Origin: a bacterium
GTDB lineage: Bacteria; Actinomycetota; Acidimicrobiia; Acidimicrobiales; Bin134
Assembly (NCBI GenBank): GCA_026705465.1
Contig: JAPPAP010000025.1
Coordinates: forward strand, 493,566-546,447
DNA: 52,882 nt
Direction: 5' to 3'
Position 1 is the first letter of the stretch; each line of letters opens with the position of its first letter. A program made the position numbers and the translations under genes. The notes beneath the pieces are model-generated. The model had not been told where the DNA came from and did no database searches. It saw nothing but the letters and a program-made list of their open reading frames with translations. Shown in pieces: positions 1-52,882 of the stretch.

Positions 1-1258
1 CCAAAGATATCGTCGATCCCAACAACCCCCGCTCGGCCATGGAGTGGTACACCCCCAAGGACCACGACTTGCCCGGCTATCGCCCCAACCGCACCGGCGA
101 CGCCGAACTGATTCGACAGGCGGCAAAGCTCATTTGCGAGGCCGAGCGACCGGTGATCTACAGCGGGGGCGGCATCTTGAAGTCCCGGGGCGCCGAGGCG
201 CTATTGGAGCTGGCCGAGCTCACCGGCATCCATGTGGTCACCACCTTGATGAACCGGGGCGGCTTCCCTGACGACCATCCGCTGTGTTTGGGCATGCCCG
301 GTATGCACGGCAACTTCACCGCGGTCACCGCCATGCAAGAGGCCGACCTGCTCATTGCGCTGGGCGCCCGATTCGATGACCGGGTCACGGGCAAGGTGGC
401 CGGATTCGCCCCTCACGCCAAGATCATCCACGTGGACATCGACAGCGCGGAGTTGGGCAAGGTGCGCCGTCCGGATGTGGCCATCCAGGGCGACTGCCGG
501 CTGGTCATCGAGGACTTGGTTAAGGCGCTGGGAGAGATGGGCGGGAGTGATGCCCAGCCCGATCGCAATCCCTGGCGGTCCCGCATCAGCGGGTGGCAGG
601 AACGGTTCCCCCTCACCTATGAGCAGTCGAAGGACGACGAGCTGCTGAAGCCCCAGTTCGTGTTGGAGCAATTGCGGGACTCCACCCCCGACGACACCAT
701 CGTGGCCTCTGGGGTGGGCCAGCATCAGATGTGGGCCAGCCAGTACTGGAAGTTCAACCATCCCTACACCTGGGTTAACTCGGGCGGACTGGGCACGATG
801 GGGTTCGCCATCCCCGCCGCCATCGGGGCCAAGGCGGGACGCCCCGACCGCATGGTGTGGGCCGTGGACGGCGACGGCTGCTTCCAGATGACAGCCCAGG
901 AGCTGGTCACTGCGGCCACCGAGGGGTTCCCCATCAAGGTGGCCCTCATCAACAACGCTTACCTGGGCATGGTCCGCCAGTGGCAGGAGATGTTCTACGA
1001 GGAGCGGTATTCCGAGGTCTACCTCACCCGCGATGTGCCCGACTACAAGATGTGGGCTGAAGCCCTGGGTTGCGTCGGCCTGCGGGTGGAGTCACCTGAG
1101 GAGGTGGGTCCGGCCATCGCCCAGGCCAACGAGGTCGACGACCGCCCGGTGGTCGTCGAGTTCCGCTGCGAGGCTGAGGAGAACGTGTATCCGATGGTTC
1201 CCGCGGGCATGTCCAACAGTGACGTGGTGGTCGACCCTTCCCAGCAGGACCGGCCCCG

Positions 1259-1262
<4 letters not shown>
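1..1262 (+). CDS. ilvB: acetolactate synthase large subunit, 5' end cut by window edge
   Basis: This is the C-terminal part of the thiamine-diphosphate enzyme that condenses two pyruvates (or pyruvate with 2-oxobutyrate), the first common step of valine, leucine and isoleucine synthesis. The reading frame is open from base 3, and the codons before the internal ATG at 39 continue a typical IlvB sequence (KDIVDPNNPRSAMEWY), so the true start lies outside the window. The visible 419 residues hold the central domain and the C-terminal ThDP-binding domain, with the GDG...NN cofactor motif around bases 867-960 (VDGDGCFQMTAQEL, then INNAYLGMVRQWQ). The stop overlaps the ilvN start by 4 bases (ATGA), which suggests translational coupling. 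The identification is secure. Confidence 0.96.
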
Positions 1263-2876
<1,614 letters not shown>

Positions 2877-2951
2877 AATGGTCGGATAGCGGCCAGATAT
2901 CAGTTGTTCATTAGTATCTATCCGGTTACTCAATAAGGAAGAAGGAAATCC

Positions 2952-4265
2952 GTGAGCGAAAACTGGGGTTTTGAGACCAAGCAGATTCATTCCGGGCAGG
3001 AGCCTGATCCGGCCACCGGATCACGGGCGGTGCCCATCTACCAGACCACCTCCTATGTGTTCCGCGACACCGAGCACGCCGCCGCACTGTTCGGACTGGC
3101 TGAGGTGGGCAATATCTACACCCGCATCATGAATCCCACCCAGATGGTGCTGGAAGCCCGCCTTTCGGCGCTGGAGGGGGGCACCGAGACCGCCATCGGG
3201 ATCCCCGGAGCGCTAGCCATGGCCTCGGGACAGGCCGCGGAGACGCTGGCCATCTTGAACCTGGCCGAGTCCGGCGATCATGTGATTTCGTCTGCGTCGC
3301 TGTACGGCGGTACTTACAACCTGCTGCACTACACCTTGCCAAAGATGGGCATTGAGGTGTCGTTCATCGAGGATCCCGATGATCTTGGCGCTTGGAAAAA
3401 TGCCATCCAGGAGAACACCAAGGTGCTCTATGCCGAGACCATCGGCAACCCCAAGAACGACTGCCTCGACATTGAGGGAGTAGCCGCAGTAGGCCATGCC
3501 GAGGGCATCCCTCTCATGGTGGACAACACAGTTCCGTCTCCCTATCTGATTCGGCCGCTGGAACACGGTGCCGACATCGTGGTCCACTCCATGACCAAGT
3601 TCATCGGCGGCCACGGCAACTCGATCGGCGGGGTGATCATCGACGGCGGCACATTCGATTACGGGGCCAGCGGCCGCTTCCCCAACTTCACCGACCCCGA
3701 CCCCAGCTACCACGGCCTGGCTTTCTGGCCGGCGCTGGGCCACGGATCCTTCATCATCAAGGCCCGGGTTCAGCTGCTGCGGGATATCGGCGCGGCCATC
3801 TCACCGCAGAACGCCTTCTACTTCCTTCAAGGCCTGGAGACGCTCAGCATGCGCATGGAGCGGCACTGCTCCAACGCCAATGCCGTGGTCGACTACCTAG
3901 ACGGCCACGACCAGGTGGAGTCGGTGCAGTTCGGCGGCCTGTCGTCCAGCCCATGGCACGAGCGGATGAACCACTACACCGGTGGCAAGGGCTACGGATC
4001 GGTGCCCGCCTTCCACATCAAGGGTGGACGCGACGCGGGCGAGAAGTTCGTGAACGCGCTCACTCTGCACAGCCACGTGGCCAACATCGGCGATGTGCGC
4101 AGCCTGGTGATCCACCCGGCGTCCACCACCCACTCCCAGCTCACCGAGGAAGAGCAGATCAGCACTGGGGTATACCCCGGACTGGTGAGGCTCTCAGTCG
4201 GCCTTGAGACGGTGGACGACATCATCGCCGACTTGGAGCAGGGCTTCGCAGCTGCCCGGGCCTGA
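2952..4265 (+). CDS. metY: O-acetylhomoserine sulfhydrylase (aminocarboxypropyltransferase)
   Basis: This PLP enzyme of the Cys/Met metabolism family makes homocysteine from O-acetylhomoserine and sulfide. It has 437 residues, the usual length of the long MetY-type branch rather than the ~390-residue MetB/MetC type. The N-terminus [20 protein letters not shown] is characteristic. The Schiff-base lysine is K216 in [11 protein letters not shown], and the C-terminus ends in the family's [12 protein letters not shown] region. Translation starts at GTG 2952 behind AAGGAAGAAGGAA. The gene is separated from ilvC by 80 bases with a hairpin, so it may have its own promoter. A related homoserine-ester substrate such as succinylhomoserine cannot be excluded from sequence alone. 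Confidence 0.9.
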
Positions 4266-4308
4266 ACCCGCGGCCCACACAGCAGCAGCTTCGCGCGACT
4301 ATAAGGGC

Positions 4309-5907
4309 GTGGGAATCGCCCGCTTGCTCAAGCTTGCCTACCCGCCGTTGGCGGTTGCAGTGGCGCTGGCCATGGCGGTCGCGGCCTGCAAGACCCCCGA
4401 CCTCGAAGGCCCGGTGGTGTCGAGACCCTCTTTGGCCACACCCACTCCCACCGCCGAGGTCGAGATTCCTGAGACACCGGGCCCGACCGCTGAGCCTGTG
4501 GCGCCCGGCATCAGTGATGAGGTGATCAAAATCGGGGTCATTGCCGACGCCAGCGCGGGCAACGCGGTGACCGGCGGTAGCGAGTCGGCGTGGCTGGCCA
4601 TGCGGGCCTGGGCCCAGGCCGTGAACAGCACTGGCGGACTCGGCGGCCGGGATGTGGAAATCGTCCTCATCGATTCCAATGTGTTCGACCACCGGGCCGC
4701 CATTCAGGAGGCCTGCGACAGCGACATCTTCGCCTTGGTGGGCTCTTATGCGCTGTTCGACGGGGACGGGGTGGATCTGCTGAACGATGAATCTTGTCGC
4801 CTGCCCGATTTCCCAGCGGCCGCGCTGAGCCCCGCCCGACGAGAGTCGCCGGTGACGTTTGTGTCCAACCCGACCTCCAACGATTTGTGGCAGGCCGGTG
4901 CGGCCCGGTTCTTGAGCGAGCGCTACCCGCAGTCTTCGGCTGTATTGGGCACGGTGATCCTGGACCTGCCCGTGGCCTTTTACCGGGCCCAGCGGGACAT
5001 CGAAGCGGCCAGCGCAGGAGGGTTCGGCTTCGCGTTCCAGGCCACCGCCGACGTGGTCGGCGAGGACTATGACGCGCTGGCCTTTGCTCTGTTGGAATCG
5101 GGGGCGCGGGGGATTTTCTGGTCGGCGGACAGCCCGCGGCTTCTTGAGCTGCTCAAAGCCTGGGAGAGCTTGATGGAGCAGGTGCCGAGTCTTCTGTTCG
5201 GAGGGTCCGAAGATGAGTCGGCTGGGGAAACTGAGGGAGAGGAAGAGGGAGAGGCCTCGGTGGCTGCTGAGGAGGAGTCCACCCCGATACCCGAGGCCGA
5301 GGTCGACCCAGACTCGGAAGAATTGCCTATAGAAGTGGGGGACGGGGAGACCGCCGAAGAGGACGAGCCCACTGGCAGGGAGTTCTTCGTGCTGTGCTCG
5401 ACCGACTGCTACTCCCAGAGTTGGGCTGAGCAAGCAGGAGAGTTGGGATCGAATATCTGGGTGAGCATCGGGATGCTTCCCTTCGAGGAGCCGGGTGACA
5501 ACGTCGAGCTGGTGAGATATGTGCTCTTCCTGCGGGAAGAAGTGGACGAGGAGGCCGAATTGGAGCTCATCGGCCTGTCGAGCTGGGCGTCTGCGCTGTT
5601 GTTCGAGGAGGCGGTGAATCGGGCGATGTTCACCAGTGGCGGGGGACTGACCCGAGAGCTGGTGATTGAGGCGGCGGGCACCATCACCGAGTGGGATGGG
5701 CGGGGTCTCCACGGCCCGACCAATCCTGCCGAGGGGATTCCGTCGTCGTGCTTCATGCTGGTGAGTCCCACTCCCAGCGGCTGGATCCGCCGCCACCCCA
5801 CCACCCAGGGCACCTTGGACTGCGACCCCGACAACCTGGTTGAACTCGTTGAATCGGCCACCTTGGGGATCGACCCCAACCGCCGCAATCCAGCCGACAC
5901 GTCGTAG
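4309..5907 (+). CDS. substrate-binding lipoprotein (branched-chain amino acid/amide type), acidic insert
   Basis: This is a predicted exported lipoprotein of the periplasmic-binding-protein type I fold (Leu/Ile/Val-binding, ABC uptake). I place the start at GTG 4309, preceded by AAGG, giving 532 residues. This puts a basic N-terminus and hydrophobic stretch directly before the lipobox AVAAC with C27 as the lipidated residue. A longer frame back to 4204 would overlap metY and bury the signal peptide. A Pro/Thr-rich linker follows, then IKIGVIADASAGN and a ligand-binding fold. Around bases 5205-5370 there is an approximately 55-residue very acidic, low-complexity insert (Glu/Asp/Ser/Thr) that splits the second lobe. 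No permease or ATPase genes are nearby. The ligand is unknown. Confidence 0.75.
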   Translation: MGIARLLKLAYPPLAVAVALAMAVAACKTPDLEGPVVSRPSLATPTPTAEVEIPETPGPTAEPVAPGISDEVIKIGVIADASAGNAVTGGSESAWLAMRAWAQAVNSTGGLGGRDVEIVLIDSNVFDHRAAIQEACDSDIFALVGSYALFDGDGVDLLNDESCRLPDFPAAALSPARRESPVTFVSNPTSNDLWQAGAARFLSERYPQSSAVLGTVILDLPVAFYRAQRDIEAASAGGFGFAFQATADVVGEDYDALAFALLESGARGIFWSADSPRLLELLKAWESLMEQVPSLLFGGSEDESAGETEGEEEGEASVAAEEESTPIPEAEVDPDSEELPIEVGDGETAEEDEPTGREFFVLCSTDCYSQSWAEQAGELGSNIWVSIGMLPFEEPGDNVELVRYVLFLREEVDEEAELELIGLSSWASALLFEEAVNRAMFTSGGGLTRELVIEAAGTITEWDGRGLHGPTNPAEGIPSSCFMLVSPTPSGWIRRHPTTQGTLDCDPDNLVELVESATLGIDPNRRNPADTS

Positions 5908-5958
5908 GGGTTGTGGCGACGTTCCCCAAAGTTGTAGTGGCCGTGGTGTTGACCGGAA

Positions 5959-7386
5959 TCAGTTCCCGCTATCGAATTCGCTGTTCTCGGAGTCCCAGTA
6001 GAGGCGGATAAGCGGCGCATTATCGGCGCTGTACTTGCCGTCTTCGAGCGAGGCAGAAGTGGTGCCGGTAAGGTCGAACGATCCCAGCCCACGGGCTGCC
6101 TCGAGGAATGATTCCTCGGTGAGCACCGGACCCGCGGCGGTGGCGATGGCGACAAAGAGCTCAACGCCACGACATGACCGGACTGTCGGGGGGAGGTTGT
6201 TGGGCCTCGGGTTGGGGACATTGACGTTGACCACGTTGCCGCTGCGGGTTTCGTAGTTCTCGACGCACTCTCGAACGCCGGCTGTGCCGGCGTTGTAATG
6301 GTCCTGGAGCGTCGGGAAGCCGTAGGCATACAAGTCGACCTGGCTTGGGTCGTAGCCGAGTTCGACGTACCCCGCCTTGCTGACCGAGTCGGTGATGACC
6401 ACCAGATCGCTTCCGGCCCGCTCCACACCTCCAACCGCCCCGTAGCCAGCGGTGTTGAAGGCCAAGACGGCGTCTGCGCCATCAGCGTGCGCTCGTTCGA
6501 TCCAGACGTCGATTTCTGCTTCCCCTGCCGGGATATCGCCGGGCGGCGCGGTTCCGGACACCGCTCGGGTCACGGTGCCGCCGGCGGCCTCGACCATCTC
6601 CTGCACCGGTCCAAGGAGGGACTGGTCGTCGCCCGATGCATGGATCTGGATCTTCTGACCGTCGATCAGCCCATCAGCCTTGGCGGCGTTGACCAGGCTG
6701 GCGATCCTGTCAATGAGGCCTCCCTGAGTGGTAAAGAGCAGCCCGTTGCTTCGCCTGATGACGTCAGGTGCCATCTCGGCCGTGTTCACGGCCAGCATCT
6801 CGTACAGCTCGGTGTAGCAGAGCACCCCGTCCCAGAGGACGAAACCCACAAACGCGAAGACCTCCTCGTCTTCGGCGAACTGCACGCATACCGCCTCGAT
6901 GGCGGCCTCATCGACCGGCGAGTAGCTTCCGAAGACGGGTGTCAAGAGTCGCCCATTGACGCCTCCGGCATCGTTGGCCCTATCGATTGCGGCCTGCCAT
7001 TGGGCCTGGAAATCGCCGTTGAAGATGCCCAAATCGCTGGCGTCGACGAACCCGATGCCGATCTTGATCTCAGTCTCGGTGACCCCGCGGTACGACGCAG
7101 TGAGCACGACCGGTTCGGGTTCGGCTTCTTCGGGGGCTGCCTCTTCAGGCGCAACCTCTTCAGACCCAGCCTCCTCCGAATCTGGATTCTGGGACTCGGC
7201 TTCTTCGGGGGCTGCCTCTTCGGGCTCGGCTACTTCCTGTTCTGGGTCCTGGGGCGCGGGTGCCTCGGGTTCAGCTTCCTCGGTACTTGCCGACGGGGCA
7301 TCGGCTCCCGACTCGTCGTCGTTGCCCCCACAAGCAGCCGCCACCAGTGCCAATACGAGAAGCAAAGCCAGAATCCATCGCCGCAC
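5959..7386 (-). CDS. substrate-binding lipoprotein with Glu/Ala-rich linker
   Basis: This is a second binding-protein-like lipoprotein (475 residues), convergent with the one at 4309-5907. The start is GTG 7386 behind GGAGGG. The signal peptide MRRWILALLLVLALVAAAC ends in a lipobox with C19. Residues about 25-95 form an Ala/Glu/Pro/Ser linker made of imperfect EEAAPEEAE-type units, encoded in part by an exact 26-base DNA repeat. The ligand-binding domain begins near TEIKIGIGFVDASDLGIFNG and has the two-lobe pattern of the type I periplasmic binding proteins. No ABC transporter components are adjacent, so it would have to work with a transporter encoded elsewhere or act as a sensor. The ligand is unknown. 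Confidence 0.75.
   Translation of the reverse strand: MRRWILALLLVLALVAAACGGNDDESGADAPSASTEEAEPEAPAPQDPEQEVAEPEEAAPEEAESQNPDSEEAGSEEVAPEEAAPEEAEPEPVVLTASYRGVTETEIKIGIGFVDASDLGIFNGDFQAQWQAAIDRANDAGGVNGRLLTPVFGSYSPVDEAAIEAVCVQFAEDEEVFAFVGFVLWDGVLCYTELYEMLAVNTAEMAPDVIRRSNGLLFTTQGGLIDRIASLVNAAKADGLIDGQKIQIHASGDDQSLLGPVQEMVEAAGGTVTRAVSGTAPPGDIPAGEAEIDVWIERAHADGADAVLAFNTAGYGAVGGVERAGSDLVVITDSVSKAGYVELGYDPSQVDLYAYGFPTLQDHYNAGTAGVRECVENYETRSGNVVNVNVPNPRPNNLPPTVRSCRGVELFVAIATAAGPVLTEESFLEAARGLGSFDLTGTTSASLEDGKYSADNAPLIRLYWDSENSEFDSGN
7121..7221. repeat. 26-base exact direct repeat inside linker region of lipoprotein gene
   Basis: The 26-base sequence at 7121-7146 recurs exactly at 7196-7221, a spacing of 75 bases (25 codons). 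It encodes the Glu/Ala-rich linker of the lipoprotein on the minus strand, with looser copies between the two. This points to growth of the linker by in-frame duplication. Confidence 0.9.
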
Positions 7387-7427
7387 AGTGCTGTCCCTCC
7401 AAATCGCTCCGGCTAGAGGGTAGTCAA

Positions 7428-9779
7428 CTAGAGGCCAACCGGTCGGGTGCCGATGACGCCCTTGGCCTCTAGTTCGGCTAGTTCTTCGTCAGTTAGGCCC
7501 AGCTCGCCGCCCAGCACCTCGTGGTTGTGCTGGCCGAGCGTGGGGGCCGGGGTTGTGGTCCAGGGGCCAGGTGATGTCTCGAACCGGAACGGCAGGCTGG
7601 CGGCGGATACCTCGCCGCATACTGGGTGGTCGATCGGCTCGATGAACGAGCGGGCCCGAAGCTGGGGGTGGTCGCCGATCTCCGCCGGCAGCACCACCAC
7701 GCTGGCCGGGACTCCGGCCGCGTTTAGCTGCGCCACCGCGTCGGCGTCCGTTTGGGGGGCGATCCATTCGCAGAGCCCGGTATCGATGGCGTCAGCGGCG
7801 TCCCGCCTCTTGTCGGCGGTGTCGTGGTCTGCCCAATCCGGGCGGTCGAGCAGGTCGCAGAGAGCCTTCCATTGCTGATCGTCGGCCACCGCCACGGCCA
7901 CCCAGCGTTCATGGCCAGCGGCGGGGTACACGCCTTGGGGAGCGGCCCGCGGGCCCCCGTTGCCCTCGCGGGGGAGTTGGCGGCCGAGGGCGGAGTACTC
8001 CACCAACTGCTCGGCCGCGGCGTTGAGGGCGGCGGCCACCATGGTCACCTCAACCAGACGCCCCTTACCGGTACGATCCCGCTCCTCCAGGGCGGTGAGG
8101 GTGGCGAACACCGCGTGCATCCCGGCCAGCGGGTCGCACGGCCCCCGGGGAATCTGAGGGTCCTCGTCCGGGTATCCGGTGATGTTGGCCATCCCGGTGA
8201 GCTGTTCCATGGTCTGGGCGAAACCGGTGTTATTCCGCCAAGCGCCGCTGAGGCCAAAGGCGGGCATCCGGGTCATGATCAAACGCGGGTTGAGAGCCGA
8301 CAGCCGCTCCCAGGTGAGGCCGAAGCCGTCCATCACCCTGGGTGTGAAGTTCTCGATCACTACATCGGCATCGGCGATTAGCCGCTCGGCTACCGCCACC
8401 CCCTCAGGTGAGCGGAGGTCGAGGGTGATGTCCCGCTTATTGGTGTTAGCTCCGTGGAAGACCATGCCCCATTCCCACCATTGGCTCTCCGAGGGCAGGC
8501 GGGCGGAGGCAAAGCGCATTCCGTCGGCCCGCTGCACGGACTCGATCTTGACCACGTCAGCGCCAAGCAGCGCTAGGGAATGACTGGCGATGGGCCCGGC
8601 CCACCAGGCGGTGAAGTCGATCACTCTCACTCCGGCCAGGGGTAATGCAACAGGCTCCCCCCGGTTGGATTGGGGAGTGTGGGCCTCGATCTGACCGGTG
8701 TGCTCTCCCGCCGCGGGAACAGGCTCAAAGGGCCGGGGGCTGGCTCCGTGCAACTGGTAGGGGACCGCAGGCTGAGTGAAACCACCCGAAGGATTGGTAG
8801 TGAAAGCGTCCCGGCCAGAAAACGCCTCCAGCGTGGGCACTGTGGCCCCGTTGCCGATGGGGGCTACCGGGATGCGCCGAGCCGACGCCTCGGCGATCAC
8901 CTCGGCGGTGGTGCGCTGGGTGGTCCAGGCGTGCATGGCGGCTCGGAACTCGTCCCGCCTCTTCCAGCGGCCGCCGTAGCCGCACATCTCCTCGTCCTCC
9001 AGCCAATCGGAACGGCCGATCATCGCCAGAAAGTCCAGGAACTGCTGGCGGGCCACCGTGCAGAAGCCCACGTGGCCGTCGGCGGTGGGCTCGATGGAAG
9101 GCAGCTCCACATTGCGGCCGGGCCGTACAGGGTTGGTGTCGCCGCTGAGCTCGGCGGCGATCCACGCGTAGGTGTTCATGGTCATGACCATGGTCTCGAA
9201 CATGGAGACGTCCACGTGGTCGCCTTGACCGCTGCGCCCGGCGGCTCGGGCCGCGGCCAGCGCTCCCACCCCGGCGTAGATGGCCGCGGTCCACTCGCCA
9301 ATGGCCCCTCCGGCCTGCACCGGCGGACGCTCGGGGTTGCCTCGCTTGCCGATACCCCCGCATTCGGCCTGCAAAGTGAACTCGGTGGCCGGGCGATCGG
9401 CATAGGGGCCGGTGCGCCCCCAGGGGGAGATCGACACCAGCACCAGCGAGGGGTTGGCTTGGCGAGCGGCGTCGATGATTTCCGAGGGGACTCCCTTGAC
9501 GGTGGAGTCAATGAGAATGTCAGCGCCAGCCAGGAGATCGGCCATCTCTGGGTTGCTGGGGTCGCCGATAACCGAACGCTTGGAGGTATTCAGAAACTGG
9601 AACAGCGGACCGTCCTTGTCGCCCAGCTCCGCCCCCGACGCCGACCACCGGCGCAAGGTCTCACCGCCGGGGGGCTCGACCTTGATGACATCGGCCCCAG
9701 CGTCGGCCAGCAGTTTTGCCGCATAGGAGCCCGAGATTCCCCCGCCCACCTCGATGACCCGGAGGTGCTGGAGAATCAT
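7428..9779 (-). CDS. two-domain CaiB/BaiF (family III) CoA-transferase
   Basis: The protein (783 residues from ATG 9779) is two family III CoA-transferase units in one chain. The first begins at residue 1 (LRVIEVGGGISGSYAAKLL), the second near residue 390 (VRVIDFTAWWAGPIASHSLA). Both carry the characteristic GADVIKVE/GADVVKIE strand. Such enzymes move CoA between carboxylic acids. By eye, the position of the family's catalytic Asp is Glu in the first unit (GGAIGEWTAAIYAG) but Asp in the second (GPCDPLAGMHA), so perhaps only one active site forms the acyl-enzyme. The frame stays open upstream to 10013, but that stretch does not resemble the family and overlaps the divergent gene at 9938. The substrate is unknown. 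Confidence 0.85.
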   Translation of the reverse strand: MILQHLRVIEVGGGISGSYAAKLLADAGADVIKVEPPGGETLRRWSASGAELGDKDGPLFQFLNTSKRSVIGDPSNPEMADLLAGADILIDSTVKGVPSEIIDAARQANPSLVLVSISPWGRTGPYADRPATEFTLQAECGGIGKRGNPERPPVQAGGAIGEWTAAIYAGVGALAAARAAGRSGQGDHVDVSMFETMVMTMNTYAWIAAELSGDTNPVRPGRNVELPSIEPTADGHVGFCTVARQQFLDFLAMIGRSDWLEDEEMCGYGGRWKRRDEFRAAMHAWTTQRTTAEVIAEASARRIPVAPIGNGATVPTLEAFSGRDAFTTNPSGGFTQPAVPYQLHGASPRPFEPVPAAGEHTGQIEAHTPQSNRGEPVALPLAGVRVIDFTAWWAGPIASHSLALLGADVVKIESVQRADGMRFASARLPSESQWWEWGMVFHGANTNKRDITLDLRSPEGVAVAERLIADADVVIENFTPRVMDGFGLTWERLSALNPRLIMTRMPAFGLSGAWRNNTGFAQTMEQLTGMANITGYPDEDPQIPRGPCDPLAGMHAVFATLTALEERDRTGKGRLVEVTMVAAALNAAAEQLVEYSALGRQLPREGNGGPRAAPQGVYPAAGHERWVAVAVADDQQWKALCDLLDRPDWADHDTADKRRDAADAIDTGLCEWIAPQTDADAVAQLNAAGVPASVVVLPAEIGDHPQLRARSFIEPIDHPVCGEVSAASLPFRFETSPGPWTTTPAPTLGQHNHEVLGGELGLTDEELAELEAKGVIGTRPVGL

Positions 9780-9838
9780 CGAGGGCTGGAAACGTCGACA
9801 CAAAACATCGACCGGCAGGTTACTCAGCGAGGGCAACG

Positions 9839-9865
9839 GGCACCCATGCCAGCAGATTGGGTGCC
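9839..9865. repeat. 7-bp inverted repeat in divergent promoter region
   Basis: GGCACCC (9839-9845) and GGGTGCC (9859-9865) form a perfect inverted repeat with a 13-base spacer. It lies in the 158-base gap between the divergent CoA-transferase and esterase genes. It could be an operator or a hairpin. No other structure was seen in this gap. Confidence 0.4.
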
Positions 9866-9937
9866 GGCGATTCACTACTAGTATTCGGGCTGTTTCGTAC
9901 CGGTCGGGTAGCCGACACACAAAGAGAGGGAGTTGGC

Positions 9938-10867
9938 ATGGCAACAGTGCCGCTGCACGAGGAGATCGAGCCGCTCGCGGACATGGTGCCCATCGGGGTG
10001 GTCGATGAAACAACCTTGCCGGACTTGAGGGTTTCCCGGATAGGAGACCTTCCCGAGCTCAGCGATGGGGTAGAGCGCACCGATCATGTGGTGGATGAGG
10101 CCAACGGCGTTCTGGTGCGAGTGCACAGGCCGGTAGGCCGAGAGGATGCCTTGCCGTGCGTGTATTCGATCCACGGCGGGGGATACGTCCTGGGGACCAA
10201 TGATTTGGACGATGCCAAGTTCGACCGGTGGTGCACTGAATACGGCATTGTCGGGGTGTCGGTGGAGTACCGACTGGCGCCGGAGACGCCGTACCCGGGA
10301 CCATTGGAGGACTGCTACGCCGGTCTGAAGTGGACCTACGACAATGCCGAAGAGTTGGGCATCGACCGGGACAAGATCGGCATCACCGGGGTTAGCGCCG
10401 GAGGCGGCTTGTGTGCCGCTCTGGCTTTGCTGGCTCGGGACCGGGGCGAGGTGCCGTTGCAATTCCAGCTCTTGGACTGCCCGATGCTGGATGACCGCCA
10501 GATCACCCCATCGAGTCAGCTCGACGACCTAGTGATTTGGAGCCGAGAGTCGAACGCCTTCGGCTGGAAGAGCTATCTGGGCGACCTCTACGGCACCGAT
10601 GATGTGCCCTACACCGCGGCCGCGGCCCGAGCCGAAGACCTGTCGAGCTTGCCCGATGCCTATGTCTGCATCGGGGGTGCCGACGGCTTCCGCGACGAGG
10701 ACATCACCTATGCCATGCGGCTCTATGGTGCTGGCGTGCCCACCGAGTTGCACGTCTACCCCGGCGCTCCCCACGGAGTGGCCCTGTTTTCCCACCTCGA
10801 AATTGCCCAGCGCTATTCCGCCGACCAAGAAGACTGGCTGCGGCGTCAGTTGGAGCGGCTCGGCTGA
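9938..10867 (+). CDS. alpha/beta-hydrolase esterase, hormone-sensitive-lipase family, copy 1
   Basis: This is a predicted carboxylic-ester hydrolase of 309 residues. It shows the HGGG oxyanion motif at residues 79-82, the nucleophile Ser153 in GVSAGGG, an Asp in GGADGFRDE and the catalytic His in PGAPHG, the full hormone-sensitive-lipase (bacterial family IV) set. ATG 9938 is chosen because AGAGAGGGA lies just upstream and the second copy begins at the equivalent place. The next gene is a close paralogue, 39 bases downstream in the same direction. No signal peptide is visible, so it acts in the cytoplasm. The natural substrate is unknown. Confidence 0.88.
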   Translation: MATVPLHEEIEPLADMVPIGVVDETTLPDLRVSRIGDLPELSDGVERTDHVVDEANGVLVRVHRPVGREDALPCVYSIHGGGYVLGTNDLDDAKFDRWCTEYGIVGVSVEYRLAPETPYPGPLEDCYAGLKWTYDNAEELGIDRDKIGITGVSAGGGLCAALALLARDRGEVPLQFQLLDCPMLDDRQITPSSQLDDLVIWSRESNAFGWKSYLGDLYGTDDVPYTAAAARAEDLSSLPDAYVCIGGADGFRDEDITYAMRLYGAGVPTELHVYPGAPHGVALFSHLEIAQRYSADQEDWLRRQLERLG

Positions 10868-10906
10868 GAGCTGTTTAGCTCAACGGCCCAAAAAAGGGGA
10901 ACTGCG

Positions 10907-11830
10907 ATGGTCATGCTGGATGCAGAGATCGAGCGGCTCAAGCACACGGTGCCGACCCGGGATCTCAGCGTTGAGTTGCTGCCCGAGATTCGGGCCACAT
11001 TGCCGGTTCAGTTCCCTGAACTGAGTGATGCGGTGGAGCGGTCGGATCATGTGGTGGACGAGGCCAACGGGGTGGTGTTGCGGGTGCACCGGCCGAGAGG
11101 GATTGCGGGCGCCCTGCCATGCGTCTATTCGATTCACGGCGGGGGCTACATCCGGGGCACCTACGACATGGATGACGCTAAGTTCGATCGGTGGTGTCCG
11201 ACCTACGGCATTGTCGGGGTGTCAGTGGATTACCGGCTGGCGCCGGAAACGCCGTATCCCGGGCCCTTGGAGGACTGCTACGTCGGTTTGAAGTGGACGT
11301 ACGACAACGCGGCAGAGATCGGGATTGACCCCGACAAGATCGGCATCACCGGGGTCAGCGCCGGCGGTGGCTTGTGCGCCGCGCTGGCGCTGTTGGCTCG
11401 GGACCGGGGCGAGGTGCCGTTGCAGTTCCAGCTCTTGGACTGCCCCATGTTGGACGACCGCCAGATCACCCCGTCAAGCCAGCTTGAAGACTTGGTGATT
11501 TGGACCAAACAAACAAACGCCTTTGGCTGGCGGTGTTACCTCGGCGATCTCTACGGCACCGACGACGTGCCCTACACCGCGGCCGCAGCCCGAGCCGAAG
11601 ATCTCTCCGGCCTGCCTGACGCTTACGTATGCGTCGGCGGTGCCGACGGCTTCCGCGACGAGGACATCACCTACGCCATGCGCCTCTACGGCGCCGGCGT
11701 CCCTACCGAAATCCACGTCTACCCCGGCGCTCCCCACGGTGTCGGCCTCTTCCCCCAAACCCAAATCGCCCAGCGCTACGCCGCCGACCGAGAGGACTGG
11801 CTCCGCCGCCAACTAGCGCGGCTGGGTTGA
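10907..11830 (+). CDS. alpha/beta-hydrolase esterase, hormone-sensitive-lipase family, copy 2
   Basis: This 307-residue esterase is the tandem paralogue of the gene just before it. Long stretches from HGGGY through GVSAGGG to the C-terminal PGAPHG are almost the same in protein and very similar in DNA. The first ~45 residues, which would form part of the cap over the active site, differ strongly. All catalytic residues are kept (HGGG, Ser in GVSAGGG, Asp in GGADGFRDE, His in PGAPHG). The start is ATG 10907 after AAAGGGGAACTGCG. The two genes are probably co-transcribed. Divergence confined to the cap suggests a changed substrate range, which is inference. Confidence 0.88.
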   Translation: MVMLDAEIERLKHTVPTRDLSVELLPEIRATLPVQFPELSDAVERSDHVVDEANGVVLRVHRPRGIAGALPCVYSIHGGGYIRGTYDMDDAKFDRWCPTYGIVGVSVDYRLAPETPYPGPLEDCYVGLKWTYDNAAEIGIDPDKIGITGVSAGGGLCAALALLARDRGEVPLQFQLLDCPMLDDRQITPSSQLEDLVIWTKQTNAFGWRCYLGDLYGTDDVPYTAAAARAEDLSGLPDAYVCVGGADGFRDEDITYAMRLYGAGVPTEIHVYPGAPHGVGLFPQTQIAQRYAADREDWLRRQLARLG

Positions 11831-11967
11831 GAGCCGGTTCAGGCTGAATCCAATTGGGCCTTATTCGACTTCGAGGATTGAGGGCTGCGTCAGTAGAGCG
11901 GCGATTTTCGAACCCAAAGTTCCTGATAAGCAGGGGATTTGTGGGGGTAAGTGTCACTGGCCGTTGG

Positions 11968-11973
11968 TAGAGT
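11968..11973 (+). promoter_or_regulatory. candidate leaderless -10 box TAGAGT
   Basis: TAGAGT ends 7 bases before ATG 11981 of the HNH nuclease gene. No Shine-Dalgarno sequence is present. It is one of 17 such sites in the window. Confidence 0.5.
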
Positions 11974-11980
11974 GACATCC

Positions 11981-13204
11981 ATGAAATTCACGCCAATTTC
12001 CGGTTCTGACGGGGGGTTTCCTGGTGCCACGTGTAATCGCCCCGGCGGGGTGTGCGTGGCTGGTGTGGATGTTGCGGGGCTGTCGGAGGATGGGCTGCGG
12101 GGGCGGTTGAAGGAGATTGGGCGGGCGGAGTCGAAGCTGGGGGCAATGAAGTCGCGGGTGCTGGCGGAGTTGAGCCAGCGCCATAATGCGGTGACGGCGG
12201 AGCGGGTAGCGCGGGAGGAGTTGCAGTCTTCGAAGCGGGAGGCCCGCAACGAGGTGGAGACCGCGGGGCGGCTCGCCTCCCTGGCGGAGACCTCGGAGGC
12301 GTTGGGCGATGGGGCGATTCCCGTGGGGCATGCTCGGCTGATTGCTCGGGCGGCTTCTGAGGGGCGAATCGACGAGTCGGTGGTGGTGGAGGCGGCGAAG
12401 CGGGAGAACTTTGACCAGTTCGCCAAGACGATGCGTCGTCATCAACAGGAGATGTCCGATGACGACGGGATGGGCATTCTGGAGAACCAACAGAGCCGGC
12501 GGTCGGCTCGGGCGTTCTTGAGCCGTGAGACGGGGATGTTCGTGTTGGGGGGCGAATTTGATCCGATAACTGGGGCTCACATCGACACGGTGCTGGCGGA
12601 GAAGGTGAAAGAGCTGTGGAACGCCGAAGATCCCAAGGCTCGACGTACGCCCCAACAGCGGATGGCCGATGCGCTGGCTGAGCTGATCTTGGAGCCGAAG
12701 AAGGGTAAGGCCAAGAGGATTGCGTTGATGGTGGTGGCCGACTATGACGTGGTCAACCAGGAACTGGTCAATGCCCGCCTTGCTGATGGCAGCTCGATTC
12801 CCATGGCCGAGCTAGTCCGGTTGGCCTGCGACGCTGACATTCTGCCCGGCGTTTTTCGGGCCAGCACTCAGGAGATGAACCTGGGGCGCAAGCGTCGTAC
12901 CGCCTCCGATGCCCAGCGGGCGGCTCTGATATACCGGGACAAGGAATGCATCGGCTGCGGGGCTAGCGCCCACCGATCCTTCGCTCACCACGTGCAGTTC
13001 TGGTCCAATGGCGGGCCTACTGATTTCGGCAACCTGGTGTTGGTGTGCAATGACTGCCACCACAGCATTCACGATCATGACTGGCGAGTAGCCCAGGATC
13101 CCGACACCCGTCGCTGGAGAACCAAGCCGCCACCTGAACCGTTTCCAGATATTGGAGTTGATTCGGCTCGGTTGGATCAGCGCAACCCCGTGCTCAGACG
13201 ATGA
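11981..13204 (+). CDS. DUF222-type protein with C-terminal HNH nuclease domain
   Basis: This 407-residue protein belongs to the large actinobacterial family in which a helical DUF222/13E12-like region (about residues 20-290) precedes an HNH nuclease domain. The C-terminal domain shows CIGCGASAHRSFAHHVQFW, then a NLVLVCNDCHHSIHDHDW segment, giving the two CxxC zinc-knuckle pairs and the HH...N...H active-site pattern. Members of this family are often multicopy and are frequently associated with mobile DNA, but no repeat or integration signature surrounds this one. I chose ATG 11981 rather than the in-frame GTG 11951 because TAGAGT lies 7 bases upstream. The biological role is unknown. Confidence 0.82.
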   Translation: MKFTPISGSDGGFPGATCNRPGGVCVAGVDVAGLSEDGLRGRLKEIGRAESKLGAMKSRVLAELSQRHNAVTAERVAREELQSSKREARNEVETAGRLASLAETSEALGDGAIPVGHARLIARAASEGRIDESVVVEAAKRENFDQFAKTMRRHQQEMSDDDGMGILENQQSRRSARAFLSRETGMFVLGGEFDPITGAHIDTVLAEKVKELWNAEDPKARRTPQQRMADALAELILEPKKGKAKRIALMVVADYDVVNQELVNARLADGSSIPMAELVRLACDADILPGVFRASTQEMNLGRKRRTASDAQRAALIYRDKECIGCGASAHRSFAHHVQFWSNGGPTDFGNLVLVCNDCHHSIHDHDWRVAQDPDTRRWRTKPPPEPFPDIGVDSARLDQRNPVLRR

Positions 13205-13212
13205 AAGGCAAT

Positions 13213-13253
13213 CCTGAGTAGAAGGCGTAGAAGAGGGAAATTCCCAGCTCAGG
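13213..13253. terminator. candidate bidirectional terminator between convergent genes
   Basis: CCTGAG (13213-13218) pairs with CTCAGG (13248-13253), and the palindrome GGGAAATTCCC lies inside (13235-13245). The element sits between the stops of the convergent HNH and PPOX genes. Confidence 0.35.
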
Positions 13254-13716
13254 AGTCTTCGACGAGGCGGGCGGGGAATCCGCCCTTGGAGATGGGGCCC
13301 CACTGTTCGATGGTGAGGCGGATGAGGCACTTGCCCTGGTGGGCCATGGCTTCGCGATATTCGTCCCAGTCGGGGTGCTCGCCGGAGATGACACGGAAGT
13401 ACTCGACCAGGCCGTCGAGAGCCTCGGGCATGTCGAGGACCTCGGCGGTGCCGTCGAGCTGGATCCACTCGCCGCCGAATTCGTCCGACATCACCACCAT
13501 CGAGGCCGCGGAGTTGCGCTTGGCGTTTATCGATTTGGCCCGCTCGGGATAGCTGGACACCACCACCCGGCCGCTGGTGTCGAGTCCCAGCGTAACCAGT
13601 GAGCTTTGGGGGCGACCGTCGCGGCGAAAAGTGAGCAGCACGCCTCGGTGGCGGGGGCGGACGAAGTCCTCCATCTCGGTCCGGTCGACATAGCGGTCGG
13701 TAGCAATTGAAGGCAT
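13249..13716 (-). CDS. PPOX-class F420-dependent oxidoreductase-like protein
   Basis: This 155-residue split-beta-barrel flavin/deazaflavin-binding protein resembles the pyridoxamine-phosphate-oxidase-like family that uses F420 in actinobacteria. The pattern RHRGVLLTFRRDGRPQSSLV followed by VVVSSYPERAKSINAKRN is typical, with a C-terminal LIRLTIEQWGPISKGGFPAR. Substrate and cofactor cannot be settled from sequence. F420 is inferred from family resemblance and from the two luciferase-like oxidoreductases in the window. The gene appears to be monocistronic, with TAGGTT 6 bases before its ATG. Confidence 0.8.
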   Translation of the reverse strand: MPSIATDRYVDRTEMEDFVRPRHRGVLLTFRRDGRPQSSLVTLGLDTSGRVVVSSYPERAKSINAKRNSAASMVVMSDEFGGEWIQLDGTAEVLDMPEALDGLVEYFRVISGEHPDWDEYREAMAHQGKCLIRLTIEQWGPISKGGFPARLVEDS

Positions 13717-13722
13717 GGGTTG

Positions 13723-13728
13723 AACCTA
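13723..13728 (-). promoter_or_regulatory. candidate leaderless -10 box TAGGTT
   Basis: On the minus strand TAGGTT lies 6 bases before ATG 13716 of the PPOX gene. No Shine-Dalgarno sequence is visible. Confidence 0.5.
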
Positions 13729-13762
13729 GTGGTATTGACCGGTTGTCAGAACTTCTGGGCCT

Positions 13763-14659
13763 CTACAGATTGCGCCTGACGGGCAGCAGGTTCTGGAAGG
13801 CCGGGTCGCGTCCCTCGGCTTTTGCCGCAAAGACCTCGGCCATGTCGTCGGGGTGGAACATGCCCGATTGCCAGGTGGCGACGTAGTTGAGTCCGTCGTC
13901 CACGCTGTGATCACGGGTGTAGTTGAGCATTTCCTTCGATCCCCAAATGGCCAGCGGCGATCGGGCGGCGATTTCTTGGGCAATCGCGAGCACGCCCTCC
14001 AGCATGGCTTCATGATCGGGATACACCTGGTTGACCAATCCCGCGGCCTTTGCTTCATCAGCAGTGAGCCGTCGCCCGGTATAGGCCAGCTCACGGGCCA
14101 GTCCGTCGGGAATGATCCGGGGCAGCCGTTGTAGAGTGCCCAGATCAGCGGTCAGACCGATGTTGATCTCCTGAATGCAGAAGAACGCATCGGCCGTGCA
14201 ATACCGCATGTCGGCGGCGCTGACCATGTCCACGCCGCCGCCGACGCAGCCTCCCTGCACCGCGGCCAGCACTGGCATTCGGGCCTTCTCCAGGCAGCTG
14301 AAAGACTCCTGAAGGGTCAGGGCCAAGTTGCGTGTCTCCGCCCGGACCCGGCCGAACTCCGGCGCCCCAGCGGACCCTGAACCGGCATTTGTATCAGTAT
14401 CAGGTCCACCCGAGAACAGCGAGTCCGGTTGCGTGAACACCGACAGGTCCATACCGGCAGTGAAATGGCGTCCGGTGGAGGAGACCACCAGCGCCCGGGC
14501 CTCCCCGGAGTCGGATAGCTCGTTTACCGCAGCGGGCAGCTCAGACCAGAATTCCGGGATCATTGAGTTTCTGGCTTCTGGTCGACTGAGCTGTATGTGG
14601 GCTACCCCATCTTCAAGTGTGATCTCGAAGCAGGTGTAGTCCTGGTTTGAGTGAGCCAT
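13763..14659 (-). CDS. crotonase, delta(3,5)-delta(2,4)-dienoyl-CoA isomerase-like
   Basis: This 298-residue enoyl-CoA hydratase/isomerase-family protein acts on CoA thioesters. The three acidic residues used by eukaryotic dienoyl-CoA isomerase (ECH1) are all in place: Asp144 in GGGVD, Glu164 in CIQEINIGL and Asp172 in TADLGTLQRLP. The segment IGLTADLGTLQRLPRII is close to the ECH1 signature. The likely reaction is therefore movement of double bonds during breakdown of unsaturated acyl-CoAs. The start ATG 14659 has AAGGAAG 7 bases upstream. The open frame further upstream overlaps the divergent gene and is not used. Physiological substrate unknown. Confidence 0.82.
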   Translation of the reverse strand: MAHSNQDYTCFEITLEDGVAHIQLSRPEARNSMIPEFWSELPAAVNELSDSGEARALVVSSTGRHFTAGMDLSVFTQPDSLFSGGPDTDTNAGSGSAGAPEFGRVRAETRNLALTLQESFSCLEKARMPVLAAVQGGCVGGGVDMVSAADMRYCTADAFFCIQEINIGLTADLGTLQRLPRIIPDGLARELAYTGRRLTADEAKAAGLVNQVYPDHEAMLEGVLAIAQEIAARSPLAIWGSKEMLNYTRDHSVDDGLNYVATWQSGMFHPDDMAEVFAAKAEGRDPAFQNLLPVRRNL

Positions 14660-14701
14660 AGTGGCTTCCTTTCGTAGCCGATCTGTCCTGTCGGAGACGA
14701 C

Positions 14702-15523
14702 GTGGGATCGGCGTTCGGGGGCGTTGCCGAGCAAACTAGCCGGGTGCTCGTAGTGGATACCCATACCCATGTGATTTCTGATGACTTGGAGAGATATCCG
14801 CTCCAGGTGGCCGACTATCCAGGAGTGGAGTGGGTGTACGAGGCGCCGGTCACGGCTGAGGAGCTGTTGGCCGAGATGGCGACTGCCAATGTAGACCGGG
14901 CAGTGCTGGTGCAGGCCCAGGGGGGCTATGGCACAGACAACTCCTATGTGCTGGATGCTCGGGCGGCCTACCCCGATAAGTTCAGCGCGGTAGTGATCGT
15001 CGACGAGCCCGCCGTACTTGATCAGCTTGCAGCGGTCGGTGCGGGCGGCGTGCGGTTCTTCGCCATTGGCGGGGGAGGGCCGCTACACGAGGAAGCCACG
15101 TGGGACACTGCGAGGCGGCTCGGCCTGCGAGTCAGCGCGGCCACGGTGCCCGAGTACTTACCCTCGCTAGGTAAGGCGGTGGCGGCCCATGCTGACGTGA
15201 TTTTGGCACTCGACCACTGCGGGTTCGCCCCTGAGACGATTGGCGACTATGCCCACCTGGAGAACCTGTACTTGAAGGTGACTCCACATGTGCTCGATGC
15301 CGGCGATCCGGCGGCCATGCTGGAGCGACTGGCCGAGCAGTTCGGCCTCGACCGGCTCATGTGGGGATCGGACTACTCCCAGACCCACGACCGGCCCTAC
15401 CAGGAGCTTGCCGATCAGGCCCGAGCAGCTTGTGCCGGCCTGACCCAGAGCGAGCAAGCCCAATTCCTGGGCGGCACTGCGCTGGCTCTTTGGCCTGAAT
15501 TAGCCCGAACTGGCTTGAGCTAG
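14702..15523 (+). CDS. amidohydrolase family protein (Amidohydro_2 type)
   Basis: This is a predicted metal-dependent hydrolase/decarboxylase with a TIM-barrel fold (273 residues). The N-terminal metal motif is VDTHTHVISDDLERYP, and a C-terminal MWGSDYSQTHDRP supplies the active-site Asp. The pattern is closest to the family holding 2-pyrone-4,6-dicarboxylate lactonase and similar enzymes. I use GTG 14702, which has GGAGA six bases upstream. GTG 14744 would begin directly at the first strand and is a possible alternative. It is divergent from the dienoyl-CoA isomerase gene and overlaps the convergent crotonase gene by 4 bases. Substrate unknown. Confidence 0.78.
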   Translation: MGSAFGGVAEQTSRVLVVDTHTHVISDDLERYPLQVADYPGVEWVYEAPVTAEELLAEMATANVDRAVLVQAQGGYGTDNSYVLDARAAYPDKFSAVVIVDEPAVLDQLAAVGAGGVRFFAIGGGGPLHEEATWDTARRLGLRVSAATVPEYLPSLGKAVAAHADVILALDHCGFAPETIGDYAHLENLYLKVTPHVLDAGDPAAMLERLAEQFGLDRLMWGSDYSQTHDRPYQELADQARAACAGLTQSEQAQFLGGTALALWPELARTGLS

Positions 15524-16371
15524 TCGATCCCCAGCATTTGGTCGATCACCGCGGCCATCATTTCCTGATCGCGCTCAACCTCCCGGGTTTGGCCGTCGGC
15601 GTCCAGGAACTGCTGCATCAGAGCTACGTGCTGGCCGGTGGCCGAACAGGCCATCATCGCCTGGGTCTCGGTCAACAATCCGGGTTCCACTGGCCCGAGG
15701 GCAGCGTCCACTGCTTGTTTGGCTTTGGCGATGGACAGCCGGGGAGAGGCGGCGATGCGGCGGGCCACCTGAGCGGTGTGGGCTCGGAGCTCATCAGAAG
15801 GCAGCACTCGGTTGACATAGCCAATGGCCGCGGCTTCCTCGGCGGTCACGTCATTGCCTGACAAGACGATCTCCAACGCCCGGCTGCGGCCCACCAAGCG
15901 GGCCAGCCGCTGGGTGCCGCTGGCCCCGGGAATGATGCCCATGGCCACCTCCGGCTGGCCGAGCACAGTGCGAGGTCCGGCGAAGCGCATGTCGAGCGAC
16001 AGCAGAAACTCCGACCCGCCGCCCCGGGCGATGCCGTCAATCATGCCAATGGTGGCTACCCCGATGGTGCGGCACCGGTCGAAGGTGGCCGCGGCAACAT
16101 TGGGCTCGGTCGGCACATCAGTCGCGGCCTCCATGGCCAGGATCTGCTCGACGTCGCCGTGCATCAGGAAAAAGTCAGGATCAGCGCTCTCGAACACCAG
16201 GACGCTGACCTGATCGCCGTCTTTGTTGGCAGCTTCGACCGCGTTGAGCAGTCCGATCAAACCGCCGATCAATGCTCCGTCGACGAGCTGCTTGGGCGGG
16301 TGGTCGATCACCACCCAGCCGATGCCGTTGTCAACGGTCATCGTGAAGGGTCCAAAGCTCTGCTCACTCAT
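15520..16371 (-). CDS. enoyl-CoA hydratase/isomerase family protein
   Basis: This 283-residue crotonase carries both glutamates used by classical enoyl-CoA hydratase: Glu121 in ARGGGSEF and Glu141 in LGQPEVAMG, followed by IIPGASGTQRLARLVG. Hydration of a 2-enoyl-CoA is therefore chemically plausible. Its start at 16371 lies inside the end of the upstream nitroreductase gene (8-base overlap), so the two are translated from one message. The frame remains open upstream, but that part is the nitroreductase gene in another frame. The true substrate is unknown. Confidence 0.83.
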   Translation of the reverse strand: MSEQSFGPFTMTVDNGIGWVVIDHPPKQLVDGALIGGLIGLLNAVEAANKDGDQVSVLVFESADPDFFLMHGDVEQILAMEAATDVPTEPNVAAATFDRCRTIGVATIGMIDGIARGGGSEFLLSLDMRFAGPRTVLGQPEVAMGIIPGASGTQRLARLVGRSRALEIVLSGNDVTAEEAAAIGYVNRVLPSDELRAHTAQVARRIAASPRLSIAKAKQAVDAALGPVEPGLLTETQAMMACSATGQHVALMQQFLDADGQTREVERDQEMMAAVIDQMLGID

Positions 16372-16981
16372 CGTGATCCTCCCACTTGTTCCAATACGCG
16401 ACTTCAGATAGTGCCCTACGGCGTACCGGACCGAACGGCACCGCGGGCCAACCCATAGGGATGCCGCACACGATGTGGACATCGTCGGGAATCCCGAGCA
16501 CAGATCGCACCTCGTCGGCCCGGAAGGTGTGCAGCGTGGTCAGCACTGTGCCCAGCCCCAGGCTGCGCGCCGCGACCAGGAGGTTTTGCACTGCGGGGTA
16601 GATCGAGTGGCTCACCCCCCGCTGGGTGGAGCACACGATGATCAGCACCGGCACTTCGCCGATCTCGCTGGCAAACTTTGCCGCTTTCTCGACGATCTCC
16701 GCCTCTTGGTTTCGCAGCCATTCGGTGCCGGTAGCCGACGGGTTGTCGTAGGCCTCCTGCTGGGCATCGAGATAGAGCTCGCCGAGCAGTCGGCGTTTTT
16801 CAGGATCGGTGACCACCACAAAGCGGGCGAACTGGCCGTTGATGGCACTGGGGGCCCGTATGGCGGCATCCAAGACCTTGGTGATCAGCTCTTCGGGCAC
16901 CGGGTCGGGCCGGTAGCGCCGCACCGCCCGCTGGGTGTGCATAGCCTCGAACACGCCGATTTCGGCGGTTGCATGGTTCAT
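16364..16981 (-). CDS. nitroreductase family protein (FMN-dependent)
   Basis: This 205-residue nitroreductase-fold oxidoreductase starts at ATG 16981 (MNHATAEIGVFEAMHTQRAV). FMN-contacting segments visible are MHTQRAVRRYRPDPVP, AIRAPSAINGQFARFVVV and the C-terminal LGLGTVLTTLHTFRADEVR with GIPMGWP. The N-terminal RRYRPDPVPEELI is typical of the family. It is first in a two-gene operon with the crotonase at 15520-16371. TACTCT lies 8 bases before its ATG. The 61-base gap to the divergent SelW-like gene must hold promoters for both. Substrate unknown. Confidence 0.86.
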   Translation of the reverse strand: MNHATAEIGVFEAMHTQRAVRRYRPDPVPEELITKVLDAAIRAPSAINGQFARFVVVTDPEKRRLLGELYLDAQQEAYDNPSATGTEWLRNQEAEIVEKAAKFASEIGEVPVLIIVCSTQRGVSHSIYPAVQNLLVAARSLGLGTVLTTLHTFRADEVRSVLGIPDDVHIVCGIPMGWPAVPFGPVRRRALSEVAYWNKWEDHDE

Positions 16982-16989
16982 GGGCGCTG

Positions 16990-16995
16990 AGAGTA
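16990..16995 (-). promoter_or_regulatory. candidate leaderless -10 box TACTCT
   Basis: TACTCT on the minus strand ends 8 bases before ATG 16981 of the nitroreductase gene. It is divergent from the box of the SelW-like gene at 17030. Confidence 0.45.
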
Positions 16996-17029
16996 GCGGA
17001 GGGTAGTAGTAGTCGCCCCGCCTCGGCGG

Positions 17030-17035
17030 TAGCCT
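17030..17035 (+). promoter_or_regulatory. candidate leaderless -10 box TAGCCT
   Basis: TAGCCT ends 6 bases before ATG 17042. The position supports translation from 17042, upstream of two in-frame TGA codons, rather than from the GTG at 17105. Confidence 0.5.
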
Positions 17036-17041
17036 GCACCC

Positions 17042-17314
17042 ATGGCGCAGAGGCATCGCATCAAGATCACCTATTGAGTTCCTTGAGACTATTCCGAGCA
17101 CGCCGTGAGCGCTGCCAAGGACTTGTTGCAGAACTACCAGCACATCATTGAGGAACTGACCTTGGTGACAGGTGCGTCGGGCATCTTCGACGTGGAAGTC
17201 GACGGTGAGATGCTCTACTCCAAGTACGCCACCGACTGTCACGCCGACACCGGCGAGGTGTTGAAACTGTTTGCCGAGCAATACGCCCAAGGGGTACTGG
17301 TCTACGGCTCCTAG
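17042..17314 (+). CDS. SelW/Rdx-like selenoprotein with UxxU motif
   Basis: Reading from ATG 17042 through two in-frame TGA codons (17075-17077 and 17084-17086) as selenocysteine gives a 90-residue Rdx-family (SelW/SelT/SelH) thioredoxin-like protein. Its redox motif is UVPU at residues 12-15, after the first beta-strand RIKITY. The rest shows the fold's later elements: helix DYSEHAVSAAKDLL, strand LTLVTG, then GIFDVEVDGEMLYSKY and the C-terminal helix. The family normally has CxxC or CxxU at exactly this spot. Starting at GTG 17105 would remove the first strand and the whole redox site. C66 is the only cysteine. A weak hairpin follows the second TGA. Role inferred: thiol/selenol redox reactions in the cytoplasm, partner unknown. 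Confidence 0.82.
17094..17114 (+). promoter_or_regulatory. weak candidate bacterial SECIS hairpin of SelW-like gene
   Basis: An irregular stem forms around the loop CGTGA (17104-17108). CGC pairs with GCG, then, after a 2-base bulge, AG pairs with CT, and an outer C pairs with G. The loop begins 17 bases after the second TGA and 26 after the first, and its second base is G, as the bacterial SECIS model asks. The pairing is short, so confidence is modest. Confidence 0.4.
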
Positions 17315-17346
17315 CCGCTGAGCCAATCTGGGCGGGCGAGATTGCC

Positions 17347-17352
17347 TACGCT
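17347..17352 (+). promoter_or_regulatory. candidate leaderless -10 box TACGCT
   Basis: TACGCT ends 6 bases before GTG 17359 of the P450 gene. Confidence 0.45.
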
Positions 17353-17358
17353 ACGGAC

Positions 17359-18621
17359 GTGGACGCCGAGCCAGCAGATATCACAGTAGATATCGACCAT
17401 CAGACTCCAGAGTTCGTTGCCGACCGCCACAGCCGCTACCACGAGCTACGGGAGCAATGCCCGGTGGTGTTCAACGAGCACTACGGCGGGTTCTGGATGG
17501 TCACCGACTACGAGTCGGTAGCCCAAGTAGCCCGAGACAACGAGACGTTCGCCCACAAGTACGAGCCCGATGCCCCCGACGGCATCTCCTACCACGGCAT
17601 CTGCGGTGTACCTCGACCGGGTTATATCCCTCGCCAGGGGGTGTCAGAGATCGATGGGCCCGAGCACGCCGATCTGCGTAGGGTGCTGAACCCGCTCATG
17701 ACCATCAATGCAGTGGAGAGCACCCGCTCTCGCATGGAGGCGGTGTCGGCTTGGTTCATCGACGAGATCATCGAGTCGGGTGAAGCCGACCTGGTGCTCG
17801 ACTACACCACCCCGGTGCCCGCCGTGTTGACGCTCGAGATGATGGGCATGGTGTCATCCAACTGGCAGCACTACGCCGACTTCTTCCACGCCACCTCGTC
17901 GTATGAGGCCACGGATGAGCGGTACCTCGGCGCAATCGCCCACCAACCCGACATGTGGGGCGAGCTGCGAGACTTCGCCGCGTTCCGCCGAGACAATCCG
18001 GCTGACGATGTCACTACTGCTTTGGTGTCTTCCCCGCTCGACGGCCGCATGCTGAGCGACGACGAGATCACCGCCATCATGTGGAATCTGGTGGCCGGAG
18101 GTCTTGACACGACGACCTCACTGGTGTCGTGGGGCCTGCACCACTTGGGCACCCATCCCGAGGACCGTTCCCGGCTCATCGAAGATCCGAGCCTCGTTCC
18201 GGCCGCAGTGGAGGAGTTCCTCCGCTTCTACAGCCCCAGCGAGACCCTGACCCGCACCGCCACCCGCGATGTGGAACTGGGGGGCCGCCAGATCCGCCGG
18301 GGCGACATCGTGATGATCAGTTGGGTGACAGCCAACCATGATCCGGCGGCATTCGATGACCCTGGCAAGATCCAGATTGACCGCGAGGTGAACAGGCATC
18401 TGGCGTTCGGTCTGGGCGGCCACCGCTGCATCGGCTCGTCCATCGCCCGCATCGAGTCCGAGCTGATGCTGAGGGACGTGCTGGCCCGCATCGGCGATTA
18501 CGAGATCGATCTCGACAGATTCAAGCCTTATCCAGGCAATCTGCTGATGACCGGCGTGGTGTCGATGCCGGCCACCTTCACACCCGGAACCCGCTCAGGG
18601 GCAGCCGACCCCTTCGCGTGA
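17359..18621 (+). CDS. cytochrome P450
   Basis: This is a 420-residue bacterial-type soluble P450 monooxygenase. The heme-binding loop is FGLGGHRCIGSSIAR with the thiolate ligand C357. The I-helix oxygen-activation motif is AGGLDTTTS and the K-helix ExxR is in AVEEFLRFYSP. The GTG start at 17359 is preceded by TACGCT rather than a ribosome-binding site. No ferredoxin or ferredoxin reductase gene is adjacent, so electron partners must be encoded elsewhere. Substrate unknown; the surrounding acyl-CoA genes suggest a lipid or xenobiotic, which is inference. Confidence 0.93.
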   Translation: MDAEPADITVDIDHQTPEFVADRHSRYHELREQCPVVFNEHYGGFWMVTDYESVAQVARDNETFAHKYEPDAPDGISYHGICGVPRPGYIPRQGVSEIDGPEHADLRRVLNPLMTINAVESTRSRMEAVSAWFIDEIIESGEADLVLDYTTPVPAVLTLEMMGMVSSNWQHYADFFHATSSYEATDERYLGAIAHQPDMWGELRDFAAFRRDNPADDVTTALVSSPLDGRMLSDDEITAIMWNLVAGGLDTTTSLVSWGLHHLGTHPEDRSRLIEDPSLVPAAVEEFLRFYSPSETLTRTATRDVELGGRQIRRGDIVMISWVTANHDPAAFDDPGKIQIDREVNRHLAFGLGGHRCIGSSIARIESELMLRDVLARIGDYEIDLDRFKPYPGNLLMTGVVSMPATFTPGTRSGAADPFA

Positions 18622-18651
18622 TAGCGAGGCAGAACCCAGATTGAGGAGTAA

Positions 18652-18666
18652 CTCAGTTCAGCTGAG
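18652..18666. terminator. short hairpin between convergent P450 and thiolase genes
   Basis: CTCAG-TTCAG-CTGAG forms a 5-bp stem with a 5-base loop at the junction of two convergent genes. It has no T-run, so it is only weakly terminator-like. Confidence 0.3.
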
Positions 18667-19860
18667 CCGCTCGACGATCATGGCCATGCCCTGGCCGCCG
18701 CCCACGCACATGCTCTCAACACCGATGGTCTTGTCGGCGTCCTCCAACCCATTGAGCAGCGTGCCCATGATGCGGGCGCCGGTCATGCCGAAGGGATGGC
18801 CCAAAGCAATGGCCCCGCCGTTCACGTTGAGCTTGTCGTAGCCGATGCCCAGTTCGTCGGCGCTGGGGATGACCTGAGCGGCGAAGGCCTCGTTGATCTC
18901 CACCAGATCGACATCGTCGATGGTCATGCCCGCCCGATCCAGCACCTGGGTGATGGCCGGGATAGGGCCGAGGCCCATGATCTCGGGGTTCACCGCAGCC
19001 ACGCCAGAGGCCACAATCCGCGCCAAAGGCTTGACGCCCAGCTCAGCCGCTTTGGTGTCGCTCATCACCACCACCGCGGCGGCCCCATCGTTGAGAGGGC
19101 AGGCGTTGCCTGCGGTCACCGTGCCGTCGGGGCGGAATACCGGATTGAGCTGGGACACCTTTTCGATCACGGTGCCAGCCCGGATGCCGTCGTCTTTGCT
19201 CACCAAGGTGCCATCGGCCAGGGGATAGGGAGTGATCTCCCGCTCGAAGAAGCCCCGCTCCTGGGCGGCCTCAGCCCGGTTTTGGGACATGACGCCGAAC
19301 TCGTCCTGGCGCTCGCGGCTCACATTCCAGGCCTGGGCCACGTTCTCGGCGGTCTGACCCATGGCGATGTAGATGTCAGGCAGACCCTCGGGCGGCGACC
19401 ATACTGGGGTGCCCTCCCCGCTGCGCTCTTCGGAGCGGGCCTCGGCCTCGGCGAACTTGTCGTTCTTGCCACCGCGGTCAGATGCGCCGGAGGCGAAGCG
19501 GCTCACGCACTCCACCCCGCCCGACACGAACACGTCGCCCTCACCGGCTCGAACCGCGTGGGCGGCCATACGGATGGTCTGAAGCGACGAGGAGCAGTAG
19601 CGATTGACGGTCACGCCGGGCACGTCCAGCCCCGCCAACAGCCCCGACAGCCGGGCGATGTTGTAGCCGGCCTCGCCCGCGGGCTGAGCGCAGCCCCACA
19701 TCACGTCTTCGACGTCGGCGCCGTCGATCTGGGGGACTTTGCTGAGCACGTCGTCGATAATGAATGCCGACATGTCATCGGGACGGACATCGGCCAGCGA
19801 TCCCTTGACCGCCCGCCCGATTGGGGTGCGAGAGGTGGCGACGATTACTGCTTCGGGCAT
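18658..19860 (-). CDS. thiolase family acetyl-CoA C-acyltransferase
   Basis: This 400-residue thiolase cleaves 3-ketoacyl-CoA with CoA or condenses acetyl-CoA units. The nucleophilic cysteine is C89 in VNRYCSSSLQT. The family's LVEINEAFA motif appears, followed by GGAIALGHPFGMTGAR with the active His, and CVGGGQGMAM with the second catalytic Cys near the C-terminus. ATG 19860 follows AGGAGCAACC. It is downstream of, and in the same direction as, the D-aminoacylase-like gene (69-base gap) and may be in the same unit. Acyl chain length preference is not readable from sequence. Confidence 0.93.
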   Translation of the reverse strand: MPEAVIVATSRTPIGRAVKGSLADVRPDDMSAFIIDDVLSKVPQIDGADVEDVMWGCAQPAGEAGYNIARLSGLLAGLDVPGVTVNRYCSSSLQTIRMAAHAVRAGEGDVFVSGGVECVSRFASGASDRGGKNDKFAEAEARSEERSGEGTPVWSPPEGLPDIYIAMGQTAENVAQAWNVSRERQDEFGVMSQNRAEAAQERGFFEREITPYPLADGTLVSKDDGIRAGTVIEKVSQLNPVFRPDGTVTAGNACPLNDGAAAVVVMSDTKAAELGVKPLARIVASGVAAVNPEIMGLGPIPAITQVLDRAGMTIDDVDLVEINEAFAAQVIPSADELGIGYDKLNVNGGAIALGHPFGMTGARIMGTLLNGLEDADKTIGVESMCVGGGQGMAMIVERLS

Positions 19861-19929
19861 GGTTGCTCCTGTAGTGGGTTGGGTCGATTTTCGAGTTGGT
19901 AGAGGTTGGTCGTCTTAGGACAGATCGAC

Positions 19930-21648
19930 CTAGGACAGATCCACGGCTTGAGTGTCAGTTCCGCTGCGGAGGTGCTTGCCGGGCCGGGCGTCGGTGAACT
20001 GCCCGTCTCGGACGATCTCCTCCCCGTTGCAGAAAACGTGGTCGATGCCATCGGCCTCGCCATAGAGGCGGGGTGCTCCGGCGGGCAGGTCGGCCACCAC
20101 AGTGAGGGGCTTGGCCCCCACCCGGGCCTCATCGATCACGACGACGTCGCCGTGCCAGCCCTCTTGAAGCTGGCCCCGCCCCTTGAGCCCGTACAGCTGG
20201 GCCTGTACGTCGGTCATCAAATGGACGGCTTCTTCCATCGAGATGAGTCCCCGCTTCCGCATGCATTGGCCGAGCATCGAAGTGGCGTAGTTGGCAGTCA
20301 TGAACAGGTCGAGGTGGGCACCGGCATCAGAAGCGCCGATCACCGCCCGGCCGTCTCGCCAGATCTCCATGCGGGCCTTCCAGTCCTCATCCGAGGACAC
20401 CGGCGGCGGGGTGCCAAAGGAGGTCTTCAACTCGTCGGCCACCACGATGTCGCACAGGGCATCAAACGGCTTCTTGCCCTCGTCCTCGGCAATCTGGCCC
20501 ACGGTGCGATTCCGATACTGCTCATTCTCGGGGGCGAAGGTGTCGAAGATGATCTTGGTTGACCAGTCGGCCAGACCCTTGAGGGGTCCGGGTTGCTGGG
20601 CCAGCTCATTGAGTCGGTCGCGCTCAGCCTGATCCGACAAGAGCGCCAGCTTCTCGGCGGGCGGGGCCAACATGGCACCCTCCCACTCGGGCAGGGCGTC
20701 GAGCACAAAGCCGCCGGCCATGCTCAGCCGTATCGAGAAGGCCATGGGAATGGTGAGGGCCACCACCTTGCCGCCGTTGGCCTTGGCGTAGTCGCTGGCC
20801 TCCAGCTTGGCGTAGCACTCGTCGAGGTTGCCGGCCATCACGGTCATCACGTTCCAGTTGAGCTGCGTCTGGGCGGCTACCGACATGTCGGTCATCAGAT
20901 TGATGGCGGCATCGTCGAACGGGCCGACGCAGGGGATCAGCTCCAGGGAGGTACCCGGGTACTCCGAGCACACCCGGGCTAGCTCGATCAGCTCCTCGCG
21001 GGTGGCGTAACGGCTGGGCACCATGTTGCCGAACGGATCGTTGTGGGTGCGGGCGTACGACGACGAGAATCCCAACGCGCCAGCCTCCAAACCGGCCCGA
21101 AGCAGATCCTGCATTTGAGCCAGTTCTTCGGGAGTGGCCTCTCGCTTCACGCAGTCGGGGCCCATTACGACCCGGCGCAGGGCCGAGTGGCCCACTTTGA
21201 AGGCTGTGTTGATGGAAAGAGTGCCGTCGAAGGCGTCGAAGTACTCGGCGGTGGAGCGCCAGTTCCACGGCACACCGACTTGGAGCGACTCCAGGGGCAT
21301 GCCCTCCACGCGGGCCAGCATCTGCATCAGGTACTCGCCGTCGGCGGGATCGTCAGTGAGGGGGGCGATAGTGAATCCGCAGTTGCCCCCAATCACGCTG
21401 GTAACCCCGTGCAGGGGCGACGGGCTCAACGTGGTGTCCCAGAACACCTGGGCGTCGAGGTGGGTGTGAACATCGATGAACCCTGGGCACACTGCCTTGC
21501 CAGTGGCATCCACCGTGTTGGCCGCCTCGGCTGTGCCCAAATCGCCGATGGATGCGATACGACCACCTTGCAAACCAAGATCGGCCCGGTAGCGAGGGCT
21601 GCCGGTGCCGTCGACGATGTCTCCGCCCTTGATGATGGTGTCAAACAT
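19930..21648 (-). CDS. N-acyl-D-amino-acid deacylase / D-aminoacylase-type amidohydrolase
   Basis: This is a 572-residue zinc amidohydrolase of the D-aminoacylase branch. The amidohydrolase start is FDTIIKGGDIVDGTG, and the metal site appears as GFIDVHTHLDAQVFWD (H61, H63, D65). GNCGFTIAPL and the late IGASDAGAHLDLF (catalytic Asp) are typical of the branch, and the C-terminal beta-sandwich ends with DVVVIDEARVGAKPL. Known relatives remove acyl groups from N-acyl-D-amino acids, but this branch is wide and also contains dipeptidases and other amidases. ATG 21648 is preceded by AGGGG. The real substrate is unknown. Confidence 0.85.
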   Translation of the reverse strand: MFDTIIKGGDIVDGTGSPRYRADLGLQGGRIASIGDLGTAEAANTVDATGKAVCPGFIDVHTHLDAQVFWDTTLSPSPLHGVTSVIGGNCGFTIAPLTDDPADGEYLMQMLARVEGMPLESLQVGVPWNWRSTAEYFDAFDGTLSINTAFKVGHSALRRVVMGPDCVKREATPEELAQMQDLLRAGLEAGALGFSSSYARTHNDPFGNMVPSRYATREELIELARVCSEYPGTSLELIPCVGPFDDAAINLMTDMSVAAQTQLNWNVMTVMAGNLDECYAKLEASDYAKANGGKVVALTIPMAFSIRLSMAGGFVLDALPEWEGAMLAPPAEKLALLSDQAERDRLNELAQQPGPLKGLADWSTKIIFDTFAPENEQYRNRTVGQIAEDEGKKPFDALCDIVVADELKTSFGTPPPVSSDEDWKARMEIWRDGRAVIGASDAGAHLDLFMTANYATSMLGQCMRKRGLISMEEAVHLMTDVQAQLYGLKGRGQLQEGWHGDVVVIDEARVGAKPLTVVADLPAGAPRLYGEADGIDHVFCNGEEIVRDGQFTDARPGKHLRSGTDTQAVDLS

Positions 21649-21761
21649 GTTTCGCCCCTTGTGCGCCCCCCATTGGCGCGCTTTGTCAACAATCTAGGGC
21701 ATCCTTGGGCTGGTTGGCGAAGAACAGGCCGCTGGGTGGATCACCCGAGCCATCGCGTCAG

Positions 21762-21767
21762 TAAGCT
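21762..21767 (+). promoter_or_regulatory. candidate leaderless -10 box TAAGCT
   Basis: TAAGCT ends 8 bases before ATG 21776 of the amidohydrolase gene. Confidence 0.45.
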
Positions 21768-21775
21768 TGCTGCCC

Positions 21776-22996
21776 ATGGCAGAGATCCCCCGCATCATCT
21801 CCGTGGACGACCATGTGGTCGAGCCGCCTGACTTGTGGACAGAGCGGCTTCCCCGCAAGTACCACGACCGCTGTCCGCGGGTGGAGCGCGACAAGGCCAA
21901 GTTCCACTTCGAGGGCGGAGTGTTCAGCTACGAGAAAGGGGCTCCCGACGGGACCTGGGGCGACTGGTGGCTCTACGACGACCTGATCTACCCGTTCCCC
22001 AAGCTGTCGGCGGCCATCGGATTCGAGCCGCTTACCAATACCCCGGTGACGTTTGACGAGATTCTGCCCGGGTGCTGGAAGCAGAAGGAGCGCCTCCAAG
22101 ACATGGACGCCAACCATGTGGAGGCATCGATCTGCTTTCCCAACGTGCTGCCCCGATTCTGCGGACAGGCCTTCTACGAGCGGGAGGACAAGGATCTGGC
22201 TCTGCTGTGCGTCAAGGCCTACAACGACTGGATGATCGACGAGTGGTGCGCGGGAGACGGCAAAGGACGGCTGATTCCGCTGACCATCATTCCTTTGTGG
22301 GACGCCAACCTCGCCGCGGAGGAGATCCACCGCTGCGCCGACAAGGGCAGCTTCGCGGTGGCTTTCTCGGAGAATCCGTACCATCTGGGCTTGCCGTCGA
22401 TACACGACCCCAGCGGATTCTGGGAGCCGTTCTTCGCCGCCTGCGAAGAGACCGGCACGGTGGTGAACATGCACATCGGGTCGTCGTCGAAGATGCCGAC
22501 CACATCGCCCGACGCCCCGTTCGCGGTCAGCTCCACCATCACCTTCAGCAACGCCATGGGCTCGATGTGCGACTACATCCTGTCTGGCGTGTTCGAGCGG
22601 TATCCCGGCCTCCGGGTGGCCTACAGCGAGGGCCAGGTGGGGTGGATGCCCTACGTGATCGAGCGCATGGACAAGCTGTGGGAAGAGCGGATCAACGACG
22701 ACAACGGCGATTTCGGGGTGAACCTGCCCAACCCGCCGTCGTCCTATATCGCCGGCCACGTGTGGGGTTGCATGTTCGACGATGAGGTGGGGCTGCGGAA
22801 CCGCGACCTCATTGGCATGGACCAGATCACCTTCGAGGTGGACTACCCCCACGCCGACTCCACGTTCCCCCACACCAAGGAAGTGGCCACCAGGATCGTG
22901 ACCCAGGCCCAGCTCAATGAGGAGGAGGCCTACAAGCTGCTCCGGGGCAATGCCATCGAGCTGTACGGCTTGGAGAAATACGGCATCGCCGCCTAG
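21776..22996 (+). CDS. amidohydrolase family protein (Amidohydro_2 type)
   Basis: This 406-residue TIM-barrel hydrolase has an N-terminal IISVDDHVVEPPDLW, where the usual HxH metal pair is replaced by DxH. The C-terminal ITFEVDYPHADSTFPHTK supplies the conserved Asp/His. This layout is that of actinobacterial Amidohydro_2 proteins related to aromatic-acid decarboxylases. A second member with the same DxH start lies at 40604-41680. I use ATG 21776 rather than TTG 21767, since the leaderless-type box TAAGCT is 8 bases before it. It may be co-transcribed with the aldehyde dehydrogenase 51 bases downstream. Substrate unknown. Confidence 0.8.
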   Translation: MAEIPRIISVDDHVVEPPDLWTERLPRKYHDRCPRVERDKAKFHFEGGVFSYEKGAPDGTWGDWWLYDDLIYPFPKLSAAIGFEPLTNTPVTFDEILPGCWKQKERLQDMDANHVEASICFPNVLPRFCGQAFYEREDKDLALLCVKAYNDWMIDEWCAGDGKGRLIPLTIIPLWDANLAAEEIHRCADKGSFAVAFSENPYHLGLPSIHDPSGFWEPFFAACEETGTVVNMHIGSSSKMPTTSPDAPFAVSSTITFSNAMGSMCDYILSGVFERYPGLRVAYSEGQVGWMPYVIERMDKLWEERINDDNGDFGVNLPNPPSSYIAGHVWGCMFDDEVGLRNRDLIGMDQITFEVDYPHADSTFPHTKEVATRIVTQAQLNEEEAYKLLRGNAIELYGLEKYGIAA

Positions 22997-23046
22997 TCCG
23001 GTCAGCCGTTTGGAGTAGCCGGTATTCCGGTAGAGGGGGAATCGCC

Positions 23047-24528
23047 ATGGCACTGGCCGAGTTGGAGCCGTTGAACGTCGACGAGGAATACCGCCTACTC
23101 ATCGGAGGTGAATGGGTCGCCGCCGAGTCGGGCACCTATGAGATCGTCGACCCCAACTCCACCCAGGTGATCGGCCATGCTCCTGAGGCATCGATCTCTC
23201 AAGTGAACGATGCTGCTGCCGCAGCCAAGGCCGCCCTGCCCATCTGGCGGGATACCCCGATGGCCGAGCGGTGCGCCATGATCGGCCGCGCTGCCGACTT
23301 GCTGGAGCAAAAGCTTGGCGGACTGGTTGGCCTGGTCCAAGGGGAGACGGGGGCCACCATCAATGTGACCGAGATGATCCAGGTCCCCTCTTGTGCCGAT
23401 CGGTTCCGCCACTATGAGACCCCGGTAAATGTGGACGATCCCATCGAGCCGTACCCGGTGGAGGAAAATCCGCTGGGGCCTGGCGGGCTGTCGTGTGCCC
23501 ACGTGATCCGCCAGCCGGTGGGGGTCGTGGCCTGCATAACCTCTTATAACTTCCCGCTGGTCAACATGTCGGGCAAGATTGCCCCCGCCCTGGCTATGGG
23601 CAACACGTTGGTGATAAAGCCTGCGCCTCAAGACCCGCTGGCCGTGATCAAGATGGGCGAGATCATCGAAGAAGCCGGTTTTCCGCCGGGGGTCATCAAC
23701 ATCATCACCGGATCGGGAGTCGTAGCGGGGGCTGCGCTGGTGGAGTCCCGAGACGTGAACATGATCAGCTTCACTGGTTCCTCGGCAGTGGGAGCCAAGA
23801 TCATGCAGGCGGGCGGATCCACCATGAAGCGCCTGCTCATGGAGCTGGGAGGCAAGGGTGCCTGCGTGTTGACCGACGATTGCAACCTGGATGGCGCGGT
23901 AGGGGCCATTGCTTCGGTGTGGGGATTCCATAGCGGCCAGATCTGCACCGCACCCACCCGGGTGATCGTCCACCGCTCCCGCTACGACGAATTGGTGGAC
24001 AAGCTGACCGCGGTAGCCGGAATGCTGAAGGTAGGCGATCCCCTCGACCGCGACACGCTGGTTGGCCCGGTCATCACTGAGCTTCATCGCGACCGGGTGG
24101 AGCATTTCATCGCCAGCGGCGTGGCCGACGGCGCCACCCTGCTGTGCGGCGGAGGCCGCCCCGACCTGCCCGGCTACTTTGTGGAACCCACCTTGCTGGT
24201 GGACTGCACTCCGGACATGCGCGTCGTGCAGCGTGAGATCTTCGGCCCGGTGGTGGTGGTGATGGCCCACGACGACGACGACCACGCGGTGGAGCTGGCC
24301 AACGACAGCGACTACGGGCTGTTCAGCTACGTGTTCGCGGGCACCACCGCCCGAGCCTTCGAGATCGGCAAGCGCATCGAATCGGGCAACGTCGGCCTCA
24401 ACTCCATGGCGCCGCACATCCACGCCCCGTTCGGCGGCTTCAAGATGAGCGGCGTGGGCCGCGACCGGGGCGTCTACGGCCTCCACGCCTACAGCGAGAT
24501 CCAAGCCCTGAACTGGATGTCCGGTTAG
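23047..24528 (+). CDS. NAD(P)-dependent aldehyde dehydrogenase
   Basis: This 493-residue aldehyde dehydrogenase oxidises an aldehyde to its acid. The catalytic cysteine is C300 in GQICTAPTR and the general base is E266 in LLMELGGKGAC. The Rossmann segment ISFTGSSAVGAKIM and the C-terminal PFGGFKMSGVGRDRG are also present. The start ATG 23047 follows TAGAGGGGGAATCGCC, a ribosome-binding site, 51 bases after the amidohydrolase stop, so co-expression with that gene is likely. The substrate is not predictable, but the residues at the active site fit general ALDH rather than CoA-acylating enzymes. Confidence 0.93.
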   Translation: MALAELEPLNVDEEYRLLIGGEWVAAESGTYEIVDPNSTQVIGHAPEASISQVNDAAAAAKAALPIWRDTPMAERCAMIGRAADLLEQKLGGLVGLVQGETGATINVTEMIQVPSCADRFRHYETPVNVDDPIEPYPVEENPLGPGGLSCAHVIRQPVGVVACITSYNFPLVNMSGKIAPALAMGNTLVIKPAPQDPLAVIKMGEIIEEAGFPPGVINIITGSGVVAGAALVESRDVNMISFTGSSAVGAKIMQAGGSTMKRLLMELGGKGACVLTDDCNLDGAVGAIASVWGFHSGQICTAPTRVIVHRSRYDELVDKLTAVAGMLKVGDPLDRDTLVGPVITELHRDRVEHFIASGVADGATLLCGGGRPDLPGYFVEPTLLVDCTPDMRVVQREIFGPVVVVMAHDDDDHAVELANDSDYGLFSYVFAGTTARAFEIGKRIESGNVGLNSMAPHIHAPFGGFKMSGVGRDRGVYGLHAYSEIQALNWMSG

Positions 24529-24604
24529 CGGTTTATTGGGCGGCTCTACCCCGCGGGAGCGCGCAGTGCCATTGAGATCATGACGCTGTGGCACGCTGGT
24601 TGGT

Positions 24605-25393
24605 GTGGTTGAGGAGCCCCTTGGCGGGGGGATTGCCAACGCTGGGCAAGTGGTCCGGGTCGGTGAGCATGTTCTTCGACCATCGAGTCCGCACTCAGGC
24701 TCGATCCATGCCTTTCTTCGGGCGGTGAGGCGCTCCGGATTCGAGGGCGCTCCTAAACCGGTCGGCATCGATGACGATGGCCGCGAGCGCTTGGTCTTCA
24801 TCGAAGGCGAGGTTCCGGTACCGCCCTATCCGGAGTGGAGCCAGTCCGACATCGCGTTGGCGTCTACGGCTGAATTGCTGCGTGGATTGCATGACGCCGC
24901 CACCGGATTCGACCCCCGGGATCTCAATTGGAACGACGGTTTAGCCGACCCTGAGGGCGGAACAATCGTTTGTCATAACGACGTGTGCCTGGAGAACGTT
25001 GTCTTCCGTGATGGCGTCGCCGTTGCGCTGCTCGATTTCGAGTTCGCCGCCCCCGGACGTCCCATTTACGACCTGGCCTGTCTGGCTCGGCTGTGCGTGC
25101 CGATCGACAACGACTTCGACCAAGCCCGTCTCGGGTGGCAGCCAGCTGATCGGTCGGCGCGGCTGCGGCTGGTAGCCGACGCTTACGGCCTGGACCGGGA
25201 CGGGCGTGGGGAGCTGCTAGCCGCTATGGAAGACGCCCTTACCCGCGCCGAGGAATTTATAGAGCGCCGCGTAGAGGCGGGTGACCCCAACTTCGTCGAG
25301 ATGTGGGACCGCACCGACGGCGCTGAGCGCTATCACCGCCGACGCCGCTGGTGGAACGACAATCACCATCACTTCGCGGCCGCCTTCCGCTAG
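24605..25393 (+). CDS. aminoglycoside phosphotransferase/choline kinase-fold protein
   Basis: This 262-residue small-molecule kinase-fold protein shows the Brenner-type catalytic motif VCHNDVCLENVVF (H124, D126, N at the end) and the metal-binding LLDFEFAAPGRPIYDLA. The N-terminal glycine-rich part is short and degenerate (GGIANAGQVVRVGEHVLRP), so ATP binding may be altered. The GTG start at 24605 is the first usable start and has no clear ribosome-binding site. Members of this fold phosphorylate antibiotics, choline, sugars or other alcohols. Nothing here fixes a substrate, so a resistance function should not be assumed. Confidence 0.75.
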   Translation: MVEEPLGGGIANAGQVVRVGEHVLRPSSPHSGSIHAFLRAVRRSGFEGAPKPVGIDDDGRERLVFIEGEVPVPPYPEWSQSDIALASTAELLRGLHDAATGFDPRDLNWNDGLADPEGGTIVCHNDVCLENVVFRDGVAVALLDFEFAAPGRPIYDLACLARLCVPIDNDFDQARLGWQPADRSARLRLVADAYGLDRDGRGELLAAMEDALTRAEEFIERRVEAGDPNFVEMWDRTDGAERYHRRRRWWNDNHHHFAAAFR

Positions 25394-25424
25394 AGAACCA
25401 TCCCAGGGTTTGAGTTCGCTCTAG
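25390..25424. terminator. inverted repeat spanning two convergent stop codons
   Basis: CTAGAG (25390-25395) and CTCTAG (25419-25424) are perfect inverted repeats covering the TAG stops of the convergent kinase-fold and SDR genes. The shared TAG explains part of the symmetry, so this is only a candidate terminator. Confidence 0.3.
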
Positions 25425-26257
25425 ACCGGGCGGTGGCCGCCGGGGTAGGGGGCGGTGCCGTCGAGGGTCATGACGGTGCGGTTCAGCTCGTCGAGGAGGG
25501 GGAGGCTGGACAGGACTTGGCCGCAGCGGTCGATGGGGCAGTCGCAGAGGGCTACGGCAGCCTCGACCATCGCCTCCATAGATTCGATCTGGTCGGGCCG
25601 CAGAATGTTGCCCACCAACTCGTCGGCACCCTCGGACAGCACGGCGGCCAGGGGTTCGATGGTGTTGATGCGGATATTGCGGGGGTGCAGTTCCACCGCC
25701 CACGCGCTGGTCATGCGGTTGAGGCCCGCTTTGGTGGTGCCGTAGAACCCGAAGACCCCTTTGACCCCGTCGGAGGGGAAGGGCGGGCCGGCGGCCAAGT
25801 TGGCGGTGGCGCTGGACAGGTTCACGATCCAGCCCTCGCCGGCAGACTCCATGTCGGGCAACACTGCCTCAATGAGGTCGTGGGGGGCCAGAAGGTTGAC
25901 TTCCAACATCAGGCGACGCCGCTTCAGCGAGTAGCCGTTCATCGGCTGGTAGATGGCCGCAGCGGCGTTGTTGACCAAGATGTCGATGGGGCCAAGAGCC
26001 TCCCGGGCTTGAGGGGCGATGGCAGCCCGACTGTCGGCGTCGCCCAGATCGGCCTGGATAGCGATGTGCGTGCCCGGGTAGGCGTTGAGATCGGCCAAGG
26101 TTTCGTTGAGCGAACCGGGCAGGGTGGGATGGGCGTCCAGCGTGCGGGCGGTGATGGCCACATTGGCCCCCTCGGCGGCCAACCGCTGGGCGATACCCCT
26201 ACCGATGCCCCGGCTGGCTCCAGTGACGATGGCGTTCTTGCCCTCAAATCGCTTCAT
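25421..26257 (-). CDS. short-chain dehydrogenase/reductase (SDR)
   Basis: This 278-residue classical-type SDR has the nucleotide-binding TGASRGIGRG near the N-terminus, NNAAAAIY, the Ser of the active site in IVNLSSATANLA, and the catalytic YGTTK. Between the first and second strands it carries a longer loop (ARTLDAHPTLPGSLNETL). Start ATG 26257 (MKRFEGKNAIVTG) is preceded by TAGGAT. It is divergent from the seleno-peroxiredoxin gene, with 92 bases between starts. Substrate unknown. Confidence 0.88.
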   Translation of the reverse strand: MKRFEGKNAIVTGASRGIGRGIAQRLAAEGANVAITARTLDAHPTLPGSLNETLADLNAYPGTHIAIQADLGDADSRAAIAPQAREALGPIDILVNNAAAAIYQPMNGYSLKRRRLMLEVNLLAPHDLIEAVLPDMESAGEGWIVNLSSATANLAAGPPFPSDGVKGVFGFYGTTKAGLNRMTSAWAVELHPRNIRINTIEPLAAVLSEGADELVGNILRPDQIESMEAMVEAAVALCDCPIDRCGQVLSSLPLLDELNRTVMTLDGTAPYPGGHRPV

Positions 26258-26264
26258 GGCCCGC

Positions 26265-26270
26265 ATCCTA
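26265..26270 (-). promoter_or_regulatory. candidate leaderless -10 box TAGGAT
   Basis: On the minus strand TAGGAT ends 7 bases before ATG 26257 of the SDR gene. Confidence 0.45.
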
Positions 26271-26335
26271 AGTTCACAGGCGTTCCCTTCCCTCAGCCAG
26301 ACACCTACAACTGCTCTCTCCAATGGTGTCGGAAC

Positions 26336-26341
26336 TAGGGT
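26336..26341 (+). promoter_or_regulatory. candidate leaderless -10 box TAGGGT
   Basis: TAGGGT ends 8 bases before ATG 26350 of the seleno-peroxiredoxin gene, supporting translation from upstream of its in-frame TGA. Confidence 0.5.
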
Positions 26342-26349
26342 CACCACCC

Positions 26350-26820
26350 ATGCTCAGCGAAGGCACGAATGCTCCGGAGTTCACCGCACCCGACCAGGAC
26401 GGCAATGATCTGTCGCTGGCTGACCTGCGGGGCAATTGGGTGGCGTTCTGGTGGTACCCGAAGGCGTCCACCAAGGGTTGAACCATCCAGGGAAGGGGAT
26501 TCCGTGATCGAATCTCCGAGTTTGAGGCCCTCGGGGCTGTTGTGGTGGGAGCGTCGTTCGATTCCGTTGAGGAACAGAAGGGCTTTGTGGACGGGGAGAG
26601 CTTTCCGTTCGCGTTGATCTCCGATCCCGACCGGGCTGTGGGGCGGGCCTACGACGCCGAGCGAGCCGAGGGCGAGCCCTACTACGAGCACGGGCTGCCC
26701 CGCCGAATCAGCTATCTCATCTCACCGGAGGGCACCGTGGCCAAGGCCTACGACCTTGAGGGTCAAGATCTGGCCGAGCACGCGGCCGAGATCATCGCCG
26801 ACATCAAGGCTCTGAGCTAG
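26350..26820 (+). CDS. selenocysteine-containing peroxiredoxin (BCP/AhpC-TSA type)
   Basis: Reading through TGA 26479-26481 joins two halves of a 156-residue peroxiredoxin that reduces hydroperoxides. Before the TGA stand APEFTAPDQDGNDLSLADL and WVAFWWYPKASTKG. After it come TIQGRGFRDRISEFEALG, VVVGASFDS, FALISDPDRAVGRAY and RRISYLISPEGTVAKAY, all standard family blocks. The recoded position, residue 44, is the peroxidatic Cys of the BCP/PrxQ motif YPKxxTxGC. The protein has no cysteine at all, so the selenol would be the sole catalytic residue and resolution must come from outside. A strong SECIS-like hairpin follows the TGA. The gene is divergent from an SDR and convergent with a quinone-oxidoreductase-like gene. 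Confidence 0.9.
26495..26517 (+). promoter_or_regulatory. candidate bacterial SECIS hairpin of peroxiredoxin gene
   Basis: GGGGATTC (26495-26502) pairs with GAATCTCC (26510-26517), giving 8 bp with one G-U pair around the loop CGTGATC. The loop starts 21 bases after the TGA and its second base is G. Both properties fit the published bacterial SECIS model (loop 16-37 bases from UGA, G in the first two loop positions). Confidence 0.7.
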
Positions 26821-26822
26821 GG

Positions 26823-26839
26823 GCTGTATTTCAGACAGC
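26823..26839. terminator. candidate bidirectional terminator
   Basis: GCTGT-ATTTCAG-ACAGC forms a 5-bp stem between the convergent peroxiredoxin and quinone-oxidoreductase-like genes, with CTA/TAG able to extend it after a bulge. Confidence 0.4.
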
Positions 26840-26843
26840 TAGG

Positions 26844-27785
26844 TCAGAACTCGATGACCCAGCGGCCGCGGGTGCCGCCTGCTTCCAGGCGCGCGTGGGC
26901 CTCTGAGGCATTCTCCATGGGGACGGTACCGGCCACGCGCAGGGACACGTGGCCGTCCTCGGCTTGCTGGCGCAGGCGGTCCAGCTTCGCCTGCTCCTTG
27001 AAGTAGTCGAACACCCAGGTGACGTGGAACTGGATGCCCCGCTCGCCGTTGCCCGGCCATCCTCGCACCGAGGCGAAGCCTCCACCGTCTCGCACTGCGG
27101 CCACCAGCGGTTCCATCTGTACCGACCCATCGGCGAGCCCGTCCACGCCGTCAGGGGCATGCTCCCGGATCCGGTCGGCCACATCGTCGCCCCGGCGCAC
27201 GATCACATCGGCACCGAATGAGGCCACTAATTCCTCATCAGCCTCGGAGGAGTCAGCGATCACCCGCAGTCCGTCGGCTTTGGCCAACTCCACCATGTAG
27301 CCGCCGTAGCACCCGGCTGCCCCGGTCACGGCCAGGGTCTGGCCAGGCTGAAGGGCGAGCTGGTCAAGGCTGAGTCGGGCGGTGAGGCCGTTCATGGGCA
27401 GGGTGCTGGCCTCGGCGAACGACGATCCCTCCGGCATTCGGGCCACTGATTCTGCGGGCAACACCACGTACTCCGAGTAGGCCCCGTGGGACCCACTGGG
27501 CAACACAATGGCCATGACCTGGTCGCCCGCTCGCAGGTCAGTGTCGGCATCCTCGCCTATCTGATCCAGCATCCCGGCTACGTCCATGCCCGGCACATAC
27601 GGCGGTGGACCGGTTTTGGCCTGCTGCTCGGCCCGGGTGCCGGCCCGCACATGGGTATCGGTGGGGCTGACCGCGGTGGCTCGCACCCGGATTCTCACCT
27701 TGCCGGGTCCAGCCTCTGGCGTGGGGAGTTCCACCACCTCCAGAGCCTCTGGTCCGCCGTACTCCATGACTCCAACTGCTCGCAT
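26844..27785 (-). CDS. NADPH:quinone oxidoreductase-like medium-chain dehydrogenase
   Basis: This 313-residue MDR-superfamily oxidoreductase of the zinc-free quinone-reductase branch has the N-terminal MRAVGVMEYGGPEALEVVEL and the GroES-like domain with VPGMDVAGMLDQIG. The Rossmann motif is TLAVTGAAGCYGGYM, and there is no structural zinc cysteine cluster. Such enzymes reduce quinones or enals with NADPH. The gene has its own TAGTCT box 8 bases before ATG 27785 and ends facing the seleno-peroxiredoxin. Substrate unknown. Confidence 0.88.
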   Translation of the reverse strand: MRAVGVMEYGGPEALEVVELPTPEAGPGKVRIRVRATAVSPTDTHVRAGTRAEQQAKTGPPPYVPGMDVAGMLDQIGEDADTDLRAGDQVMAIVLPSGSHGAYSEYVVLPAESVARMPEGSSFAEASTLPMNGLTARLSLDQLALQPGQTLAVTGAAGCYGGYMVELAKADGLRVIADSSEADEELVASFGADVIVRRGDDVADRIREHAPDGVDGLADGSVQMEPLVAAVRDGGGFASVRGWPGNGERGIQFHVTWVFDYFKEQAKLDRLRQQAEDGHVSLRVAGTVPMENASEAHARLEAGGTRGRWVIEF

Positions 27786-27793
27786 GGGCCGAG

Positions 27794-27799
27794 AGACTA
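27794..27799 (-). promoter_or_regulatory. candidate leaderless -10 box TAGTCT
   Basis: On the minus strand TAGTCT ends 8 bases before ATG 27785. Confidence 0.5.
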
Positions 27800-27824
27800 G
27801 TGATTCGCACTCAGGCGCGGTGAT

Positions 27825-28691
27825 TCAGTCCCAGCACCGGACCTTGTTGTCGCCGCGCAGTCCACACACATGGTTGAGTCCGGCGGAAAGAGCGATGAAG
27901 CGGTCTCCGGGAGGATCGACCACCCCGCCGCGGCCCCAGCACCGAATGGTCTGGTCGTCGCGGATACCGCAGGTGAAGCCGGCACCGGCGGCGATGGCGG
28001 TGTAGAGGCTGAGCGGGGGATCGGCCTGCCCATCGCTGTTGTCCCCCCAGCATTGGGTGATGCCGTCGTTGCCCAAGCCGCATGCATGAGACGAGCCGAC
28101 CGAGATCGCACTGAAGGAGCCCTCCGGAGGAATCTCCCAGCCGTTTCCGCCCCAGCACTCCGCGGTTCCGTCGTCCCGCAATCCGCACGATGCCGGACCC
28201 CAGCCCACCGAGATGGCGGCGAAAGCGCCCTTGGGGGGCGGCGGAGGGGCGGGACCTCCCACGACATTGCTCCAGCATTGAAGGATGCCGATGTTGCGTA
28301 CTCCGCACGACTGGCTCGCGCCCACGGAGATGGCAGTGAATCGGCCCGGTGGGGGGTCAACCCCGACTTCGTAGTTGTCGCCCCAGCAATCGGCGGTGCG
28401 GTCGTCGCGAATCCCACACGAATAGCCCGACCCGGCGGCTATGGCAGTGAAGTTTCCGCTGAGGTAAACAGCCCAGCCGGGATTGTTCTCGCTGCCTTGC
28501 CAGCATTGAACGGTGCCGTCTTCGCGGATGCCGCACGAATGATCTCCACCGGCGGCCACGGCGGTGAAGCGTCCTCCAGAAGCGTCGGGTTCCTCAACGG
28601 AGCAGGCCGCCAACAAGACCGCGATCACCGCAAGGGTCAGCGCCAGATGACCAGTTGTGACTCCTCGGAGTAGCGCCTGCCTCGGTGACAC
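27825..28691 (-). CDS. RCC1-repeat lipoprotein with paired cysteines
   Basis: This is a predicted exported lipoprotein (288 residues from GTG 28691). The hydrophobic segment ALTLAVIAVLLAAC ends in a lipobox Cys, after which seven RCC1-type beta-propeller repeats follow. Each repeat contains the pattern SCGIREDGTVQCW (or a close variant) preceded by FTAIAAG-like strands, so each blade has one Cys pair ten residues apart, probably a disulfide outside the membrane. The start lies 4 bases after the stop of the SDR at 28696, so it is probably the last gene of the SDR/luciferase-like operon. Function unknown; RCC1 folds usually mediate binding. Confidence 0.78.
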   Translation of the reverse strand: MSPRQALLRGVTTGHLALTLAVIAVLLAACSVEEPDASGGRFTAVAAGGDHSCGIREDGTVQCWQGSENNPGWAVYLSGNFTAIAAGSGYSCGIRDDRTADCWGDNYEVGVDPPPGRFTAISVGASQSCGVRNIGILQCWSNVVGGPAPPPPPKGAFAAISVGWGPASCGLRDDGTAECWGGNGWEIPPEGSFSAISVGSSHACGLGNDGITQCWGDNSDGQADPPLSLYTAIAAGAGFTCGIRDDQTIRCWGRGGVVDPPGDRFIALSAGLNHVCGLRGDNKVRCWD

Positions 28692-28695
28692 ACCA

Positions 28696-29508
28696 CTAGG
28701 AGGCCGACCGGGCGGCCACCACGTCGGCGAAGTCGACAAACGAGCGCAGGGTGTGGCCGCCGTCCACGGTGATGAACTGGCCGGTGGTGAAGCTCGACTC
28801 CCGTCCGGCCAGGTAGCGGATGGCCCAGGCGATGTCATCAGGTTCGCCGATGCGTTGAAGCGGCTGCTGGTCGAGGTACTGGCCCACCACCGAGTCGTTG
28901 TTCACTAGGCCCTCGGTGGCGTCGGTGGCGGTCAGACCAGGGCGGACCGCATTGACGCGAACCCCTACGGCGCCCAGCTCATCGGCGGCGACCCGAACCA
29001 GGGCGTCTACCCCAGCCTTGCCCGCACAGTAGGCAGCCAAGAAGCGGCACGATTGGATGGCCGCGGTGGACGACACCGCCACGATCGACCCGCCCCCGGC
29101 ATCGGCCATATGCCGTCCGGCGTGCTTGATCATGATGAACGGAGCCACCACGTTGAAGCTGACGATGTCCGCGACCTGTTCGGGCTCGTAATCGAGTACC
29201 GCGGCCATACCGCCCCCACCGGGAACCGACACCGCCATGTCAAGGCGGCCGGTGGGCTCGGCGGCCAGTTCCACTGCGGCCAGCACTTGATCGCTGTCGG
29301 TGGCGTCGCAGGTAGTCCAGCGGATCGAGCCGCCCGCCTCGGTGGCCAGCGGGGCCAGTTCGCCTGCCGTTTCCTCCAGATGGCCCGCGCTGCGGCTGGC
29401 GATCACCACGTGGGCCCCGTCGGCTACCAGCAGCCGGGCGGTGGACCGGCCGATCCCGCCCGCCCCTCCGGTGACCAGGGCGCCCATCTCGGTAAGAGGC
29501 AAGCTCAT
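28696..29508 (-). CDS. short-chain dehydrogenase/reductase (SDR)
   Basis: This 270-residue classical SDR has the cofactor motif TGGAGGIGRS at the N-terminus, the active-site serine in IVAVSSTAAIQS and the catalytic YCAGK. It ends in the common FITVDGGHTLRSFVDF. Its ATG overlaps the stop of the upstream luciferase-like gene by 4 bases, so the two are translationally coupled. Substrate unknown. Confidence 0.9.
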   Translation of the reverse strand: MSLPLTEMGALVTGGAGGIGRSTARLLVADGAHVVIASRSAGHLEETAGELAPLATEAGGSIRWTTCDATDSDQVLAAVELAAEPTGRLDMAVSVPGGGGMAAVLDYEPEQVADIVSFNVVAPFIMIKHAGRHMADAGGGSIVAVSSTAAIQSCRFLAAYCAGKAGVDALVRVAADELGAVGVRVNAVRPGLTATDATEGLVNNDSVVGQYLDQQPLQRIGEPDDIAWAIRYLAGRESSFTTGQFITVDGGHTLRSFVDFADVVAARSAS

Positions 29509-30476
29509 AGATCAGCCACTCCTTCTCGTACGACGGTACACAGCAGTTCAGCGTGGCGATGGGCCAAGTCGTCGGGCATGCCCGCGATGCTGGTCCAACA
29601 GTAGGCCTCCACCATGGGAATGCCCTCCGACAGGCGACGCAGGTGTTCGATGGCGTTGTCGGGGGTGAGCACCTCCATCGGGGAGATGACCCCCATGGTG
29701 CTGCGCCGCTCCCGCAGCTTCTCCACGGTGAGCGGACTGGGAGTCTTGCCGGTGCCCGACGCCCCCGCGGCCCTATAGGTGTTGAGCTGCCAGGCCAGAT
29801 GGGGGAGAACACGCTCGTAGGCCTCGTCGGGGTCGTCAGCCACCACCATGCTCACCACCCCGGCCATTTTGGCGATGCCCGGGTCGTGGCCAGCCTCGGC
29901 CAGGCCCTCGGTATAGGGCTCCAGCGACGCCTGGTTGATAGATAAGAGCCCGCAGCCCAGCCGACCGGCTCGGCGGGCACCCTGGGGTCCGTTGTAGCCC
30001 AGCCAGATAGGGAAAGGATTCTGCACCGCGGGCGGGGTGACGACGCCCCCATCCAGCAGCTCCCGTAATTCCCGCACCCGCTGGTCGGTGGTGGTGTAGC
30101 GCTTGGATAGGTCGGCCCCGTAGGCCTCGAACTCGTCGTACACGTAGCCTGCGCCCAGCCCCAAATCGATGCGGCCGTTGCTGATCTGGTCGGCTACCGC
30201 GGCCTCTTCGGCGATCTGGGGAGCCAAGCGCAGCGGGGCCAGCAACACCGCGGTGCCAATGCGGATCCGCTGGGTGCGGGCCGCCACCGCGGCGGCGAAG
30301 GTGAGGGGCTGGGGCAGGTAGCCGTCCTCGAAGAAGTGGTGCTCGCTGAGCCACACCGAGTCCGCCCCCCACTCCTCGGCTTGGACGGCCAGCTCCAACG
30401 ACTGCCGGTAGAAGTCAGGCCAGGGCTTTTGCCACTCCGGCGGGTTCCGCAGGTCCATGTATATGCCGATGCGCAT
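29505..30476 (-). CDS. LLM class (luciferase-like) flavin/F420-dependent oxidoreductase
   Basis: This 323-residue luciferase-like monooxygenase-superfamily protein has a TIM-barrel fold. It starts with MRIGIYMDLRNPPEW and shows ADSVWLSEHHFFEDGYLP, then RIRIGTAVLLAPLRLAPQ and the cofactor-loop region ISNGRIDLGLGAGYVYDEF. Members use FMNH2 or reduced F420. I cannot decide between them from sequence, although the actinobacterial setting favours F420. TAGGGT is 6 bases before its ATG. It leads an operon with the SDR at 28696 (4-base overlap) and the RCC1 lipoprotein. Substrate unknown. Confidence 0.87.
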   Translation of the reverse strand: MRIGIYMDLRNPPEWQKPWPDFYRQSLELAVQAEEWGADSVWLSEHHFFEDGYLPQPLTFAAAVAARTQRIRIGTAVLLAPLRLAPQIAEEAAVADQISNGRIDLGLGAGYVYDEFEAYGADLSKRYTTTDQRVRELRELLDGGVVTPPAVQNPFPIWLGYNGPQGARRAGRLGCGLLSINQASLEPYTEGLAEAGHDPGIAKMAGVVSMVVADDPDEAYERVLPHLAWQLNTYRAAGASGTGKTPSPLTVEKLRERRSTMGVISPMEVLTPDNAIEHLRRLSEGIPMVEAYCWTSIAGMPDDLAHRHAELLCTVVREGVADL

Positions 30477-30482
30477 GCGCTG

Positions 30483-30488
30483 ACCCTA
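30483..30488 (-). promoter_or_regulatory. candidate leaderless -10 box TAGGGT
   Basis: On the minus strand TAGGGT ends 6 bases before ATG 30476 of the luciferase-like gene. Confidence 0.5.
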
Positions 30489-30523
30489 ACGCCCGTGGCA
30501 CTGCCTACTCGTTCTGGGCTGTC

Positions 30524-31381
30524 CTACTTGTCTTGAGTGGCAGGGGGCATCCAGTCGGGCCAGTGGTCGGCCAGGGTGAGCGACCATTCCGGGGAGCGCT
30601 TCTCCAGAAAGGCCATGACCCCCTCGGTGGCGTCGGGCTGGCCCATCACATGGAGATGGATGCGGCGCTCCAGTTCATTGATGACCCCCTGATCGCCGGG
30701 GGAAGTGGTCCACAGCAGGCGCTTGCTGAGCGCCACCGACACCGGGGCGGTGTTGACGGCAATGTCTTTGGCCGTCTCCATTGCCGCGGGCAGAACTTCG
30801 TCGGCAGGCATGGCGGCGGTGGCCAACCCCATCTCTGCGGCTTCTTGGCCGGTGTACATCTGGCCGGTGAGCAGGATCTCCAGCGCTTTGGCGTGGCCCA
30901 CCGTGCGGGGCAGGGTCCAATGGGAGCGGAGGTCGGGGAGCACGCCTCGCCGGTTCTGCACGATGCCCCACCGGGCATCGGCGGCGATGTAGCGGATGTC
31001 GCACTGGAGGGCCAGCGTCATGCCCAGGCCCACCGCATGGCCGTTGACCGCCGCGATGACCGGCTTACGCACGTCCCAGGGGTGGAACTCAAGGGGATCG
31101 GAGCGGAAGCTGTCTTCCTTGGGGGTGCCGAATACCTTCGCCCCGCCCGAGAAGTCGGCCCCGGCGCAGAAAGCCCGACCCGCGCCGGTGATCACCACCG
31201 CGCGCACCGTTTCGTCGGCGTCGCCGCGGCGCAGGGCGTCAGCGAGCTCTTGGCCCATCAGCGTGCTGAAGGCGTTGAGCTTCTCCGGTCGATTCAGGGT
31301 GATCACCGCTACCCGGTCATCTACCGAGTAGGCAATGTCTTGATAGCTGTTCGGCCCTTGGCTGCCTGGGCTGTCGCTCAC
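30524..31381 (-). CDS. crotonase-fold protein lacking both hydratase glutamates
   Basis: This 285-residue enoyl-CoA hydratase/isomerase superfamily protein keeps the CoA-binding and oxyanion regions (ITLNRPEKLNAFSTLMGQEL, FCAGADFSGG, AVNGHAVGLGMTLALQCD). At the two positions where classical hydratase has Glu it has Thr122 and Asn143 (GIVQNRRGVLPD). Another reaction of the superfamily, such as isomerisation, hydrolysis or C-C bond cleavage, is therefore more likely than hydration. The start is GTG 31381, which overlaps the stop of the upstream P-type ATPase gene (GTGA). An in-frame extension to 31570 lies inside the ATPase gene and is not needed. Confidence 0.82.
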   Translation of the reverse strand: MSDSPGSQGPNSYQDIAYSVDDRVAVITLNRPEKLNAFSTLMGQELADALRRGDADETVRAVVITGAGRAFCAGADFSGGAKVFGTPKEDSFRSDPLEFHPWDVRKPVIAAVNGHAVGLGMTLALQCDIRYIAADARWGIVQNRRGVLPDLRSHWTLPRTVGHAKALEILLTGQMYTGQEAAEMGLATAAMPADEVLPAAMETAKDIAVNTAPVSVALSKRLLWTTSPGDQGVINELERRIHLHVMGQPDATEGVMAFLEKRSPEWSLTLADHWPDWMPPATQDK

Positions 31382-33747
31382 TGGTCCTCGTATCTCCTCA
31401 AGGCCCGGGGGATGGTGACTACCCCCATGCCGGCGATCACCACTGCGGCAATTGTGGGAATCCACATCCAGGCGGGGGGAATGTCCAACTCGAAGAAATT
31501 CCGGGCCCACGGCCACACCATCACGATCAGATACGACCCGGCCATAGCCGCAGCCAGCCCGATCTTCCACGGGCGCAGGGGACGGCTGATCACCACCAGG
31601 ATCACCAGACCCACCCCCAGCAGGGCGAACGTGGCCACGGTGCGGGCCTCAGGCAGGGTGACTTCGTTGTGGCGGCGGGCGATCTCATAAACGAAGAACG
31701 ACGCCACTGCGGCCAGCACCCCGGCGGGAATCGAGAACCGCAGCACCCTGCTCAAGAAGCCGGAGCGGATCAACTCGGTGCTGGGAGCCAGTGCCAGGAA
31801 AAGGCCGGGTACGCCGATGGAGAACGTGCCCACCAGGGTGAGATGGCGGGGCAAGAACGGGTATTCGACAGTGAAGATGCCCACTAGCACGGTGAGCAGC
31901 ACGGCATAGGCCGCCTTGGTCACGAACAGGTTGGCCACCCGCTCTACGTTGTTGATCACCTTGCGCCCTTGGGCCAGCACCTCGGGCAAGGTGGCGAACG
32001 AGTTATCCAGCAGCACCAATTGTGCCACCGCCCGGGTGGAGGCAGACCCGCTGCCCATGGCGATGCCCATGTCCGCGTTCTTGAGGGCCAGCACATCATT
32101 GACGCCGTCGCCGGTCATCGCCACCGTGTGGCCCCTTGACTGGAGGGCATCCACCATGGTCCGCTTCTGCTGGGGGGTGACCCGGCCGAACACCGCATTG
32201 TCGGCCAGCGCGGCGGCCATCTCGTCGGTGTCGTCGGGCAACTCTCGGGCATCCATGTGGTTATGGGCGTTGGGGATGCCGGCTCGCTGGGCCACCGCGG
32301 CCACCGTGGCGGTGTGGTCGCCGGAGATCACCTTGAGGTTCACCCCCTGCTCCCGGAAGAAAGCCAAGATCTCAGGGGCATCGGGGCGGATGGTGTCCTC
32401 CAACAGGATCAGGGCCAGAGGCGTTCGGCTCTCCGGCAGCGTCTCGTCGGCCAGGGGCTCGGGGCTTCGGGCCAACAACAGGGTGCGACGGCCCGCTTCT
32501 GCGTGCCCTGCCACCCGGCTCATCACATCGGGCAGATCTCCGGCGATCACGTCGGGCGCGCCGAAATAAAAGGAGCCGTGGCTGCGGAACTCCGTGGCCG
32601 ACCACTTGCGGGCGCTGGAGAACGGGGTGGCGCCTAGCGGGGTCCAACCGCCGATGTCGTCGCCGGCGGGAGCGGGATAGGCGTCGCGCACTGCCAGCAT
32701 GGTGGCGTTGGGGGCCTCGTCGGCGTGAGCTATGGCGCCCAGGGCAGTGGCGACAAGGGCAGGGTCGACGCCGGGAAGGGTCTCCGCCTCGCCGAAGCTG
32801 ATGTGGCCGGTGGTGATGGTGCCGGTCTTGTCGAGGCACAGCACGTCGGTGCGGGCCAACAGCTCTACGGTGGCCAGCTCCTTGGCCAGTGCCCGACGAC
32901 GGGCCAAGGCAATCACCCCGGCAACGAACGAGAGGCTGGTGAGCAGCACGAGGCCGTCGGGGACCATGGCCACCGCGGCAGCCACCGTGCCTTGGAGGGC
33001 GTTCTGCCAGCGGTCCTCAGTGTCGAGCAGCACCAATATCAGCAACGCCGAGGCCGGGGGAATGATGACGATGAGCCAGCGCAGCACGGTGTCGATGCCC
33101 CGGCGCAGCTCGCTGTTCACCAGGGTGAAGCGGCGAGCCTCCTCCGACAAGGTGCTGGCGTAGGACTCAGCGCCGATGCGGGTGGCCTGGTAGCGGCCAC
33201 TTCCCGCCGCTACGAAGCTTCCCGACAGCAGCTCATCGCCGGGCTCTTTCTCCATGGGATCGGCCTCGCCGGTGAGCAGCGACTCGTCGGCCTCGAGGCC
33301 GGAAGATGCCAGCACCACTCCGTCAACCACCACCTGGTCACCAGGGGCGAGTTCCATAAGCTCATCAGCCACCACCTCGCTGACCCCGACTTCGGAGACC
33401 TCCCCGTCGCGCACCACCCGAGCCCTGGGGGCGCTGAGCACCGCCAGTTTGTCCAGCTCCCGCTTGGCCCTGAGCTCTTGGGCCACGCCGATAACGGCGT
33501 TGGACACCACCACTCCCACGAACAATCCGTCGCGGGGGAACCCGGCGACCATGATGGCAGCGAACAGCGCCAGCATGATCCCGTTGACAGGGGAAAACAC
33601 ATTGGCCCGGAGAATCTGGGGCAGCGTGCGCACCGGGGCGTCGGGCACCCGGTTGGTGCGTCCGGCAGCCACCCGTTCGGCTACTTGTTCGCTGGTAAGC
33701 CCCCGCGCCGGATCGACTGCCGGAATGTTGGCGGTGTCAGGAGCCAT
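31378..33747 (-). CDS. P-type cation-transporting ATPase, CtpE-like
   Basis: This 789-residue P-type ATPase pumps a cation across the membrane by a phospho-Asp cycle. D306 in LCLDKTGTIT is the phosphorylation site. TGEADP is the actuator-domain loop and MTGDGVNDVLALKNADMG the hinge motif. The N-terminal GLTSEQVAERVAAGRTN and the short transmembrane layout without heavy-metal domains resemble mycobacterial CtpE, which has been linked to calcium uptake. There are two hydrophobic hairpins before the phosphorylation domain and about six hydrophobic segments after it. Ion specificity is inferred only from that resemblance. The following crotonase gene is coupled by overlap. Confidence 0.87.
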   Translation of the reverse strand: MAPDTANIPAVDPARGLTSEQVAERVAAGRTNRVPDAPVRTLPQILRANVFSPVNGIMLALFAAIMVAGFPRDGLFVGVVVSNAVIGVAQELRAKRELDKLAVLSAPRARVVRDGEVSEVGVSEVVADELMELAPGDQVVVDGVVLASSGLEADESLLTGEADPMEKEPGDELLSGSFVAAGSGRYQATRIGAESYASTLSEEARRFTLVNSELRRGIDTVLRWLIVIIPPASALLILVLLDTEDRWQNALQGTVAAAVAMVPDGLVLLTSLSFVAGVIALARRRALAKELATVELLARTDVLCLDKTGTITTGHISFGEAETLPGVDPALVATALGAIAHADEAPNATMLAVRDAYPAPAGDDIGGWTPLGATPFSSARKWSATEFRSHGSFYFGAPDVIAGDLPDVMSRVAGHAEAGRRTLLLARSPEPLADETLPESRTPLALILLEDTIRPDAPEILAFFREQGVNLKVISGDHTATVAAVAQRAGIPNAHNHMDARELPDDTDEMAAALADNAVFGRVTPQQKRTMVDALQSRGHTVAMTGDGVNDVLALKNADMGIAMGSGSASTRAVAQLVLLDNSFATLPEVLAQGRKVINNVERVANLFVTKAAYAVLLTVLVGIFTVEYPFLPRHLTLVGTFSIGVPGLFLALAPSTELIRSGFLSRVLRFSIPAGVLAAVASFFVYEIARRHNEVTLPEARTVATFALLGVGLVILVVISRPLRPWKIGLAAAMAGSYLIVMVWPWARNFFELDIPPAWMWIPTIAAVVIAGMGVVTIPRALRRYEDQ

Positions 33748-33756
33748 CAGGCCTCG

Positions 33757-33762
33757 AAGTTA
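33757..33762 (-). promoter_or_regulatory. candidate leaderless -10 box TAACTT
   Basis: On the minus strand TAACTT ends 9 bases before ATG 33747 of the P-type ATPase gene. The spacing is the longest of the series. Confidence 0.35.
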
Positions 33763-33816
33763 CCGGCTCGGAATGAGGACAGGAGGACTCGCCGTGGGAC
33801 TGGCAGATCGTTGCGC

Positions 33817-35184
33817 TCATTGCCAGATGCGAAGAGAGCCCTCAACAGTGGCGGCGGCCATAGACAAGGTGCCGTCGGGGCGGGTGAGCACCGCGATATT
33901 GGTTGCCAGCGTGCCCCCGAGCGGGCGGCTCCACATATCCACCGCTCCATCTGGGCCATGACGGACTCCCGCGATGTGCTGGCGGTCGAGGGTGGGGAGA
34001 ATTACCTCGATATGGCCGTCCCGATCGACGTCGGCAGCCACCGCCTGTTCGAGGTTCCGGGCGCCGAATTCGTGGGAGCGGTAGCCCGTCCGCATGGCAG
34101 CAACCTCCAAGAAGCTTCCGCTCAAACTCAAGAACCTCAGCGATCCTTGGGCATCGGGGTAGAGCACTTCGGCGATCTCGATCTGTCCTGAGGGACCGAG
34201 TGGTCCCACCGCCACTAAGTGGCGCCAGCCCAGCAGTCGGTCCACCGGGCCGCTGATCGCCACCACGCCGCCGCCGGTGCTTGAGGCCACCACGATCCAG
34301 ACCTCGCGGTCGTTGCTGACAGTAAGCACTACATCGTCGATACCATCGCCGTCCACATCGGCCAGCAGGGGGGCCACGGACTCGATGACGTCGTCCTCAG
34401 ACCGGTAGACGGTCTCCACTTCGTTCACGCCAACGGTGACTACCACCACGGAGGTGGCCTCTAAGTTGTCACCCAATGCTGAATGGGGGAAGCGATCGGT
34501 GGGCCCGGCCAGCACCAGCACCTTCTCGGGACTGATCTGGATGACCCGGGTGTCGGGAAGCACTTTCAGGTCGGGTCGCCACAGCGTGCCGTCGGGCTCC
34601 AACACGGTGAGTCGCTGGATGTTGTCCACGTAGGCGGCTCGGTTGCCGGTCAGGTACACGGGCACGCTGTTGGGTGAAGCGTTGGCCGGGGTGGTAGCCA
34701 AGCGCACCGAGTTGCCCTGCACGGCCAGCACCGGAGGCTGGCCTGGAGCCAGCCGGCCACCAGGGATCTCGATGGGGACCGGCTGGCCGCCAACGGGGAT
34801 CTGGTAGCCATACACCGTTCCGTCGGCCAAAGTCACTACCCAGACGTCCCCGTCGGGAGTGCTGGTGCCGGTGACCCACGTAGGGATGTCGCCCAGGTTG
34901 ATGTCCTTGGTGGTGACTTGCTGGATGAACCCGGTCCCCAGCCCTGCACCGGTGACCAGTCTGTTGCCGTTGGGCTGGAAGACAGGGTCGATGTAGGTCA
35001 CCGGGCCGCGATCGGGGGGCGAAGTGGCCGGGGCCGGGGGTGGGGAGACGACTGGGGTGGCGGTGGGGGTGGCCTCGGTAGTCGTATCCGAACCGCAGGC
35101 GCTGGTGGTGGCGAGAGCGAGCACTCCTAATGCGGCCAGCACGCTGCGGGTGGTTGTCCTTTTGCGGGGGTTGTCGCTGGTCAT
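33817..35184 (-). CDS. FG-GAP/VCBS-like beta-propeller lipoprotein
   Basis: This 455-residue exported lipoprotein has the signal peptide RSVLAALGVLALATTSAC with lipidated C30, then a Thr/Pro-rich linker. The remainder is repeats with calcium-binding-type loops, for example LADVDGDGIDDVVLTV and VAADVDRDGHIEVILP, typical of FG-GAP/VCBS propellers. It ends at WSRPLGGTLATNIAVL plus one further blade. The start overlaps the upstream Nudix gene stop by 4 bases, and that gene in turn overlaps an SDR, giving a three-gene operon. Function unknown, possibly adhesion or binding on the cell surface. Confidence 0.75.
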   Translation of the reverse strand: MTSDNPRKRTTTRSVLAALGVLALATTSACGSDTTTEATPTATPVVSPPPAPATSPPDRGPVTYIDPVFQPNGNRLVTGAGLGTGFIQQVTTKDINLGDIPTWVTGTSTPDGDVWVVTLADGTVYGYQIPVGGQPVPIEIPGGRLAPGQPPVLAVQGNSVRLATTPANASPNSVPVYLTGNRAAYVDNIQRLTVLEPDGTLWRPDLKVLPDTRVIQISPEKVLVLAGPTDRFPHSALGDNLEATSVVVVTVGVNEVETVYRSEDDVIESVAPLLADVDGDGIDDVVLTVSNDREVWIVVASSTGGGVVAISGPVDRLLGWRHLVAVGPLGPSGQIEIAEVLYPDAQGSLRFLSLSGSFLEVAAMRTGYRSHEFGARNLEQAVAADVDRDGHIEVILPTLDRQHIAGVRHGPDGAVDMWSRPLGGTLATNIAVLTRPDGTLSMAAATVEGSLRIWQ

Positions 35185-35918
35185 GTCCGTTCGAATCGCC
35201 AGCCACCCTCGTGCAGGGTGAGGCGGTGCCGGGGGCCGGGCGCACTGGCGTCATGGGTGTCGTATCCGGCGTCGCCGTGCCACAGCGACACCGGGACTTT
35301 GCCGTCGAGGGCGATATGGGTTTCGTAGTGAGGGATGTCGTCGGCCCGGTCGCGGGCAGCGGCCAAGGCCTCGGCCACGGTGGGGTGCTCGGCCAACTCC
35401 ATCAGGGTGATGAAAGTGGGGGGGACCATTTCGATCTCGCCGGCCTTGTGACGGGCCAGGGTGTCGGCCGGACGCCACCAAGCATGCTCTTTGATCTCGC
35501 CGCCATCGACGGTGACTGAGCCAACCGGCGCGGGGGCAAGAAAGAACCAGGTGGCGAATCGTTTGTTGATGGTGGTGGGGGGCACCCAATGGGAATAGGG
35601 CACCAGATCATCAGTGGCGATGACCAGGTCAGACTCCTCGGCGGCCTCCCGCACTGCGGCGACCCGACTAGCGGCGAAGATGTCGTCAGGCTGTCCGGCG
35701 GGGTAGTCGTCATCGTCCACCCGGCCGCCGGGGAAGACCCACATCCCGCCTACGAAGCTGAGTTTGGAGCTCCGCCGCATCATCAGGGTCTCCAGCCCTT
35801 CGGGGGCGTCGCGCAGCAGCACCACCGTCGCCGCCGCTACTAGCTCAGGCGCGTCTTCGCTCTGCCCGGCCCAGTCGGTGAATCGATGTCGCTTGCTATC
35901 GCTCGAAGACCCGCTCAT
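35181..35918 (-). CDS. Nudix hydrolase family protein
   Basis: This 245-residue protein has the N-terminal core VAAATVVLLRDAPEGLETLM followed by GGMWVFPGGRVDDDDYP and the Nudix-box C-terminal half RVAAVREAAEESDLVI. The box contains an insertion between the GG and REAAEE parts, as in the longer actinobacterial Nudix family that includes relatives of NUDT19-type CoA diphosphatases. The likely reaction is hydrolysis of a nucleoside-diphosphate linkage, perhaps in CoA derivatives given the setting, which is inference. It is the middle gene of an overlapping trio. Confidence 0.82.
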   Translation of the reverse strand: MSGSSSDSKRHRFTDWAGQSEDAPELVAAATVVLLRDAPEGLETLMMRRSSKLSFVGGMWVFPGGRVDDDDYPAGQPDDIFAASRVAAVREAAEESDLVIATDDLVPYSHWVPPTTINKRFATWFFLAPAPVGSVTVDGGEIKEHAWWRPADTLARHKAGEIEMVPPTFITLMELAEHPTVAEALAAARDRADDIPHYETHIALDGKVPVSLWHGDAGYDTHDASAPGPRHRLTLHEGGWRFERT

Positions 35919-36754
35919 GGGGAGTCGCTTCCCATCATGCGGGCCCGGACTTCGGGATCGGTGACGAACACCGGGGCGTTGTCATCGCCGAGCATGGCCA
36001 GCTTCACCGACATGCCTCCGTCCACCGCGAGCACTTGCCCGGTGATATAGCTGGCCTGAGGACTGAGCAGAAACACAGCGGCGGCGGCGATCTCGGCAGG
36101 ATGGCCTCGCCGGCCTAAGGGAATGGCCCGCCTGGCCGCCTCGGGTGACTCCTGGTCGCCGGCTCGGGGCGTGGTGATGGTGCCGGGGGCGATTGCGTTG
36201 ACTCGAATGCCGTGGTTGCCCCATTCCACGGCCATGGTGCGGGTGAGCGAATTGAGCCCCGCCTTGGCCGCTCCGTAGGCGGCCAGGTACGGCTGGGAGG
36301 CCAAGCTGCTCACTGAGGAGATATTGACCATGGCTCCGCCCGTGCCGGCATTGATCATGGCCCGGGCCACTGCCTGGTTGAGGAAGGCCACGTATCGGAG
36401 GTTGTTGGCCATCACCCGGTCCCAGCCCTGATGATCGATGTCGCTCAGTGGGCCGAAGTCGTCGATGCTGGTGCCTCCCGCCACGTTGACAAGCCCGTCG
36501 ATGCGGCCGTGGGCGTCGAGTGTGGCCTGGACAATGGTCGCTGGAGCATCTGGGTCGGTGAGATCGGCTGCGACCTTGGCCACCGAGCGGGGGAGCAGGT
36601 CGAGCTTGTCCAGCTCATCAGAAGACCGTTCCACCGCTACGACTTCAGCTCCGGCCGCCAGCGCGGCTTCGCAGGAACAAGTGCCGATGCCCCCTCCACC
36701 GGCCCCGGCCACAATCACAATGGCCCCGGTGAGATCAACAACAGGCTCAGCCAC
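35915..36754 (-). CDS. short-chain dehydrogenase/reductase (SDR)
   Basis: This 279-residue SDR has a glycine-rich nucleotide loop VAGAGGGGIGTCSCEAAL that is longer than usual. It also has the Ser in MVNISSVSSLASQ, the catalytic YGAAK and the typical C-terminal YITGQVLAVDGGMSVKL. GTG 36754 is preceded by TAGGGT. It is first in the SDR-Nudix-propeller operon (4-base overlaps). Substrate unknown. Confidence 0.88.
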   Translation of the reverse strand: MAEPVVDLTGAIVIVAGAGGGGIGTCSCEAALAAGAEVVAVERSSDELDKLDLLPRSVAKVAADLTDPDAPATIVQATLDAHGRIDGLVNVAGGTSIDDFGPLSDIDHQGWDRVMANNLRYVAFLNQAVARAMINAGTGGAMVNISSVSSLASQPYLAAYGAAKAGLNSLTRTMAVEWGNHGIRVNAIAPGTITTPRAGDQESPEAARRAIPLGRRGHPAEIAAAAVFLLSPQASYITGQVLAVDGGMSVKLAMLGDDNAPVFVTDPEVRARMMGSDSP

Positions 36755-36760
36755 CCCCTC

Positions 36761-36766
36761 ACCCTA
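36761..36766 (-). promoter_or_regulatory. candidate leaderless -10 box TAGGGT
   Basis: On the minus strand TAGGGT ends 6 bases before GTG 36754 of the SDR gene. Confidence 0.5.
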
Positions 36767-36867
36767 TGACGTGTCGCGCTAGCTGCCTTGTCACGCAGAA
36801 ATCATGAACTGCCAAGTATCCCTGGCAAGATGAGGCTCCAGGGGCCGACGAGAGAGAGGTCGAGGCC

Positions 36868-37701
36868 ATGAAAGAGCTCAATGGCAAGGTCGCTGTGGTA
36901 ACCGGGGCGGCCAGCGGGATCGGGCTGACGATGAGCGAGCGGTTCGTCTCCGAGGGCATGCAGGTGGTGATGGCCGATGTGGAAGAGGAGGCATTGGCGG
37001 CATCTGCTTCCCAACTTCAAGCCGAGGGTGCCGACGTGCTGGGCGTGCTGTGCGACGTGAGCGACGCCGCCTCAGTGGGAGACCTAGCCGAGCAGACGCT
37101 GTCGGCCTACGGCGGAGTGCATGTGGTGTGCAACAACGCCGGGGTGGGACCCGCGGGGCTGATGCTGGAGACCACCCCCGAGGAGTGGGAGTGGATTGTG
37201 GGGGTGAACGTGATGGGCGTGGCCCATGGAGTGATCACGTTCGCTCCGCTAATGGTGGAGGCCGGGGAGGGTCACATAGTCAACACCGCATCGGAAGCCG
37301 GACTGGTCACCAACAGCGTGCTGGGCATGTACTGCGCCACCAAGCACGCGGTGGTGGGATTGACCGAGTCGCTGTGGCGGGAGGTACATCCCCAAGGCGT
37401 GGGGGTGTCATGTTTGTGCCCCAATCTGGTGAACACCCGGATCTTCCAGTCAGAGCGCAATCGACCCTATGAAGCCGAACTCACCGCCACCCAGAACGCC
37501 ATAATGACCCCGCTGCGGGAGACGCTCAGCGCCCGGGGAATCGCACCTTCAGAGGTAGCCGACAACGTGGTGAACGCCATTGTGGAGGACCGGTTCTGGG
37601 TGTTCACCCATGACATCACTCCCGAGGCGGCCGCAGTTCGCTTCACCGACATCGATGCTCGCCGCAACCCGACCGACCCCTATGAGGGGATGGAGTTCTA
37701 G
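36868..37701 (+). CDS. short-chain dehydrogenase/reductase (SDR)
   Basis: This 277-residue classical SDR has TGAASGIGLTMSERF, CNNAGVGPAG, the active-site segment IVNTASEAGL (Ser) and the catalytic YCATK. In the C-terminal part the motif CPNLVNTRIF replaces the common PGxVxT. The ATG at 36868 follows GAGAGAGAGG. It is divergent from the SDR at 35915. Substrate unknown. Confidence 0.89.
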   Translation: MKELNGKVAVVTGAASGIGLTMSERFVSEGMQVVMADVEEEALAASASQLQAEGADVLGVLCDVSDAASVGDLAEQTLSAYGGVHVVCNNAGVGPAGLMLETTPEEWEWIVGVNVMGVAHGVITFAPLMVEAGEGHIVNTASEAGLVTNSVLGMYCATKHAVVGLTESLWREVHPQGVGVSCLCPNLVNTRIFQSERNRPYEAELTATQNAIMTPLRETLSARGIAPSEVADNVVNAIVEDRFWVFTHDITPEAAAVRFTDIDARRNPTDPYEGMEF

Positions 37702-37746
37702 AGCGGCCTCTGCCTGCCGCTTCGGGGTCTCTCGGTACCAGTGGAC

Positions 37747-37752
37747 TAAATT
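37747..37752 (+). promoter_or_regulatory. candidate leaderless -10 box TAAATT
   Basis: TAAATT ends 6 bases before ATG 37759 of the PhyH-like dioxygenase gene. Confidence 0.45.
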
Positions 37753-37758
37753 CTCGTC

Positions 37759-38967
37759 ATGGCTGTAGTGGATCATGCTCCCCGTCTTCCCCAGTTCGAC
37801 AACCTGGACTTCGACGATTTCCATGCTGAGGAACTGCCCCGGCGGCTGGCGGCGGGCAATGGAGAGTTGGCTGCTGACATCGCGGCCGGCGCCCTGATCA
37901 AGAGCTTCGCCTGGCGGCTGACCGACGGCCGGTCGGTGACCTACCTAGTTGGTGAAAACGGCATCGAGATCCAACCCGGCGACGACGCCGAATTGGTGGT
38001 GGAGGTTGACGAGCAGAACTGGTTCAACTACGTGGCCGAGCTGTGGACCTGGGTCGGCTTGATGTACGCCGAGGCCGCCGAGATGGTTCGGGGCGACTAC
38101 GGGCTGTTCGAGGACTTCGAGCCGGTGCTGTTGGCCATGTATCACGGCCGTCCCCTGTACGAGGGGTGGGAGCCCACAGTGGACCTGTCCCGCAGCTTCA
38201 CCCTCGACGACGACCACGAGGAGATGAGCCGGTTTCTAGACGAGGCCGGGTTCCTCCACATTCGAGGCGTGTTCAGCGGTGAGGAGATCGAGGCTCTGCG
38301 GGCCGAGGTGGAGCGCCAGCGCAGCGAGGCCACCCCCGATGATCACCGCTCATGGTGGGCCACCAACGCCGACGGCGAGGAGTTGTGCTGCCGGGTGACC
38401 CATATGGACGACCGCAGCGAGCTGATGCTCAGTCTGACCGACGATCGCCGTTTGGACGCCATCGGCGCTTTTGGCGGGGACGACTTCGCCACCTATCCCG
38501 AGCGGGGCGACGGCATCTCGGTGGTCATCAAGCTGCCCAGCATTGTGGAGGGGTTGGCCGATCTTCCCTGGCACCGAGACTGCGGCACTGGCGGGCACTC
38601 CATCACCTGTCCCGCGGTGAGCATCGGAATCCAGCTCGACGAGTGCACCGAGGCCAACGGCCAGCTCCACTACCTGGCCGGTTCGAACAAGTCGTCCAAT
38701 CGGGCACGCGAGGTACGCGATGGCTGGCCCACGGTGGCCATCAGCGCCTCGCCCGGCGATGTCACGGTCCACTACGGACACACCATGCACGGTGCCCCGC
38801 CCCCCACAGGCGCCCCCACGTCTGGCGGTCGCCGCACCATCTATGTGGGCTACCACAAGCCCATCTGGGCCGAATTCATCCCTCCGGGCCAGGGCTACAA
38901 CGACATCTTGTTCAAAGACGGCGGCCGCATACTCAGCCCCGAGGAATTCCAAGAGCAGAGCAGCTAA
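37759..38967 (+). CDS. phytanoyl-CoA dioxygenase (PhyH)-family protein with N-terminal domain
   Basis: This 402-residue protein has a C-terminal Fe(II)/2-oxoglutarate dioxygenase domain of the PhyH type (about residues 165-390). Iron ligands appear as His and Asp in LPWHRDCGTGGHS and a distal His in YGHTMHGAPPPT, with an Arg in SGGRRTIYVGYH for 2-oxoglutarate. The first ~130 residues (LIKSFAWRLTDGRSVTYLV through MYHGRPLYEGW) look like an SCP2-type lipid-binding region, which is less certain. Such enzymes hydroxylate lipid-like or small-molecule substrates. The gene is convergent with the UGSC selenoprotein gene across a strong hairpin. Confidence 0.8.
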   Translation: MAVVDHAPRLPQFDNLDFDDFHAEELPRRLAAGNGELAADIAAGALIKSFAWRLTDGRSVTYLVGENGIEIQPGDDAELVVEVDEQNWFNYVAELWTWVGLMYAEAAEMVRGDYGLFEDFEPVLLAMYHGRPLYEGWEPTVDLSRSFTLDDDHEEMSRFLDEAGFLHIRGVFSGEEIEALRAEVERQRSEATPDDHRSWWATNADGEELCCRVTHMDDRSELMLSLTDDRRLDAIGAFGGDDFATYPERGDGISVVIKLPSIVEGLADLPWHRDCGTGGHSITCPAVSIGIQLDECTEANGQLHYLAGSNKSSNRAREVRDGWPTVAISASPGDVTVHYGHTMHGAPPPTGAPTSGGRRTIYVGYHKPIWAEFIPPGQGYNDILFKDGGRILSPEEFQEQSS

Positions 38968-38970
38968 CTA

Positions 38971-38991
38971 GCGGGCTGGACGCCAGCCTGC
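38971..38991. terminator. strong hairpin between convergent genes (bidirectional terminator candidate)
   Basis: GCGGGCTGG-ACG-CCAGCCTGC is a 9-bp stem with one G-T pair and a 3-base loop. It fills the 24-base gap between the stops of the PhyH and UGSC genes. No T-run follows, as is common in actinobacteria. Confidence 0.55.
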
Positions 38992-39540
38992 TCAGCGAAC
39001 CAATAGCCGGTCGAGGATCTCGTCGAGCAGGGGCTCGAGTTTTTTGGCGATGGCGTCGGTGTCTTCGCTGAGGTAATCGTGGGGGATCACCACTCGGGGC
39101 ACGTCGGGCATGCCCAGGGAGCGGGCCACGGTATCGGCGGCCACGGTGAAGGGCTCAGTCACCACGGTGACTGTGGGAATGCCCAGCCTTTCAAGGTTCA
39201 CGGCGTCGAGCACACTGCCCGACGTGCATGAGCCTCATTTGGCCAGGCCGTTGACCACCCCGGCGCAGGCCCGGAACGAGGCCAGCATGTCGTCGCCCGC
39301 GGGGCGGCTGAGCACCGGCTTGTGCTGGCGAACCACCGCGGTCACATCCAGGCGGTGGCGGAACTCCTGTTCCAGAACCTCGGTGTAGCGGGTGAAATCA
39401 GGGCCCGATGAAGGGTTGTACTCATTGACCAGGAACCCGATGGTCAGCGGGCCTTGGTTGTGGCCTCGCCTTGGGGCCAACGATGCGTCATCGACCACCA
39501 CCTGGCCTCGGGGGTCAACCAGCTCGCCGACCAACTTCAC
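38992..39540 (-). CDS. UGSC-family selenoprotein
   Basis: The minus-strand frame from ATG 39540 meets TGA at 39237-39235, followed immediately by GGC TCA TGC. Reading through gives a 182-residue protein with U102-G-S-C105, the hallmark of the UGSC (seleno)protein family first seen in metagenomic selenoproteome surveys. Before the site are TIGFLVNEYNPSSGP and a Cys at 92. After it the same frame continues with TSGSVLDAVNLERLGIPTVT and FTVAADTVARSLGMP to a normal TAA/TGA-type end, with no coding break. The downstream hairpin fits the bacterial SECIS model. It is the third gene of an operon with an unknown protein and an amidohydrolase. Function unknown; a selenol/thiol redox pair is likely. Confidence 0.9.
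39204..39224 (-). promoter_or_regulatory. candidate bacterial SECIS hairpin of UGSC gene
   Basis: On the minus strand CGTCGGGC pairs with GCTCGACG (8 bp, one G-U) around the loop AGTGT at 39216-39212. The loop begins 18 bases after the TGA and its second base is G, as the bacterial SECIS model requires. Confidence 0.7.
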
Positions 39541-39558
39541 GCTCTAATCCTGCCAGCT

Positions 39559-40599
39559 TTAGTGGTCAAGCGCTCGGCTCACGGCGTAGCCGCCCAGGTT
39601 GCCCCAGCCGGCGCATACCGCCATCCAGGGGATCGATTCCGCGCCGGTGACCATCACGTGGATGTCGGTGGGCCGCTCGGTAACCGGCACCAGCTCATCG
39701 GGGTTCTCGGTATCCACCCAGTCGGGCCACCATGCGTAGGAGGGGACGCCGGGGGAGAGGAGGTCGCCGATGCGCCGCCGGGCCTGCTGCCAGAGTTGTT
39801 CTTGCACCGCGGCCCGGTCGTAGCCGTTCTCGGCCATGTGCCGGGCCTCGTTGGGGGTGAGCACCACCAGGGTCTCGCCCATGGTGTGAGTGTTGTTGCA
39901 CCCCTTGATGGCCATGGCGTCGGCCAACTGCGCCAGGCGATTTACCGGAGTGTCGTCGGCTCCCCACATGGCCACGCTGGTGGGGGATTCGCAGGCGAAC
40001 ACCGTAATACCGCTGTCGGCGTCAATTCCCCGAGCCTGGTGTAGCGGGGGCCAGGGGCTGGCCGGCGACTCGGCCACGCAGAAGGCGTAGCGACCGGGAT
40101 GGCCGAACACCTCTTTGACCGGCTCACCGGGGGTAGCCCCGCCGGCGTTCCACAACAGCAGCTTGATGGCCCGGCCGATGGCGGCGTTGGCGTGGGCGCC
40201 GCCGCCGCTGAACACCGATTCGGTGTGGGCCATTTCGAGCTGCTCAACCACCGTTCCCGACACGATCACCAGGGGCCAGCACGGATGGGTGGTAGTGACC
40301 ACCCCCCGCAGGTTGAAGCGATCTTCCAACATGGCCTCCACGGCCACCAGTACCACCTCGAAGTGCTCAGGCTTGCAACCGGCCATGACCGAATTGGCGG
40401 CCACCACCTCGACAGTGGCCGCTCCGCCCCTCGGCGGGATAGCCCCAAGCAACAGACCGGGGTCTCGGCCCGAAGCCTCCACCAGGGTGTCGACCGCGGC
40501 GCGGGTGGGGGGATACACCGGCAGTCCGTCGGTCAGCCCCTCGGTGAGGGCCAGCTCCACCCACTCTTCGATGGTGTTGGCGGTGGTGATGGTGCTCAT
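39559..40599 (-). CDS. uncharacterised protein, UGSC-operon partner
   Basis: I do not recognise a named function for this 346-residue soluble protein. It begins with EEWVELALTEGLTDGLPVYP, a stretch that looks conserved, followed by VVAANSVMAGCKPEHFEVVL, SGGGAHANAAIGRAIKLLL and CNNTHTMGETLVVLTPNEA. It has five cysteines and no signal peptide or membrane segment. It sits 4 bases after the amidohydrolase stop and 18 bases before the UGSC selenoprotein, so all three are surely one operon. The conserved Cys residues (C110 region, HPCWPLVI, IKGCNNTH) may interact with the selenoprotein, which is inference. Confidence 0.75.
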   Translation of the reverse strand: MSTITTANTIEEWVELALTEGLTDGLPVYPPTRAAVDTLVEASGRDPGLLLGAIPPRGGAATVEVVAANSVMAGCKPEHFEVVLVAVEAMLEDRFNLRGVVTTTHPCWPLVIVSGTVVEQLEMAHTESVFSGGGAHANAAIGRAIKLLLWNAGGATPGEPVKEVFGHPGRYAFCVAESPASPWPPLHQARGIDADSGITVFACESPTSVAMWGADDTPVNRLAQLADAMAIKGCNNTHTMGETLVVLTPNEARHMAENGYDRAAVQEQLWQQARRRIGDLLSPGVPSYAWWPDWVDTENPDELVPVTERPTDIHVMVTGAESIPWMAVCAGWGNLGGYAVSRALDH

Positions 40600-40603
40600 G
40601 GGT

Positions 40604-41680
40604 TCAATCCCATCCGAAGAGCCGCTTGGGATTGGCCTCGAAAATGGCCTGCTTGTGGTCGTCGGCCAGATCGGGGCGCTCGGTCACCCTGGTCACGCTG
40701 GTGGGGAAGTCGCTGTCCCAGTGGGGATAGTCGGAAGCCCACACGATGATGTCGCAGCCGATCTGCTCGATCACCTGCGGCAAACCGTGCTCGCCCTCGG
40801 TAGACACAAACAGCCGCCCTTCGGCCAGGTACTCGCCGGGTGGTTTGGTGATGGCGTCGAACTCGTGGCTCCGGTACTCGTAGTGCTCGTCAAGCCGCTC
40901 CAGGGTGTGGGGAACCCAGCCCACCCCGCCTTCGAGCAGCGCCACGCGAAGCCGCTTGAACCGCTCGAACACCCCGCCGCAGATCAAGGTGGTGGCTGCG
41001 AACATCAGGTTGAACGGGAACTCGATCACGTGGAGTTGGGCGTAGGCGTCGGTGAATCGGCGGTTGGCAAACCGGCAGCCGCCGGCGTGGAATCCCAGGG
41101 GCACGTCCACCTGCTCTGCCAGGTCGTAGAGCGGGTCGTTGTCGGGGTGGTCGGGGTTGCGGTCGCCCACCGCGCAGGGCACGGTCAGCGACACGAATCC
41201 CAGCTCGGTTACGCACCGCTCGGCCTCGGCCATCGCTTCGTCCATCCACTTCAAGGGCAGCGCCGGGGTGCCCCGCAGCCGCTTGGGATCGGCTGAGCAC
41301 CAGTCGGCCAGCCAGTTGTTGTAGGCCTGACAGCAGGCCACGGTCAGATCTTGGTCCGACCCCGCGTACAGCCCGAGCGACATCGCCCCGTACAGCACGG
41401 CAATGTCGATGCCCTCGGTGTCCATGTCGGCCAGCCGCAGCCCGGAGTCCACCCCGCCCTCCCGGTGGGTGGTGGATTCCCGGATACCCTCGGGCGCCCA
41501 GGCGCCGACACCGGTGCCCGGGGGGATCACCTTGCCCTCGATCACATAGCGGGTAGTGCCCCGCTCGTCGGTGATCAGCCGGGGACGGCGCTCGTGGAAT
41601 CGGGCCGGGAGGTACTGCTCCCATAGCTCGTCGGGCTCGAACACATGGCCGTCCACGTCGATCACCAGATGATCTGCCAT
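40604..41680 (-). CDS. amidohydrolase family protein (Amidohydro_2 type)
   Basis: This 358-residue TIM-barrel hydrolase starts MADHLVIDVDGHVFEPDELW, where DGH takes the place of the usual HxH metal pair. It ends with IIVWASDYPHWDSDFPTS, which supplies the conserved Asp. It resembles the protein at 21776-22996 in both motifs. It is first in the operon with the unknown protein at 39559 and the UGSC selenoprotein, and has TAGCTT 6 bases before its ATG. Hydrolysis or decarboxylation of a carboxylic or aromatic acid is the family role. The exact substrate is unknown. Confidence 0.8.
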   Translation of the reverse strand: MADHLVIDVDGHVFEPDELWEQYLPARFHERRPRLITDERGTTRYVIEGKVIPPGTGVGAWAPEGIRESTTHREGGVDSGLRLADMDTEGIDIAVLYGAMSLGLYAGSDQDLTVACCQAYNNWLADWCSADPKRLRGTPALPLKWMDEAMAEAERCVTELGFVSLTVPCAVGDRNPDHPDNDPLYDLAEQVDVPLGFHAGGCRFANRRFTDAYAQLHVIEFPFNLMFAATTLICGGVFERFKRLRVALLEGGVGWVPHTLERLDEHYEYRSHEFDAITKPPGEYLAEGRLFVSTEGEHGLPQVIEQIGCDIIVWASDYPHWDSDFPTSVTRVTERPDLADDHKQAIFEANPKRLFGWD

Positions 41681-41686
41681 CCCATG

Positions 41687-41692
41687 AAGCTA
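41687..41692 (-). promoter_or_regulatory. candidate leaderless -10 box TAGCTT
   Basis: On the minus strand TAGCTT ends 6 bases before ATG 41680, the start of the operon that contains the UGSC selenoprotein. Confidence 0.5.
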
Positions 41693-41720
41693 ACCCCTCC
41701 GACATGCAGTGGCCCGCGCC

Positions 41721-41726
41721 TAGTCT
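41721..41726 (+). promoter_or_regulatory. candidate leaderless -10 box TAGTCT
   Basis: TAGTCT ends 7 bases before ATG 41734 of the luciferase-like gene. Confidence 0.5.
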
Positions 41727-41733
41727 TCTGCCC

Positions 41734-42636
41734 ATGGTCAGCCTTGGAGTCCTTCCCCACATGCACGAGTCGGTGATCACCGATCCCCGCTGGGTCACCC
41801 AGTTCGCCCAGGCGATGGACGAGGAGGGAGTGGAGTCGATCTGGACGGTGGAGCACGTGGTGGTAGCCAACAATTACGAGCCCCGCTATTCCTACTCGGA
41901 GTCGGGCCGCATGCCCGGCGCTCCAGGGGTGGTGATGCCCGACCCCTTGGAGATGTTGGCGTTCATGGCGTCGGTAACCGAGCGGGTGCGGCTGGGCACC
42001 GGGGTGGTGGTTCTGCCCCTCCACCCGCCAGCCGTGATGGCCAAGCGGGTGGCTACCCTCGATGCCCTCAGTAGCGGGCGGGTGATTCTTGGAGTGGGCA
42101 GCGGCTGGCAGGTGGAGGAATACGCCGCCTGCGGGGTGCCCTACGAGGGGCGGGGCGAGCGGCTGGATGAGTGCATCGGCGCTATGCGGGAGCTGTGGGC
42201 CCCGGGCTATCGCACCTACGAGAGCAACGCGGCCAGCTTCTATGAGTGCGAGAGCCTGCCCGATCCGGCCCAGTCCGGCGGCCCGCCTATCGTGATCGGC
42301 GGCAGCACCGGTCGTGCGGCCCGGAGGGCGGGGCGACTGGGCGACGGCTTCTATCCTTATGTGATCTCGCCCGAGGACTACGCCGACCGAGTGGCCACCA
42401 TCCGGGCCACTGCTGTCGAGCACGGTCGGGACCCCGACGCCATCGAGATGACGGTGTGGCCGGGCAGCTACCAGCGGGGCGGGTCGTTCGATTTGGGCCT
42501 CATTGAGAAGTACGCCGAGTCGGGGCTCGACCGGCTCATAGTCTCGGCTGCAGAATCGGGCAGCGCTGACATCGACGACATCCGCCGATTCGTCGGGCGC
42601 TACCGGACCGAAGTCTTGGACAAGATCGGAGGATAG
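41734..42636 (+). CDS. LLM class (luciferase-like) F420-dependent oxidoreductase-type protein
   Basis: This 300-residue luciferase-like superfamily protein starts MVSLGVLPHMHESVI, then shows ESIWTVEHVVVANNYEPRYS, VRLGTGVVVLPLHPP and SSGRVILGVGSGWQVEEY, followed by IVIGGSTGRAARRAGRLGDG. The overall pattern resembles F420-dependent members rather than classical FMN luciferase. An in-frame ATG at 41704 exists, but TAGTCT sits between it and ATG 41734, favouring the latter. The metallo-beta-lactamase gene begins 2 bases after its stop, so the two form one operon. Substrate unknown. Confidence 0.85.
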   Translation: MVSLGVLPHMHESVITDPRWVTQFAQAMDEEGVESIWTVEHVVVANNYEPRYSYSESGRMPGAPGVVMPDPLEMLAFMASVTERVRLGTGVVVLPLHPPAVMAKRVATLDALSSGRVILGVGSGWQVEEYAACGVPYEGRGERLDECIGAMRELWAPGYRTYESNAASFYECESLPDPAQSGGPPIVIGGSTGRAARRAGRLGDGFYPYVISPEDYADRVATIRATAVEHGRDPDAIEMTVWPGSYQRGGSFDLGLIEKYAESGLDRLIVSAAESGSADIDDIRRFVGRYRTEVLDKIGG

Positions 42637-42638
42637 CC

Positions 42639-43502
42639 ATGGCACTGACCACTCATGTCGGCAACGTAAAGGTCATGCTGGTGCGGGAGATTCTGCAACC
42701 GGTTCCGGCCGAGGGCATGTATGTGGAGCCCGACATGGCGGTATTCGAGGCCAACGCCGACTGGCTGGTGCCCCACTTTTTGGATGAGTCCGGGGAACTA
42801 GCCCTGTCCATTCACGCCCTAGTGCTGGAGTCGGAGGGCCAGACCATCATGGTGGACACCTGCATCGGCAACCGCCCCATCGAGATGGTTCCCGAGATGG
42901 GCCACCTGGGCAATGGCTTCCTCGACGAGCTGGCCGCCGCGGGCTACGAGCCTGAAGACATCGACATTGTGCTGTGTACCCACCTGCACTTCGACCATGT
43001 GGGCTGGAACACCATCCTGGTAGATGGGGAGTGGGTGCCCACATTCCCCAACGCCCGCTATCTGTTCGGTCGCACCGAATACGAATACTGGGATTCCGGA
43101 GCTGAAGGAGCGGCAATCACCTTTGGCGATGCGGTGCGCCCAGTGGTGGATGCCGGCTTGGCCGATCTGGTGGACAGCGATCATGTGGTCACCGACGAGA
43201 TTTACCTGGAGCCCTCACCCGGCCACACCCCCGGCCACGTCAGCGTGCGTATCTCTTCGGCGGGGCAAGAGGCTGTGATCACCGGCGACTTGGTCCACCA
43301 TCCGGTGCAGTTCACCGCCCCCGAGTGGGTGATGACCGCCGACGACGACCCGCCCCGGGCGTCTGAGACCCGGCGGGAGTTCCGAGAGCGCTACTCCGAC
43401 TCCGGCATCCTCATCTTCGGCACCCACTTCGCCGGCCCCAGCTGCGGCCACCTGTCCAACGCCGGTGGCCGATGGGTCTTCACCGCTAAGGCGCACCACT
43501 AG
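42639..43502 (+). CDS. metallo-beta-lactamase (MBL) fold hydrolase
   Basis: This 287-residue MBL-fold hydrolase has the zinc motif THLHFDHVGWN at about residue 112, the later metal ligands in PSPGHTPGHVSV and ITGDLVHHP, and a C-terminal His in FGTHFAGPSCG. The fold serves lactonases, thioesterases and glyoxalase II-type enzymes. GGAGG precedes ATG 42639, and the gene directly follows the luciferase-like oxidoreductase, so it may hydrolyse that enzyme's product, for example a lactone or ester (inference). Confidence 0.88.
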   Translation: MALTTHVGNVKVMLVREILQPVPAEGMYVEPDMAVFEANADWLVPHFLDESGELALSIHALVLESEGQTIMVDTCIGNRPIEMVPEMGHLGNGFLDELAAAGYEPEDIDIVLCTHLHFDHVGWNTILVDGEWVPTFPNARYLFGRTEYEYWDSGAEGAAITFGDAVRPVVDAGLADLVDSDHVVTDEIYLEPSPGHTPGHVSVRISSAGQEAVITGDLVHHPVQFTAPEWVMTADDDPPRASETRREFRERYSDSGILIFGTHFAGPSCGHLSNAGGRWVFTAKAHH

Positions 43503-43514
43503 CCCGAAAGCAGA

Positions 43515-44411
43515 TCAGGTTCCCGACACCGAGGCGCGGGCCATCACTCGGCGGGTGGGGTAGTAGTCGTTGGCGCCGTAGTGCTGGACGGCTTGGTTGT
43601 CCCAGATGACCACCGTGTTCGGGGTCCAGCGGACTCGGCAGTGATATTCGGGGATCTCGGCTTGGCGACAGAGCAGCGTCAACAGATTGTCGCTGTCTTC
43701 GACGGGAACGCCGCGGCTGTCGACCAGTTCAGTCGTGAACCCGGAGTTCACGAATAGGGTGAGCCGGCCGGTACGAGGATGAGGTCGGGCCACCGGGTGG
43801 ACTGCGGGCGGAACTTCAGAGCGCAGTTCGTCGAGCTGATCGCCGTACTTGTCGGCGTAAGCCCCGATGCTCCAGTCGTGGCGGGCCGATAGAGAAGAGA
43901 GTCGGTTTTGTAGTTCGGGGTCGAGGTTGTCCCAGGCCGCGGCCATATCGGCGAATAGCGTGTCGCCCCCTACCGGGGGTATCTCAATGGCCCGCAGGAT
44001 GGTGCAAACCGGAGGATGCTCCCGAAACGTACCGTCGGTGTGCCACATGTTCTCAAGGCCGACCACGGTGTCGTTGCGCTCAAAGGTGATGGCATCGGTT
44101 AGGGCGGCAGTACCGGGATTGGGGATCAGCTGATCGTCGGTGAGCGGCCCCCAGCGGAGAGCCAAAGCGCCTTGAGCGGCAACGTCGATGGGCTGGTCTC
44201 GCACGATCAGCACCTTCCACTCCAGCAGTGCCCGGTCGAGCTCGGCGAACAGCTCGTCGTCCACATTCTCCAGGGAGAGGCCGCTCAGCTCCGCTCCGAT
44301 GGCCGGGGTTACCGGGGAAACCTCGAATCGCTCAAATTTGTACGGCACCCAGCCTCTGGGCAGCCGATTCATGATTCGAGGCCCGACTGGGTGACGGCGC
44401 ACAGTCCCCAT
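43515..44411 (-). CDS. TauD/TfdA-family 2-oxoglutarate-dependent dioxygenase
   Basis: This 298-residue Fe(II)/2-oxoglutarate dioxygenase starts at ATG 44411, with ATG 44372 (MNRLPRGWVPYKFERFEV) as a real alternative. The iron motif is MWHTDGTFREHPPVCTILRA (HxD), with the distal His in AVQHYGANDYYPTRRVMARA and the 2-oxoglutarate Arg in the same block. The family oxygenates sulfonates, phenoxyacetates and related acids. The upstream CMD gene ends 19 bases before, so the two are co-transcribed. Substrate unknown. Confidence 0.87.
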   Translation of the reverse strand: MGTVRRHPVGPRIMNRLPRGWVPYKFERFEVSPVTPAIGAELSGLSLENVDDELFAELDRALLEWKVLIVRDQPIDVAAQGALALRWGPLTDDQLIPNPGTAALTDAITFERNDTVVGLENMWHTDGTFREHPPVCTILRAIEIPPVGGDTLFADMAAAWDNLDPELQNRLSSLSARHDWSIGAYADKYGDQLDELRSEVPPAVHPVARPHPRTGRLTLFVNSGFTTELVDSRGVPVEDSDNLLTLLCRQAEIPEYHCRVRWTPNTVVIWDNQAVQHYGANDYYPTRRVMARASVSGT

Positions 44412-44430
44412 GGTGCCGACAGACCCTCCG

Positions 44431-44775
44431 TCAATCAGCAGCGTCGCGCTCGGCGAATACGGCGATGGCGATCTCGAAGGCCTTCATGGCGGCGGGGAAG
44501 CCGGCGTAGATGGCGGCTTGGATCATGACTTCGCAAATCTCCTCCCGGTTCAGTCCGAAGGAGTCCAGTCCCATGATGACGTGCTCGCGGATGGCGAACT
44601 CGTTGCCTAGCGCAGTCATCATCGCGATAGTGGCCAGACTGCGCTCCCGGCGGCTCAGCACAGGACGACCCCACACCGCTGAGGGGCCGACCCTCAGCAT
44701 CTCCATCACGTCGTCACGGACTTCCTCGGGAATGGGCAGACGGCTGAGCACATCAGGCTGACGAGGTTCGGTCAT
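44431..44775 (-). CDS. carboxymuconolactone decarboxylase (CMD)-family protein
   Basis: This small 114-residue all-helical CMD/AhpD-fold protein contains GRPVLSRRERSLATIAMMTA and NEFAIREHVIMGLDSFGLNRE, then EVMIQAAIYAGFPAAMKAFEI. Unlike AhpD it has no CxxC redox pair, so the peroxidase-partner role is unlikely and a lactone-decarboxylase-type or unknown role fits better. ATG 44775 follows GGAG. It leads a two-gene unit with the TauD-family dioxygenase. The 146-base gap on its other side, towards 44922, shows no gene and no clear site. Confidence 0.83.
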   Translation of the reverse strand: MTEPRQPDVLSRLPIPEEVRDDVMEMLRVGPSAVWGRPVLSRRERSLATIAMMTALGNEFAIREHVIMGLDSFGLNREEICEVMIQAAIYAGFPAAMKAFEIAIAVFAERDAAD

Positions 44776-44921
44776 AACCCGACCGTACTCCAACAATGGC
44801 TTCTGCTTGCACGCACTGTGCGGGGTTCTTCGTTGATCGAAAGCAGTGGGGTATTGGTCGCCGAGTCCGGTAGTTTGGATGGGCAGGAGAGGCCGATTGC
44901 AAGTACAGAGGCCTTGGGCGT

Positions 44922-45173
44922 ATGGAAAACACAGGCAAATTGAACCGCCCAGTTGAGGTGGCACCCAGGGAGGGATACCGAGTCTGGCTTCGGTACGCCG
45001 ACGGAGTAGCCGGCGAGGTTGACCTGTCTGATTTAGCTGGTCGGGGCGTGTTTCAGGCATGGGCGAGTCGAGATTGCTTTGAGGGAGTGCGAGTGGCCGC
45101 AGATGGAGGGATCGCATGGGGAGAAGAGATCGAGCTTTGTCCGGATGCTCTCTACATGAGGCTCACCGGCTAG
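44922..45173 (+). CDS. DUF2442 domain protein
   Basis: This 83-residue protein fits DUF2442, a small domain often found beside DUF4160 in toxin-antitoxin-like or phage-related pairs. The core is YRVWLRYADGVAGEVDLSDL, then GRGVFQAW and VAADGGIAWGEEIELCPDALY. No DUF4160 partner gene is visible in the 146 bases upstream, and no start motif of the kind seen elsewhere precedes it. It may therefore be a solitary remnant. Function unknown. Confidence 0.72.
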   Translation: MENTGKLNRPVEVAPREGYRVWLRYADGVAGEVDLSDLAGRGVFQAWASRDCFEGVRVAADGGIAWGEEIELCPDALYMRLTG

Positions 45174-45227
45174 GTGCTTGGAGCCCTTGGGCAAGATCGA
45201 ACCTCTGCGGTAAGCCAAGGAGGGGTC

Positions 45228-45809
45228 ATGACTACCGGGTTTGAGCGGTTTCGGGCCGCGGCGGAGGAGTTGAGGGTGCCAGTGGAGCCGGTGCGGTATC
45301 CGGCGGGCACTCGGACGGCGGCTGAAGCTGCGGCTGCGGTGGGGTGTGATGTGGGGCAGATTGTGAAGTCGCTGGTTTTCGCCACTCCGACGAAGTTGGT
45401 GCTGGCGCTGACTTCAGGGGCCAACCAGGTGGACACCGACTGCTTGGGCGAGTTGACCGGAGAGGAGGTCAGCCTGGCTGATCCGGAGACGGTGAGAGCA
45501 GCCACTGGCTTTGCCATTGGGGGAACACCGCCGTTCGGACATCTCAATCCGCTTCCCGTCTGGATCGACGAGAACTTGCTGGACTACGACACCGTGTGGG
45601 CCGCGGCGGGAACCCCTGATTCATGCTTTCCCATCGACCCGACGCAACTTATTGCCGCTACAGGGGCTACTCCAGCAGACTTTGTCCAGCGACAGGAGCG
45701 CGAGCACACGGGACGGTGGCTTGTCGAGAACATGCCGAGCGGTCTCAATCTCGAACTGCCTGACAGGAGCGAACCAGACCGACCGGTTCCCTTCCTGGGC
45801 GGGAATTAG
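45228..45809 (+). CDS. YbaK/EbsC-family aminoacyl-tRNA deacylase
   Basis: This 193-residue YbaK-like domain protein hydrolyses mischarged aminoacyl-tRNA in known relatives (Cys-tRNA-Pro and similar). Characteristic segments are AAAVGCDVGQIVKSLVFATP with the key Lys, LALTSGANQVDTDCL, and AIGGTPPFGHLNPLPVWID. ATG 45228 is preceded by a strong AAGGAGGGG. An in-frame start at 45174 lies too far upstream of it. Its stop overlaps the convergent BrkB-like gene by 4 bases. Which tRNA it edits is unknown. Confidence 0.85.
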   Translation: MTTGFERFRAAAEELRVPVEPVRYPAGTRTAAEAAAAVGCDVGQIVKSLVFATPTKLVLALTSGANQVDTDCLGELTGEEVSLADPETVRAATGFAIGGTPPFGHLNPLPVWIDENLLDYDTVWAAAGTPDSCFPIDPTQLIAATGATPADFVQRQEREHTGRWLVENMPSGLNLELPDRSEPDRPVPFLGGN

Positions 45810-46615
45810 GCATGGCGCTGATCGAGGGCGCCGGCGACGGCGGCGCCGGCGGTGACCCCGCAGGCCGCGGCCCACAGCCAGCTCAGGGCAGCCAGGGTTC
45901 CGGCAGTGGCCACGGTGATGGCGGTGCCGCCCACGGTCCAGTTCACTGCCACTGCGGCAACCGCTGAGATGATGGAGAACCAGACAGCCGAAACCAGCCC
46001 CCCGATGAGGTGATGGCGCCAAGGCTGATGAGGGCAGGACATCTTCTGCACGAGGGAGAACACGGCCACCGCTGAAACAAAGCCGACCACCGGTGCCAGT
46101 CGGGGTTCGACCCACACCGCAATGGCGGTGGGTCCGGCGATCAGGGGAAGAGCTCCCACCAAGAGCCAAAACCCGGTGAACCGCTCCAGCCACCACGACC
46201 GGCGGGGGGCGCCCCGCACTCGGCGCACCGCCCGGCAGGCCGCGGCGGCGGCTCGCATGGTGCCCCACACCGCTACTACCGCGGCTATGGACGTAGCTGC
46301 CGGGGGAGCGGAGACAACATCGGCGAACTCCTCGCCGATGGTGCTGTCCACATCGCTGAGCGCGGTCTGGCCGGCGTCGGCCAGCCATTCGTTAAACCGG
46401 TCGGCAATCCGATCAGAAACCGCCCGAACCGTGGAGGCGATGGCGGCCGCAGCCACCGCGGCAGGAAACAGCGACACCGCCGACCAGAAGGCGATCTCTG
46501 CTGCCCCGGTGCCGCCCTCTCCCTCCCGCCAGCACGACACGGACTGCTTGGCCAGGGCTATGGACCGGGCGAACCAGCTGTCACCGGCAGCGGGCGGACT
46601 GTCGTCTGCGCCCAT
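45806..46615 (-). CDS. YihY/BrkB-family-like inner-membrane protein
   Basis: This 269-residue polytopic membrane protein has about six hydrophobic segments. The first, AEIAFWSAVSLFPAAVAAAA, is the YihY/BrkB signature position, and the later pattern (FTGFWLLVGALPLIAGPTAIAVW and following) fits the family. I use ATG 46615, which lies 11 bases after the ETF fusion stop. The frame stays open upstream only because it overlies the ETF gene in another register. Members were once called RNase BN but have no proven function. Identification rests on topology and the first segment, so it is moderately sure. Confidence 0.68.
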   Translation of the reverse strand: MGADDSPPAAGDSWFARSIALAKQSVSCWREGEGGTGAAEIAFWSAVSLFPAAVAAAAIASTVRAVSDRIADRFNEWLADAGQTALSDVDSTIGEEFADVVSAPPAATSIAAVVAVWGTMRAAAAACRAVRRVRGAPRRSWWLERFTGFWLLVGALPLIAGPTAIAVWVEPRLAPVVGFVSAVAVFSLVQKMSCPHQPWRHHLIGGLVSAVWFSIISAVAAVAVNWTVGGTAITVATAGTLAALSWLWAAACGVTAGAAVAGALDQRHA

Positions 46616-46626
46616 TGGCGAATTGA

Positions 46627-48465
46627 TCAGCCCGCCTGGGCTTCGGCCAGACGGGGGATCAGAGCGTCGAACACCTCGGCCCAGTCGCCCACAAAGCCGA
46701 TGTCCACGATCTCCCACAAGGGAGCGTCTGGATCGGGGTTGATACCCACAACCGTTCCGGCGTTGCGGACTCCCACGGTGTGGTTGAACTTCCCGCTCAT
46801 ACCGATGGCGAAGTAGAGGTGGGGGCTGATGCTGTGGCCGGTGATGCCCACCTGGCGGGCCCGAGGCATCCACCCGTAGTCGGTCACCTTCCGGGTGGCG
46901 CAGAGGGCGGCGCCGATGGCGGCCTGGTGCTTCTCCAGCTTGGGATAGTCGGTCGGGTCCACTCCCTGGCCCACGCCGATCACCACCGAGGCGTTGGCCA
47001 GCTCGTCGCTGTCGTCGTCCCGATAGCGCCGGATAACTTCGAGGCGGCTGCGGCCTGGAGAGTCCAGCGACGACCGGCGGGCCGGTGGTCGGTCGGAGTT
47101 GGGCCGGGGGAAGGGCAGCACCCCCGGGCGCACCGTGGCCATCTGGATTAAAGACGAGCAGAGAATCTCGGCCACCAGCCATCCCCCGAAGGCTGGCTTC
47201 ATGGCGATCAACTTCCCGTGGTCGTCCACCTTCAATCCCACAGCGTCGCCGGTGAGGCCCGCTCCCAGCGACGCGGCCATCCGGGAGGCCACCTCTCGGC
47301 CCCACGCGGTGCCCGGTGCCAGCACTGCCCAAGGCTGGGTCTCGGCGGCCCAGGCTGACATGGCCGATGCCAGGTCTTCCTCGACCGGAAGGGCTCCACT
47401 ACCGGAGTGAGCGATGTTGATCTGCTCATCGGCCCCCCACGGGCCCAGGTCCTCATCGGGATCGTCGAGGCCGGGACCGAGGGCAGCCACACAGCCGCCG
47501 ATTTCGGCAGCCAAGTCGGCAGCCGCTCCCAGGAGCTCCCGACTCACCCGCTCTCGGCCCGGTTCCACCAACACAGCAATAGCGGGGGCGCCCGATCCGG
47601 CCCCGGAGCGCCCGGCAACCATGTCCGGCTCAGGTATGGAGCCGGTGGCCAGCGCCCCCTTCTCGGCCAAGATGGCCACAGCCTGTTCGATCTGCTCGTC
47701 CAGCGTGCCGGTCATCATCAGGCGACGGCGCTCTACGTCGATCATCTGAACCGGCCCAACCGAAGTGGGACTGGCTTCTTGACCCCACGGACCGGGACCA
47801 AGATCGGCGGCGCTCACCGTTTGGATCTTTGAGCCGTCTGCGGTGGCCCAGGCCTCGGGGTCCTTGATCTTGCACGGGTCGCAGAGTCGCTCCGCGCACG
47901 ACACCACCGCGGGAAGCTCCACGGCCACGTCCACCCACTCGTCATCGTGCTCCAACCGCAGCTCCAGTCGGTCGCCGTGGAGGGAGAAATGCCGAACTCC
48001 GGTGGCAAACGGCATCCCCAAAAGCTCCGCTAGTTGGGGCGGCACTTGGCCGGTATCGGAGTCCACCGAATTGCGCCCCATCATCACCAGGTCGAACGGT
48101 CCGAACTGCTCTAGGGCGGCGGCCAGGGCTTTGGCGGTGGCCCAAGTGTCGGATCCGGCAAATTCCGGATCGCAGATGTGCACTCCGGCGTCTACTCCGA
48201 AGAGGAGGGCCTCCCGGCACACGTTCTCAGCCGACGGGGGACCGAGCGTGAACACGGTTACCGTGCCCCCGCTGGCCTGGGCTACCTCGGTGCCTTTGGC
48301 CACGGCTCGGCGGCAGTAGTCGTTCATGTGCATGTCGATGCCGTCTCGCACCATGCGGCCGTCGGGTCCCAGCACCATGTCTTCGAACACCGGGATCTGC
48401 TTGGCCAACACGGCCACTCGCAAGGGGCGATCCGGCGCGATCACGTCGGCAGGGGGGTCGGACAT
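46627..48465 (-). CDS. fused electron transfer flavoprotein, beta and alpha subunits
   Basis: This 612-residue chain combines an N-terminal ETF-beta domain (AVLAKQIPVFEDMVLGPDGR, VMMGRNSVDSDTGQVPPQLAE, VSCAERLCDPCKIKDPEAW) with an ETF-alpha domain from about residue 290. The alpha FAD-binding C-terminus is complete: ARQVGITGHSISPHLYFAIG, FNHTVGVRNAGTVVGINPDP and DIGFVGDWAEVF. ETF takes electrons from acyl-CoA dehydrogenases and passes them to the quinone pool. The two subunits are normally separate genes (fixB/fixA). TAGCCT is 8 bases before ATG 48465. No acyl-CoA dehydrogenase or ETF-quinone oxidoreductase is in the window. Confidence 0.88.
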   Translation of the reverse strand: MSDPPADVIAPDRPLRVAVLAKQIPVFEDMVLGPDGRMVRDGIDMHMNDYCRRAVAKGTEVAQASGGTVTVFTLGPPSAENVCREALLFGVDAGVHICDPEFAGSDTWATAKALAAALEQFGPFDLVMMGRNSVDSDTGQVPPQLAELLGMPFATGVRHFSLHGDRLELRLEHDDEWVDVAVELPAVVSCAERLCDPCKIKDPEAWATADGSKIQTVSAADLGPGPWGQEASPTSVGPVQMIDVERRRLMMTGTLDEQIEQAVAILAEKGALATGSIPEPDMVAGRSGAGSGAPAIAVLVEPGRERVSRELLGAAADLAAEIGGCVAALGPGLDDPDEDLGPWGADEQINIAHSGSGALPVEEDLASAMSAWAAETQPWAVLAPGTAWGREVASRMAASLGAGLTGDAVGLKVDDHGKLIAMKPAFGGWLVAEILCSSLIQMATVRPGVLPFPRPNSDRPPARRSSLDSPGRSRLEVIRRYRDDDSDELANASVVIGVGQGVDPTDYPKLEKHQAAIGAALCATRKVTDYGWMPRARQVGITGHSISPHLYFAIGMSGKFNHTVGVRNAGTVVGINPDPDAPLWEIVDIGFVGDWAEVFDALIPRLAEAQAG

Positions 48466-48473
48466 CTGCTTCG

Positions 48474-48479
48474 AGGCTA
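48474..48479 (-). promoter_or_regulatory. candidate leaderless -10 box TAGCCT
   Basis: On the minus strand TAGCCT ends 8 bases before ATG 48465 of the fused ETF gene. Confidence 0.5.
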
Positions 48480-48538
48480 CCTACTAGCCCTGTTGATTCT
48501 TGGGTTGGGCGGCATGCGCCAGGGCGGCACAGGGCCGC

Positions 48539-48544
48539 TACGGT
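48539..48544 (+). promoter_or_regulatory. candidate leaderless -10 box TACGGT
   Basis: TACGGT ends 6 bases before ATG 48551 of the double-cupin gene. Confidence 0.45.
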
Positions 48545-48550
48545 TGCCGG

Positions 48551-49504
48551 ATGGCATTCACGAAGCGGCGAATCGTAACCGGGCACGACGACACCGGAGC
48601 ACCAGTCATCATCTCCGACGGGCCGGCGGACCCGAGCTTCTTGGGGAGGACCACGGCCAGCATGTGGTACGTGGGACAGCGTCCGGTCACCGTGGACGAT
48701 GGCGGGGGCGAGCCAGTCGATCGCAATGACTTTGTGCCTCCGCCTAGTGGGATTTCGTGGCGGTTCTTCACCCTGAAGCCTTCGGGCGGCAAGGCGATCG
48801 GCCCCACCGACGACCCCCGATTCGATCAGGAGCGTGTGGGTTTTCACGCCACTCCCACCATCGACTTCATCGAGGTCATCTCGGGTCGCATTCGCCTGGA
48901 GCTAAACGACCATGCGGTGGAGCTCGACGCGGGTGCCTGCGTCATCCAGCGGGGCACCTGGCACCGCTGGATCGTTCTGGGCGACGAACCCTGTACGTTC
49001 AGCGCCATCATGCTGGGGGTGGGCGGCGGCGACAATCCCGGCTTTGCCGGCGCGTCGACCGGCGCTTTGGGGCCGCGCCGGGTGGTCACCGACGGTGACG
49101 GAGTGTGCGCCGACGGTCCACCGGCTACGGCTTCGCAGTCTGAAGGTGGACTGGTGACTGCCGAGCTGTGGCACACCTTCGCCCCGGTGGCCAGCGAGCT
49201 CCAAGGCGGCGATGGCGCGGTGTCGGAGATGCAGCTCAACCCCCCAGGTGGGGGAGTGACCTGGAAGCAGGTGACCATTCCGGCATCGATGGCCGACCAA
49301 GCCGCGTTGATGCACCAGACTCCAACCATCGATTTTGTGCGGATCGCCCAGGGCACAGTGGATTTGGAGTTGCCCGGCCAACCGCCAACCCACCTCACCG
49401 CCGGAGACTGCGTGATCCAGCGGGGCACTGAGCACGCTTGGCGCAACACCGGCGACGGCCCGTTCACCCTTTCAGCCGTGATGATCGGGGTGGGGAATGG
49501 CTGA
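48551..49504 (+). CDS. double-cupin protein
   Basis: This 317-residue protein consists of two cupin units of similar sequence, probably from an internal duplication. The repeated core is HATPTIDFIEVISGRIRLEL with DAGACVIQRGTWHRW in the first unit. The second has HQTPTIDFVRIAQGTVDLEL with TAGDCVIQRGTEHAW. Each keeps the CVIQRGTxH turn with a conserved His. Cupins may bind metals and act as dioxygenases, isomerases or sensors. I cannot assign a reaction. The in-frame GTG at 48500 is ignored because TACGGT precedes ATG 48551. The next gene starts inside its end (8-base overlap). Confidence 0.78.
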   Translation: MAFTKRRIVTGHDDTGAPVIISDGPADPSFLGRTTASMWYVGQRPVTVDDGGGEPVDRNDFVPPPSGISWRFFTLKPSGGKAIGPTDDPRFDQERVGFHATPTIDFIEVISGRIRLELNDHAVELDAGACVIQRGTWHRWIVLGDEPCTFSAIMLGVGGGDNPGFAGASTGALGPRRVVTDGDGVCADGPPATASQSEGGLVTAELWHTFAPVASELQGGDGAVSEMQLNPPGGGVTWKQVTIPASMADQAALMHQTPTIDFVRIAQGTVDLELPGQPPTHLTAGDCVIQRGTEHAWRNTGDGPFTLSAVMIGVGNG

Positions 49505-50036
49505 CCTCGATTCGAGGCTTCAAGCGCTACTCGACAAAGACGAGATCACCGACACCATCCACCGAGTGGCCCGGGGCACCGACCGGCTCGACAAGGAGTT
49601 GATCATCTCCGGCTATCACCCCGACGGCTTCGACGACCACAACAACTTTCGGGGCAGCCCGGTGGAGTTCGCCGACTGGGTGCTAGAGGTGCTGGCCCAC
49701 TTCGACTACACCCAGCACCTGTTAGGCCAGTCCCGCATTCAGCTCGAAGGCGATGTGGCATTTGTGGAGACCTACTGCAATGCACACCATGTGGTTCATC
49801 CCACTGAGGAGGGGCCGGGCTCTGATATGCGCATGGGGCTGCGCTATGTGGACCGGTTCGAGCGGCGCGACGGCGGCCCGTGGCTGATCGCCACCCGGAT
49901 CTGCGCCTTTGAGTGGCGGTACACCCTCACCCTGAATTATTCGTTTCCCTACGACGACGACTTCACCATTGGCCACCGCGACCGCACCGACATCACCTAC
50001 ACGCGCCAAGGTCTGATGGGGGAGCCGCGGGGGTGA
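49497..50036 (+). CDS. NTF2-like/SnoaL-type protein
   Basis: This 179-residue protein is of the cone-shaped NTF2-like fold. The N-terminal helices LDSRLQALLDKDEITDTIHR and the conserved positions around GTDRLDKELIISGYHPDGFD fit the SnoaL_4 group of small-molecule-binding enzymes, along with the barrel strand FVETYCNAHHVVHP. His and Asp residues line the inferred pocket. It is translationally coupled to the double-cupin gene, so the two probably act on the same compound. Function unknown; a dehydratase, isomerase or hydroxylase-like role is possible. Confidence 0.8.
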   Translation: MADLDSRLQALLDKDEITDTIHRVARGTDRLDKELIISGYHPDGFDDHNNFRGSPVEFADWVLEVLAHFDYTQHLLGQSRIQLEGDVAFVETYCNAHHVVHPTEEGPGSDMRMGLRYVDRFERRDGGPWLIATRICAFEWRYTLTLNYSFPYDDDFTIGHRDRTDITYTRQGLMGEPRG

Positions 50037-50069
50037 GCCCAGGCAATATCGGTCTAGCGGTGCTACGCC

Positions 50070-50173
50070 ATAGAGGGGAACCATCGAGGCGAGCGCCATT
50101 TTCCTGGCGTGGTTCGCGGCGTCGCGGATTGTGCCGCGGTATAGAGGGGAACCACCGCGGTGAGCGCAAATTT
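50070..50173. repeat. two diverged direct repeats around ATAGAGGGGAACCA
   Basis: The 14-base ATAGAGGGGAACCA occurs at 50070-50083 and again at 50141-50154. Similar sequence follows each (TCGAGGCGAGCGCCATTT versus CCGCGGTGAGCGCAAATTT), so the unit is about 33 bases with a 71-base period. The second copy lies in the inverted repeat CCGCGGT...ACCGCGG (50134-50140 and 50154-50160). This fills most of the 148-base gap before the gene at 50185. The role is unknown; the GAGGGG core resembles a ribosome-binding site. Confidence 0.6.
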
Positions 50174-50184
50174 GGAGCCTGTTA

Positions 50185-50667
50185 ATGGCACTCGATAAAC
50201 GCCAGATCAGATTCGAGCGACTGGACCTGGGGGAAGTGGTCCACGAGATGCTGACTTTGGCCGCCCGGGGCGACGGGAAAGGGTGGATGAACGTGCAGCC
50301 GGTAGTGGCCGACGAGGATCGACCCCCGGAGTCACCGATCTTCAAGCTGTTCACTGCGAAGGGCCCGGCCATTCCGTTGGGCACTTGGGTGCCGGGCCAT
50401 CACTACCGGGACAAGTGGCAGCCCGCCTCGGTGGGCTTGCAGCATGCCGGCGGCCGACACGCTTCGAAGCTTTTGGACGAGCGGGGAGTGACGGAGCCCG
50501 AGGGTTGGAACCGGCGCCAAGACCACATCAAGCGGGGCTTGGTGTACGAGTTGCCCGAGGGTCAGGATCCGAAAGTGGCCGTGGAGTTCTTGGTCGACGC
50601 GATGGCCCAACTGGTCGAGATCCCGCTCAGCGGCCGCTGGTTGGCAATTGTCCTCACCCAGCGCTAG
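50185..50667 (+). CDS. uncharacterised 160-residue protein
   Basis: I do not recognise a family for this 160-residue soluble protein. It starts MALDKRQIRFERLDLGEVVH at ATG 50185 behind GGAG. It contains KGWMNVQPVVADEDRPPESP and VPGHHYRDKWQPASVGLQHA, then a basic region through NRRQDHIKRGLVYELPEG, and ends IPLSGRWLAIVLTQR. There are no cysteines, signal peptide or membrane segments. It follows the cupin/NTF2-like genes in the same direction after a repeat-bearing gap, and its stop overlaps the convergent acyl-CoA synthetase gene by 4 bases. Confidence 0.7.
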   Translation: MALDKRQIRFERLDLGEVVHEMLTLAARGDGKGWMNVQPVVADEDRPPESPIFKLFTAKGPAIPLGTWVPGHHYRDKWQPASVGLQHAGGRHASKLLDERGVTEPEGWNRRQDHIKRGLVYELPEGQDPKVAVEFLVDAMAQLVEIPLSGRWLAIVLTQR

Positions 50668-52346
50668 TTGGCTTCCGTGGCCACTCGATCGGCGGCGTCC
50701 CCTTTGAGCTGGCCTTTTGCCACCTTACCGCCCGAGGAGCGAGGCAAGGAATCGACCAGGAAGAGGTGCTCGGGCCACCACTCCCGGGACACGCCGCGCT
50801 CGGCCAGATGCTCCCGCAGGCCGTCCAAGTCCAGGCTTGTGCCCGGAACCAGCTCTACGTAAGCAGCCACCCGCTCCCCGAACACCGGGTCGGGAGTGGC
50901 CACCGCGGCCACCATGGCCACCGCGGGGTGGGTCATCACCTCGTCTTCCACTGCGGGGGCGCTGATGTTCTTGCCCCCTCGGATGATGAAGTCCGAGGTA
51001 CGCCCCACCACTCGCAAATAGCCGTCGTCGTCGATCTCCACGATGTCGCCCATCAGCATCCGGCCGTCGTCGGTCATTAGCTCGGTATTGGCCTTGGCGT
51101 CGTCGTAGTAGCCCAAGGCGGTGGCCGGTCCCCGGCAAGCTGGCTGGCCCCGGCCCCGCAGATTGGGGAGCCGCTGGCCGTCGTCGGGGTCGTACAGGGC
51201 GCAGTCCATCTCGGGATCACACTTGCCCCCGGTGCGCAGCCGAGCCGATCGCGGATCGCTCAAGCGGGTACCGCTCAGCATCCCGGTCTCGTTGGAGCCG
51301 TAGAAGTTCAACACCGTGCAACCGGTGCGGTCCTCGAACTCGGCAGCCCGCTGATAGGGAATGGCCTCGCCCCCGGTGAACATCAGCCGCAGCGACGACA
51401 GGTCGTGATTGTCGAAGGCGGGGGAGTTGAGCATCATGATGAACTGGGTGGTGACCGCGCACAGCACAGTCACCCGCTCGGCTTCGATGAGGCGGATCAG
51501 CGCAGCGGCATCGAAGTCGGCCATGACAACGGTTGGCACACCCAGGATGGTGGGGGTGTAGTGGGCGGTCCACAAACCGAAGCCGAACGGAGCAGGCACC
51601 GGCACGCAGAACACCTCGTCAGGGCCGAGCCCGCTGTACTCCACCGCCTTCTGGTGGAAGTAGAACCAGCGGTTGTGGGTCTGCATCACGCACTTGGGCA
51701 GCCCGGTAGTGCCCGAAGTGGAGTTCAACAGGCACAGCTCTGAGGCCCCCAAGCGGCGCGCCTCAATGGCCTCGGCAAATCCTGGAACAAACTCTGGGTC
51801 AGCAGCAGGCTCACTGTCGAGCGCGATGGTCGCATCCTGGCCCAATCCATCGATTGTGATGTGATGGGCGAGCGCAGGTAGGTCACGCCGCAATTCGGCT
51901 ATCGCGTCGCTCGCCGGTTGCCCCCGAAGTTCGACGCCGGTCATGACGGCCCGGGCCCCGGATTTCTCAACCAGATGGGCAATCTCGGCTGGTCCGGCCC
52001 GGTGGCCGATGCCCATCACCACCACCCCGGCCTTGTCGGCTCCGGTAAAGGCAGCGTGGACCGCGGCTCCGTCGGGCAGGATCACTGCGGCCCGGTCGCC
52101 CCGATCCAGTCCTGCCGCCAACAGCGCAGCCGCCACCCGATCCGACAGTCGGTCATAGCCCGCCCATGTTGTCCGGTCGATGCGGCCCGAGAAGCCGTCC
52201 CCCGACTCTTTGCTCCACGTGATGTACGCGGTGTCGTCGGGCCGCTCGGCCGCGTTGCGCCGGATCAGATCAGTAGGGGTCTCATGCCCCCACCACCCCG
52301 CCGCCTCATAGGCAGCAGCTATCTCGGGACTAGCAGCGATCCTCAC
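50664..52346 (-). CDS. AMP-forming acyl-CoA synthetase / ligase family protein
   Basis: This 560-residue ANL-superfamily enzyme activates a carboxylic acid with ATP to form acyl-AMP and then a CoA thioester. The phosphate-binding P-loop is LLNSTSGTTGLPKCVMQTH. It is followed by the conserved FGFGLWTAHYTPTILGVP, YGSNETGMLSGTRLSDP, the hinge/ribose region GDIVEIDDDGYLRVVGRTSD and the C-terminal Lys in RSSGGKVAKGQLKG. GTG 52346 is the start. Which acid it activates is unknown. With the CoA-transferase, crotonases and thiolase it supplies the entry step for CoA-dependent breakdown. Confidence 0.92.
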   Translation of the reverse strand: MRIAASPEIAAAYEAAGWWGHETPTDLIRRNAAERPDDTAYITWSKESGDGFSGRIDRTTWAGYDRLSDRVAAALLAAGLDRGDRAAVILPDGAAVHAAFTGADKAGVVVMGIGHRAGPAEIAHLVEKSGARAVMTGVELRGQPASDAIAELRRDLPALAHHITIDGLGQDATIALDSEPAADPEFVPGFAEAIEARRLGASELCLLNSTSGTTGLPKCVMQTHNRWFYFHQKAVEYSGLGPDEVFCVPVPAPFGFGLWTAHYTPTILGVPTVVMADFDAAALIRLIEAERVTVLCAVTTQFIMMLNSPAFDNHDLSSLRLMFTGGEAIPYQRAAEFEDRTGCTVLNFYGSNETGMLSGTRLSDPRSARLRTGGKCDPEMDCALYDPDDGQRLPNLRGRGQPACRGPATALGYYDDAKANTELMTDDGRMLMGDIVEIDDDGYLRVVGRTSDFIIRGGKNISAPAVEDEVMTHPAVAMVAAVATPDPVFGERVAAYVELVPGTSLDLDGLREHLAERGVSREWWPEHLFLVDSLPRSSGGKVAKGQLKGDAADRVATEAN

Positions 52347-52361
52347 CAGGGAGATTCTTCC

Positions 52362-52882
52362 CTACTGGGAAGCAATCGTCAGAACGTAGGTGCCTAGGTC
52401 GAATCCTTCGACGGCGACGAAGTAGGTGCCCGAGCTCGGCGCCTCCCAGTAGATGCGGGGGGCTAGGCCGTCGTAGTCATCGCTGTAGTCCAGTTCCCCG
52501 AAGTCGTCATACAGCGTCAGATATGGGTCCGACATCGTTACCGGCTCTACGTCAATCTGATAGGTCACGCCCGATTCGCCCTGGAACGCAAAGAAATCTA
52601 TGTCCCAAAGGTCCTCGATCTCGCCCCCGATGGGCTCATCAACCGCGACGACCGTGGCGTCCTCAGCCCAGTCGGCATGATCGTCGGGACCCGTACTTGT
52701 GGGCTCGTCGCCCTGGTTTTCGAATTCCTGGGCAAAGCCTGCGGAAAATAGGTCGGGTACGCAGGCCAGCATGCCGAGGCCGGCCTCAACGGCGGCGGGG
52801 TCATCCGCGTCGGCCATTAGTGCAGCAGAGTCGATGTCGCGGGCCCAGTCTCGCAGGCACGTCCTCTCTTCGTCGCTTAACT
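52362..52882 (-). CDS. exported-type protein with PPC-like beta domain, 5' part cut by window edge
   Basis: The minus-strand frame is open from the right window edge to the stop at 52362. An internal ATG exists at 52817, but the codons upstream still read as natural protein (LSDEERTCLRDWARDI), so the start lies outside. The C-terminal ~90 residues look like a pre-peptidase C-terminal (PPC) domain: DIDFFAFQGESGVTYQIDVE, LTLYDDFGELDYSDDYDG and APSSGTYFVAVEGFDLGTY. This domain is usually attached to secreted or surface proteins. Two Cys in the visible N-terminal part may form a disulfide. Function unknown. Confidence 0.75.
   Translation of the reverse strand, partial: LSDEERTCLRDWARDIDSAALMADADDPAAVEAGLGMLACVPDLFSAGFAQEFENQGDEPTSTGPDDHADWAEDATVVAVDEPIGGEIEDLWDIDFFAFQGESGVTYQIDVEPVTMSDPYLTLYDDFGELDYSDDYDGLAPRIYWEAPSSGTYFVAVEGFDLGTYVLTIASQ

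What the first reader, a model, noticed from the sequence alone, without database searches (positions are those of the whole stretch)
17042..17314. SelW/Rdx-like selenoprotein with two selenocysteines in a UxxU motif
Seen: from ATG 17042 the frame contains TGA at codons 12 and 15, with no other stop until 17314. The conceptual protein has the Rdx-family pattern from first strand (RIKITY) to GIFDVEVDGEMLYSKY. Known: Rdx proteins (SelW, SelT, SelH and prokaryotic relatives) carry CxxC or CxxU after the first strand. Inference: this is a UxxU variant able to form a diselenide. I know of no well-described Rdx protein with Sec at both positions. Two TGAs spaced like the two cysteines of the motif are very hard to explain by sequencing error.
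Basis: partly seen in the sequence, partly recalled or inferred. Interest (0 to 1): 0.95.

Follow-up and report, generated by a model that had tools for sequence, protein, structure and literature searches.

The report
SelW selenoprotein with doubled selenocysteine site
One genus of actinobacteria, known here from environmental genomes, carries a small SelW-family redox gene in which both active-site cysteine positions are UGA codons, both predicted to be read as selenocysteine; the reviews we checked list bacterial SelW with only one, so the gene would let one test how a bacterium recodes two UGAs nine bases apart.

Summary
In detail: ATG 17042, TGA at codons 12 and 15, TAG at 17312-17314, a 90-residue Rdx/SelW protein with UxxU. 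It is not a lone error: 16 of 22 genomes of the genus carry both TGAs, two of them single-contig; 4 have CxxU and 2 have no match. All 19 other genes in the codon set are CxxU, and the tree needs one change. Coding-type substitution upstream and a TANNNT box 6 nt before the start in 16 of 16 place the start before the TGAs. selA, selB and a TGA-containing selD are present, and contig C3 begins inside selC. A hairpin with a CGUGA loop lies 17 nt after UGA2 and 26 nt after UGA1; both fit the published 16-37 nt, but an energy test gave no support. Two-Sec SelW is reported in amphioxus and Ostreococcus; two prokaryotic reviews list SelW as CxxU. So this is a new bacterial variant of a known family. 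Sec insertion, the diselenide and one SECIS serving both UGAs are predicted, not shown.

The parts
17042..17314 (+). SelW/Rdx-family selenoprotein gene, 90 codons plus TAG
17075..17077 (+). UGA1, codon 12, first motif position; Cys codon (TGC 17, TGT 2) in the 19 CxxU genes of the codon set
17084..17086 (+). UGA2, codon 15, second motif position; TGA in all 35 genes of the codon set
17098..17115 (+). candidate bacterial SECIS hairpin: GCACGC / loop CGUGA (17104-17108) / GCG(C)UGC, one bulged C
   Evidence: 6 of 6 pairs in 16 of 16 UxxU genes; at least 5 of 6 pairs in one of two registers in 19 of 19 CxxU genes; loop begins CGU in 35 of 35. Slid over 229 other offsets, at most 9 of 19 CxxU genes reach 5 pairs, but 3 other offsets also reach 16 of 16 in the near-identical UxxU set
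17030..17035 (+). TAGCCT, TANNNT-type -10 box 6 nt before the ATG; predicted leaderless mRNA
   Evidence: 16 of 16 UxxU and 14 of 18 CxxU, against means of 0.01 and 0.07 genes (maxima 1 and 2) at 70 shifted offsets
17078..17081 (+). GUUC, 5' arm of a possible outer stem starting right after UGA1 (unproven)
   Evidence: all 4 pairs with 17131-17134 in 15 of 16 UxxU against 1 of 19 CxxU
17131..17134 (+). GAAC, 3' arm of the same possible outer stem
17359..18621 (+). cytochrome P450 gene, conserved downstream neighbour
   Evidence: PF00067 E 1.9e-30; found beside 16 of 16 UxxU genes, in 0 of 19 CxxU loci within the flank held
16364..16972 (-). nitroreductase-family gene, divergent upstream neighbour (start not settled)
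   Evidence: PF00881 E 1.8e-26; beside 16 of 16 UxxU genes

Best explanation
This is a SelW/Rdx-family gene with in-frame UGA codons at both redox-motif positions, both predicted to be decoded as selenocysteine by SelB, likely guided by one hairpin just downstream of the second UGA. Shown here: the frame, the family, the conservation of both UGAs across a clade, start-site signals, the presence of Sec-machinery genes, and a conserved hairpin at permitted distances from both UGAs. Inferred: the clade arose from a CxxU ancestor by one Cys-to-UGA change at codon 12. Inferred: a ribosome recodes UGA1, moves three codons and recodes UGA2 with the same SECIS element. Inferred from the fold and motif: the product is a small thioredoxin-like redox protein that would cycle between a diselenol and an intramolecular diselenide, instead of the selenenylsulfide available to CxxU relatives.
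For: Family and fold: PF10262 E 5e-16; TIGR02174 above its cut-off; model (Cys in place of Sec) pLDDT 91.3, residue 12 at the end of strand 1 and 15 in the loop before helix 1; the 21 best PDB rows, query-normalised TM 0.75-0.82, are six bacterial proteins, two of them titled selenoprotein W-related; mouse SelW is row 23, E 2.9e-3. Conservation: two TGAs in 16 of 22 genus genomes, 4 CxxU, 2 without a match. Beyond the genus no UxxU was found: one TGA per match in all 46 matching genomes and all 95; the 18 outside rows showing 2 TGA were all fetched and in 18 of 18 the second was the terminal stop, and the 30 loci read as 4 UxxU (all of the genus) and 26 CxxU. Start: UxxU pairs differ 43/60/140 at codon positions 1/2/3 in codons 2-11, against 928/849/1008 in the 60 nt upstream; -10 box. 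Constrained RNA: 0 third-position changes in codons 16-25 and 1 in 11-15, against 38 in 26-62, on the UxxU subtree. Tree: one change, UxxU split 84/76, next to two CxxU genes of the same genus. Machinery: selA 405.6 bits, selB 271.2, selD 356.1 with one TGA in GAGU; C3:1-53 is identical (53 of 53) to the 3' end of the tRNA-SeC of G007; selC over cut-off in 17 of 22 genus genomes. SECIS: loop, stem and spacing of the published model are met for both UGAs; hairpin pairing in CxxU genes is unique among the offsets tried.
Against: No protein, RNA or read data. The free-energy test failed: against 150 synonymous recodings the UxxU region is not unusually stable (median z -0.06 after UGA1, -0.53 after UGA2, 0 of 16 genes at p 0.05 for either), and two control stretches of the same genes score lower (-0.84, -1.01); in CxxU genes 4 of 19 reach p 0.05 after each point, no more than one control. 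The isolated 18-nt hairpin folds at only -5.0 kcal/mol, weaker than the -7.5 limit of the published model, though the 54-nt stretch reaches -12.0. In UxxU genes alone 3 other offsets pair as well. The UxxU split has modest support (84/76; 86% of 200 bootstrap trees) and, with 16 related rows, frozen codons are partly shared ancestry. The anticodon half of selC is missing from the own assembly. Two genus genomes have no match.
Confidence: 0.86

Rival explanations
1. The protein really starts at GTG 17105 and is a 69-residue fragment, as databases now list it, so neither TGA is read.
For: 50 of the 59 database hits are exactly 69 residues long; of the 12 printed, 7 begin at the residue encoded by that GTG codon.
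Against: That truncation is what a gene caller does with a TGA. Upstream codons evolve as coding sequence; the -10 box sits at the ATG in 16 of 16; the Rdx match covers strand 1 and the motif; P0014, a 97-residue relative, has CVPC there. P0002, a truncated relative, falls below the TIGR02174 cut-off that the full protein passes.
Confidence: 0.03
2. UGA2 is Sec as in CxxU relatives, but UGA1 mostly terminates or is read by another tRNA, so the double-Sec form is rare or absent and UGA1 acts as a brake on expression.
For: The hairpin is placed for UGA2 as in CxxU genes. In E. coli a single UGA is recoded at 30-40% (PMC4513850, passages), so two in series would give about 9-16% if independent (my arithmetic).
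Against: UGA1 replaces the Cys of the redox motif exactly and is kept in 16 of 16 members of a clade under purifying selection, and 26 nt to the loop is inside the published range.
Confidence: 0.09
3. Each UGA has its own signal: an outer stem GUUC/GAAC starting right after UGA1 extends the hairpin and makes a UGA1-specific SECIS. (This shares the double-Sec claim with the best explanation and differs only on the signal.)
For: 15 of 16 UxxU genes can form all 4 outer pairs against 1 of 19 CxxU; one change keeps a pair through G-U (L033); it appears in the MFE of 3 of the 4 genes folded over 80 nt from UGA1.
Against: One clade, so no independent gains; L025 breaks a pair; no excess stability over synonymous recodings.
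Confidence: 0.2
4. Sequencing error or pseudogene.
For: Reads were not available; the relatives with titles are all MAGs.
Against: Same two TGAs in 16 genomes, two of them single-contig (G006, G014); third-position-biased change in codons 22-62 (352/117/782).
Confidence: 0.01

Closest known systems
Bacterial SelW-like (SELENOW-like) selenoproteins, Rdx family, PF10262/TIGR02174
   Same: Domain, fold, motif place, SECIS candidate just after the second motif codon; the 19 CxxU genes compared here are of this kind
   Different: Listed as CxxU in the 2008 GOS table and in the 2022 and 2026 reviews (passages read); here Sec is predicted at both positions
Two-Sec SELENOW of amphioxus and Ostreococcus lucimarinus
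   Same: Same family, same UxxU motif (PMC7539508, PMC3473315, PMC2375036; passages)
   Different: Eukaryotic, where SECIS elements sit in the 3'-UTR (passages); here the candidate SECIS is inside the coding sequence
SelL, a selenoprotein family with a diselenide in its redox motif (Shchedrina 2007; only the title seen, in reference lists; its Prx-like UxxU nature is recalled)
   Same: Two Sec residues in one redox motif
   Different: Different family; its diselenide is the precedent for the one inferred here
Other bacterial UxxU proteins: Prx-like, putative mercuric reductase/metal-binding protein, FmdB family (passages)
   Same: UxxU, hence two UGAs 9 nt apart, mostly predicted
   Different: Unrelated or only fold-related domains

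Membership tests
Rdx/SelW family | Rdx domain over cut-off | tested here: met
   PF10262 59.1 bits against 22.6; TIGR02174 42.3 against 34.2; NF041051, an equivalog for a narrower group, 63.4 against 88, not met
Rdx/SelW family | Thioredoxin-like SelW fold | tested here: met
   E5-12, H18-35, E36-44, E49-53, E56-60, H61-64, H72-81; best PDB rows are bacterial SelW-type proteins
Rdx/SelW family | CxxC or CxxU after strand 1 | tested here: met
   Motif position met, but as UxxU by predicted translation
Bacterial selenoprotein genes | In-frame UGA aligned with Cys of homologues | tested here: met
   UGA1 against TGC/TGT in 19 of 19 CxxU genes; UGA2 against Cys in P0014
Bacterial selenoprotein genes | SECIS: 3-9 nt loop, G in its first two places, 4-16 bp stem, 16-37 nt from UGA | tested here: met
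   5-nt loop CGUGA, 6 pairs with one bulge, 17 and 26 nt
Bacterial selenoprotein genes | SECIS free energy at most -7.5 kcal/mol | tested here: inconclusive
   -5.0 for the 18-nt hairpin, -12.0 for 54 nt; not better than synonymous recodings
Bacterial selenoprotein genes | selA, selB, selC, selD in the genome | tested here: met
   A, B, D over cut-off; of selC only the 3' 53 nt, cut by a contig edge
SelL-like diselenide proteins | Diselenide bond formed | not testable with these tools
   needs protein

The most novel reading that the evidence does not exclude
A single in-frame bacterial SECIS hairpin drives two successive Sec insertions at UGAs 9 nt apart, giving the first clade-wide bacterial SelW with a diselenide active site, evolved once from CxxU by a Cys-to-Sec change.
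Probability: 0.6. Interest if true: 0.75.

Novelty: new variant of a known kind. Interest (0 to 1): 0.62.

Why it matters
It is a natural before-and-after pair: close relatives with the same domain and hairpin, one group with Cys and one with UGA at the first motif position. That makes two questions directly testable. Can one bacterial SECIS serve two UGAs 9 nt apart? And what does a diselenide do in a SelW active site? It also shows how annotated databases hide this family: 50 of 59 database hits are 69-residue entries, the length obtained by starting in the SECIS loop.

Tried and rejected
Synonymous-recoding energy test for extra RNA structure: negative for UxxU genes, weak in CxxU genes, and control stretches did as well or better. 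In that script the third helix (codons 18 and 27) was set one base out of register, so its counts mean nothing and are not used; the GUUC/GAAC and UGAR/UUCA columns were in register.

selC in the own genome: the Rfam tRNA-Sec search gave 11 sub-cut-off hits; ARAGORN names the tRNAs at the 8 fetched ones Ser, Leu, Thr, Tyr and Trp; a DNA pattern gave two hits that I did not follow; ARAGORN and cmscan of the selAB and selD regions found one tRNA-Pro. The answer came from DNA flanking a relative's selC.

Possible UxxU outside the genus: 18 rows with '2 TGA' all proved to be CxxU with TGA as terminal stop. says that more matches were not listed. In the phylum search outside rows have one TGA, no stop, or in one case (G543) one TAG; two rows (G436, G451) have one TGA and one TAG; I did not read these. 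Single-TGA rows outside the genus were translated for 10 genomes, the loci (26 CxxU, two of them of the genus), 2 fetched rows (G317, G211), 3 loci and 5 loci; the rest I did not read.

L086 and L087 were printed and match L035 and L036. One search aligned one sequence (L025) at wrong coordinates and was not used.

Paper searches for prior bacterial UxxU SelW: (listings); none found in what I saw. Only open-licence PMC papers are held, so absence from print is not shown. Searches gave passages, not whole texts; PMC12013277 had no hit for SelW terms. TANNNT boxes and leaderless genes: search listing only, the rest recalled. E. coli SECIS-distance work was seen only as a reference.

Full report
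What is there. The window is part of contig C30 of a 3.11 Mb, 40-contig, 95.7% complete genome. Close relatives with titles are MAGs named Acidimicrobiia, Acidimicrobiales or only 'bacterium', one 'marine group bacterium Sva0996'. From ATG 17042 the frame runs 90 codons to TAG 17312-17314 with TGA at codons 12 and 15. Read as Sec, the product is an Rdx/SelW protein with UVPU.

Chance. TGA-N6-TGA occurs 32 times in the window and 5 of these have comparably open frames, so the layout alone proves little. The case rests on homology and conservation.

Conservation. In 198 related genomes the protein is found in 66. Of the 22 genus genomes (own included), 16 have two internal TGAs, 4 have one (G001, G003, G009, G016) and 2 have no match (G011, G021). 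The 46 matching genomes outside the genus show one TGA per match. My codon set has 35 genes: 16 UxxU; 19 CxxU, of which 4 are of the genus, 10 from other genera of the order and 5 from named records. Wider samples: order 397 genomes, 111 with a match, 13 two-TGA, all in the genus; class 395 genomes, 154 with a match, where 18 of 18 listed outside-genus two-TGA rows were terminal stops and the 30 loci kept read as 4 UxxU, all of the genus, and 26 CxxU; phylum 396 genomes, 56 with a match, only the own genome two-TGA. On these samples the variant is confined to one genus. Other phyla were not surveyed this way.

Origin. On a tree built without codons 1 and 12-15, UxxU is one side of a branch (84/76; 86% of 200 bootstrap trees), next to two CxxU genes of the same genus that have TGT at codon 12; the root was drawn at the midpoint, beside a Chloroflexi row. 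The simplest reading is one Cys-to-UGA change. All 16 UxxU genes lie between the same P450 and nitroreductase genes. In the CxxU loci, with about 1.5 kb of flank (3 kb for L090-L094, less where contigs end), no P450 match was found in 19, and the matches to the antisense ORF cover the SelW part, the longest (L043) running to residue 134 of 320. That fits descent of one locus; a move of the gene is possible. No functional link to P450 is claimed.

Start. UxxU pairs differ at positions 1/2/3 by 43/60/140 in codons 2-11, but about evenly (928/849/1008) in the 60 nt upstream of the ATG, compared without gaps. A TANNNT box ends 5-8 nt before the start in 16 of 16 UxxU and 14 of 18 CxxU genes, against means of 0.01 and 0.07 genes at 70 shifted offsets (L094 has no ATG start; L025 starts with GTG). 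This is the pattern of leaderless actinobacterial genes (recalled; papers seen as a listing). The rival start GTG 17105 sits in the hairpin loop.

Decoding. selA and selB are adjacent on C3; selD on C19 has one in-frame TGA in a GAGU motif. selC was not found by the Rfam search, but C3 begins inside it: its first 53 nt equal, 53 of 53, the end of the tRNA-SeC of G007. Its anticodon half is not in the assembly. Seventeen of 22 genus genomes have selC over cut-off.

SECIS. All 35 genes have a hairpin whose loop begins 17 nt after UGA2: 6 of 6 pairs in all 16 UxxU genes, at least 5 of 6 in one of two registers in all 19 CxxU genes; the loop is CGUGA in 33 and begins CGU in 35. As a control, the same test slid to 229 other offsets is met by at most 9 of 19 CxxU genes (mean 1.03); in the near-identical UxxU genes 3 other offsets (-26, -16, -6) also reach 16 of 16, so only the CxxU genes are informative. 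One pair shows G-C in 12, A-U in 3, G-U in 1 and no pair in 3 of the CxxU genes in the unbulged register. Ala codon 21 GCC never changes, and codons 22 and 23 change once each at the third position on the CxxU tree, against 5.84 per codon in codons 26-62. For UGA1 the loop is 26 nt away. Both distances fit 16-37 nt (PMC13188914, passage). In UxxU genes codons 13-25 together have one third-position change, against 73 in codons 26-86 (Mann-Whitney p 0.0005; CxxU 52 against 400, p 0.0099). Codons that are uncommon in ten ORFs of this 65% GC window stand there: TAT is 24 of 95 Tyr, GTT 30 of 343 Val, CCT 32 of 250 Pro, GCT 54 of 480 Ala. Against this, synonymous recodings fold as well as the real UxxU sequences, and control stretches of the same genes score lower; the short hairpin alone is weak (-5.0 kcal/mol). 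A UxxU-specific outer stem right after UGA1 is possible but unproven.

Mechanism. The model (pLDDT 91.3, Cys in place of Sec) matches solved bacterial SelW-type structures, mouse SelW more weakly, with residue 12 ending strand 1 and residue 15 before helix 1. I infer a thioredoxin-like redox cycle with an intramolecular diselenide; SelL is the precedent, known to me from its title and recall. Partners, substrate and yield are unknown.

Novelty. A two-Sec SelW is published for Ostreococcus lucimarinus (2007) and amphioxus (2012), and the UxxU motif is named for both in 2020. For prokaryotes, the 2008 GOS table and the 2022 and 2026 reviews list SelW-like as CxxU, while UxxU is listed for other families. 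I therefore call this a new variant of a known kind.

Noticed in passing
G000:C3:1-53 (L150:1-53): The assembly breaks inside selC: the contig holding selA and selB starts with the 3' 53 nt of tRNA-Sec, so the tRNA-Sec family search reports no hit over cut-off in this genome.
   Followed up: yes
window 16364-17326 (-): A 320-aa antisense ORF from TTG overlaps the whole SelW gene; only its inner part is the nitroreductase, so automatic annotation could hide SelW.
   Followed up: partly
L128-L139, L141, L145, L146: All 15 loci read from a group of about 1 Mb genomes of the same class (f65/g156) carry a CxxU SelW, so Sec decoding seems to be kept in very small genomes; their Sec machinery was not searched.
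   Followed up: partly
window 17030-17035: The -10 box/ATG arrangement suggests a leaderless selenoprotein mRNA, with UGA1 only 33 nt from the 5' end.
   Followed up: yes
G192:C139 and G192:C207: One genome of the order has two SelW copies, each with one TGA.
   Followed up: no
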